Assembly: GCA_017303535.1 (NCBI GenBank) | Contig: JAFLCO010000022.1 | Span: forward strand, 1-34,161 | DNA: 34,161 bases | Direction of reading: 5' to 3' | From: Planctomycetota bacterium | GTDB lineage: Bacteria > Planctomycetota > Planctomycetia > Pirellulales > PNKZ01 | Shown: one piece after another, positions 1 to 34,161 of the stretch | Layout: every line of letters begins with the position of its first letter | How positions within the stretch are numbered: position 1 is the first letter of the stretch | Made by a program: the position numbers and the translations under genes | The notes under the pieces: model-generated | Databases searched by the model: none | What the model was told of the DNA's origin: nothing | What the model saw: only the letters and a program-made list of their open reading frames with translations

Positions 1-3000
1 GGCAAGAACGGCTTTAAGCTCTCGCTCCGCGGCTATGATCCGATCTACGATCTCCGGGCCTTCGCCGACGACCACGCTTCGCGACGCGTGAACGTCGCCG
101 CGCCGGACAACTCGCTGATGCTGCTCAAGGCGACGGCCGCCGTGCCGCACGTCGGCGGGCAACTCACGAAGCCGGGTGAAGTTTACTACAACATCGTCCG
201 CCGCTGGATCGCCGCCGGGGCGAAGGTCGATCATAAATCGCCGCGCGTGGTCAGCATTGAAGTGCAACCGCAAGGCGCTGTAGTCGATCGGGCCGGCCGG
301 AAGCAGCAAATGCGCGTGCTGGCCCGCTATGCCGACGGCCGCGTGCGCGACGTGACCCGCGAAGCCTTCATCGAAAGCGGCAATCTGGAAGTCGTCTCGG
401 CCGCACCGGGCGGCTTGCTCACGGCCTTGCGTCGTGGTGAAGCTCCGGTCTTGGCTCGCTATGAAGGGGCGTACGCCGCGGCGACGCTCACGGTGATGGG
501 CGATCGCTCCGGTTTCCAATGGGTCGAACCGCCGAAGAACAACCACATCGACGACCTGACGGCCGCGAAGTGGAAGCAAATGAAGATTCTGCCGAGCGAT
601 CTTTGCACAGACGCGGAATTCATCCGCCGCGTGTCGATCGACCTCACCGGCTTGCCGCCGACGGCGGAAGACGTCGAAGCGTTCCTGGCCGACAAGCGCG
701 AAACGCGCGTCAAGCGCGATGCCTTGGTCGACAAGCTGATCGGCAGCGACTCGTTCGTCGATCATTGGACGAACAAGTGGGCCGACTTGCTGCAGGTGAA
801 TCCGAAGTTCCTCGGCGCCGACGGTGCCAAGCTACTGCGCGATTGGATTCGCAAGGAAGTGGCCGACAATACGCCGTACGATCAATTTGCCCGCAAGATT
901 CTCACGGCCGACGGTTCGAACAAGGAGAACCCCGCCGCGTCGTATTACAAGATTCTGCGCGACCCGGCGAACACGATGGAGAATACGACGCACCTGTTCC
1001 TCGCGGTGCGGTTCAACTGCAACAAGTGCCACGACCATCCGTTCGAGCGTTGGACGCAGGACCAGTATTACGAGACGGCCGCGTACTTCGCGCAAGTCGG
1101 CTTGAAGGCCGATCCGAATGCCAAGGGAGCCTTGCTCGGCGGCACGGCCGTCGAAGGGGGCAAGCCGATGTATGAGATCGTGTTTGATCAACCGAAGGGT
1201 GAGATCAAGCACGACCGCACCGGCCAGGAAACCGCGCCGAAGTTCCCGTTCCCGGCGGAGTACGCCTCATCGGAAAAGGCGACGCGCCGCCAGCAATTGG
1301 CCGCGTGGATGACGTCGCCGGACAATCAGTACTTCGCCAAGAGCTACGTCAACCGTATTTGGGGTTACCTGTTCGGTGTCGGCATTATGGAGCCGATCGA
1401 TGACATTCGCGCCGGCAACCCGCCGACGAACCCCGAGCTGATCGAATATCTCACGGAACAATTTATCAAAGACGGCTTCAACGCTCGCGCTCTGATGGCC
1501 GAGATCTGCAAGTCGCGCACGTATCAGTTGTCAGTGAAGTCGAACCAGTGGAACGCCGACGACAAGACGAACTACTCGCATGCGATCGCCCGCCGGTTGC
1601 CGGCCGAAGTGCTCTACGACGCGATCCATCGTGCGACCGGCACCGTGTCGAAGTTCCCCGGCTATCCCGACGGTACTCGGGCTGCCCAACTCGCCGACAT
1701 CAGCTCCGCCATGGGAGGCGGCTTCCTGCAAACGTTCGGTCGTCCGCCGCGTGAAAGCGCTTGCGAATGCGAACGAACCGGCGGCATGGCGCTCGGCCCG
1801 GTGATGGCGATGATCTCCGGCCCGACGTTGTCGGACGCGATCAGCAACCCGCAAAACGCGCTGTCGAAGCTGACCTCGACCGAGAAGGACGACGCTAAGC
1901 TCGTCGACGGCCTGTTCCTCCGCGTGCTTAATCGTCATGCGACGCCGCAGGAAATTGAAGTGGCCAAGAAGACGATGGCCGAGATCGACGCCGACCACGC
2001 GGAGCTTTCGAAGCAGCTCGCCGAGCGCGAAGCGTACTGGAAGCCGATATCCGCAAAGCTCGAAGGGGAGCGCATCGCCGCGATCGCCGCCGCCAAGCTG
2101 GCGCTGGCCGATTATGAGAAGGCGCAAGCTCCGAAGGTCGCCGCCGCCGAAAAGGCCCGGCTGGAGGCGATCGCCAAGAACGAAGCGGCGCTGGCCTTGG
2201 CGCAGCGTCGCCTGCCGCGGTCGCAAGAAGCCTGGGAAAAGAGCCTCGGCTTGAAAGACGACACGGTGCTCTGGCAGCCGCTGAAGATCACCGAAGCGAC
2301 CGCCAAGGCCTCGAGCCCCGTGAATTTGGCGATCGAGAACGACGGCACGACCGTCTTCACGGTCGACGGCAACGCGCAGCCGACGTTCAGCCTGACCGGC
2401 GAAACGGCACTCACCAACGTCACCGCGATCATGCTCGAAGTACTGCCGGACGAACGCCTTCCCGGTTTCGGGCCCGGCCTGAGCGGCCGCAACTTCGTGT
2501 TGAGCGAAATCATCTTGGCCGACGCCGCCAGCCGGTCGAAGAAGGCCCGTCGGGCGCCGGTCGCACAAAGATTTAGCGATGCGATCGCCGACTATTCGCA
2601 AGACAAGTTCGACGTGAAGACCGCCATCGACGGCAAGCGCCAACAAGGCGACTCCAACGGCTGGGCGATCGGCGGCAAGCCGGGCGTGCATCGGGCCGTG
2701 TTCCAACTGGCCAAGCCGGTCGCCGACAAGGAAGGCGTGGAACTCAAGCTCGACCTGGCTCAGGTCTTCCGCCAAGGCTTCGTCATCGGCAAGTTCCGCT
2801 TGTGGGTCACCGATGCCGCGAAGCCGCTCAGCTTCGGCTTGCCGGCCGACGTCGCCGCAGCGCTTCGTGTGCCCGCCGAGAAGCGAACGGCCGCGCAGAT
2901 GGACGTCGTCGACGCCTATCAGCGGTTCACGAGCCCGGAATTCGACAAGCAGCAAACGGCCCTCTGGACCGCACGGTTGCCGCTTCCGGTCGATCCGCAA

Positions 3001-3183
3001 CTCGTTGCGCTCAAGTCCGCGGTGACGACGGCCGAACAACCGGTGCCGCTCGATCGCACCCTGGCCCAACTCCGCACCGATTTCGAACAAAGCCAACAAC
3101 AAACCGCCGATAAGCGTCTGACGGTCGTCCAGGACTTAGCCTGGGCGCTGATGAATAGCCCGGCGTTCTTGTTTAACCATTAA
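1..3183 (+). CDS. DUF1549/DUF1553 (PSCyt2/PSD1) planctomycete surface or periplasmic protein, 5' truncated
   Basis: The reading frame is open from base 1, so the gene begins before the window; the GTG at 88 is internal. Visible order: the end of a planctomycete cytochrome-like segment (about nt 1-230), a Big/Ig-like segment (about 240-510), DUF1549 (about 560-1180) with CNKCH at 1018-1032 followed by DHPFERW, and DUF1553 (about 1260-1930) with the family CECER motif near 1760. A charged Ala/Glu/Lys-rich coiled coil follows (about 1975-2240), then a beta-rich segment and a short C-terminal DUF1553-like end that finishes in the typical NSPAFLFNH. CxxCH is the covalent c-type heme motif and is usual in this family, but heme binding is not demonstrated. 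The next gene is a DUF1501 protein, the standard partner in Planctomycetes. The function of the pair is unknown; a role in the cell envelope or in handling exported substrates is inference. The coiled-coil insertion is long for the family. Confidence 0.93.
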   Translation, partial: GKNGFKLSLRGYDPIYDLRAFADDHASRRVNVAAPDNSLMLLKATAAVPHVGGQLTKPGEVYYNIVRRWIAAGAKVDHKSPRVVSIEVQPQGAVVDRAGRKQQMRVLARYADGRVRDVTREAFIESGNLEVVSAAPGGLLTALRRGEAPVLARYEGAYAAATLTVMGDRSGFQWVEPPKNNHIDDLTAAKWKQMKILPSDLCTDAEFIRRVSIDLTGLPPTAEDVEAFLADKRETRVKRDALVDKLIGSDSFVDHWTNKWADLLQVNPKFLGADGAKLLRDWIRKEVADNTPYDQFARKILTADGSNKENPAASYYKILRDPANTMENTTHLFLAVRFNCNKCHDHPFERWTQDQYYETAAYFAQVGLKADPNAKGALLGGTAVEGGKPMYEIVFDQPKGEIKHDRTGQETAPKFPFPAEYASSEKATRRQQLAAWMTSPDNQYFAKSYVNRIWGYLFGVGIMEPIDDIRAGNPPTNPELIEYLTEQFIKDGFNARALMAEICKSRTYQLSVKSNQWNADDKTNYSHAIARRLPAEVLYDAIHRATGTVSKFPGYPDGTRAAQLADISSAMGGGFLQTFGRPPRESACECERTGGMALGPVMAMISGPTLSDAISNPQNALSKLTSTEKDDAKLVDGLFLRVLNRHATPQEIEVAKKTMAEIDADHAELSKQLAEREAYWKPISAKLEGERIAAIAAAKLALADYEKAQAPKVAAAEKARLEAIAKNEAALALAQRRLPRSQEAWEKSLGLKDDTVLWQPLKITEATAKASSPVNLAIENDGTTVFTVDGNAQPTFSLTGETALTNVTAIMLEVLPDERLPGFGPGLSGRNFVLSEIILADAASRSKKARRAPVAQRFSDAIADYSQDKFDVKTAIDGKRQQGDSNGWAIGGKPGVHRAVFQLAKPVADKEGVELKLDLAQVFRQGFVIGKFRLWVTDAAKPLSFGLPADVAAALRVPAEKRTAAQMDVVDAYQRFTSPEFDKQQTALWTARLPLPVDPQLVALKSAVTTAEQPVPLDRTLAQLRTDFEQSQQQTADKRLTVVQDLAWALMNSPAFLFNH

Positions 3184-3186
3184 GAG

Positions 3187-3280
3187 AAATGGGGAAGGCG
3201 GAATGGTGAATGGGGAATGATTGAAACTAGGCGTTTCTTTTCCTCTTCATTCCCCACTCCCCATTCCGAATTCCCCATTT
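3187..3280. repeat. Heptad inverted repeat, core word GGGGAAT
   Basis: The left arm (3187-3220) and right arm (3247-3280) are reverse complements at 30 of 34 positions, around a 26-nt loop. Each arm contains four degenerate 7-nt units. Left: GGGGAAG, GCGGAAT, GGTGAAT, GGGGAAT (3191-3218). The right arm read on the minus strand gives GGGGAAT, TCGGAAT, GGGGAGT, GGGGAAT (3249-3276). The element starts 3 nt after the upstream stop codon and fills most of the gap between two co-directional genes. It has no T-tract typical of an intrinsic terminator. Confidence 0.85.
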
Positions 3281-3312
3281 AAGAAGTCACCTTTCGTCTC
3301 AGGAGGATTCCC

Positions 3313-4782
3313 ATGCTCGTCGTACCCGGCCGTGAAGGGAAAGACTTGTGCGATTCGCATCTCGGCATGTCGCGTCGGGCCGTGCTGCGCGTCGGCGGCA
3401 GCGGCTTGTTCGGGCTCACGCTTGGTTCCATGTTTCGCATGCAAGCCGCAAGCGCTGCCGCCAACATTAAAGGCGGACCGGGCTGGGGCAAGGCGAAGAG
3501 CGTCGTCATGGTCTACCTCCAAGGCGGGCCGAGCCACATCGACCTCTGGGATCCGAAGGAGAACGTGCCGGACAAAGTCCGCAGCGCGTTCAAGAGCATC
3601 CCCACGAAGATCCCCGGCGTGCAGTTTACGGAAATCCTGCCGAAGCTCGCGCAGGTGAACGACAAGTTCACGATGATCCGCTCGATGGGTTACACGCCCG
3701 TCGGCCTCTTCAACCATACGGCCGCCATCTATCAGATGATGACCGGCTACACGACCGACAAGGTCAGCCCATCGGGCCAGCTCGAACCGCCGAACGCGAA
3801 GGACTTCCCGAACTTCGGCTCGAACATCGTGCGCCTGAAGCCGAGCGAAGTGCCGATGCTGCCGTTCGTCATGCTGCCCCGTCCGTTGCAAGAGAGCAAC
3901 GTCGTCGGCAAGGCCGGCACCGCCGGGTTCCTCGGCCGCGACTACGATCCGTACACGCTGTATCCCGACGGCGACGACATGGATATGGCCAAGATGGAAA
4001 AGATCCGCGTCGACGACCTCAAGCTGCGGCCGGAAGTGTTCGCCTCGCGGCTCGAGCGCCGCGCCAAGCTACGCGAAATGATCGACGCGGGCATGCCCGA
4101 CATTGATAAAGCCGTCGAAGATTACAAGCTCGATGAATATTACGATCGGGCCTTGAACCTGGTGATCTCCGGTCGGGCACGCGAAGCGTTCGACATCGGC
4201 CGCGAAGATCCGAAGACCCGCGACCGCTACGGGCGCAACACGTTCGGCCAGAGCCTGCTCTTGGCTCGCCGCCTTGTGGAAGCCGGCACGCGCGTGGTGG
4301 AAGTCATTTGGCCGAAGGTCGCCAATTCCGACAATCACTCGTGGGACCATCACGTCGGCCTCACTGATCGCATGAAGCAACGCTCGGGCCCGATGCTCGA
4401 CGGCGGCCTCTCCGCCTTCATCGCCGACTTGGACGAGCGCGGCTTGCTCGACGAGACGCTCGTCGTGGCGGTCGGCGAGTTCGGTCGTTCGCCGCAGAAG
4501 GGCGTGAGCACCAGCGGCAACGGTAATAGCGCGGACGGCCGCGACCACTGGCCGTACTGCTTCACGTCGATCGTCGCCGGCGCAGGAACCAAGCGCGGCT
4601 ATGTCCACGGCAAGAGCGACAAGACGGCCAGCGCGCCGCTTGAAGACGCCGTTCACCCGGGCGAACTCCTGGCTTCGATTTACCACAGCGTGGGGATCGA
4701 CCCGGAAACGATCGTCTACAACCACTTGAACCAACCGCGCGAACTCGTGAAGGCGCAAGCCGTTGCGAAGCTGTTCGCGTAA
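3313..4782 (+). CDS. DUF1501 family protein with Tat-like signal
   Basis: A 489-residue protein of the DUF1501 family, which belongs to the alkaline-phosphatase/sulfatase-like superfamily and has no assigned reaction. The start is fixed by a strong AGGAGG at 3301-3306, 6 nt before the ATG. Residues 20-50 carry a twin-arginine-type signal (SRR, then a hydrophobic Gly/Leu-rich run ending in Ala-Ala), so export in folded form is likely. Family hallmarks are [15 protein letters not shown] near residue 70, [13 protein letters not shown] near 135, GEFGRSP near 395 and [10 protein letters not shown] near 410. It follows the DUF1549/DUF1553 gene by 129 nt; the two families are commonly adjacent in Planctomycetes and are probably co-transcribed. 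The length is normal for the family. Confidence 0.95.
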
Positions 4783-4825
4783 CGTTTGTTTGCGTTTGTG
4801 ATCGACGACGAACTTGCAAAAGCCC

Positions 4826-4933
4826 CATTTAGCCCCGGAGCTTGCCTCCGGGCGAATGGGCGCCGATGAGAAAGTCCGCATCGATCGACTGTTCGACGTC
4901 GAAGAGCCCGGAGACAAGCTCCGGGGCTAAATG
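4826..4933. repeat. Paired hairpins in inverted orientation, CTTG(C/T) loop (REPIN-like)
   Basis: Arm 1 (4826-4853) and arm 2 (4906-4933) are reverse complements at 27 of 28 positions, with a 52-nt spacer. Each arm also folds alone: stem CCCGGAG/CTCCGGG with loop CTTGC (4834-4852), and the mirror image with loop ACAAG (4907-4925). The only mismatch between arms is the last loop base. This two-hairpin layout is that of a REPIN. It lies in the 251-nt gap between the DUF1501 gene and the ArsR gene. The 12 bases before and into it, TGCAAAAGCCCC (4815-4826), recur at 28129-28140. The rest of the gap holds nothing I recognise. Confidence 0.85.
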
Positions 4934-5033
4934 ACTGAAGTTCCCGGTTGCAAAGTTTGAAAACTCCCTCCTTCCCCTCGGCGCGATCACACTCCCCGAT
5001 CGCGTTCCCGCCTCGCTCGAAAGGAAGATTCCG

Positions 5034-5375
5034 ATGATCGATTTCGCCGACCCTGTTCAACAAGTCACGCCGGAAACCGTTGCCGCGCTTGCCGGCGACC
5101 GCGAATCGCTCGAAGGTTGGGCCACGATGTTCGGCCTGATGGCCGATCGCACCCGACTGCGAATTCTCTATCATCTTTCGCGCCACGAAGAGTTGCACGT
5201 GGGCGCGCTTTGCCAGCGGCTCGGCCAAAGCCAACCGGCGGTGAGCCACCACCTGTCGCGGTTGCGGGAAGCCGGCGTGTTGGCGGCCCGCCGCGACGGC
5301 AAGCAACGGTTCTATCGCCTGCTGCCGCAACGCTGCCGCGACGTTCTCCAAGCCGCCTTCCAAGGCGTGGAATAA
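5034..5375 (+). CDS. ArsR-type winged-helix transcriptional regulator
   Basis: A 113-residue DNA-binding protein of the ArsR/SmtB fold. The winged helix-turn-helix spans about residues 28-100: a helix with LMADRTRLRILYHL, the recognition region with LGQSQPAVSHHLSRLREAGVL, then a wing with RRDGKQRFYRL. The ATG is preceded by AAGGAAG (5021-5027). The classic metal-sensing ELCVC motif of helix 3 is absent; the equivalent stretch reads ELHVGALC. It may therefore sense something other than a metal or simply respond to dimerisation. No efflux or metal gene adjoins it: upstream is the DUF1501 gene and downstream is a convergent decarboxylase gene. The regulon cannot be deduced. The length is typical. 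Confidence 0.92.
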   Translation: MIDFADPVQQVTPETVAALAGDRESLEGWATMFGLMADRTRLRILYHLSRHEELHVGALCQRLGQSQPAVSHHLSRLREAGVLAARRDGKQRFYRLLPQRCRDVLQAAFQGVE

Positions 5376-5377
5376 GC

Positions 5378-5447
5378 TTAAAAGTCGGAACGCAAAAGGC
5401 AAAACGGCCGAACCAAGCCGTTTTGCGTTTTGAGTTCTGTGTTTTGC
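5378..5447. repeat. Heptad inverted repeat, core word GCAAAAC, possible bidirectional terminator
   Basis: The left arm (5378-5408) reads in 7-nt units TTAAAAG, TCGGAAC, GCAAAAG, GCAAAAC, then GGC. The right arm (5417-5447), read on the minus strand, is GCAAAAC, ACAGAAC, TCAAAAC, GCAAAAC, then GGC. The inner 23 nt of each arm match at 20 positions around an 8-nt loop (5409-5416). The element fills the convergent gap almost exactly, starting 3 nt after the ArsR stop and ending 3 nt before the stop of the opposite gene. The inner stem followed by T-rich sequence could end transcription from either side. Confidence 0.8.
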
Positions 5448-5449
5448 GT

Positions 5450-7141
5450 TTACCCGGTGATCTTCTTGCTCAAGCGCTCGGCCAAACGTCCGAGCGCTTG
5501 GCTCTTATCCGTCACCGAAAGGTGCGCTTGGATCAGGCTCACACCATGGTCGTTCCACGCCGCTTTGAGGGCTGCGTCGAACTCCCCTTCGGTGCGCACC
5601 TCGTATCCCTTGCCGCCGCCGTACACTTCCGGCAGCTTGTGGTATTGCCACGGGTTGATTTCGTTGAAGTCGCCCGGATGCAGAAACCGCTCGGTGCCGT
5701 AGCCCTTGTTGTCGAGCACGATGCAGATGTGGTGGAACTTGTGGCGAATCAACGTCGAAAGTTCCTGACCGGTCATCTGAAACGCGCCGTCGCCGACCAC
5801 CGCGATGGTCCGCTCGTTCGGTCGGGCCACGGAAGCGCCTAAGCTGGCCGGTACGGCAAACCCCATCGACGTGTAATATGCCGGCCCGATGTACTCCGTC
5901 CGACCGTGCATGGTGAGTTCGGTCGTGGAAAAGAGCGAATCGCCGACGTCGCTGATGACGATCGTGTCGGAGTCGAGCGATTCGTCGAGCCGGGCGATCA
6001 GCCGGGCGATCGTCAGCGGCGCATCCGGCTGCAACACGAACGGCGCGGCCGCGGCCTTCGGTTTCTTAAGTACCGGCCGCACCGCGGTGTGCGGCTTTGC
6101 GGCGGTCAGTTCCCGCAGAAAGTCGTCTAATAGCACGTCATGAAAATGATGGTGCCGAATCCGCAGTTGCTCGCTCGTGGCGTACACGCACTTGCCCGGG
6201 TCGAGATTGGCCGTATTGATCCCGAGGTTGATGTCCGTCATGAACGCGCCGAGCAAGAGCGTGAGGTCGCTCTCCTCTACGTACTTAGTCACCTCGTCGA
6301 GCCCCATCGCCCCTTCATACAACCCGACGTAAAGCGGATGCTTTTCTGAGACGACGCTCTTTCCCAAGATCGTCGCGGCGATCGGAATCTGCGTCGCTTC
6401 GGCGAGCGCGATCAATTGGTCCTGCAGAGCGAAGCGGTGAATCTCGACGCCCGCGATGATGATCGGCCGCTTAGCTTCGGCGAGCAACCGCTTTGTCTCG
6501 GCGACCGCCTCGGCCAACGCTTCCGGGTTGCTGACCGGCTCGGCCTTGCGATACGCCGGCGCCTGCGGCGGCACGACCTTCACCATATCGCGCGGCAGTT
6601 CGATATAGACCGGCCGTTTATACCGCACGGCCGCGTCGAGCACGCGGTCAATCTCGCGGCAGGCGGTGTGTGGATCGTTCAACTCCGCGCACGCCACGCA
6701 GATTTTTTCAAACACTTCATACTGCGTGCGGAAGTCGCGCACCTTGTGATGCAGCAGCGGATTGTTGGGCCGTTCGCTGAGGCCCGGCGAACCGGAGATC
6801 ACGACCACGGGCGATTTTTCGGCATACGCGCCGGCGATCGAGTTCGTCAGGCTCAACCCGCCGACGCAGTAAGTCACGCAAACGACGCCGAGTCCGTTGA
6901 TGCGCGCATACGCGTCGGCCGCAAAGCCGGCGTGGTCTTCCTTGCAGCAGCCGATCACGCGAATCGGCGAATGCTCGAGCATCGAATAGAAACCGAGCAC
7001 GTAGTCGCCCGGGATGCCGAACACGTCGTGGACGCCGTAGTCTTGCAGGCGACGAATCAGATAGTCGCCGATCGATTCGGCCTTGGCGGGAAGGTCCTGT
7101 CCGGCCTGATCGTGGTCGCGCTTCGAACGAATGAGCGTCAT
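5450..7141 (-). CDS. Thiamine-diphosphate-dependent 2-oxoacid decarboxylase (pyruvate/indolepyruvate decarboxylase family)
   Basis: A 563-residue cytoplasmic enzyme predicted to decarboxylate a 2-oxo acid to an aldehyde using ThDP and Mg2+. The N-terminal, middle and C-terminal ThDP-enzyme domains are all present. Residues equivalent to the Zymomonas pyruvate decarboxylase catalytic set are visible: Asp46 in GIPGDYVLG, Glu68 in [15 protein letters not shown], the His131-His132 pair in LLHHK, GDG at 450-452 with Asn478 for cofactor binding, and Glu484 in GYGTERF. The HH pair separates it from acetolactate synthase. The open frame extends to 7249, but the ATG at 7141 has AAGGAA 8 nt upstream and fits the family N-terminus. 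Upstream on the same strand are a Zn hydrolase and a GntR regulator. Substrate choice (pyruvate, indolepyruvate, phenylpyruvate) cannot be read from the sequence. Confidence 0.92.
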
Positions 7142-7149
7142 CGGGGCGG

Positions 7150-7155
7150 TTCCTT
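7150..7155 (-). promoter_or_regulatory. Shine-Dalgarno AAGGAA deciding the decarboxylase start
   Basis: On the minus strand AAGGAA lies 8 nt before the ATG at 7141. It favours that start over the in-frame ATG further upstream at 7192. Confidence 0.6.
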
Positions 7156-7300
7156 GCGAGGCGGCCGCGGGCATTGCGGCAAGTTCGTCCATGCGAGCCG
7201 TGCGACCAAAGAAGGCCGAAGCCCGCGGAGAATTGTACGCGTGCCGCACAACGGCGGCCGGCCGAGTATTTCCCGGCGTTCCCGCAAGAATTCGCGAAGT

Positions 7301-8194
7301 CTACTCGACTTCGACGACCATCGCCGTGGCCTGGTCTTTCAGCACCTTCGGCAATCCCGGCAGCATGATGACGAGGCCCGTCGCGCCTGCGACGACTTCC
7401 GCCTGTTCGTCGCCGCCGACGGTCGTCACGGTCCCCAAACGGCCGCCCGTCATGACATGGTCGCCGAGCTTGACCGACGCTTCAAAAATCCCGGTGAGCG
7501 GCGACGGATGCCCCAACTGCAAGAACCCGGAATTGTCGCGAGGGTCTTCTTTCACATACTGCACACGGTTCGTCGGACGCATCCGATCGAGCATGTCGAA
7601 CTCGGCCGCGACGTTGAGACAGCCGTCGATATAGTCTCGAACGCCTTCGACCGTGCAATCCGAGCCGCCGAGGTATTCGGCGTAAATGGCCGGCACGCCG
7701 GCGTCGCGGGCCACGCTCAAGCTGCGACCGTTCAAGTTCGGCGCAGTGCCCCAAATGAGCGGCAGGTTGAAGGCCTGCGCCATGCGCCGCTGCCGTTCCA
7801 ATACTTTCTCGTCACGGTGCAGTACATATCCGGCGAGCGGAAAGATTCGATACGCGACGCCGCCGGTGTGAAGATCGATGTAAAGATCGGCGGCCCGAAT
7901 CAATTCGCTCAGCGCATGAGCGACTTGCTCCGTCGGTTTGCCGTCGCTTTTGCCCGGGCAGGTGCGAGCCAAGTCGAGGCCGTCGTCCGCCGTTCGAGTG
8001 CCGCGCTCGAATGCCGCGATATTGACGCACGGTACGATCGTCACCCGGCCGCGCAGTTGCGAACGTCCGGCGGTGAAATACTTGGCCAATTCGCGACAAG
8101 CGACCATCGGCTCGTATTCGTCGCCGTGTACGCCCGCGGTGATCAGCAAATGCGGCCCGACCCCATCGCCGACGATTTCAATGGAGTGAAGCAT
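7301..8194 (-). CDS. Succinylglutamate desuccinylase/aspartoacylase (AstE/AspA) family Zn deacylase
   Basis: A 297-residue enzyme of the M14-like AstE/AspA family, which hydrolyses N-acyl amino acids or related amides. The zinc site is visible: His23 and Glu26 in GVHGDEYEP, and His109 in DLHTGG. The substrate-carboxylate loop (NIAAFERG, DGLDLARTCPG, residues 58-81) and the probable catalytic Glu173 in AIYAEYLGG are also present. A C-terminal beta domain (about 225-297) matches the family layout. No signal peptide is seen, so it is probably cytoplasmic. It lies 29 nt downstream of the GntR regulator gene on the same strand, so the two are probably co-transcribed. The decarboxylase gene follows after about 160 nt. 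The acyl group and amino acid are unknown. No arginine-succinyltransferase genes are nearby, so AstE itself is unlikely. Confidence 0.9.
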   Translation of the reverse strand: MLHSIEIVGDGVGPHLLITAGVHGDEYEPMVACRELAKYFTAGRSQLRGRVTIVPCVNIAAFERGTRTADDGLDLARTCPGKSDGKPTEQVAHALSELIRAADLYIDLHTGGVAYRIFPLAGYVLHRDEKVLERQRRMAQAFNLPLIWGTAPNLNGRSLSVARDAGVPAIYAEYLGGSDCTVEGVRDYIDGCLNVAAEFDMLDRMRPTNRVQYVKEDPRDNSGFLQLGHPSPLTGIFEASVKLGDHVMTGGRLGTVTTVGGDEQAEVVAGATGLVIMLPGLPKVLKDQATAMVVEVE

Positions 8195-8223
8195 AGGCTT
8201 GAAACCGTAGACGGCACCCTTGC

Positions 8224-8973
8224 TTAAGGGAGTTGCTTCGGTTGCGGAGCGGGTGGTCGTCGTCGTCGCGATTTCGGCTCGGTCAGCGCATCGACGATGA
8301 GCTGCCCCCAGTGCTTGACCGCGGCGTCGATATGTTTCGACATCGCCTTCGAGGCCGCTTTGCCGTCGCCGGCCTCAAGCGATTCGGCGATCGCCAGATG
8401 CTCTTCGTTCTCTTCCGCCATCCGCGTGAAGTCGTTGCGTTCTTCAAAGCGGGCATAGCCGACGTCGCGAAACGCACGGAACAGCAGCTTGAACTGACCG
8501 ATCGCTTCGGCCAACCGTCGGCTGCCGCAGCAATGCGCAATCAGATCATGCAGCCGCGAGTCCGCAGCACGGGTCTGTTCAATGAACGGCACGCCGTCGA
8601 TGGATTTCGACTGGCCGAGTTTCACAAGCCGCCGCAATTCGATGAGCAGCGATTCCAGCTCGACCCGATCGACCTGTTCGGCCGCGCAGCGGGCTGCTTC
8701 CGATTCGAGCACGCGGCGAATTTGGCAAAGTTCGGCGACGTCGTTGCGCGTAACGCTCCGTACGACGGCCCCGCGATTCGGCAACAAATCGACGATGCCG
8801 ATGCCGGAAAGCTCGACCAAAGCCTCGCGAATCGGCGTTGGACTCACGCCGAACTCGTCGGCCAGTTTCTGGACGACCAAACGCTGGCCCGAGTGATAAC
8901 GACCTGCGAAGATGCCGTGCAAGATCGATTGCACGATGGTTTGCCGGCGCAGGCCGTGCGTGCAGTTAACCAT
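8224..8973 (-). CDS. GntR-family (FadR/FCD subgroup) transcriptional regulator
   Basis: The N-terminal winged helix (about residues 5-75 from the chosen start) carries GIFAGRYHSGQRLVVQKLADEFGVSPTPIREALVELSGIG, split here as the typical GntR helices and wing. An all-helical FCD ligand-binding domain follows (about 85-225), with Asp and His residues (DSRLHDLI, EENEEHLAI) that usually bind a metal and a small organic acid. The frame runs upstream to 9081 from a GTG, but the extra 36 residues look unconserved, so the ATG at 8973 is preferred; neither start has a clear Shine-Dalgarno sequence. It leads the likely operon with the Zn deacylase and diverges from the flavin monooxygenase. Control of both by a carboxylate-type ligand is inferred from the family and the context. 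Confidence 0.88.
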   Translation of the reverse strand: MVNCTHGLRRQTIVQSILHGIFAGRYHSGQRLVVQKLADEFGVSPTPIREALVELSGIGIVDLLPNRGAVVRSVTRNDVAELCQIRRVLESEAARCAAEQVDRVELESLLIELRRLVKLGQSKSIDGVPFIEQTRAADSRLHDLIAHCCGSRRLAEAIGQFKLLFRAFRDVGYARFEERNDFTRMAEENEEHLAIAESLEAGDGKAASKAMSKHIDAAVKHWGQLIVDALTEPKSRRRRPPAPQPKQLP

Positions 8974-9137
8974 GGCGAGAATATGCGGGCTGAGGCGGGA
9001 AGCAAGCGGTGGGACGGACGCCTTGATACTAAACCAAGCGGCCTGCCGGGGCAAGCGACGCGGCGTGTGCGGCCGCATCACTGGTATTCGATGCGAGTCG
9101 CGAGCACGTACACGAACACGTTCAATCGGGTAACTCT

Positions 9138-10346
9138 ATGGCTCGCCTGCTCGCGGAACGCGTCGCCATCGTCGGTTTCGGCCCGGCGGGCGGAGCTTTG
9201 GCGTTGCTACTCGCGCGGGCCGGTCGGCGTGTAACGCTCTTCGAACGCGCACCGAAGCTCGGGCCCGTCGGCGCGGGGATCTTGCTACAACCCTCCGGTC
9301 AGGCGGTGCTTCACCGGCTCGGTCTGCTCGAAAAGGTATGCGAGCGCAGCGAACGGATCGAGATGCTCCATGCCGTGCGGTGCTGCGGTCGCACACTTGT
9401 GCGTTTGCGGTACGACGGCGCTCTGCCCGACGCCGCCGCGTACGGCGTCCATCGGGGCGTGCTCTTCGAGTTGTTGCACAAAGCGTTAATCGCGTCCGGC
9501 GTCGAGATTCACAGCGGTTGTGAAGTTGCGGATTTCACTGAGTCGGACACCGGCGTCGAACTCGTCGACGCGGCCGGTCGTAAGCACGGACCGTTCGACA
9601 TGGCCGCCTGTTGCGACGGTTCACGCTCGAAGCTTCGGCAAAGGATCGACGTGCAATCGCGATCGCGGCCGTACGCATACGGTGCGCTGTGGGCCGTCGG
9701 GCCCTGTACTCAAGTGCGCGGCTATCTGCATCAAACGGTTGACGGTACCCGCCGGCTGTGCGGAGTGCTGCCGATCGGCAACGCGCGGGCGACGCTGTTT
9801 TGGGGCATGCGAACCGACGGGTTCGACGAATTGCGGCAATCGTCGTTCGCCGACTTTCGCGACGACGTGCTGGCTCTCTGTCCCGAAGCCGAAGAAGTGT
9901 TCATCGAATTTCGCAGCTTCGACCAAGCGGCGATAGCTCGTTACGGACATGCGGCCCCGCGTCGCTTGTTTGGCTCGCGTACCGTGCTCGTCGGCGATGC
10001 GGCCCATGCGATGAGCCCGCACCTAGGACAAGGGGCGAACCTCGGTTTGGTCGACGCGGAAACGCTGGCGGCGAATTTGGAAACTTCGCCGACGCTCGCC
10101 GACGCTTTTCAGCAGTACGTGGCGCAGACGCGCGGGCGCGTGAGGTTTTATTCCGGCCTGTCATGGATTCTGTCGCCGTTTTTTCAGAGCGACTCTTCAT
10201 GGCTCGGTTGGGGCCGCGACAGGGCCCTGCCGCTGATGACGATGGTCCCTCCGCTGCGGCGGCAAATGGAGCTTTCGCTCGCCGGCCTGAAGTGCGGGCT
10301 ATTCCGTTCGGTGAAGCCCGCTCCGAATGAGTTGCATGCGCGCTGA
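9138..10346 (+). CDS. FAD-dependent monooxygenase (UbiH / p-hydroxybenzoate hydroxylase family)
   Basis: A 402-residue flavoprotein predicted to hydroxylate an aromatic or similar substrate with NAD(P)H and O2. The Rossmann FAD motif GFGPAG is at residues 13-18, followed by the acidic Glu36 that contacts ribose. The DG motif appears as CCDGSRSKLRQ near 157, and the second FAD motif as VGDAAHAMSPHLGQGANLG near 288. The length and order match class A flavin monooxygenases. The C-terminus contains a hydrophobic, aromatic-rich segment (about 335-385) as in several membrane-associated members. It is transcribed away from the GntR-deacylase-decarboxylase group, so a shared regulator is plausible. 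The ATG at 9138 has only a weak ribosome binding site. Ubiquinone or salicylate hydroxylase roles cannot be told apart by eye. Confidence 0.9.
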   Translation: MARLLAERVAIVGFGPAGGALALLLARAGRRVTLFERAPKLGPVGAGILLQPSGQAVLHRLGLLEKVCERSERIEMLHAVRCCGRTLVRLRYDGALPDAAAYGVHRGVLFELLHKALIASGVEIHSGCEVADFTESDTGVELVDAAGRKHGPFDMAACCDGSRSKLRQRIDVQSRSRPYAYGALWAVGPCTQVRGYLHQTVDGTRRLCGVLPIGNARATLFWGMRTDGFDELRQSSFADFRDDVLALCPEAEEVFIEFRSFDQAAIARYGHAAPRRLFGSRTVLVGDAAHAMSPHLGQGANLGLVDAETLAANLETSPTLADAFQQYVAQTRGRVRFYSGLSWILSPFFQSDSSWLGWGRDRALPLMTMVPPLRRQMELSLAGLKCGLFRSVKPAPNELHAR

Positions 10347-10391
10347 TTAGGCGCACGAACGGCGGTGAGTGCGGCGATGAAAATATATTGA

Positions 10392-10419
10392 TTGATCGCC
10401 CCGGGTGTGCGGCGATAAT
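10392..10419 (+). promoter_or_regulatory. Sigma70-like promoter for the ceramidase-like gene
   Basis: TTGATC (10392-10397) and GATAAT (10414-10419) are separated by 16 nt. Matches to consensus are 4/6 and 5/6. A transcript from here would have a leader of roughly 58 nt before the ATG at 10484. The site lies inside the longer open frame, which supports the later start. No transcript data were available. Confidence 0.45.
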
Positions 10420-10483
10420 CTCGGGTTCACAGGTCGTAACCTGCCCTGACATCCTGCCGTTGCGGAATCCCACGAGTCTCATC

Positions 10484-11857
10484 ATGTCGCCTCTTCGATG
10501 CGTTCTCACCTGTGCTTTACTGCTACTTGTCGCTGCTCCGGCTTCGTCGCAAGCCGCTGTTTGGAAGGCCGGCACGGCCGTCGTGAAGGTGACGCCGACG
10601 GAACCGATGTGGATGGCCGGCTACGCGGCGCGCAAGAAGCCGTCCGAGGGCGTCGCCCTCGATCTGTACTGCAAGGCCTTGGCCTTGGAAGACGACGCCG
10701 GTCGGCGGGTCGTGATCGTCACCTGCGATCTGATCGGCATTCCGCGCGACTTGCGGGAGGCCGTCGCCGCCGAATGCCAGCGCCAGTACAAACTTCCTCC
10801 GGAGCGACTGGTGCTCAACGCTTCGCACACGCACTGCGGACCGGAGTTTCGCCGCTATAAGAAAGAAACGCTCGCACTTTCCGACGAACGCGTGCGACAA
10901 GGGGCCGAATACGCCGAGCGTTTGGAGAAGCAGTGGATCGCGCTGGTCGGCGAGGCATTGAAGAATCTCGCGCCGGCTAAGGTGAGCTACGTTCAGGCTC
11001 GATGCGCTTTTGCGATGAATCGGCGAACGCCGTCGGACTCCGGTTACAAGAACGCACCGTGGAGCGAAGGCCCCGTCGACCACATCGTGCCGGTGCTGAA
11101 GGTCGACGGCGAGGACGGCAAACTCCGCACCGTGCTCTTCGGCTACGCATGCCACAACACAACGCTCGGCTTTCAACAATTCTGCGGCGACTACGCCGGC
11201 TACGCTCAGCAATATCTCGAAGAGAAACACCCTGGTACCACGGCTCATTTCTTCATGGGCTGCGGCGGCGATCAGAACCCATACCCGCGGCGCGAACTGG
11301 AATATGCCCGGCAGCACGGTAAGTCGCTGGGCGTAGCAGTCGAGGCGGCGTTGGAGTCGACGCCGGTTCGCGAACTGAGCGGGCCATTGAACGCCGCGCT
11401 GACGTTTGCCCCGCTCGAATTTGCCCCGCCGCCGCCGAAGGAAATCTTGGAGCGGCAAACGAAGAGCCCGAACGAGTACGAAGCTCGGCACGCGACAAGG
11501 TTGCTCAAAGAACTCGCCGACACGGGCAAGATTGAAACGCGGTACGACGCGCCGCTGCAGGCCGTGCAATTTGGCGACGACTTGACGATCGTCGCCTTTC
11601 CGGGCGAGACCGTCGTCGATTTCGCGATTCGCGCACGGCAAGACTTCGGCGGCGGCAAGCGAATCGTCTGGCCCGCCGGTTACTCGAACGACGTGTTTGC
11701 GTACATTCCTTCGAAGCGCGTGTTGCTCGAAGGTGGTTACGAAGCCGGCGGAGCGATGCTCTTCGGCCGCTTTCCCGGGCCGTTTTCCGTCGACGTCGAA
11801 GAGCGCATGATGAAGGCGGCGGCGGAAGCGGTCGAGAAGAGTCGAAAGGCTCCTTAA
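10484..11857 (+). CDS. Neutral/alkaline non-lysosomal ceramidase-like secreted hydrolase
   Basis: A 457-residue exported protein similar to the N-terminal catalytic domain of neutral ceramidases (PF04734), Zn-dependent amidases. Residues 1-25 form a signal peptide (hydrophobic LTCALLLLVAAPA, then a cleavage site near SQA-AVW). Family motifs are AGTAVVKVTPTEPMWMAGY (about 29-47), the zinc motif NASHTHCGPEF (112-122), CHNTTLGF plus CGDYAGYAQQYLE (about 221-245), and FFMGCGGDQNP near 254. It lacks the full C-terminal Ig domain of the Pseudomonas enzyme, a common state in planctomycete homologues. The frame is open from 10388, but the ATG at 10484 begins the signal peptide. The true substrate may be another N-acyl lipid or an unrelated ester or amide. 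A convergent ABC transporter pair follows. Confidence 0.9.
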   Translation: MSPLRCVLTCALLLLVAAPASSQAAVWKAGTAVVKVTPTEPMWMAGYAARKKPSEGVALDLYCKALALEDDAGRRVVIVTCDLIGIPRDLREAVAAECQRQYKLPPERLVLNASHTHCGPEFRRYKKETLALSDERVRQGAEYAERLEKQWIALVGEALKNLAPAKVSYVQARCAFAMNRRTPSDSGYKNAPWSEGPVDHIVPVLKVDGEDGKLRTVLFGYACHNTTLGFQQFCGDYAGYAQQYLEEKHPGTTAHFFMGCGGDQNPYPRRELEYARQHGKSLGVAVEAALESTPVRELSGPLNAALTFAPLEFAPPPPKEILERQTKSPNEYEARHATRLLKELADTGKIETRYDAPLQAVQFGDDLTIVAFPGETVVDFAIRARQDFGGGKRIVWPAGYSNDVFAYIPSKRVLLEGGYEAGGAMLFGRFPGPFSVDVEERMMKAAAEAVEKSRKAP

Positions 11858-11871
11858 GGACAGGCTGCACG

Positions 11872-11950
11872 GGGTGCCACTGGTGGCTTGCCCACCAGTG
11901 CCTATTATGACGTCAAACGAGCACTGGTGGACAAGCCACCAGTGGCACCC
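11872..11950. repeat. Paired hairpins in inverted orientation, CTTG(C/T) loop (REPIN-like)
   Basis: Arm 1 (11872-11901) and arm 2 (11921-11950) are reverse complements at 29 of 30 positions, with a 19-nt spacer. Each arm folds alone into a 9-bp perfect hairpin, CACTGGTGG/CCACCAGTG. The loops are CTTGC (11887-11891) in the first and ACAAG (11931-11935) in the mirror copy. As in the element at 4826-4933, the single mismatch between arms is the last loop base. It fills the convergent gap between the ceramidase-like and ABC permease genes and could serve as a bidirectional transcript end. Confidence 0.88.
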
Positions 11951-11972
11951 GTGAGCAAAGCCGACGGGTACC

Positions 11973-12848
11973 TTAGAGCGGGGCGGGCAAGTCTCGTTTT
12001 GCGAAAACGACAACGGCCGCGGCGTAGCACAAGAGCCCGGCCGCGAGCAAGATGCCGTTGTTCACGGCCATGTCGCGCAACGCGGTTTCCGGCCGAATGC
12101 CGAGCACTTCCGGTTCGAAGGCCGAGAGAAACGAGCCGTAGCCGAGCCATGAGAAGCTCTCGACCGCGCGAGCAACGAGCTTCAGCAACAACTGGAACAA
12201 ATAGAACCCGCACATCCAGCCGACGGTGTGCCGGCGATCGCTGCCGCAAGCCGAAGCGAGCGTCGTTGCGGCGGTGAGAAAGAATAGGAACCCGGCAAGA
12301 CTCAACGCCGACGGCCCAAAATCCAGCGGATTCACACGGCCCGAATAACCCATCAGCCACACGCCGAACCAAGTGCCGAGCCACGACACGACCGCCAACA
12401 GCAAGCCGCACACGTTATTGACGACTGCGTGCGTGACGACGATCGCCCACCGCCGCACAGGCTGGGCCAGCAACAACTCCATCGACCCGCGACCGATCTC
12501 GCCGCTCACGCAATCCGATCCGCGCGCGATACTCCACGCGACGCAAACGAAAATCGTCACGGGATGAACATACGCCATAGCCAGCCGGCCGGTCGGGGTC
12601 GCCAAGGAAGCCAGCGGGATGCCGAGCATTTTTTCGAACGACTTCGGCAACGTCTGCAGAAACACTTCCAGTGCGCCCAGCTCGACTTGGCTCGACATCC
12701 AGACGTAGATCACCTGAAACAAGGCCGCCGTACCGACGAGCGCCGCCAACAATCCGCGCGATTCGGCCCAAGCCTTCCACCACAAGGCCCGGGGCAACGG
12801 GCCCACGTCGTTCTTCGCCGAAGCAAGCAATTGCGGAGAGCTGTTCAT
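11973..12848 (-). CDS. ABC-2 type transporter permease
   Basis: A 291-residue integral membrane protein with about six hydrophobic segments, for example GLLAALVGTAALFQVIYVW, AYVHPVTIFVCVAWSIA, CGLLLAVVSWLGTWFGVWL and ILLAAGLLCYAAAVVVFA. It has the ABC-2 style loop GEIGRGSMELLLAQPVRRW, characteristic of the NosY/CcmB-like half of bacterial exporters. The ATG at 12848 overlaps the stop of the upstream ATPase gene in an ATGA, and GGGAGG lies 9 nt before it, so translation is coupled. The frame extends upstream to 12992, but that part is shared with the ATPase gene and is not membrane-like. With its ATPase it should form an exporter of unknown cargo. The gene ends near the paired-hairpin repeat. 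Confidence 0.9.
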   Translation of the reverse strand: MNSSPQLLASAKNDVGPLPRALWWKAWAESRGLLAALVGTAALFQVIYVWMSSQVELGALEVFLQTLPKSFEKMLGIPLASLATPTGRLAMAYVHPVTIFVCVAWSIARGSDCVSGEIGRGSMELLLAQPVRRWAIVVTHAVVNNVCGLLLAVVSWLGTWFGVWLMGYSGRVNPLDFGPSALSLAGFLFFLTAATTLASACGSDRRHTVGWMCGFYLFQLLLKLVARAVESFSWLGYGSFLSAFEPEVLGIRPETALRDMAVNNGILLAAGLLCYAAAVVVFAKRDLPAPL

Positions 12849-13768
12849 ACGCTGGCCTCCCGCGGCAACTCGGCGCGCCACACTTCCGGAGGATGAAATC
12901 GCTCGTAAATCGCCGCCAGCCCGACCGGCTCGATGCGCAGTTCGTCGGTTTGCAAGGTCGCCAGCCACGATAACAGCGGCCCGAGCGCGCACCCGGCTAC
13001 GATCACAAGTTCATCGCCGCGCACTGTCATGTCCATATCCGTGGCCAGTTCGCGCGGCAACTCCGGCGGCGGCCCGTTCCACTGAGCGACGATCCGGTGC
13101 TGCCGTCGCAAGGCGTGCATGTCTTGTTCATGCACAAGCTTTCCGGCGCGCAGCACCAACACACGGTCGCAGGCCTTTTCGACTTCATCAAGCACGTGCG
13201 ACGAGAAGAGTACGGCACGCCCGGCGTCGCGTGCTTCGCGGACCAGCGCGACCACCTCGCCGCGCACGGTCGGATCGAGATTCGCGGTCGGCTCGTCGAG
13301 GATCACAAGCGGGGCGTCTACGGCCAAGACCGAGGCCAAGGCCAGCTTCTGCCGCATCCCGGTCGACATGGCACGCACGCGGCGCGACAAATCCAAGTCC
13401 AACCGCCGGGCCAGCCGCGCCGCACGGTCGTTATAGCCGGCATCGCGCAACCCTGCGAAAAACCGCAGGATGTCGTGACCGGTAAAATGAGGAAAGAGCC
13501 GAGCGTCGCCCGGCAGATAAGCGACGCGCTCGTGCACGGCGACCGACTCAGCACGACAATCCAAGCCTGCGATCGTCGCTTGGCCCGAGGTCGGCGTCAG
13601 ATAGCCCATGAGCAGCCGCAAGAGCGTCGTCTTCCCGGCGCCGTTGGGCCCGAGCAACCCGACGATCTCGCCGGGTCGCAGTTCGAAGCAGCAATCGTCG
13701 AGCGCGGCCAGCGAGCCGTAGCGCTTCGTCAATCCGCGGACTTCGACGAGCGTCGGCGACATCAACAT
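12845..13768 (-). CDS. ABC transporter ATP-binding protein
   Basis: A 307-residue nucleotide-binding subunit. Walker A is GPNGAGKT (residues 40-47). The signature region is degenerate, MSTGMRQKLALASVL (near 142) instead of LSGGQ, as in many ABC-2 exporters. Walker B is LVILDEPTANLDP (near 165) and the switch His is in LFSSHVLDE (near 197). A C-terminal extension (about 220-307) with a small beta domain is common in drug or lantibiotic-type exporters. In-frame starts occur up to 13936, but the earlier residues do not resemble the family; ATG codons at 13768 and 13762 both fit. It is translationally coupled to the permease and diverges from glnD. The transported substrate is unknown. Confidence 0.93.
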   Translation of the reverse strand: MLMSPTLVEVRGLTKRYGSLAALDDCCFELRPGEIVGLLGPNGAGKTTLLRLLMGYLTPTSGQATIAGLDCRAESVAVHERVAYLPGDARLFPHFTGHDILRFFAGLRDAGYNDRAARLARRLDLDLSRRVRAMSTGMRQKLALASVLAVDAPLVILDEPTANLDPTVRGEVVALVREARDAGRAVLFSSHVLDEVEKACDRVLVLRAGKLVHEQDMHALRRQHRIVAQWNGPPPELPRELATDMDMTVRGDELVIVAGCALGPLLSWLATLQTDELRIEPVGLAAIYERFHPPEVWRAELPREASV

Positions 13769-13819
13769 TCTCGGGATTCGCAACGGCTTAACGAGCAAAA
13801 ACGGCGGCCCAACCACTGT

Positions 13820-13834
13820 AGCCGGCCGCCGGCT
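13820..13834 (+). other. Small GC hairpin followed by T residues in the divergent ABC/glnD gap
   Basis: AGCCGG/CCGGCT pair around a CCG loop, followed by TTT on the plus strand. It lies about 140 nt before the glnD ATG and could be a weak terminator or attenuator. A 6-bp palindrome in GC-rich DNA can also arise by chance. The rest of the gap 13769-13975 shows no other clear signal. Confidence 0.25.
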
Positions 13835-13975
13835 TTTGAACAGGCCGAGCGTGTTCTGCGGTAGCGGAAACGGCCCGCTTTCGTGATACTGCGAGGCTTC
13901 GCGGTGCGGGCGGCGCCGCGGAGACGACATTCGCAAGATCTTGAATTCTTACCGGCCTGCGCGGTCGGACATCGC

Positions 13976-16669
13976 ATGAGTTCCGCACCCGGCCTACGTC
14001 CGCTGATTCTCGACGTGAAGCGTCGCCTCGTCGAAGGGCGCGAGCGCATCAAGGCTCGTCACGATAAGGGGGCTCCCGGCATTCAAACCTGTCGGGCCAT
14101 GACCGAACTCTACGACGGCCTGATCCTCGAACTCTATCGCGCGGCGCTGGCCGACCTGAAGGAAGAAGGTCCGCAAGGCCTGGAATCGGTGTGCGCCGTC
14201 GTGGCGGTCGGCGGCACCGGCCGCGGCGACTTGGCGCCGTATAGCGACGTCGACCTGATGCTGTTGCACGCGCCGACGCAAGCCGCCGAAGACCGCACGT
14301 CGAAGCTTGCCGAGCGGCTGCTGCGCGACGTATTCGACGTCGGATTTCAGCTCGGGCTCTCCGTCCGTACGGCGTCGCAGGCTTGCCAAGCGGCCCGCGG
14401 CGATGCGACCATTTGCACTTCGCTGATTGAAGCCCGGCTGCTCGTCGGCAACGTGGAACTGTTCGAATACTTTCAGCGCCGGTTTCGCAAAGAGTTCATG
14501 CGCCGCGCGGCGGCGCTGGTCCGCCTGATCGAACAGGCCAGGGGGGACGAACGAAATCAATACGGCGAAACGGTCTACTTGTTGGAGCCGAACCTTAAGC
14601 GCTCCAGCGGCGGTCTGCGCGATATTCAGTTCGTCCGCTGGATCGGCTTCTTGCAGCACGGCGTCGCGGAACCTGATGGGTTGAAGCTCGTCGGCGCGCT
14701 GGAGCGCGACGATCACGAGGCGCTCGTGCAGGCGTGGGAATTCCTCTTGCACCTGCGCAACGAGATGCACTTCCACGCCGGCAAAGGCAACGACTTGCTC
14801 GATAAAGCCGAGCAACTGCGGCTCGCCGAGGTGATGGGCTACGAAGGGAGCGCGGGACTGCTGCCGGTCGAGCGCTTCATGCAGCACTACTTTAAATTGA
14901 CGAGTCGCGTAAGCGGCATCGCCAAGCGATTCGCCGAGGCCGCACGCCCGCGGGCGATGATCGGCCGGATCTTGAGTCCCCTCGTCTCGCATCGCTTCGA
15001 GGGCGACTTTCGCGTCGGCCCGACGAGCATCGGCTTGCTGCCGCGATCGTTCGCTAAGTTGCAATCGAGCCTCGAAGAAATCCTCCGGCTCTGCGACTTG
15101 TCGAACCTCTACGACAAGCCGATCGATCGCGAGACGCAGGAAGCCATTCGGGCGGCGGTGCCAAAATTGCCGGAAGGCGTGAGCCCGCAGGCCGCGAAAA
15201 GATTCCTGTCGATGCTCAACAGTCCGGCGCGGCTCGGCGAACTTTTGCGATTGCTGCACGACACGGGCGCTCTGGAACGGGTACTTCCCGACTTCGCGCA
15301 TGCCCGCTGCTTGCTGCAGTTCAACGAGTATCACAAGTTCACGGTCGACGAACATACGCTCCGCGCGGTGGAGCAGGCGACGTCGCTGGTCGGCGATCAA
15401 GGAGCGCTCGGCGTCGCATATCGTGGGCTGAAGCGCAAGTGGCTGTTGCATTTGGCCCTGCTGCTGCACGATTTGGGAAAGGGATACGTCGAAGACCACA
15501 GCGACGTCGGCCTGCGGATCGCCACGGAAATGGCGCCGCGGCTCGGGCTCGACGAGGCCGACGCCGAGACGCTCAAGTTTCTCGTGCATAAGCATCTGGT
15601 GATGTCGCACTTGGCGTTTCGCCGCGACACGAGCGACGAGCAACTCATCACGAAGTTCGCCGTCGACGTCGGCTCGGCGGAAACATTGCAGATGTTGTAC
15701 GTGCTTACCTGCTGCGACACGGCGGCCGTCGGGCCCGGCACGCTCAACGCGTGGAAATCGGAAGTGCTGACAGATTTGTATCGCCGCACGCGGCGGCGTT
15801 TGACGAGCGAAGATCCTGATCAGGCGTCGCGCGCCGCACTGGCCGAACGTCGAAAATTGGTCCGCGATGCGCTTGTCGCCGCGTCCGGGCAGGCGAAGAC
15901 CGTCGCCCACGATGCGTCGCTCGACCCGTGGTATCAGCGGCATCTCGACGAACTTCCGGCGAGCTATCTCTACGGCAACCGGCCGGAGCAGGTCGCCGCC
16001 GACTTGGGCAAACTCAAGGGCTTGGGGCGACAGGACGTCGTCGCCGAAGGACGTTATTCACCGGAGACGAGCGCCACGGAATATTGGATCGGCACTTACG
16101 AAGACATCGCACCGGGCGTGTTTCATCGCCTTACCGGAGCGATATCGGCCGAAGGTTTGCAGATTCTCTCGGCCGAAATCAACACGCTTTCCGGCGGTTT
16201 GATCGTCGACCGGTTTTGGGTTTCCGATCCCGACTACTCGGGCGAGCCCGCGCCGTCGCGGGTCGACGACGTTTGCCGGGCGCTTACCAAGGCGCTCGAC
16301 CATCGGCAATCGAAGCGGCCGGCCTTTCGCAAAACGTGGGGCGGCAAGTCGCAGCGCCGTGCCGTGGCCGTGCCGACGCTGCCCACGCGCGTGAACGCCG
16401 ACAACGCCACGAGCGACGCCTACACGGTGCTCGACATCTTCGCGGCCGACCGGCGCGGGCTACTCTACGCCATCACGCGCACGCTCTACGAACTGGAATT
16501 GAACGTCGCGGTCGCCAAGATCGGCACGTACGTCGACCAGGTCGTCGACGTGTTCTACGTGACTGACCGCAAGGGAAAGAAGATTACGTCGACCGCGAAG
16601 GTTAATGAAATTCGCACCCGGCTACTCGTAGCGATCGAGGCCTGGGAGCGGAGCGACGTTTCGCGCTGA
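13976..16669 (+). CDS. glnD: GlnD: [protein-PII] uridylyltransferase / uridylyl-removing enzyme
   Basis: An 897-residue bifunctional nitrogen sensor predicted to add UMP to PII when glutamine is low and remove it when glutamine is high. The nucleotidyltransferase motif GGTGRGDLAPYSDVDLM is at residues 79-95. A GlnD/GlnE-type helical region follows with NLKRSSGGLRDIQFVRWIGF (near 207). The HD hydrolase domain includes the His near 459 and LLHDLGKG near 498. Two ACT domains sense glutamine: IAPGVFHRLTGAISAEGLQI (near 711) and LDIFAADRRGLLYAITRTLY (near 818). Domain order and length match GlnD. The ATG at 13976 is preferred because the upstream part of the frame (from 13883) has low family resemblance. 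No PII or glutamine synthetase gene is adjacent. The usual GRGEL acidic residue is Asp here, a conservative change. Confidence 0.95.
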   Translation: MSSAPGLRPLILDVKRRLVEGRERIKARHDKGAPGIQTCRAMTELYDGLILELYRAALADLKEEGPQGLESVCAVVAVGGTGRGDLAPYSDVDLMLLHAPTQAAEDRTSKLAERLLRDVFDVGFQLGLSVRTASQACQAARGDATICTSLIEARLLVGNVELFEYFQRRFRKEFMRRAAALVRLIEQARGDERNQYGETVYLLEPNLKRSSGGLRDIQFVRWIGFLQHGVAEPDGLKLVGALERDDHEALVQAWEFLLHLRNEMHFHAGKGNDLLDKAEQLRLAEVMGYEGSAGLLPVERFMQHYFKLTSRVSGIAKRFAEAARPRAMIGRILSPLVSHRFEGDFRVGPTSIGLLPRSFAKLQSSLEEILRLCDLSNLYDKPIDRETQEAIRAAVPKLPEGVSPQAAKRFLSMLNSPARLGELLRLLHDTGALERVLPDFAHARCLLQFNEYHKFTVDEHTLRAVEQATSLVGDQGALGVAYRGLKRKWLLHLALLLHDLGKGYVEDHSDVGLRIATEMAPRLGLDEADAETLKFLVHKHLVMSHLAFRRDTSDEQLITKFAVDVGSAETLQMLYVLTCCDTAAVGPGTLNAWKSEVLTDLYRRTRRRLTSEDPDQASRAALAERRKLVRDALVAASGQAKTVAHDASLDPWYQRHLDELPASYLYGNRPEQVAADLGKLKGLGRQDVVAEGRYSPETSATEYWIGTYEDIAPGVFHRLTGAISAEGLQILSAEINTLSGGLIVDRFWVSDPDYSGEPAPSRVDDVCRALTKALDHRQSKRPAFRKTWGGKSQRRAVAVPTLPTRVNADNATSDAYTVLDIFAADRRGLLYAITRTLYELELNVAVAKIGTYVDQVVDVFYVTDRKGKKITSTAKVNEIRTRLLVAIEAWERSDVSR

Positions 16670-16674
16670 AGCCT

Positions 16675-16689
16675 TCTCCCTCCGGGAGA
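16675..16689. terminator. Short hairpin between convergent genes
   Basis: TCTCCC/GGGAGA around a TCC loop, 5 nt after the glnD stop and 17 nt before the stop of the opposite gene. There is no clear T-tract, so a role in termination or RNA 3'-end protection is a weak inference. Confidence 0.35.
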
Positions 16690-16706
16690 GGAGTTGTCAC
16701 CAGCCG

Positions 16707-18011
16707 TTACTTTTTCTCCGCGATCTTGTAGAGATGTTTGAACGTGCGCATGTAGATCGCACCTTTGGCCGCGGCCGGCGAGGCTCGCATGCCGTCGTCG
16801 AGATGATTGACGGCGACCTCTTCAAACTCGGAGGCCGCGCGGACGACGGTCGTCACGCCGGCTTCGTCAGTGAAGTAAATCAGGTTGCCGGCGACGATCG
16901 GCGAGGCGCAAAACGCGCCGCCGATCCGCTGGGCGTAGATCTCTTCGCCACTGCGGCCGTCCACGCTGTAGCAGACGCCCTGATTGGTGATGAAGAATAA
17001 TCGCTCGCCGATGAGCACGGGCGACGAGAGCGCGGCGTTGGCCTTTTTGCGATGCCAAAGTTTGTGCGACTCGGTGATGTTGCCCTGCGTCGATTCGTCC
17101 ATTTTCACGCCGTACAGGTTGGCCCGCTCGCTGCCGGAGTTGATGATCGCCATGCCGGGCAGAAACAGCGTCCGCGGGGCGGCGTTCATGTTCTCATGTT
17201 CCATGACCCAAAGCTCTTTGCCGGTGTAGGGATCTAATCCGAACGCGGCCTTCGAGGCGACGGAGAACAGTACCGGCCGACCGGCGACGGCCGCGACCGT
17301 CGGCGTGTGGTACGCCTTGCGGTAGTCGCCGTCGCCTTTCGGCTTGCCCTGTTCGTTGAGGTCTTTGTAGTCGTGCGAGCGGGGCGTTTCCCACACGGTC
17401 TTGCCGGTCGTTTTATCGAGTGCCGTGATAAACTGCCGATCGATGCCGTCGAACGTGAGAATCAACAGGTTCTCGAATACGACCGGTGACGAACCCGGCC
17501 CTCGGTAGTGGCGGACGTTGATGTCGCGGCGTTGCCAAACGATGTCGGCGGTCTTTGGATCGAGCCGAGCCGTGCCGTAGGTGCCGAAGTGGACATACAG
17601 CGCATCAGCCTCCAGCACGCACGACGGCGAGGCGTAGCTATTGATCGGGTTGCCGAGCGGCTCCGGCGACTCGTTCTCAAACAGCAGCTTGTGATGAATC
17701 ACGCGACCGTCGTCGGCGCTCACGCAGTAGATGTATTGCTGCTTGCCGTCTTCGTTGGCCGCGGTGAACCAGAGCTTGCCGTCGCCGATGACCGGCGTCG
17801 AATGACCTTCTCCTTCGAGCGCGATCTTCCAAGCGATGTTCTTGCCCGACGGTTCGTCCCAGGTTGTGGGAAGTCCCGCGGCATCGGCCTCGGCGACATG
17901 CCCGTCGGCCGTAGGTCCGCTTTTCTCCGGCCACGAGATATCGGCGGCCGAAGCGAAGGCCGAGATGAACAACAACGTGCCGAAGGCACCGGCAATCGAG
18001 CGAAAATACAT
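16707..18011 (-). CDS. Secreted PQQ-type beta-propeller repeat protein
   Basis: A 434-residue exported protein with a predicted signal peptide (residues 1-23, FGTLLFISAFASA). The mature part is a chain of PQQ/quinoprotein-like propeller blades, each a pattern of short beta strands with A.D..TG...W motifs: ALDKTTGKTVWETP, GLDPYTGKELWVMEH and SVDGRSGEEIYAQRIGG. No PQQ-binding or dehydrogenase residues are evident, so a BamB-like scaffold or planctomycete structural role is more likely than enzymatic activity. The frame extends to 18119, but the ATG at 18011 starts the signal and GGAAG lies before it. It is third in the hflX, SDR, propeller series on this strand, 117 nt after the SDR gene, so it may have its own promoter. 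Confidence 0.9.
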   Translation of the reverse strand: MYFRSIAGAFGTLLFISAFASAADISWPEKSGPTADGHVAEADAAGLPTTWDEPSGKNIAWKIALEGEGHSTPVIGDGKLWFTAANEDGKQQYIYCVSADDGRVIHHKLLFENESPEPLGNPINSYASPSCVLEADALYVHFGTYGTARLDPKTADIVWQRRDINVRHYRGPGSSPVVFENLLILTFDGIDRQFITALDKTTGKTVWETPRSHDYKDLNEQGKPKGDGDYRKAYHTPTVAAVAGRPVLFSVASKAAFGLDPYTGKELWVMEHENMNAAPRTLFLPGMAIINSGSERANLYGVKMDESTQGNITESHKLWHRKKANAALSSPVLIGERLFFITNQGVCYSVDGRSGEEIYAQRIGGAFCASPIVAGNLIYFTDEAGVTTVVRAASEFEEVAVNHLDDGMRASPAAAKGAIYMRTFKHLYKIAEKK

Positions 18012-18128
18012 AGGGCGTCTTCCGGGCGGGAAACGAAGACCAATGGGCGGGCCTTTCATTACAACCCGGCTGCGGACGCCGGTAAAGTGCCCGGAGCCTT
18101 CGCCCGGAAGTGAATGCAATTCAGGACT

Positions 18129-18944
18129 TTAGCCGTAACGCGAGAGATACCAATCGATCAAGCCCGGGCACCAGCGATTGAGGCGGACCATGGCCGCGCC
18201 GCCGAAGCTGGGGATGATTTCGCGCTTGCCTCGCTCCAGAGCATCGGCCGTGGCGCGAGCGACGACTTCGGGCTTCGTGCCGCCCCCTTCGCGCTTTCGC
18301 CACGGCAGCTTCACTTGCATGGCCAAGACGTTGTCGAAGAAGCCGGTATCGGTCGTGCCGGGGCTGACCAAGAGGACGTCGATGCCGAGCTTGGCGAATT
18401 CCGGACGGATCGACTCCGTGAACCCACGCACCGCAAACTTGGCCGCGCAATACTCGGCGGCGTACGGGATGCCGCGGTGACCCAAGATGGAACCGATGTT
18501 CACGACGGCCGGTCGTCGCTCGCCCGACTTGGCTGAAGCCTGTAGCAAAGGCAACGCGGCTCGCGTGAGTTCCACCGTCGCGAAAAAGTCGACTTCGAGG
18601 ATCCGTCGCAGGTTCGCCGGTTCGGCTTCGGCGAAACGGCCGAACGCGCCGACTCCCGCATTGTTGACGAGGATATCCAGGCCGCCGAAGCGCTCGTTCG
18701 CCGTGTCGAGAAGCTTGTGGCGCGTTGCTTCTTCGGCGATGTCGCCGACGGCAACCGCCGTGTCACATCCGTCGCCGCCGAGCCGACTGCAAAGCGCGGT
18801 GAGCGCCTCCGCGCGGCGTGCGTTAAGCACCAGCTTCGCGCCGCGGCGGGCAAATTCCTCGGCCAGCGCGAGCCCGATGCCCCCCGACGCACCGGTCACG
18901 GCGATGCGGGCGCCGTCCAGCGTGCGTCGGCGGGCGAGACTCAT
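18129..18944 (-). CDS. Short-chain dehydrogenase/reductase (SDR)
   Basis: A 271-residue classical SDR oxidoreductase. The cofactor motif TGASGGIG is at residues 17-24, NNAG at 94-97, and the catalytic Ser152, Tyr165 and Lys169 (YCAAK) are all present. Arg at 43-44 after the second beta strand (LNARRAE) suggests NADP(H) preference. The C-terminal half (about 185-271) contains DTGFFDNVLAMQ and a hydrophobic, Trp-rich tail, as in membrane-associated SDRs acting on lipids or sterols. The gene starts 19 nt after the hflX stop, so the two are very likely co-transcribed. The substrate is not evident. Confidence 0.93.
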   Translation of the reverse strand: MSLARRRTLDGARIAVTGASGGIGLALAEEFARRGAKLVLNARRAEALTALCSRLGGDGCDTAVAVGDIAEEATRHKLLDTANERFGGLDILVNNAGVGAFGRFAEAEPANLRRILEVDFFATVELTRAALPLLQASAKSGERRPAVVNIGSILGHRGIPYAAEYCAAKFAVRGFTESIRPEFAKLGIDVLLVSPGTTDTGFFDNVLAMQVKLPWRKREGGGTKPEVVARATADALERGKREIIPSFGGAAMVRLNRWCPGLIDWYLSRYG

Positions 18945-18963
18945 TGTTTGCTTTCGTAACCGG

Positions 18964-20328
18964 CTAGGCCGTTTCCGCGAGGTCGACGTCGTCGGTCGAC
19001 GTCAGCGGCACGATCCGCGTGCCGTCGGGCAGGGCCTGACCGTTTTGCTTATACGGCCGCACGGTCACGCCGGTTTCTCCGTCCACAGGGCCCAGGTGCT
19101 CCGGCGCAATGCGCACATGAATCACCACGCGATCGTCGTGAAACTGCCGCGAGAGCACTTCGCCGTGCGCCGAGAGGTACGCCATCAGGCGGCCGTTCGA
19201 CACGTCGGCCTCGATCTCAACGTCGTTGAAGTTGCGACTCAGGGCGTCGCTCACGGCGCGAGCAAGGTTCGGAATGCCTTGCCCGCTGCGAGCACTCACC
19301 GGCACGGCATTGGGATACAGTCCCAGGAGCCGGTCGAGCGCGCCGCGGTCGGGCACGGCGTCGACCTTGTTCAGCACCAGCAACGTATCTTTGGCCTGGA
19401 TGCCGAGTTCTTCAAGCACCTTGTAGACCGAGGCGATCTGTTCCTGCGCGTGCGGGTTGCTCGCGTCGGCCACGTGCAACAACAGGTCGGCTTGCCGCGT
19501 CTCTTCGAGCGTCGCCTTGAAGCCGGCGACCAACTGGTGAGGCAAGTCGCGAATGAAACCGACCGTATCGCTGAGCAATACGGGCCCCCAGCCGGGCAAA
19601 TGCCAGCGCCGCGTGCGCGTATCGAGCGTGGCGAAGAGTTGATCCTTCGCATACTCGTCGCTGCCGGTCAGCCGGTTCATCAACGTGCTCTTGCCGGCGT
19701 TGGTGTAGCCGCAGAGTGACACGGTCTTGCGGTCGCTGCGCGCGGCGACTTGCCGCTCTTTGCGACGCTCCAAACTTTGCAGCTCCATTCGCAAATCGTA
19801 AATCTTCTTCTCGGCCAACCGGCGGTCGACTTCCAATTGCTTTTCGCCCGGGCCGCGCATACCGATGCCCATCTTGATACGGCTCAAGTGGGTCCACATC
19901 CGCTTCAAACGCGGCAGCGAGTATTCCAGCTGCGCGAGTTCCACGGCCAGGCGGGCTTCGTGCGTGCGGGCCCGTCCGGCAAAAATGTCGAGAATGAGCT
20001 CGGTGCGGTCGAGCACCTTGATGTTGAGCGCCTTTTCCAGGTTGCGCACCTGGCCGGGGCTAAGGTTGTTGTCGAACAGTACGACGTCGGCCTCGGCCGC
20101 TTCGGCCTGCAGACGAAGTTCTTCGACCTTGCCCGAGCCGAGGTAAGTCGTCTTATCGGGCTGTTGGCGACGCTGCGTCAAACGGCCTACGACCTTCGCA
20201 CCCGCCGACTCCGCGAGGTCGGCCAGCTCTTCCAACGGATCCGCTTGATAACTTCCCTGATCGTCGAGCAGAACGGTGACCAAAAAGGCCCGTTCGCCGG
20301 CGGTTCCTGACGTGCGATTGATTTCCAT
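18964..20328 (-). CDS. hflX: HflX ribosome-associated GTPase
   Basis: A 454-residue GTPase that, in studied bacteria, splits or rescues stalled ribosomes under stress. The N-terminal HflX domain spans about 1-195, with the conserved YLGSGKVEEL near 62 and the glycine-rich linker GIGMRGPGEKQLEVDRR (154-170). The G domain has G1 GYTNAGKST (207-215), G3 DTVGF (254-258) and G4 NKVD near 325, and a C-terminal domain follows. The frame is open to a TTG at 20364, but the ATG at 20328 fits the family N-terminus. A sigma70-like promoter lies at 20454-20482. Unlike in Escherichia coli it is not next to hfq or hflKC; an SDR gene follows by 19 nt. Confidence 0.96.
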   Translation of the reverse strand: MEINRTSGTAGERAFLVTVLLDDQGSYQADPLEELADLAESAGAKVVGRLTQRRQQPDKTTYLGSGKVEELRLQAEAAEADVVLFDNNLSPGQVRNLEKALNIKVLDRTELILDIFAGRARTHEARLAVELAQLEYSLPRLKRMWTHLSRIKMGIGMRGPGEKQLEVDRRLAEKKIYDLRMELQSLERRKERQVAARSDRKTVSLCGYTNAGKSTLMNRLTGSDEYAKDQLFATLDTRTRRWHLPGWGPVLLSDTVGFIRDLPHQLVAGFKATLEETRQADLLLHVADASNPHAQEQIASVYKVLEELGIQAKDTLLVLNKVDAVPDRGALDRLLGLYPNAVPVSARSGQGIPNLARAVSDALSRNFNDVEIEADVSNGRLMAYLSAHGEVLSRQFHDDRVVIHVRIAPEHLGPVDGETGVTVRPYKQNGQALPDGTRIVPLTSTDDVDLAETA

Positions 20329-20453
20329 CACGAAGTTTCTAGGCTCCGGGGTGCGCGAAAACAAGCGATGCGGCCGAGCGTGCGACGCTCCGGCGCAGCG
20401 GCCGGGGAAACCGGCAAGCTTCCCGCCTGCGTTTCCCGTGCCGCACGGTTTCC

Positions 20454-20482
20454 ATTATAGTTGCCGCGGCGAGTCGGGTGAA
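20454..20482 (-). promoter_or_regulatory. Sigma70-like promoter for hflX
   Basis: On the minus strand TTCACC (20477-20482) and a perfect TATAAT (20454-20459) are separated by 17 nt. The leader to the hflX ATG would be roughly 120 nt. On the plus strand the same place reads TATAGT and could serve the divergent permease, though no good -35 is seen for it. Confidence 0.5.
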
Positions 20483-20544
20483 CGCCGACGAAAGCCTGGA
20501 CGCTATCTATCTAGACGTTTTGGTTTGGAAAAGGTTCTGGAAAA

Positions 20545-21915
20545 ATGAGCACGACAGGCCTGCCCGAGCGACGCCTGTCGATGTGGGACTGCACGTCGAT
20601 TATTGTCGGAATCATTATCGGCTCTGGGATTTACGAGGCTCTAGGGCTCGTGGCGGGCAACGTCTCCGACGGTCGAACCTTGGCCGGCCTCTGGCTCGTC
20701 GGCGGACTGTTCGCCTTGCTCGGGTCGCTCTGTTACGCCGAATTGGCCACGCGGTTTCCCGAAGAGGGGGGCGACTTCGTTTATCTCACGAAGGCCTACG
20801 GCCGGGGCGTCGGATTTCTCTTTGCTTGGACGCAACTGTGGATTATTCGGCCGGGCTCGATCGGCGCGCTGGCGTGCGTGTTTGCCGATTACGCGACCCA
20901 ACTCAGGCCCCTCGGTTCGCACTCGCTACTGGTTTACGCATGCGGCTCGGTGCTCGTGCTCTCGGCGCTCAACATGCTGGGTGTTCGTCAAAGCACGCGG
21001 GTGCAAAACGTGCTGACCGCCGCCAAGGTGCTAGGGCTGGCGCTGTTGGCGATTGCGGGAATGTTCGGCACGCAAGAGGTCGGCAATGTACAGCCCGCCC
21101 CAATGATCGAAACGAACTGGTCGCTGGCGATGATCTTCGTGTTGTTCGCCTACAGCGGTTGGAACGAAATGGGCTGTGTCGCCGCCGAAGTTCGCGAACC
21201 GCGGCGCAATATACTTCGCGCGCTGTTGCTTGGGGCGGCCGTCGTGACACTGGTATATCTCGGATTGAACGCCGCCTGTTACCGGATGCTAGGTTTGGAA
21301 GGAATGGCCGCGCGGGGTCCCGTAGCCGTGACGACGGCGCTCGGCGATTGGGCCGGCCACGCACTCAGCGTGCTGGTTTGTATTTCGGCGCTCGGCTCGA
21401 CCAACGGCATGATCTTCACCGGCGCGCGAATTTACTACGCCATGGGGAAGCAGCACGCGGAGTTCGCGGCGCTGGCGCGCTGGAATCCGCGGTTCGGGAC
21501 GCCGCTCGTATCGCTTATCTTGCAGGCCGTGGTGACGCTCGGATTGCTGCTTTGCTTCGGCGGCACGGCCGCCGGAAATGCGCCGCACGAGGCGTTCAAA
21601 CGGCTCGTGATCTTCATGACGCCGCCGTTCTACGTGTTTCTGATCCTCAGCGCACTGGCCGTCATCGTGCTGCGCCGGCGCGACCAAGCGGCCGTCGAAA
21701 CTTATCGGCTTCCGCTGTACCCGCTGCCGCCGCTGGTCGTGGCGGTCGCCGCGGCGTTTCTGGCGTATCAAGGGGTCGAGTATGTGCGCTTCAAGTTCGA
21801 TACGGAACAAGAAGCCTTGCGCGGTCCGACGATTTGGGTCGGCACGACCTTCCTGACCGGCATGATGCTCGTCGCCTGGGAACGGCTACGGCGCCCGCCG
21901 CAATTGGCCGATTAA
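20545..21915 (+). CDS. APC-superfamily amino acid permease
   Basis: A 456-residue inner-membrane transporter with about 12 hydrophobic segments. The first helix holds the APC substrate/Na-site motif IIVGIIIGSGIYEA (residues 19-32), matching the unwound GSGIF element of amino-acid permeases. The conserved CYAELATRFPEEGGDFVYL (about 63-81) and AYSGWNEM (near 204) also match LAT/APC permeases. The length is normal. It probably exchanges or imports an amino acid or polyamine; specificity cannot be read. The gene diverges from hflX. Its last 30 bases overlap tail-to-tail with the gene on the opposite strand. Confidence 0.93.
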   Translation: MSTTGLPERRLSMWDCTSIIVGIIIGSGIYEALGLVAGNVSDGRTLAGLWLVGGLFALLGSLCYAELATRFPEEGGDFVYLTKAYGRGVGFLFAWTQLWIIRPGSIGALACVFADYATQLRPLGSHSLLVYACGSVLVLSALNMLGVRQSTRVQNVLTAAKVLGLALLAIAGMFGTQEVGNVQPAPMIETNWSLAMIFVLFAYSGWNEMGCVAAEVREPRRNILRALLLGAAVVTLVYLGLNAACYRMLGLEGMAARGPVAVTTALGDWAGHALSVLVCISALGSTNGMIFTGARIYYAMGKQHAEFAALARWNPRFGTPLVSLILQAVVTLGLLLCFGGTAAGNAPHEAFKRLVIFMTPPFYVFLILSALAVIVLRRRDQAAVETYRLPLYPLPPLVVAVAAAFLAYQGVEYVRFKFDTEQEALRGPTIWVGTTFLTGMMLVAWERLRRPPQLAD

Positions 21916-22581
21916 GTCGCCGACGCCGTTATGGACGTCGCTCGTCGCCGTAATGACCAGCGCATGGCCGACGGCCCAGTAGCGAATGACCCCTTTGCCG
22001 CCGGCCTCTTCCCAAGTCTCCGGCTGAATCGAGCGCGTGATGACGTCCATCAGGTTCTGAGCCCCTTCAACGTCGGCCGCATTGCCCGAGGCCGTGGTCG
22101 TCGACGATGAGCCGGCCAGAAATCCCAACCCGGCGGCGGCTTGGGCCGGGCCTTGCTGGGCGAGCGTCGTATCGGCCGGCTCCGCGACCGTTGCGGGCCG
22201 CTTGAGTTTGGCATCCAGTTTGGAATCTGAAGCACTGCGCGGCTTCTGCTTCGCCAACACTTCGGCGGCCTGCCGCAGCCGGACGCGTGCCAGGGCTCGC
22301 AACCGTTCACGATCCGACGGCGCAGGCTTGTCGGCCGTCTTCAGCGCCTCGGCGACGTTCAGCAACCCGACGAACGCCGCTTCTTCGCTCGGCTCGATCG
22401 ACCGCGATTGCAGCGCCACGGCCGTTTCCCGCAGCAGCCGGTTGGCTTCGGCAGCGAGATCGACGGTAACGGTCGACTTTTGACTTGCCGTCGGTTGCGG
22501 TGATGCCGTTGGTTCCGCCGCCGAACCGCTTGCCGCGGATAGCATCATCCACAACCCGACGCCCCAAGACAACGCTCGCAT
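21886..22581 (-). CDS. Exported planctomycete protein with C-terminal DVHxxVxDLIxQLRR domain
   Basis: A 231-residue protein with a signal peptide (residues 1-22, Ala/Leu-rich ending SAAEP). The ATG at 22581 is supported by GAGGAG 7 nt upstream (22589-22594). The middle (about 40-110) is helical and Ala/Arg/Glu-rich, and 115-165 is low complexity. The last 60 residues (LMDVITRSIQPETWEEAGGKGVIRYWAVGHALVI, then TSDVHNGVGDLIGQLRR, written here in two parts) resemble a short domain that recurs at the ends of planctomycete secreted and secretin-like proteins. A role in the envelope is inference. The 3' end overlaps the convergent permease gene by 30 bp. No catalytic residues are recognised. Confidence 0.8.
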   Translation of the reverse strand: MRALSWGVGLWMMLSAASGSAAEPTASPQPTASQKSTVTVDLAAEANRLLRETAVALQSRSIEPSEEAAFVGLLNVAEALKTADKPAPSDRERLRALARVRLRQAAEVLAKQKPRSASDSKLDAKLKRPATVAEPADTTLAQQGPAQAAAGLGFLAGSSSTTTASGNAADVEGAQNLMDVITRSIQPETWEEAGGKGVIRYWAVGHALVITATSDVHNGVGDLIGQLRRAP

Positions 22582-22588
22582 GGTCGCA

Positions 22589-22594
22589 CTCCTC
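22589..22594 (-). promoter_or_regulatory. Shine-Dalgarno GAGGAG deciding the start at 22581
   Basis: On the minus strand GAGGAG lies 7 nt before the ATG at 22581. It selects that codon over an in-frame start 7 codons upstream and leaves a clean signal peptide. Confidence 0.6.
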
Positions 22595-22718
22595 GCTTCC
22601 AAAACGCTTCCGGCTCGGCCCCATATTCACATGGGCCCGAGCCGGAGAAAGCGAAACAACATGATCCTACAGACGCGGATTGAACTCGAAAAAGTAGTTG
22701 CGACAATGCCGCTTCAGT

Positions 22719-22794
22719 GTCCGTTGTCCGTTGCTCGTTGTCCGTTGGACCAGAAGTTTTCTACAACTGACCACTGACCACGGACTACTGGCAC
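22719..22794. repeat. Heptad inverted repeat, core word GTCCGTT
   Basis: The left side (22719-22747) is four 7-nt units, GTCCGTT, GTCCGTT, GCTCGTT, GTCCGTT, plus G. The right side (22764-22794), read on the minus strand, gives GTCCGTG, GTCAGTG, GTCAGTT, plus G. Sixteen of the inner 22 positions pair, the rest being partly G-T. The left side matches the element at 29123-29151 at 23 of 29 positions. It lies between two exported-protein genes, ending about 6 nt before the 3' end of the upstream one. The remainder of the 219-nt gap shows nothing else. Confidence 0.75.
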
Positions 22795-22800
22795 GTGCCG

Positions 22801-23559
22801 CTACTTCTTAAACGTCCCCTCGACGATCACGCCCAGCCGGCCCGTGTTGTCGTCGGGGTTGCTGTCGTACATCCGCAGGTAGAGCCGGCCCGAGACGTTC
22901 GGCTCCATCGATTTTTCCTTGCCGACGAGAAACACCTTGGCTTCGCTCAAGTCGGCCGACTCCGAAATCGCGCCGACCAGCGAGCCGAGCGGGAAGTCGC
23001 GAAGCTCTTTGGGAATCTCGATGCCGTCGGGCGAGAGCGTGTACGTCATTTTCATGACCCACTCGCCGTTGGCGCGGATCGTCAGCGGCTTGCCGGCCAC
23101 GACCGTCACGCCGGTGTCTTGCCAGCCTTTGCTCCCCATCACGTCGACCAGCTTCTTCTCGGCCGTCGCTTCTTTCGTCTTGATCGCGTTCAGCTTGTCG
23201 GCGGCCGGCGAATACGTGGGCACCAGGCGCAGAATTTCCGTGTAGCAATCGCGAGCCTTGTCGGGCAGGTTCTGCCGTTCGTAGTCGGCGGCGAGCTTCT
23301 CGGCGGCTTCCACGAAATTCTTGTGGATCATCAAGAGCTTCGGGTCGTCGGGCAGCTTGATCTTGTTCTCGTCGTCGTCGCCTTTGCCGCCGGGTCCGCG
23401 TTGACCTCCTTGTCCCCCTTGGCGATTCATGCCGGGGTTCTGACCCTGTCCCGGCGGGCGCTGCCGATTGAACTGTTGGGCCTCGGTCCGCTCGACCGTT
23501 GCAAATTGTGCCGCCGTCGCCAAGCTCGCCGCAAGGGCGAGAATCGTGAGTCGCTTCAT
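22801..23559 (-). CDS. Secreted protein with TPR-like segment and LecA/PA-IL-like beta-sandwich
   Basis: A 252-residue exported protein. The signal peptide is residues 1-27. It is followed by a disordered Gln/Gly/Arg/Pro-rich stretch (28-62), an acidic patch DDDEN, a TPR-like helical pair (about 78-125, with AADYERQNLPDKARDCYTEIL), and a C-terminal domain (about 140-252). The last contains GKPLTIRANGEW, PLGSLVGAI, FLVGKE, SGRLYLRMYDS and DDNTGRLGVIV, the strand pattern of LecA (PA-I galactophilic lectin)-type domains found widely in Planctomycetes. The ligand-binding NDN-type Asp/Asn residues are partly present (DSNPDDNTG), so sugar or calcium binding is possible but unproven. It may attach to the cell surface. 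The next gene on the strand also encodes an exported protein. Confidence 0.85.
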   Translation of the reverse strand: MKRLTILALAASLATAAQFATVERTEAQQFNRQRPPGQGQNPGMNRQGGQGGQRGPGGKGDDDENKIKLPDDPKLLMIHKNFVEAAEKLAADYERQNLPDKARDCYTEILRLVPTYSPAADKLNAIKTKEATAEKKLVDVMGSKGWQDTGVTVVAGKPLTIRANGEWVMKMTYTLSPDGIEIPKELRDFPLGSLVGAISESADLSEAKVFLVGKEKSMEPNVSGRLYLRMYDSNPDDNTGRLGVIVEGTFKK

Positions 23560-23664
23560 GTTGCCGCTGCTCCGCCGTTAAGTTCCTAGTTCGTCAACTG
23601 ACGAGTGCCTCGCTGCAAACATTAGAAGTCGGCCGGCGGCGAGGTTCAAGAAACTTCGGACGGT

Positions 23665-24027
23665 TTAGCCCGGCCTGCGTTCCCACCCGACCCGACCTTT
23701 CGTGTTTAAACACTCGGCGGGAATCAAAAGGTCGGCCAAAATCCGTCCGTGGACCACGGTTTCTTCGATAATCCGCGGCACGTCGGCCGGCGTCACGCGG
23801 CCGTACCAGATCTGTTGCGGGTAGACGACCACGGTCGGGCCGTATTCGCACTGGTCCAAGCACCCGGCCTCGTTGACCCGCACCGTCGGCCCGAGCTTAC
23901 GACTTTTAAGCGCCTCCTTCAGAGCCGCCTTCAGCGCGCCTGAGCCCTCCGGGTCGCAGCACCCGCGGGCATGCCCCGGCTCACGCCGATTGCAACAGAC
24001 GAACAGATGGCACGTAAACTCAGGCAT
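23665..24027 (-). CDS. Thioredoxin-like [2Fe-2S] ferredoxin
   Basis: A 120-residue protein of the thioredoxin-like 2Fe-2S ferredoxin family (Shethna-type, also the NuoE-like fold). The four ligands correspond to Cys11 or Cys12, Cys24, Cys56 and Cys60, in FVCCNRREPGHARGCC and NEAGCLDQCEYGPTVVVYP. The spacing resembles Aquifex ferredoxin (Cys9, 22, 55, 59). Doubled cysteines at both N-terminal positions are notable. It is likely a cytoplasmic electron carrier. The usual WYGRVTP follow-on motif is present. It begins 43 nt after the stop of the YiiX-like gene, so co-transcription is possible, though no functional link is evident. The length is normal. Confidence 0.92.
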   Translation of the reverse strand: MPEFTCHLFVCCNRREPGHARGCCDPEGSGALKAALKEALKSRKLGPTVRVNEAGCLDQCEYGPTVVVYPQQIWYGRVTPADVPRIIEETVVHGRILADLLIPAECLNTKGRVGWERRPG

Positions 24028-24070
24028 GACAACCTCTGATCCAATTCCCTGTCGACGAGGTGGCGAGACA

Positions 24071-26044
24071 TCACCGTCCGCCGAAGAACCGGCGTTCCAA
24101 CTCCGCGTTGCCGGCCTGGATGTAGTAGCTCACCAATTGCCGACGGGCCTCGCGCGGGGCAATGCGGCCTTGCTGCAACGCTTGAATGAGCCCGACATGG
24201 CGGCGTGCCGCAGTGGCACGGCGCGTGCGGTCGTCGGCCGTCGCGTCGGCAGCGAGCGGCGCATTGCGCAGGGCGTCGCGAGCCGCTTGAAAATCGGCGC
24301 TCGCCGCAAATGCGACTTCGTCCAAGGTCTCAACCACGGCCGCCGCTTTAGCCGCGGCTACGAGATCGGTCTCGGCTGCTACGCCCGCCGCACTCGCCAA
24401 AGCCTGCGCCAACAAAGGATTGGCCCTTGCCGCTTCGGCCGTTTTTAAGCGGAGCGTATCAAACCAATCTCCTTGCGCTTGCATCTCGCGCACGACGAGC
24501 AGCTTGGCAAACTGATCGAACACGGCCTCTTCGACCTCGCGCCGCGGATCGTACATCGGCTCCCGCCTGCCGACGATTTCCAATCGCGACGAATAAAGCG
24601 CGCCGCTCGGTGACAAGAACCCTTCCCCGAGCGACAGTCCCATCTTCGCGACGTTCTCCACCGTCCGGCCGCCGGCCTGCTTCTCGGCCAGCGGAAAGTA
24701 TTCCTCGCGCGGCACATCGGTTTGCAGTGCACAGAGCAACAAGAGCCCGGCGCAATAGGTATGCACTTTTTCATCGGCGAGCGACTTGTGCGCGAGCCGC
24801 TCGACGCGATCACTGCGAAAGTTGAGATCAAACTGCGACGCGTTGTCGATCACTTCCGATCCGGCCCGGGCCATCGCCGCCGCGGCCTTCGCGTCGCCGT
24901 CGCGTAAGAAGAAGTAGTGCAGCGTCCGTTCGAGATAGATCTCCACATTGACCGCCGGCACGCGATCGCCGCGCTCCGGCACGTCGACGATCACGAACCG
25001 CCGCACGCCGTCGGCGCCGGTCTCCGTCGCCACGATCCCCACGTGCGTGAACAGCCCGGGCGAGAGATCGGTGAACAAATTGTACGGCGACGGATTGCGC
25101 ATCAGCAGCCAATCGCCGGGCCGCACCGCGAACGAACCGACTTGATACGCGTCTTCCATTACGCCCTTCTTGCGGCGGCCGTCGCTCCAGTCGAGCAGCG
25201 TGCTGCGGCGGGCCTGTCCTTCCGCGTCGAGTTCCGTCGGGTCGATCGCTTCGACAAGTTGATAAAACTCGTCGGGCGTGATCGCCGGATCGGGCAACGT
25301 CTCCACAGGATTCGGCCGCGGCGGCTGCGGCAAGCCCAGCACGCGGATGATCTCCGCGGCGAACAATCGCATCGGCGCACCCTGCGACGGGTCGTCGACG
25401 TATTGCACGACCTGCGGCAAGAGCGACGTCTGGCCCGAGGCCGCGATCAGCCGCAGGATCAACTCGTGATAGCGGGCCCGACCGGGAAACGCGAACAGAT
25501 CGTCGGCGGTCTGCGTCGCACCGACGATGCTCTTGTATTGCAGAAACAGGGCCGCCAACTGTTCGCGCGAGGCGGCATCGGTCAGCCGTCCGCGGGCGTT
25601 GCGCACGACGTCGTTCTGCAAGTAACGCAATCGGCCGGACAGATCAATCAGTACGGTCGCCGCATTCAAAAACCCGCGGGCCGCCTGGCGGCGCTCGGAA
25701 TCGTCCGGCGGTTCGGCGGCCAAGGAAGTAATCGTCGTCCGCAGGTTCAGCACCCGATCAAGCAGCGCATCGGCCCGGGCTTTGGCATCGAGCGCAGTGC
25801 GAACGACCGTGAGCGGCGACGGAGCCCGACGAGCGGCGATGCCCGACGCCGGCGTGAGCTGCGTATTGGCGAAGGCCCAATCGTCGACGGCCCGCGCGGC
25901 CTGCTGCAACGCGGGCACATTGAGATTCAGCAACCCGGCGACATCGCGCGGTACGGCGACATCGAGCGTATCGAGAGGCGCGGCCGTGGCGACGGAGGCG
26001 ACCGACGCGAGGAAGCAAATCAACAGCTTGAGAACAGTATGCAT
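24071..26044 (-). CDS. Exported YiiX/YebB-like permuted papain-fold (NlpC/P60 superfamily) protein
   Basis: A 657-residue protein with a signal peptide (about 1-22). Residues 23-300 are mostly helical and unrecognised. About 305-440 look like the YiiX-type circularly permuted NlpC/P60 domain: RPGDWLLMRNPSPYNLF (near 307), the catalytic His near 334 in FTHVGIVATE, an acidic strand VIVDVPERG near 355, and the nucleophile candidate Cys near 430 in TYCAGLLLLCAL. His before Cys is the permuted order. Members hydrolyse lipid or peptide amides or esters, but the substrate is unknown here. A long helical, Ala-rich C-terminus (about 530-657) follows. The extra helical halves are unusual, since YiiX is about 200 residues. 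The ferredoxin gene is downstream. Confidence 0.75.
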   Translation of the reverse strand: MHTVLKLLICFLASVASVATAAPLDTLDVAVPRDVAGLLNLNVPALQQAARAVDDWAFANTQLTPASGIAARRAPSPLTVVRTALDAKARADALLDRVLNLRTTITSLAAEPPDDSERRQAARGFLNAATVLIDLSGRLRYLQNDVVRNARGRLTDAASREQLAALFLQYKSIVGATQTADDLFAFPGRARYHELILRLIAASGQTSLLPQVVQYVDDPSQGAPMRLFAAEIIRVLGLPQPPRPNPVETLPDPAITPDEFYQLVEAIDPTELDAEGQARRSTLLDWSDGRRKKGVMEDAYQVGSFAVRPGDWLLMRNPSPYNLFTDLSPGLFTHVGIVATETGADGVRRFVIVDVPERGDRVPAVNVEIYLERTLHYFFLRDGDAKAAAAMARAGSEVIDNASQFDLNFRSDRVERLAHKSLADEKVHTYCAGLLLLCALQTDVPREEYFPLAEKQAGGRTVENVAKMGLSLGEGFLSPSGALYSSRLEIVGRREPMYDPRREVEEAVFDQFAKLLVVREMQAQGDWFDTLRLKTAEAARANPLLAQALASAAGVAAETDLVAAAKAAAVVETLDEVAFAASADFQAARDALRNAPLAADATADDRTRRATAARRHVGLIQALQQGRIAPREARRQLVSYYIQAGNAELERRFFGGR

Positions 26045-26093
26045 TACTCTAGAGCGACGTATGTAGAAAGCTTGGAGGGCGCTCGTAGCAACA

Positions 26094-26120
26094 CTGGGGC
26101 ACCGCTCCGCTATGCCCCAG
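26094..26120. terminator. Perfect 8-bp hairpin CTGGGGCA/TGCCCCAG
   Basis: The stem is 26094-26101 with 26113-26120, and the 11-nt loop contains a doubled CCGCT word. It lies 33 nt after the stop of the small two-TM gene (minus strand) and 50 nt before the start of the YiiX-like gene, so it may end the upstream transcript. There is no strong T-tract. It resembles the other GC-rich intergenic hairpins of this window but has a different loop. Confidence 0.45.
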
Positions 26121-26152
26121 CCACCCTAAATCGTGGTCTTCACCCTCCTGCG

Positions 26153-26362
26153 TTACACCATCAGCCCGACGAGCCAGAGCACGGCCAGAATGATCGCCAT
26201 GAACGTCACGATCCAGGCTAGCGAGCGAAACGTGCCGACGAGGATATCGTCGGTCCGTTCGTAACGCGTGCCAGAGTAGACGACGCTGATCGCCACGATC
26301 AGCGGCAGCGCGTACCACAGCTCGTTGAGCCGCGTGGCCAGCAGGGGAGCGAAGAAGTTCAT
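26153..26362 (-). CDS. Small two-transmembrane protein
   Basis: A 69-residue membrane protein. The first hydrophobic segment is about residues 16-31 (WYALPLIVAISVVYSG) and the second about 47-68 (SLAWIVTFMAIILAVLWLVGL), with a charged loop TRYERTDD between. I recognise similar small proteins beside DUF6677 genes in Planctomycetes but know no function. It begins 70 nt after the DUF6677-type gene on the same strand, so it is probably co-transcribed. Its size and membrane character, and an initial ATG with neighbours on the same strand, argue that it is real. Confidence 0.7.
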   Translation of the reverse strand: MNFFAPLLATRLNELWYALPLIVAISVVYSGTRYERTDDILVGTFRSLAWIVTFMAIILAVLWLVGLMV

Positions 26363-26432
26363 AGTTCTGTGCGATCCAAAGAAGACGAACCCGAGCAGAC
26401 GATCGATCCATCCGCCGAACTGACGCGCGACG

Positions 26433-27104
26433 TCAACTTGCCGGGGGCTTCGTGGCTTCGGTCGAGCCGGGAGAGCCCGGAGGTTTCGAACGCGCGGACG
26501 CCGCGCCGTAGGCCGGCCCGCCGAGGGCGTCGAAGATCACGAGCAGATTCAGCAGCCCGGCGACCATGGTGTAGACCGTGCCGAGTTCGAACCGGCGGTT
26601 GAGCCGGTAATTGATGATGTCGATTTCGTCGCGCCCTTCCCCTCCGCCGGGCCCATGTTCGACGGCGGGGAGCGGCGGGGCCATGAACCATTCGGAGAAC
26701 GAACGCTGGTCGTTCTTCGGGTCGGCCTTCTCGTGCATGAGTTGGGCGAATTTGCCGTCGGAATAGCGCTGGGCTTGCCACAGCGCCGGCAGGGCGACGG
26801 CCCCGGTCCCGATCTGGCACAAGTACGGCAACCGCTTCTCGTCGCTCGTCGGCCCCCACGAAGCGTAGACGACCCGACCGCCGCCGAGCCAAAGGCCGTA
26901 GAAGAACGTGGCGTAGATGCACAGGAAGAACAGAATCGCCTTCGTACGGCGACCTTGATACCAGTGCCCTGCGCCGGGAATGAGCCAAGCCAGCACGCCG
27001 GCCACGACCGGGTCGCGGAGGTTGATCTTCAGTTCGTGTCCCGCAACGGCGGGAGACGATTCGGCGGACGTAGCAACCACTCGGACCTCGACACAGGCGA
27101 GCAC
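26433..27104 (-). CDS. DUF6677-type membrane protein
   Basis: A 223-residue protein resembling the planctomycete DUF6677 family, of unknown function. Residues 33-85 hold the core: VAGVLAWLIPGAGHWYQGRRTKAILFF split as a TM2-like turn, then CIYATFFYGLWLGGGRVVYAS. Two more hydrophobic segments lie near 100-112 and 178-195 (YTMVAGLLNLLVIFDALGG). The pattern GAGHWYQGR recalls TM2-domain proteins, in which two helices are linked by a glycine-rich turn. The C-terminus (205-223) is Pro/Ser-rich. The start is uncertain: the GTG at 27104 has no clear ribosome binding site and an internal GTG is possible. A TACAAT box at 27129-27134 (minus strand) could be a -10. The small two-TM gene follows. Confidence 0.8.
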   Translation of the reverse strand: MLACVEVRVVATSAESSPAVAGHELKINLRDPVVAGVLAWLIPGAGHWYQGRRTKAILFFLCIYATFFYGLWLGGGRVVYASWGPTSDEKRLPYLCQIGTGAVALPALWQAQRYSDGKFAQLMHEKADPKNDQRSFSEWFMAPPLPAVEHGPGGGEGRDEIDIINYRLNRRFELGTVYTMVAGLLNLLVIFDALGGPAYGAASARSKPPGSPGSTEATKPPAS

Positions 27105-27200
27105 GAAACAAGCGAAAAACGCCGTTTAATTGTACCCGCCCCGCCCCCCGACGCCAGACCAGCCGAGAGGCCCGAAGCCGGCACACGGCAAGACTTTAGG

Positions 27201-27221
27201 CCCCGGCACTTCATGCCGGGG
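27201..27221. repeat. Single hairpin with CTTCA loop
   Basis: CCCCGGCA/TGCCGGGG around CTTCA (loop 27209-27213), preceded by TTTAGG. The loop is the same as that of 28135-28161 read on the minus strand, and the TTTAG-CCCC approach recalls the element at 4826. It lies in the 365-nt gap 27105-27469 between divergent genes. The rest of this gap, AT-richer toward 27240-27469, shows no feature I can support. Confidence 0.6.
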
Positions 27222-27469
27222 GCAAACGGCGCGTTACTTTCGTTCGACTCAAGATCCCAATACTAGCCCCGCCGCGCAAGCAAGGGGACATCAAGAGTGG
27301 AACGCATAAGTTCGACCGACCGTCACCGAAGTTTCCCGAGTGGCATTCAAACTCCCCTTGCGCATTGCTATTTTGCAAGCACCCCGAGGATTTTGACGCC
27401 CGACTGCAACGCAATCTGGCGGGTCTGGTTTGACGAACTCCGCTGCAACTCAAGTGTTGTTCGACAATA

Positions 27470-28051
27470 ATGCCGAAGTATCCACCTTGCCTATTCACCG
27501 GCATGTCCTGTGAATTTGCCGATGAGCGCGAGTTGGAAGAGTGGAAGCTCTCGATACACGAACACTTTGCCGGGTTGAAATCGGGCAACCCTTGCTCAGA
27601 GTGGATCGATTGGTTCGCTTGTGATGACGCCGGGGACGTCGCGGTTTTCACGGCCGAGCGTTATGGCCCCTTGCCGACACGGCTGCTTGACAAGCCCGAA
27701 GCCTATATTTCCGCCTACTTGTCGTTCATCGTGGTGGCCTGGACGGCTTGGGAGCAAAAGCCGAATCGCCCGGTGTCTAAATTCGGAGGCATGATTTGGG
27801 ACGCGTCTTCAGGCGTTTTTCAATACGAATTGTCGAATGGACTACGGTCCTATTTTCACAAAGGGTTATACCGGTACGATCGTGTAGCGATGCCGACCGG
27901 CGACAGTGCGCGCCACAAGCAATGCGACGAGTGGTTCAAACTCGAATCGTTCGCACGCGAGTTTACGATTGTCGGGAAGCGCTTCCGAGATGACAAACAT
28001 ATCCGAATTGACAAAGCGTTTTCTTGTACGGGTTCCCGACCAAGCGATTAG
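27470..28051 (+). CDS. Orphan hypothetical protein, lower GC, immunity-like pattern
   Basis: A 193-residue protein that I do not recognise with certainty. The central stretch CSEWIDWFACDDAGDVAVFTAERYGPLP (about residues 42-69, written with the family-like core WFACDDAGDVAVF) resembles the start of SMI1/immunity-type proteins found in toxin-immunity loci, in which a W-F-A-x-D-x-G-x-V-A-x-F strand pair is followed by a Pro. The rest is soluble, aromatic-rich and mixed alpha/beta, with no signal peptide. GC is lower than in the neighbours (about 53% in the first 60 nt by hand count), and codons such as TTA and ACA are more frequent, suggesting later acquisition. It is isolated: a divergent membrane gene lies upstream and a convergent ATPase gene downstream. 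No toxin gene is seen. The ATG has no obvious Shine-Dalgarno sequence. Confidence 0.65.
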   Translation: MPKYPPCLFTGMSCEFADERELEEWKLSIHEHFAGLKSGNPCSEWIDWFACDDAGDVAVFTAERYGPLPTRLLDKPEAYISAYLSFIVVAWTAWEQKPNRPVSKFGGMIWDASSGVFQYELSNGLRSYFHKGLYRYDRVAMPTGDSARHKQCDEWFKLESFAREFTIVGKRFRDDKHIRIDKAFSCTGSRPSD

Positions 28052-28134
28052 TAGTGGCTTACCGTACGCACATGTCCGCCGCCCAATTGGACCAATACGG
28101 CGGCTTGGCTTTGTTATAGATATTGAAATGCAAA

Positions 28135-28161
28135 AGCCCCCGGTTTGAAGAACCGGGGGCT
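28135..28161 (-). terminator. 11-bp perfect hairpin with CTTCA loop, intrinsic-terminator-like on the minus strand
   Basis: AGCCCCCGGTT/AACCGGGGGCT pair perfectly around a 5-nt loop, TGAAG on the plus strand and CTTCA on the minus. On the minus strand the stem is followed by TTTTGCA, which fits intrinsic termination of the ATPase gene 46 nt upstream. The same hairpin type with different stems occurs elsewhere in the window, so it may be a dispersed repeat used as a terminator. Confidence 0.65.
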
Positions 28162-28207
28162 AAGGTCGGCGTTGGGTTTCGTGTCGGCGTCGGCCGGCTT
28201 GTCGGCC

Positions 28208-28996
28208 TTAGGCCGATTGAGCATGGACCGCCAACTCTTCGTACACGCTTTCGACCATCTCGGCGTCGACCACGGCGCTGCCGGTCGCCGAGGCGGCCAG
28301 TTGGGCCAGGCCGGCGAGTCGCAGAATCGAGCGCGGCAGGCCGCCCGAGAGCGCTTGCAGGCGCTCGATGGCAATGGTTGAAAAGCGCACGTCGCGACCT
28401 TCCGTCGGCAGGGCTTCAACCAAGGCCCGCGTTTCGGCGACGCTCCACTCCGGCAGTTCCACCTTGAGTTCGACGAGATCCAGCAGATGCCGGCCGAGGC
28501 GACCGACCGCAGCCGGCGTGCCGCTCAAGATCAGCGACAATCGCGCATCGGCGGCGTTGTCGCACTTCGTCAAGCGATACAGGTGCATCAGCGTATCGCT
28601 CGAGGCGAGCCCGAAGTCGTCGACGATCACGACGGCCTGTTCGCGCAAGTAGCGCAGTTCGGCGAAGCGGTCGTTGAGGGCCCGCCAGAGTTGGAACAGG
28701 TTCCAATTCGGTTCGACGTTGGCCTGCAGCTTCACGGCGATCAACCACAAGAGTTCTTCCGGTTCCAGCGCGGCGACGTTGACCAAGGCCGTGAGGCACG
28801 AAGCGCGGCGGAGGTCTTGGTGGACCGACTCCAAGAGCGTGGTCTTGCCGCTGCCCGATTCGCCGAGCAGCAGCCCGAGCCGCGAGCCGTGATCGACGAG
28901 AAACTGCAACCGTGCGAAGGCTTCTTCGTACGACGGCGTGCGGACGAGCGGATGCTTCGACGGAGCGGACTTGCGAGAGATCGTACCGGCGGTCAT
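28208..28996 (-). CDS. ExeA-like AAA+ ATPase
   Basis: A 262-residue cytoplasmic P-loop ATPase of the ExeA/TniB-like AAA group. Walker A is GESGSGKT (residues 45-52), Walker B is VVIVDDFG (near 124), sensor 1 is in LSLILSGTP (near 155), and a C-terminal lid with the GGLPRSILRLAGLA motif (near 218) is typical of ExeA. The ExeA peptidoglycan-binding and transmembrane parts are missing. ExeA-like ATPases normally work beside a secretion, polysaccharide or transposition partner, but none is adjacent here. The frame runs to a TTG at 29002; the ATG at 28996 is preferred. The gene is flanked by a CTTCA hairpin (28135-28161) and a heptad inverted repeat (29123-29215). Confidence 0.88.
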   Translation of the reverse strand: MTAGTISRKSAPSKHPLVRTPSYEEAFARLQFLVDHGSRLGLLLGESGSGKTTLLESVHQDLRRASCLTALVNVAALEPEELLWLIAVKLQANVEPNWNLFQLWRALNDRFAELRYLREQAVVIVDDFGLASSDTLMHLYRLTKCDNAADARLSLILSGTPAAVGRLGRHLLDLVELKVELPEWSVAETRALVEALPTEGRDVRFSTIAIERLQALSGGLPRSILRLAGLAQLAASATGSAVVDAEMVESVYEELAVHAQSA

Positions 28997-29059
28997 GAGC
29001 AAGCGAGCCTCGAGAGACGCGAAATAACGTACGGCGAAACGCGTAGCGTTCCGTATCGC

Positions 29060-29074
29060 TTACCTAATCGGTAA
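29060..29074. promoter_or_regulatory. TTACC-TAATC-GGTAA inverted repeat, possible operator
   Basis: A perfect 5-bp inverted repeat with a 5-nt centre lies 64 nt upstream of the ATPase gene start, in the divergent gap with rsmE. It could be a regulator binding site. A short palindrome like this can occur by chance and no promoter could be fixed around it. Confidence 0.25.
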
Positions 29075-29122
29075 ACTTGAATGCTCTTGAACACTCGAAT
29101 TGACAAAATGTCCGTGCCGTTT

Positions 29123-29215
29123 GTCCGTAGTCAGTGGTCCGTGGTCCGTTGTTGAAGGCACTGCCGGCGCTGCTTCTGGTTTAATTGCAACGGACAACTG
29201 ACAACGGACGGACGG
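29123..29215. repeat. Heptad inverted repeat, core word GTCCGTT, abutting rsmE
   Basis: The left arm (29123-29151) is GTCCGTA, GTCAGTG, GTCCGTG, GTCCGTT, plus G. The right arm (29188-29215), read on the minus strand, contains GTCCGTT, GTCAGTT, GTCCGTT, plus G. Nineteen of 22 compared positions pair. The right arm ends 2 nt before the rsmE ATG and occupies the place of its ribosome binding site. It is the second copy of the 22719-22794 family. Confidence 0.8.
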
Positions 29216-29217
29216 CC

Positions 29218-29937
29218 ATGACTCAGCGATATTTTGTCGAGTCCCCTATTTCCGGCCCCGAGGCCGTGCTGGCGGATGCCGAGGCGCATCATTTGGCGCA
29301 CGTCATGCGCTTGAAGGCCGGGGCCGAGGTCGTGCTGTTCGACGGCGGCGGGGCCGAGTTTCTGGCCCGAGTCGAAAACGTCGGCAAGCGCGAGACTCGG
29401 CTCGAGGTGCTCGAGCGCCGCGAGATCAGTCGAGAACTGCCGCGGCGGATCACCGTCTGCACGGCGCTGCCGCGCGGCGATCGGCAGAAATGGTTGATCG
29501 AGAAGGCCGTCGAAATCGGCGTCGGACGCTTGGTGCCGCTGCATACGGAGAGGGCCGTGGTCGTGCCCGACGGTGATACTTGCGTGAAGCTGCGACGAGC
29601 CGTGATCGAAGCGTCGAAGCAATGCGGCCGCAACGTGCTGCTGGAGATCGCCGAACCGGCCCCGCTTCGCGACGCGGTACAACGCGGCGCGGGCGGGCCG
29701 CTGAGTTTTCTCGCACAACCGGGCTCGGAGCTTTCGCTCGCCGCCGCGGCCCGCGAAGCCGCGACCATGCCGAACGAGCCGGCGGAGTTTTTCATCGGCC
29801 CCGAGGGAGGCTTCTCGCCGGCCGAAGAAGGGCTGATTCTCGAATCGGGCCGCCGCGGCATTAATCTGGGCAACCGCATCCTGCGGATCGAAACGGCCGT
29901 CGTGCTGTGCGGAGCTTGGGGGGCCTTGGCCGAATGA
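29218..29937 (+). CDS. rsmE: RsmE: 16S rRNA (uracil1498-N3)-methyltransferase
   Basis: A 239-residue SPOUT-fold RNA methyltransferase that uses S-adenosylmethionine to methylate N3 of U1498 in 16S rRNA. An N-terminal PUA-like domain (about 1-70) includes HHLAHVMRLKAGAEVVLFDG. The SPOUT part has the conserved KWLIEKAVEIGVGRLVPL (near 92-110), SKQCGRN (near 138), and the knot motifs FIGPEGGFSPAE (near 193) and LGNRILRIETAV (near 218). The ATG at 29218 is chosen over a start at 29185, because the longer form would translate the inverted repeat and the family begins with RYFV. No Shine-Dalgarno sequence is visible. It is flanked by a divergent ATPase gene and a convergent RND permease gene. Confidence 0.96.
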   Translation: MTQRYFVESPISGPEAVLADAEAHHLAHVMRLKAGAEVVLFDGGGAEFLARVENVGKRETRLEVLERREISRELPRRITVCTALPRGDRQKWLIEKAVEIGVGRLVPLHTERAVVVPDGDTCVKLRRAVIEASKQCGRNVLLEIAEPAPLRDAVQRGAGGPLSFLAQPGSELSLAAAAREAATMPNEPAEFFIGPEGGFSPAEEGLILESGRRGINLGNRILRIETAVVLCGAWGALAE

Positions 29938-29957
29938 AAGGCGTCGGACGGCGGAGA

Positions 29958-32900
29958 TCAGGACCGGGTCGGCGTTTGTTCTTCGTCGGTCGGGTCGGGG
30001 TCGTCGAGGTGAGCGGCGTCGTGGCCGTAGGCGGTTGAGCCGTTGCCGCGGGGCGTGTGGCCGATAGAACCGTGTCCGTTCGATTCACCGTGTAAGTGGT
30101 CACCGTGGCGTCGGGCGTCGGGCGCGCGAAACTCCGGCGGTTTGTAGGACGGGGCCGTCGCTGCGACCCCTTCCCCCGAGACCAGCGGCCGCGGATCGCC
30201 GCCCGAGACCACTTCGTACTGCATTTCCTTCGGCACCGGTTCGCCGGCCAGGAGCGGCTCGCCGTATTCGTCGATTTCGGCGAGCCGCGGCTCGTGCGGA
30301 TCGGCGGGCGTTTCGGTCTTCGGCGCTCCCCAAATCATCCGCCGCAGCCCGTCTTGCAGGTCCATGCAAATCGTGAACAAGGCCGGAATGAAGAACAGCG
30401 TGAAGAAGGTGGAGAACACCAAGCCGCCGAGCGTCACGCTACCGAGGCCGCGGTAGAGTTCGCTGCCCGCGCCGGGCGAGATGACCAGCGGCAACAGGCC
30501 GAGCAAGCCGATCAAAGCCGTCATGAAGATCGGGCGGATGCGCGTCCGCACGCTGTCGAGCACCGCGTCGCGGGCGTTCATCCCTTCGTCGCGCACGTTT
30601 TGCAGAGCTTGTTCGACGATCAGGATCGGGTTGTTCACCACCGTGCCGACGAGCATGATGAACCCGACCATCGTGAACATGTCGAGCGGCTGATTCGCAC
30701 CCGGGGTGAAGTAACGTAAGCCTGCGTTCAACAATTCCAGCCCGACGAACCCGCCCACCGCGCCGAGCGGAACGCTGAGCATGATGATCAGCGGGTAGAG
30801 CCACGACTCGAACAGTGCGGCGATCACTAGATACGTGATGACCACGGCCAGCGCCAGGTTCCAGCGAATGCTGAGCCAAGTGCTTTGCAGCTTGTCGGCC
30901 GTGCCGGAGAGATTGACTTGGTAAAGCCCCTTGAGCGAGGCATCGCCTTCAATCGGCTTGACGATCGCCTCCTGGATCTTGTTCATCGCGTCTTCGATCG
31001 CCACGTTCGGCGGCGGCGACACTTGCACGGTAATGGCCCGCAAACGCTCGCGGCGATTGATCTGCTCGGGCCCGCTGGAGGCGAGAACGTCGGCGACCGA
31101 TTCCAGCGACACGGTACGGCCTTGCGGCGTGTGAATCGAGAGGCCGCGCACGTCTTGCACGGTCTTGGCCCGTTCTTCGTTGCCGACGATGGCCAAGTCA
31201 ATGCGGTCGCCGTCGAGCGTGTAGTCGCCGGCGTACGCGCCGTCGACCAACGCGTTGACGGCGTAGCCCATTTCCGAAGCCGTCACGCCGAGGTCGGCCG
31301 CTTGGTCCCAACGGGGGCGAATGTGTAACTCGGGCGCGGAAAGATCGGCGCTCGGCACCGGTCGGAACTGAGCTTCGGGAATGAGCCCGGGCACTTTGCC
31401 CATCGTTTGAATGGCGAGCTGCACAAGCTTCGTGACGTCGGGCCCCATGATTTCGATATCGACGGTGCGTCCGGCGCCGAGGCCCGACTCGAACAAGCTC
31501 GATTGCTTGGCGATGGTGATCATGCCGGGAATATCGGCCGTGGCTTCGGTGATGAGCGCGGTGAGAGCGCCGGCGCGGAGCGGGTCTTCGGCGCGCAGAC
31601 CCATGAAAAGCATCCGGCCGCGGGCGACGTAAAAGAAGTCGCCGATGCCGCCGCCTTGGCGCTCCGACAGCGGCACGCGCGGGTCGATGTCCCAATGCTT
31701 CCGCATTTTGTTTTCGATCGTCTCGCCGATGGCGTTGAGTTGATCGAGGTTGTAGCCCGGCGGCGGCAGCAGCAGGCCGATGGCCAAGTTGCGATTGCCG
31801 TTGGGCAGGTATTCCACCTTCGGCATCAACCGCCAGCTGAAGAACAGCGAAAACGCCAAGCAGCCGGTGATCACGGCCAGCCGCATGAGCGTGCTTCTCT
31901 GCACCGCGGCGTTCGCCCCGACAACGACGCGTGAGAAGGCGTCGCCGAACTTATCGAGCGGCGTGCAAAGCCGCTGAATCAGCGTACGGCGCGGCTCGTC
32001 GCTCATGACGTTCTTGTCGTGCATGAGCAACTGGCCCGAGGCCATGGGAATCAGTATCAACGACACCAAGAGCGACAGCCCCAGCGCGCAGCTGATGGCC
32101 AAGGCCAAGTCGTGAAAGAGCTGGCCGACCTGGTCGTGAACAAACAGCACCGGCACGAATACGGCCAAGTTCGCCAAGGTGCTGGCGACGACCGCGCCCC
32201 AGACTTCACCCGTGCCTTTGACGACCGCCGTGATGATCGAGTCGTGATTTTGCCGATGCCGGAAAATGTTCTCGAGCACGACGATGAAGTTGTCGACGAG
32301 CATGCCGACGGCGAACGAGATGCCGGCCAAGCTCAGCAAGTTGAGCGACCGCCCCATCAAGCCCATCGCCAGGAACATGCCGATCATACTGGTGCCGATC
32401 GCCGTGAAGATCACGAGCGTCGACTGAATGTTCTTGAGGAACACCAACAGCACGATAAAGCTCAGCACGGCCCCTTCGACGACGTTGTCTTTCACCAGCG
32501 CCATCGAGGCGTGAATGTATTCCGTTTCGTCGTAGACCTGCGTCAGTTCCAAGTCGCGGGGGTAGAGAATGTTTTCGTTGAGTTGTTGGGCCGCTTCCTT
32601 CAGGCCTTCCATGATCTTGACGACGTTCGCGCCCGTCTCGCGCTGGGCGTTGATCGCAATGACGGCCTTGCCGTAGCGGCGCACCACGCCGTCGGGCTTC
32701 TTGTACCCGAGCCGGACCTTGGCGACGTCGCGGACGTACACCGGCCGGCCGTCGACCCGCGCGAGGATGGCGTTTTCGATTTGTTCGGGCGTGCGAAACT
32801 CGCCGAGCGTGCGGACGACGATGCGGCGCTTGCCTTCCCAAAGATCGCCGCCGGAGACATCGGCGTTTTGGCCGCGGAGCGCATTGCGGACGGCTTCGAT

Positions 32901-33647
32901 CGTCAGGCCCGATTTGGCGAGCAGTTCCGGTTCGACGACGACCTGCATTTCTTCTTCGCGGCCGCCGACGACGTTGGAGTTCGACACGCCCTTCACGCGT
33001 TCGAAGCGCGTTTCGATGAAGTCCTCACAGAAGCGACGGAGCGTCGTAAGGTCTTGATCCTTCGGCAGAATCTCGTTGACTTCCGGATGCTTCTCCGCGA
33101 GTTCGCGGAGTCGGAAGAGCTTCAAGCTCGCGTTCATCGTGAGCTTCGCCGTCTCCAGCGGTTGCGCGAGCTGCGGATGCTTGGCGGCGAAGGCGTCGAT
33201 CTTGTCGTCGGTCGGCGGACGAAGATTGAGAATGAACCACGCGATCCAGCGTTCGGAAGTGTTCGACGTGGCGATCACCGGTTCGTCGGCGTCTTCCGGA
33301 TACTCGGGCACCTGTTGCAAGCGCGTGCTCACCATGAGCAGCGCCTTGTTCATGTCGGCGTCGACGTCGAACTCCAGAATCACGCGCCCCATCGAGTCCA
33401 TGCTTTCGCTCGTGAGCTTCTGCAGGCCTTCGACGCTTTGGAGCTGCTCTTCCTGCTCCTGGACGATTTCCTTTTCGACCTCCTGAGGGCTGGCGCCGGG
33501 CCAACGCGTTTCGACCGTGATCGTCGGAATTTCGACGTCGGGCGTGAGCTGGATCGGCATGTTGTAGAGCGCGATCCCGCCGAACAGCGCCACCAAGATG
33601 ACGCCGACGAGTACTTTCACCGGATTACGTACGAACGACTCAATCAC
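29958..33647 (-). CDS. RND-family efflux permease with porter-domain insertion and His-rich tail
   Basis: A 1229-residue inner-membrane proton-driven pump of the RND superfamily, longer than the usual 1000-1050. The first TM is at about 10-28, the porter domain carries PDVEIPTITVETRWPGASP (37-55), and TM segments cluster at about 390-560 and 920-1100. The TM4 charged pair reads VDN (near 448) rather than VDD: the first Asp is kept and the second is Asn. About 45-50 extra residues lie at 143-200 between the first two porter subdomains. The cytoplasmic C-terminus (about 1175-1229) is rich in His, Gly and Asp, with seven His within roughly 35 residues. The GTG start fits the family pattern. It follows an adaptor gene by 50 nt. 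Cargo (drug, metal or lipid) is unknown. Confidence 0.93.
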   Translation of the reverse strand: MIESFVRNPVKVLVGVILVALFGGIALYNMPIQLTPDVEIPTITVETRWPGASPQEVEKEIVQEQEEQLQSVEGLQKLTSESMDSMGRVILEFDVDADMNKALLMVSTRLQQVPEYPEDADEPVIATSNTSERWIAWFILNLRPPTDDKIDAFAAKHPQLAQPLETAKLTMNASLKLFRLRELAEKHPEVNEILPKDQDLTTLRRFCEDFIETRFERVKGVSNSNVVGGREEEMQVVVEPELLAKSGLTIEAVRNALRGQNADVSGGDLWEGKRRIVVRTLGEFRTPEQIENAILARVDGRPVYVRDVAKVRLGYKKPDGVVRRYGKAVIAINAQRETGANVVKIMEGLKEAAQQLNENILYPRDLELTQVYDETEYIHASMALVKDNVVEGAVLSFIVLLVFLKNIQSTLVIFTAIGTSMIGMFLAMGLMGRSLNLLSLAGISFAVGMLVDNFIVVLENIFRHRQNHDSIITAVVKGTGEVWGAVVASTLANLAVFVPVLFVHDQVGQLFHDLALAISCALGLSLLVSLILIPMASGQLLMHDKNVMSDEPRRTLIQRLCTPLDKFGDAFSRVVVGANAAVQRSTLMRLAVITGCLAFSLFFSWRLMPKVEYLPNGNRNLAIGLLLPPPGYNLDQLNAIGETIENKMRKHWDIDPRVPLSERQGGGIGDFFYVARGRMLFMGLRAEDPLRAGALTALITEATADIPGMITIAKQSSLFESGLGAGRTVDIEIMGPDVTKLVQLAIQTMGKVPGLIPEAQFRPVPSADLSAPELHIRPRWDQAADLGVTASEMGYAVNALVDGAYAGDYTLDGDRIDLAIVGNEERAKTVQDVRGLSIHTPQGRTVSLESVADVLASSGPEQINRRERLRAITVQVSPPPNVAIEDAMNKIQEAIVKPIEGDASLKGLYQVNLSGTADKLQSTWLSIRWNLALAVVITYLVIAALFESWLYPLIIMLSVPLGAVGGFVGLELLNAGLRYFTPGANQPLDMFTMVGFIMLVGTVVNNPILIVEQALQNVRDEGMNARDAVLDSVRTRIRPIFMTALIGLLGLLPLVISPGAGSELYRGLGSVTLGGLVFSTFFTLFFIPALFTICMDLQDGLRRMIWGAPKTETPADPHEPRLAEIDEYGEPLLAGEPVPKEMQYEVVSGGDPRPLVSGEGVAATAPSYKPPEFRAPDARRHGDHLHGESNGHGSIGHTPRGNGSTAYGHDAAHLDDPDPTDEEQTPTRS

Positions 33648-33697
33648 GCGGGGGAACTTCTCTCAGTTTGCGTTCGGATAATTACGATGCTGCGAAA

Positions 33698-34161
33698 CTA
33701 GGGATTGCTTCCGGCCGGCGCCGCACCGGCTTGTGTTCCGGGGACCGCTTGCGGCGACGCACCCGCTTGGGGCGCAGGACCGGTCGCTTGCGTGGCCCGT
33801 CGCGAAGCGGCGACGATCCGCAGCTCCTGATCCGGCCGCAGCCGCTCGTTGCCCTCGATCACCAATTCCATGCCGGGCTGCAACGGGCCCGAGGCTTCGA
33901 AGTATTCGTTGAAGGCGCTGCCGAGGGTGACCGGAATCAGTTTGGCGACGGCCGTTTCCGCGCCCGGCGCGCTGCGCACGGCCGCGTAGACGATCGGCAC
34001 CTGACCGCCCATAACCACGGCGTCTTGCGGAATCAGCAGCACTTCGTCGCGCTTCTCGACCGGCAACCAAACTCGTGCAAACATGCCCGAGCGAACCTCC
34101 GGATTTCCTTCGGCGTCGAACTTGTTTTTCAATCGGACCTTCACCGGGAAGTTGCGCGAGC
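33698..34161 (-). CDS. RND efflux periplasmic adaptor (MFP/HlyD), C-terminal part
   Basis: The frame is open to the window end, so the gene starts beyond 34161; the GTG at 34144 is internal. The visible 154 residues contain the end of the beta-barrel domain (RLKNKFDAEGNPEVRSGMFARVWLP split around a family Pro/Gly turn), the RSGM-A-V pattern and VLLIPQDAVV typical of membrane-fusion proteins, and a membrane-proximal domain (VTLGSAFNEYFEASGPLQPGMELVIEG). The tail is Ala/Gln/Pro-rich (about the last 35 residues) and probably disordered. It lies 50 nt before the RND permease gene on the same strand, the normal order for an efflux operon. The outer-membrane channel gene is not in view. Confidence 0.93.
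   Translation of the reverse strand, partial: SRNFPVKVRLKNKFDAEGNPEVRSGMFARVWLPVEKRDEVLLIPQDAVVMGGQVPIVYAAVRSAPGAETAVAKLIPVTLGSAFNEYFEASGPLQPGMELVIEGNERLRPDQELRIVAASRRATQATGPAPQAGASPQAVPGTQAGAAPAGSNP

Follow-up and report, generated by a model that had tools for sequence, protein, structure and literature searches.

The window, by which we mean the whole 34,161-nucleotide stretch of planctomycete DNA analysed here, encodes an RND permease of known type, and what is new about it is a clade-specific, predicted helical insertion in the porter domain. We otherwise class the protein as an ordinary proton-driven, adaptor-paired subunit of the HAE type, within a planctomycete family (Table 1). The best explanation overall, which we consider evenly balanced, would be an HAE-type pump spread across the Planctomycetota that is paired with an adaptor, couples to protons through a single carboxylate and bears a helical insertion in PN2.

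Table 1. Features of the permease locus (all on the minus strand; positions are those of the window).
Feature	Position	Strand	Remark
RND permease ORF	29958..33647	(-)	1229 aa, GTG start
3' part of an MFP (periplasmic adaptor) gene, truncated at the window end and immediately upstream of the permease ORF	33698..34161	(-)	Partial RND_mfp match
Conserved insertion, residues 144-203, between PN2 beta1 and alpha1	33039..33218	(-)	Family and outside alignments
Helical repeat unit 1, residues 148-165 (DKIDAFAAKHPQLAQPLE)	33153..33206	(-)	Internal repeat test, predicted helices
Helical repeat unit 2, residues 178-195 (FRLRELAEKHPEVNEILP)	33063..33116	(-)	Internal repeat test, predicted helices
TM4 D452-N453, at the places of AcrB D407-D408	32289..32294	(-)	Alignment
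TM10 N1005-N1006, at the places of AcrB K940-N941	30630..30635	(-)	Alignment
C-terminal tail after TM12, residues 1097-1229 (133), last 55 His-rich	29961..30359	(-)	Poorly conserved

The permease is a probable HAE-type RND pump

The ORF matched the full-length Pfam profile ACR_tran (PF00873) with 692.8 bits (cut-off 28). The TM4 motif GX3DX6E, which PMC5719797 names as an RND motif, is present with G448, D452 and E459, each of which is invariant among 22 aligned members. The closest NCBIfam models are those of HAE-type multidrug families, with the pump lying under every NCBIfam cut-off (NF033617 gives 588 vs 1250 bits). The CusA/CzcA model TIGR00914, which represents the HME class, scored 352 bits against a cut-off of 701.45, and the NCBIfam models revealed no metal-pump signature. 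A protein from a Pirellula sp. MAG is 82% identical to the window pump across residues 1-1228, which marks the source as a planctomycete. Planctomycete genomes can carry many RND pumps, the 6.58-Mb genome of the window containing 31 ACR_tran matches; our literature search turned up little on them.

Like the HAE-1 permeases AcrB, AdeJ, MdtB and MexB, the window pump matches ACR_tran over the whole protein, shows the RND layout by alignment and has an adjoining adaptor gene. It differs from them in an extra PN2 insertion of about 50 residues, in Asp-Asn in TM4 and in Asn-Asn in TM10. The outside pair nearest to the family in the tree described below consists of an Azospirillum protein (L119) and a plasmid permease of Pseudoalteromonas sp. 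THAF3 (WP_152441760.1, L118; 34.5% identity). The latter has VDN in TM4, GTVVNNPILIV in TM10 and an adaptor upstream, but lacks the insertion, its corresponding stretch measuring 32 residues compared to about 80 in the family.

A porter-domain insertion marks one planctomycete clade

Across positions 136-215, the window pump has 80 residues compared to 26-36 in 12 outside RND proteins (seven from this genome, one from a relative and four from proteobacterial plasmids), none of which possesses the insertion. For L004 and L005, two of the outside sequences, a first alignment had given 42 residues for this stretch and a more careful one gave 29. The resulting 44-54 or so extra residues agree with the porter-domain insertion of about 45-50 residues proposed in the initial annotation. 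We aligned the window protein with 46 homologous loci, each gene being represented once: further copies of a gene and short contig fragments such as L041 and L060 were left out, and two contig-truncated rows without TM10 (L061, L063) were kept. In 45 of these 47 rows the span measures 78-83 residues; the exceptions are L045 with 87 and L050 with 136. It follows the consensus PP....FxxxHPxLAxxL...GLxLxRLRxLAxxHPExxxLLPPxxDxxxLR, and P145, P158 and P188 are each conserved at 90% or more. The insertion is thus kept in close and distant homologues alike, as its conservation check had asked. Within the genus pair its dN/dS (0.09) equals that of the transmembrane part (0.09), and in a more distant pair, formed with L046, it is 0.50, above the 0.30 of the neighbouring parts. 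The pump frames of L080 and L084 were obtained by reading through one TAG, for which a sequencing error, a pseudogene or an upstream stop are all possible.

With up to 16 candidates scored per genome, a profile of the insertion matched at least 49 of 392 Planctomycetota genomes, inside as well as outside the class of the window. At all 30 listed loci it sits in an RND protein, and 29 of these read GMLVDN; in the remaining one (L111) the reading frame breaks at TM4. At E 1e-200, the family as a whole was matched in 90 of the order's 296 genomes, and the rows inspected from the order are among 30 listed loci of these 90 genomes. Beyond the Planctomycetota, the scope comprised four proteobacterial plasmid loci out of 188 matching plasmid records; viral contigs yielded no relative. 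In a maximum-likelihood tree, a branch supported at 100/99 separates 26 family members from 11 outside proteins, the outside branches being long according to a program warning. Judged by these sequences, the insertion marks one Planctomycetota clade. Our literature search found no paper on it, which does not prove absence, as many journals lay outside the search.

The insertion is built from a duplicated, predicted helical unit

Averaged over the family, the two repeat units resemble each other with a mean BLOSUM62 score of 0.91 at an offset of 30. All other offsets between 20 and 40 scored -0.24 or less, none of 5000 column permutations reached 0.91, and the top of 23 control pieces elsewhere scored 0.20. 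The insertion thus consists of an internally duplicated 'xxHPxL' unit, predicted to be helical; the initial annotation had missed this repeat. AlphaFold2, run on four sequences only, gave poor models overall (mean pLDDT 38.9 for the full-length protein, and 45.1). The insertion itself stood out, at about 50-75 in the former model and mostly at 80-90 in the latter. Helices were predicted at about 147-156, 158-168, 173-186 and 188-192, and in these models the insertion looks like two helix-Pro-helix units.

The insertion profile matches twice in genome G020, the source of the long L050 span, and twice in genome G077; in both, the pair of units has been doubled again. The tandem double inserts lie at L050:7014-7514 (G020) and G077:C1:2682579-2682926 and correspond to four putative helical units.

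Among known repeats, the leucine-rich repeat variant LRV_2 (Pfam PF25591) bears some likeness: six of 31 members matched it at E <=0.1 and one of them, L058, passes the cut-off (29.0 vs 27 bits over 20 residues); the window insertion itself gave no match at E 0.1. A PDB profile search with the insertion returned nothing under E 0.07. With the PN2 fragment, Foldseek gave E 0.03 or worse, and the best VIA-align hits (Z 4.3) were small helical bundles below a meaningful level, which leaves unlisted folds possible.

Alignment with AdeJ and AcrB puts the end of the insertion near their residue 154, which places it in PN2 between beta1 and alpha1. This beta1-alpha1 loop is described as a known insertion point of the fold in PMC8277102 (section 52). 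The same section covers the PD-fold insertions of NPC1, DISP1 and FtsX, which would occupy the same point of the same module; these are beta-hairpins, whereas that of the window family is a predicted helical repeat. Because beta1 and beta2 are parallel, the loop probably lies on the funnel side of PN2, toward the outer face, a placement by topology and not by structure since the full-length model is poor.

Adaptor docking is the preferred role for the insertion

The partial adaptor scores 49.4 bits against RND_mfp, below the cut-off of 94.9. Of 18 distinct family loci, 16 have a homologous adaptor ORF beside the pump, upstream in 15 and downstream in one; the two loci without such a neighbour are L040 and L047. 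The former, which has an aldehyde-dehydrogenase-like ORF upstream of the pump, was left out of the co-divergence test below. We also observed that the alpha-hairpin of the family adaptors, including those of L039 and L042, bears paired G-R-x-E motifs and is longer than in three outside adaptors used for comparison.

Our first choice for the function of the insertion, held tentatively and somewhat short of an even call, is adaptor docking. We prefer it because of the placement in PN2, the adaptor gene next door and the adaptor-PN2 contact known from AcrAB, where, according to PMC6975555, the second adaptor protomer binds mainly PN2. The same source reports that adaptor 2 of CusBA makes little contact with PN2, so that PN2 docking is not universal. 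Across 15 pairs, insertion and adaptor co-diverge weakly (partial r 0.39). The insertion ranks fifth among 50 segments, and one of the four higher-ranked segments overlaps it. Mechanistically, the two tandem 'HP' units would form a helical mini-domain at the PN2 beta1-alpha1 loop that strengthens the contact to the adaptor or gives it specificity. As a guarded possibility, the duplicated units may more generally constitute an expandable helical-repeat mini-solenoid, a dedicated arm for docking the adaptor or a different periplasmic protein that is fitted to the planctomycete envelope. Nothing points to a metal role for the insertion. In any case, it is a defined, removable element for probing how pump and adaptor recognize each other.

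We consider it unlikely that the insertion instead acts on the substrate, as a lid or extra capture surface by the porter-domain entrance that tunes the entry of lipids or drugs. PN2 lines the distal pocket in AcrB, which counts for such a role, but the presumed funnel-side edge of PN2 points away from the entrance of the PC1/PC2 cleft. PMC8406276 reports for MtrD that 11 additional residues change substrate access, and one family member shows a weak profile likeness to the helical XPC-binding domain (E 6.8e-4), which however stays under the Pfam cut-off. Less probable still, the insertion would stabilise the trimer or act as a spacer, without any partner beyond the pump itself. The near-fixed length of the span in all but two rows and the packing-like Leu/Ala/Pro pattern would suit it, but the doubling in one lineage could hardly be tolerated by a packed spacer.

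The proton-relay centre probably uses a single TM4 carboxylate

TM4 of the window pump reads GMLVDNFIVVLENI, and the second Asp of the pair is indeed Asn, as the initial annotation had noted for its VDN. In place of the Asp-Asp (TM4) and Lys (TM10) of AcrB-like HAE-1 pumps, the family has Asp-Asn and Asn-Asn. The former occurs in 45 of 47 rows, the exceptions being Asp-Ala in L058 and Asp-Ser in L059. The latter, overlooked in the initial annotation, is found in all 45 rows that reach TM10; the AcrB numbering at this site is assigned by alignment. The insertion-free Pseudoalteromonas plasmid pump has the same motif pair. As nearly all members carry VDN, it gives no clue to the substrate, and we reject the earlier proposal that it signals an unusual one.

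PMC5719797 describes D408 as less conserved than D407, with many members having one acidic residue, and loss of K940 as likely accompanying loss of D408. It further notes that neither the second Asp nor the Lys occurs universally, and it describes single-carboxylate coupling. Proton coupling in the window pump may thus run via one TM4 carboxylate, D452, in an Asp-Asn/Asn-Asn centre that would replace the Asp-Asp-Lys triad of AcrB. Conserved family-wide, this centre is a natural test case for single-carboxylate proton coupling.

The His-rich tail is poorly conserved

The last 55 residues contain seven His, compared to 1.0% His in the remaining protein (binomial P ~1.5e-6), so the His-rich end seen in the initial annotation is real and beyond chance composition. 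With 111 of its 133 positions aligned, the tail is 54% identical to that of the same-genus protein L042; for the next relative, L046, the identity is 25%. Its dN/dS is 0.37 in the genus pair, beside the 0.09 of the insertion, and 0.96 in the pair with the next relative, rates that are rough as the tail alignments are gappy. In the other members its length varies from 5 to 113 residues and its His count from 0 to 6, and it is absent or short in most; two contig-truncated rows have no countable tail.

The suggestion that tail and VDN together make a metal-controlled pump now appears very improbable. Besides the seven His, it could draw on the His in the tail of L042 and, in differing sequences, of L046, L064, L056 and L045 (5-6 each), but it is opposed by the patchy occurrence and low identity of the tail, by VDN being the family norm and by the CusA/CzcA score far under its cut-off. 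We dropped metal control through the tail as unsupported by its conservation and dN/dS. Given the poor conservation, the fallback offered at the time, a disordered and near-neutral tail, fits better, and the His-rich tail most probably extends into the cytoplasm as a disordered stretch under weak constraint.

Further genes in the window

Positions 24071-26044 (-) encode a secreted-looking protein of 657 aa without a Pfam match, whose stretches FTHVGIV and HTYCAGL we take to resemble a permuted NlpC/P60 hydrolase. At 1-4782 (+) lies an adjacent gene pair whose translations presumably represent a planctomycete PSD1-type cytochrome protein and a DUF1501 protein.
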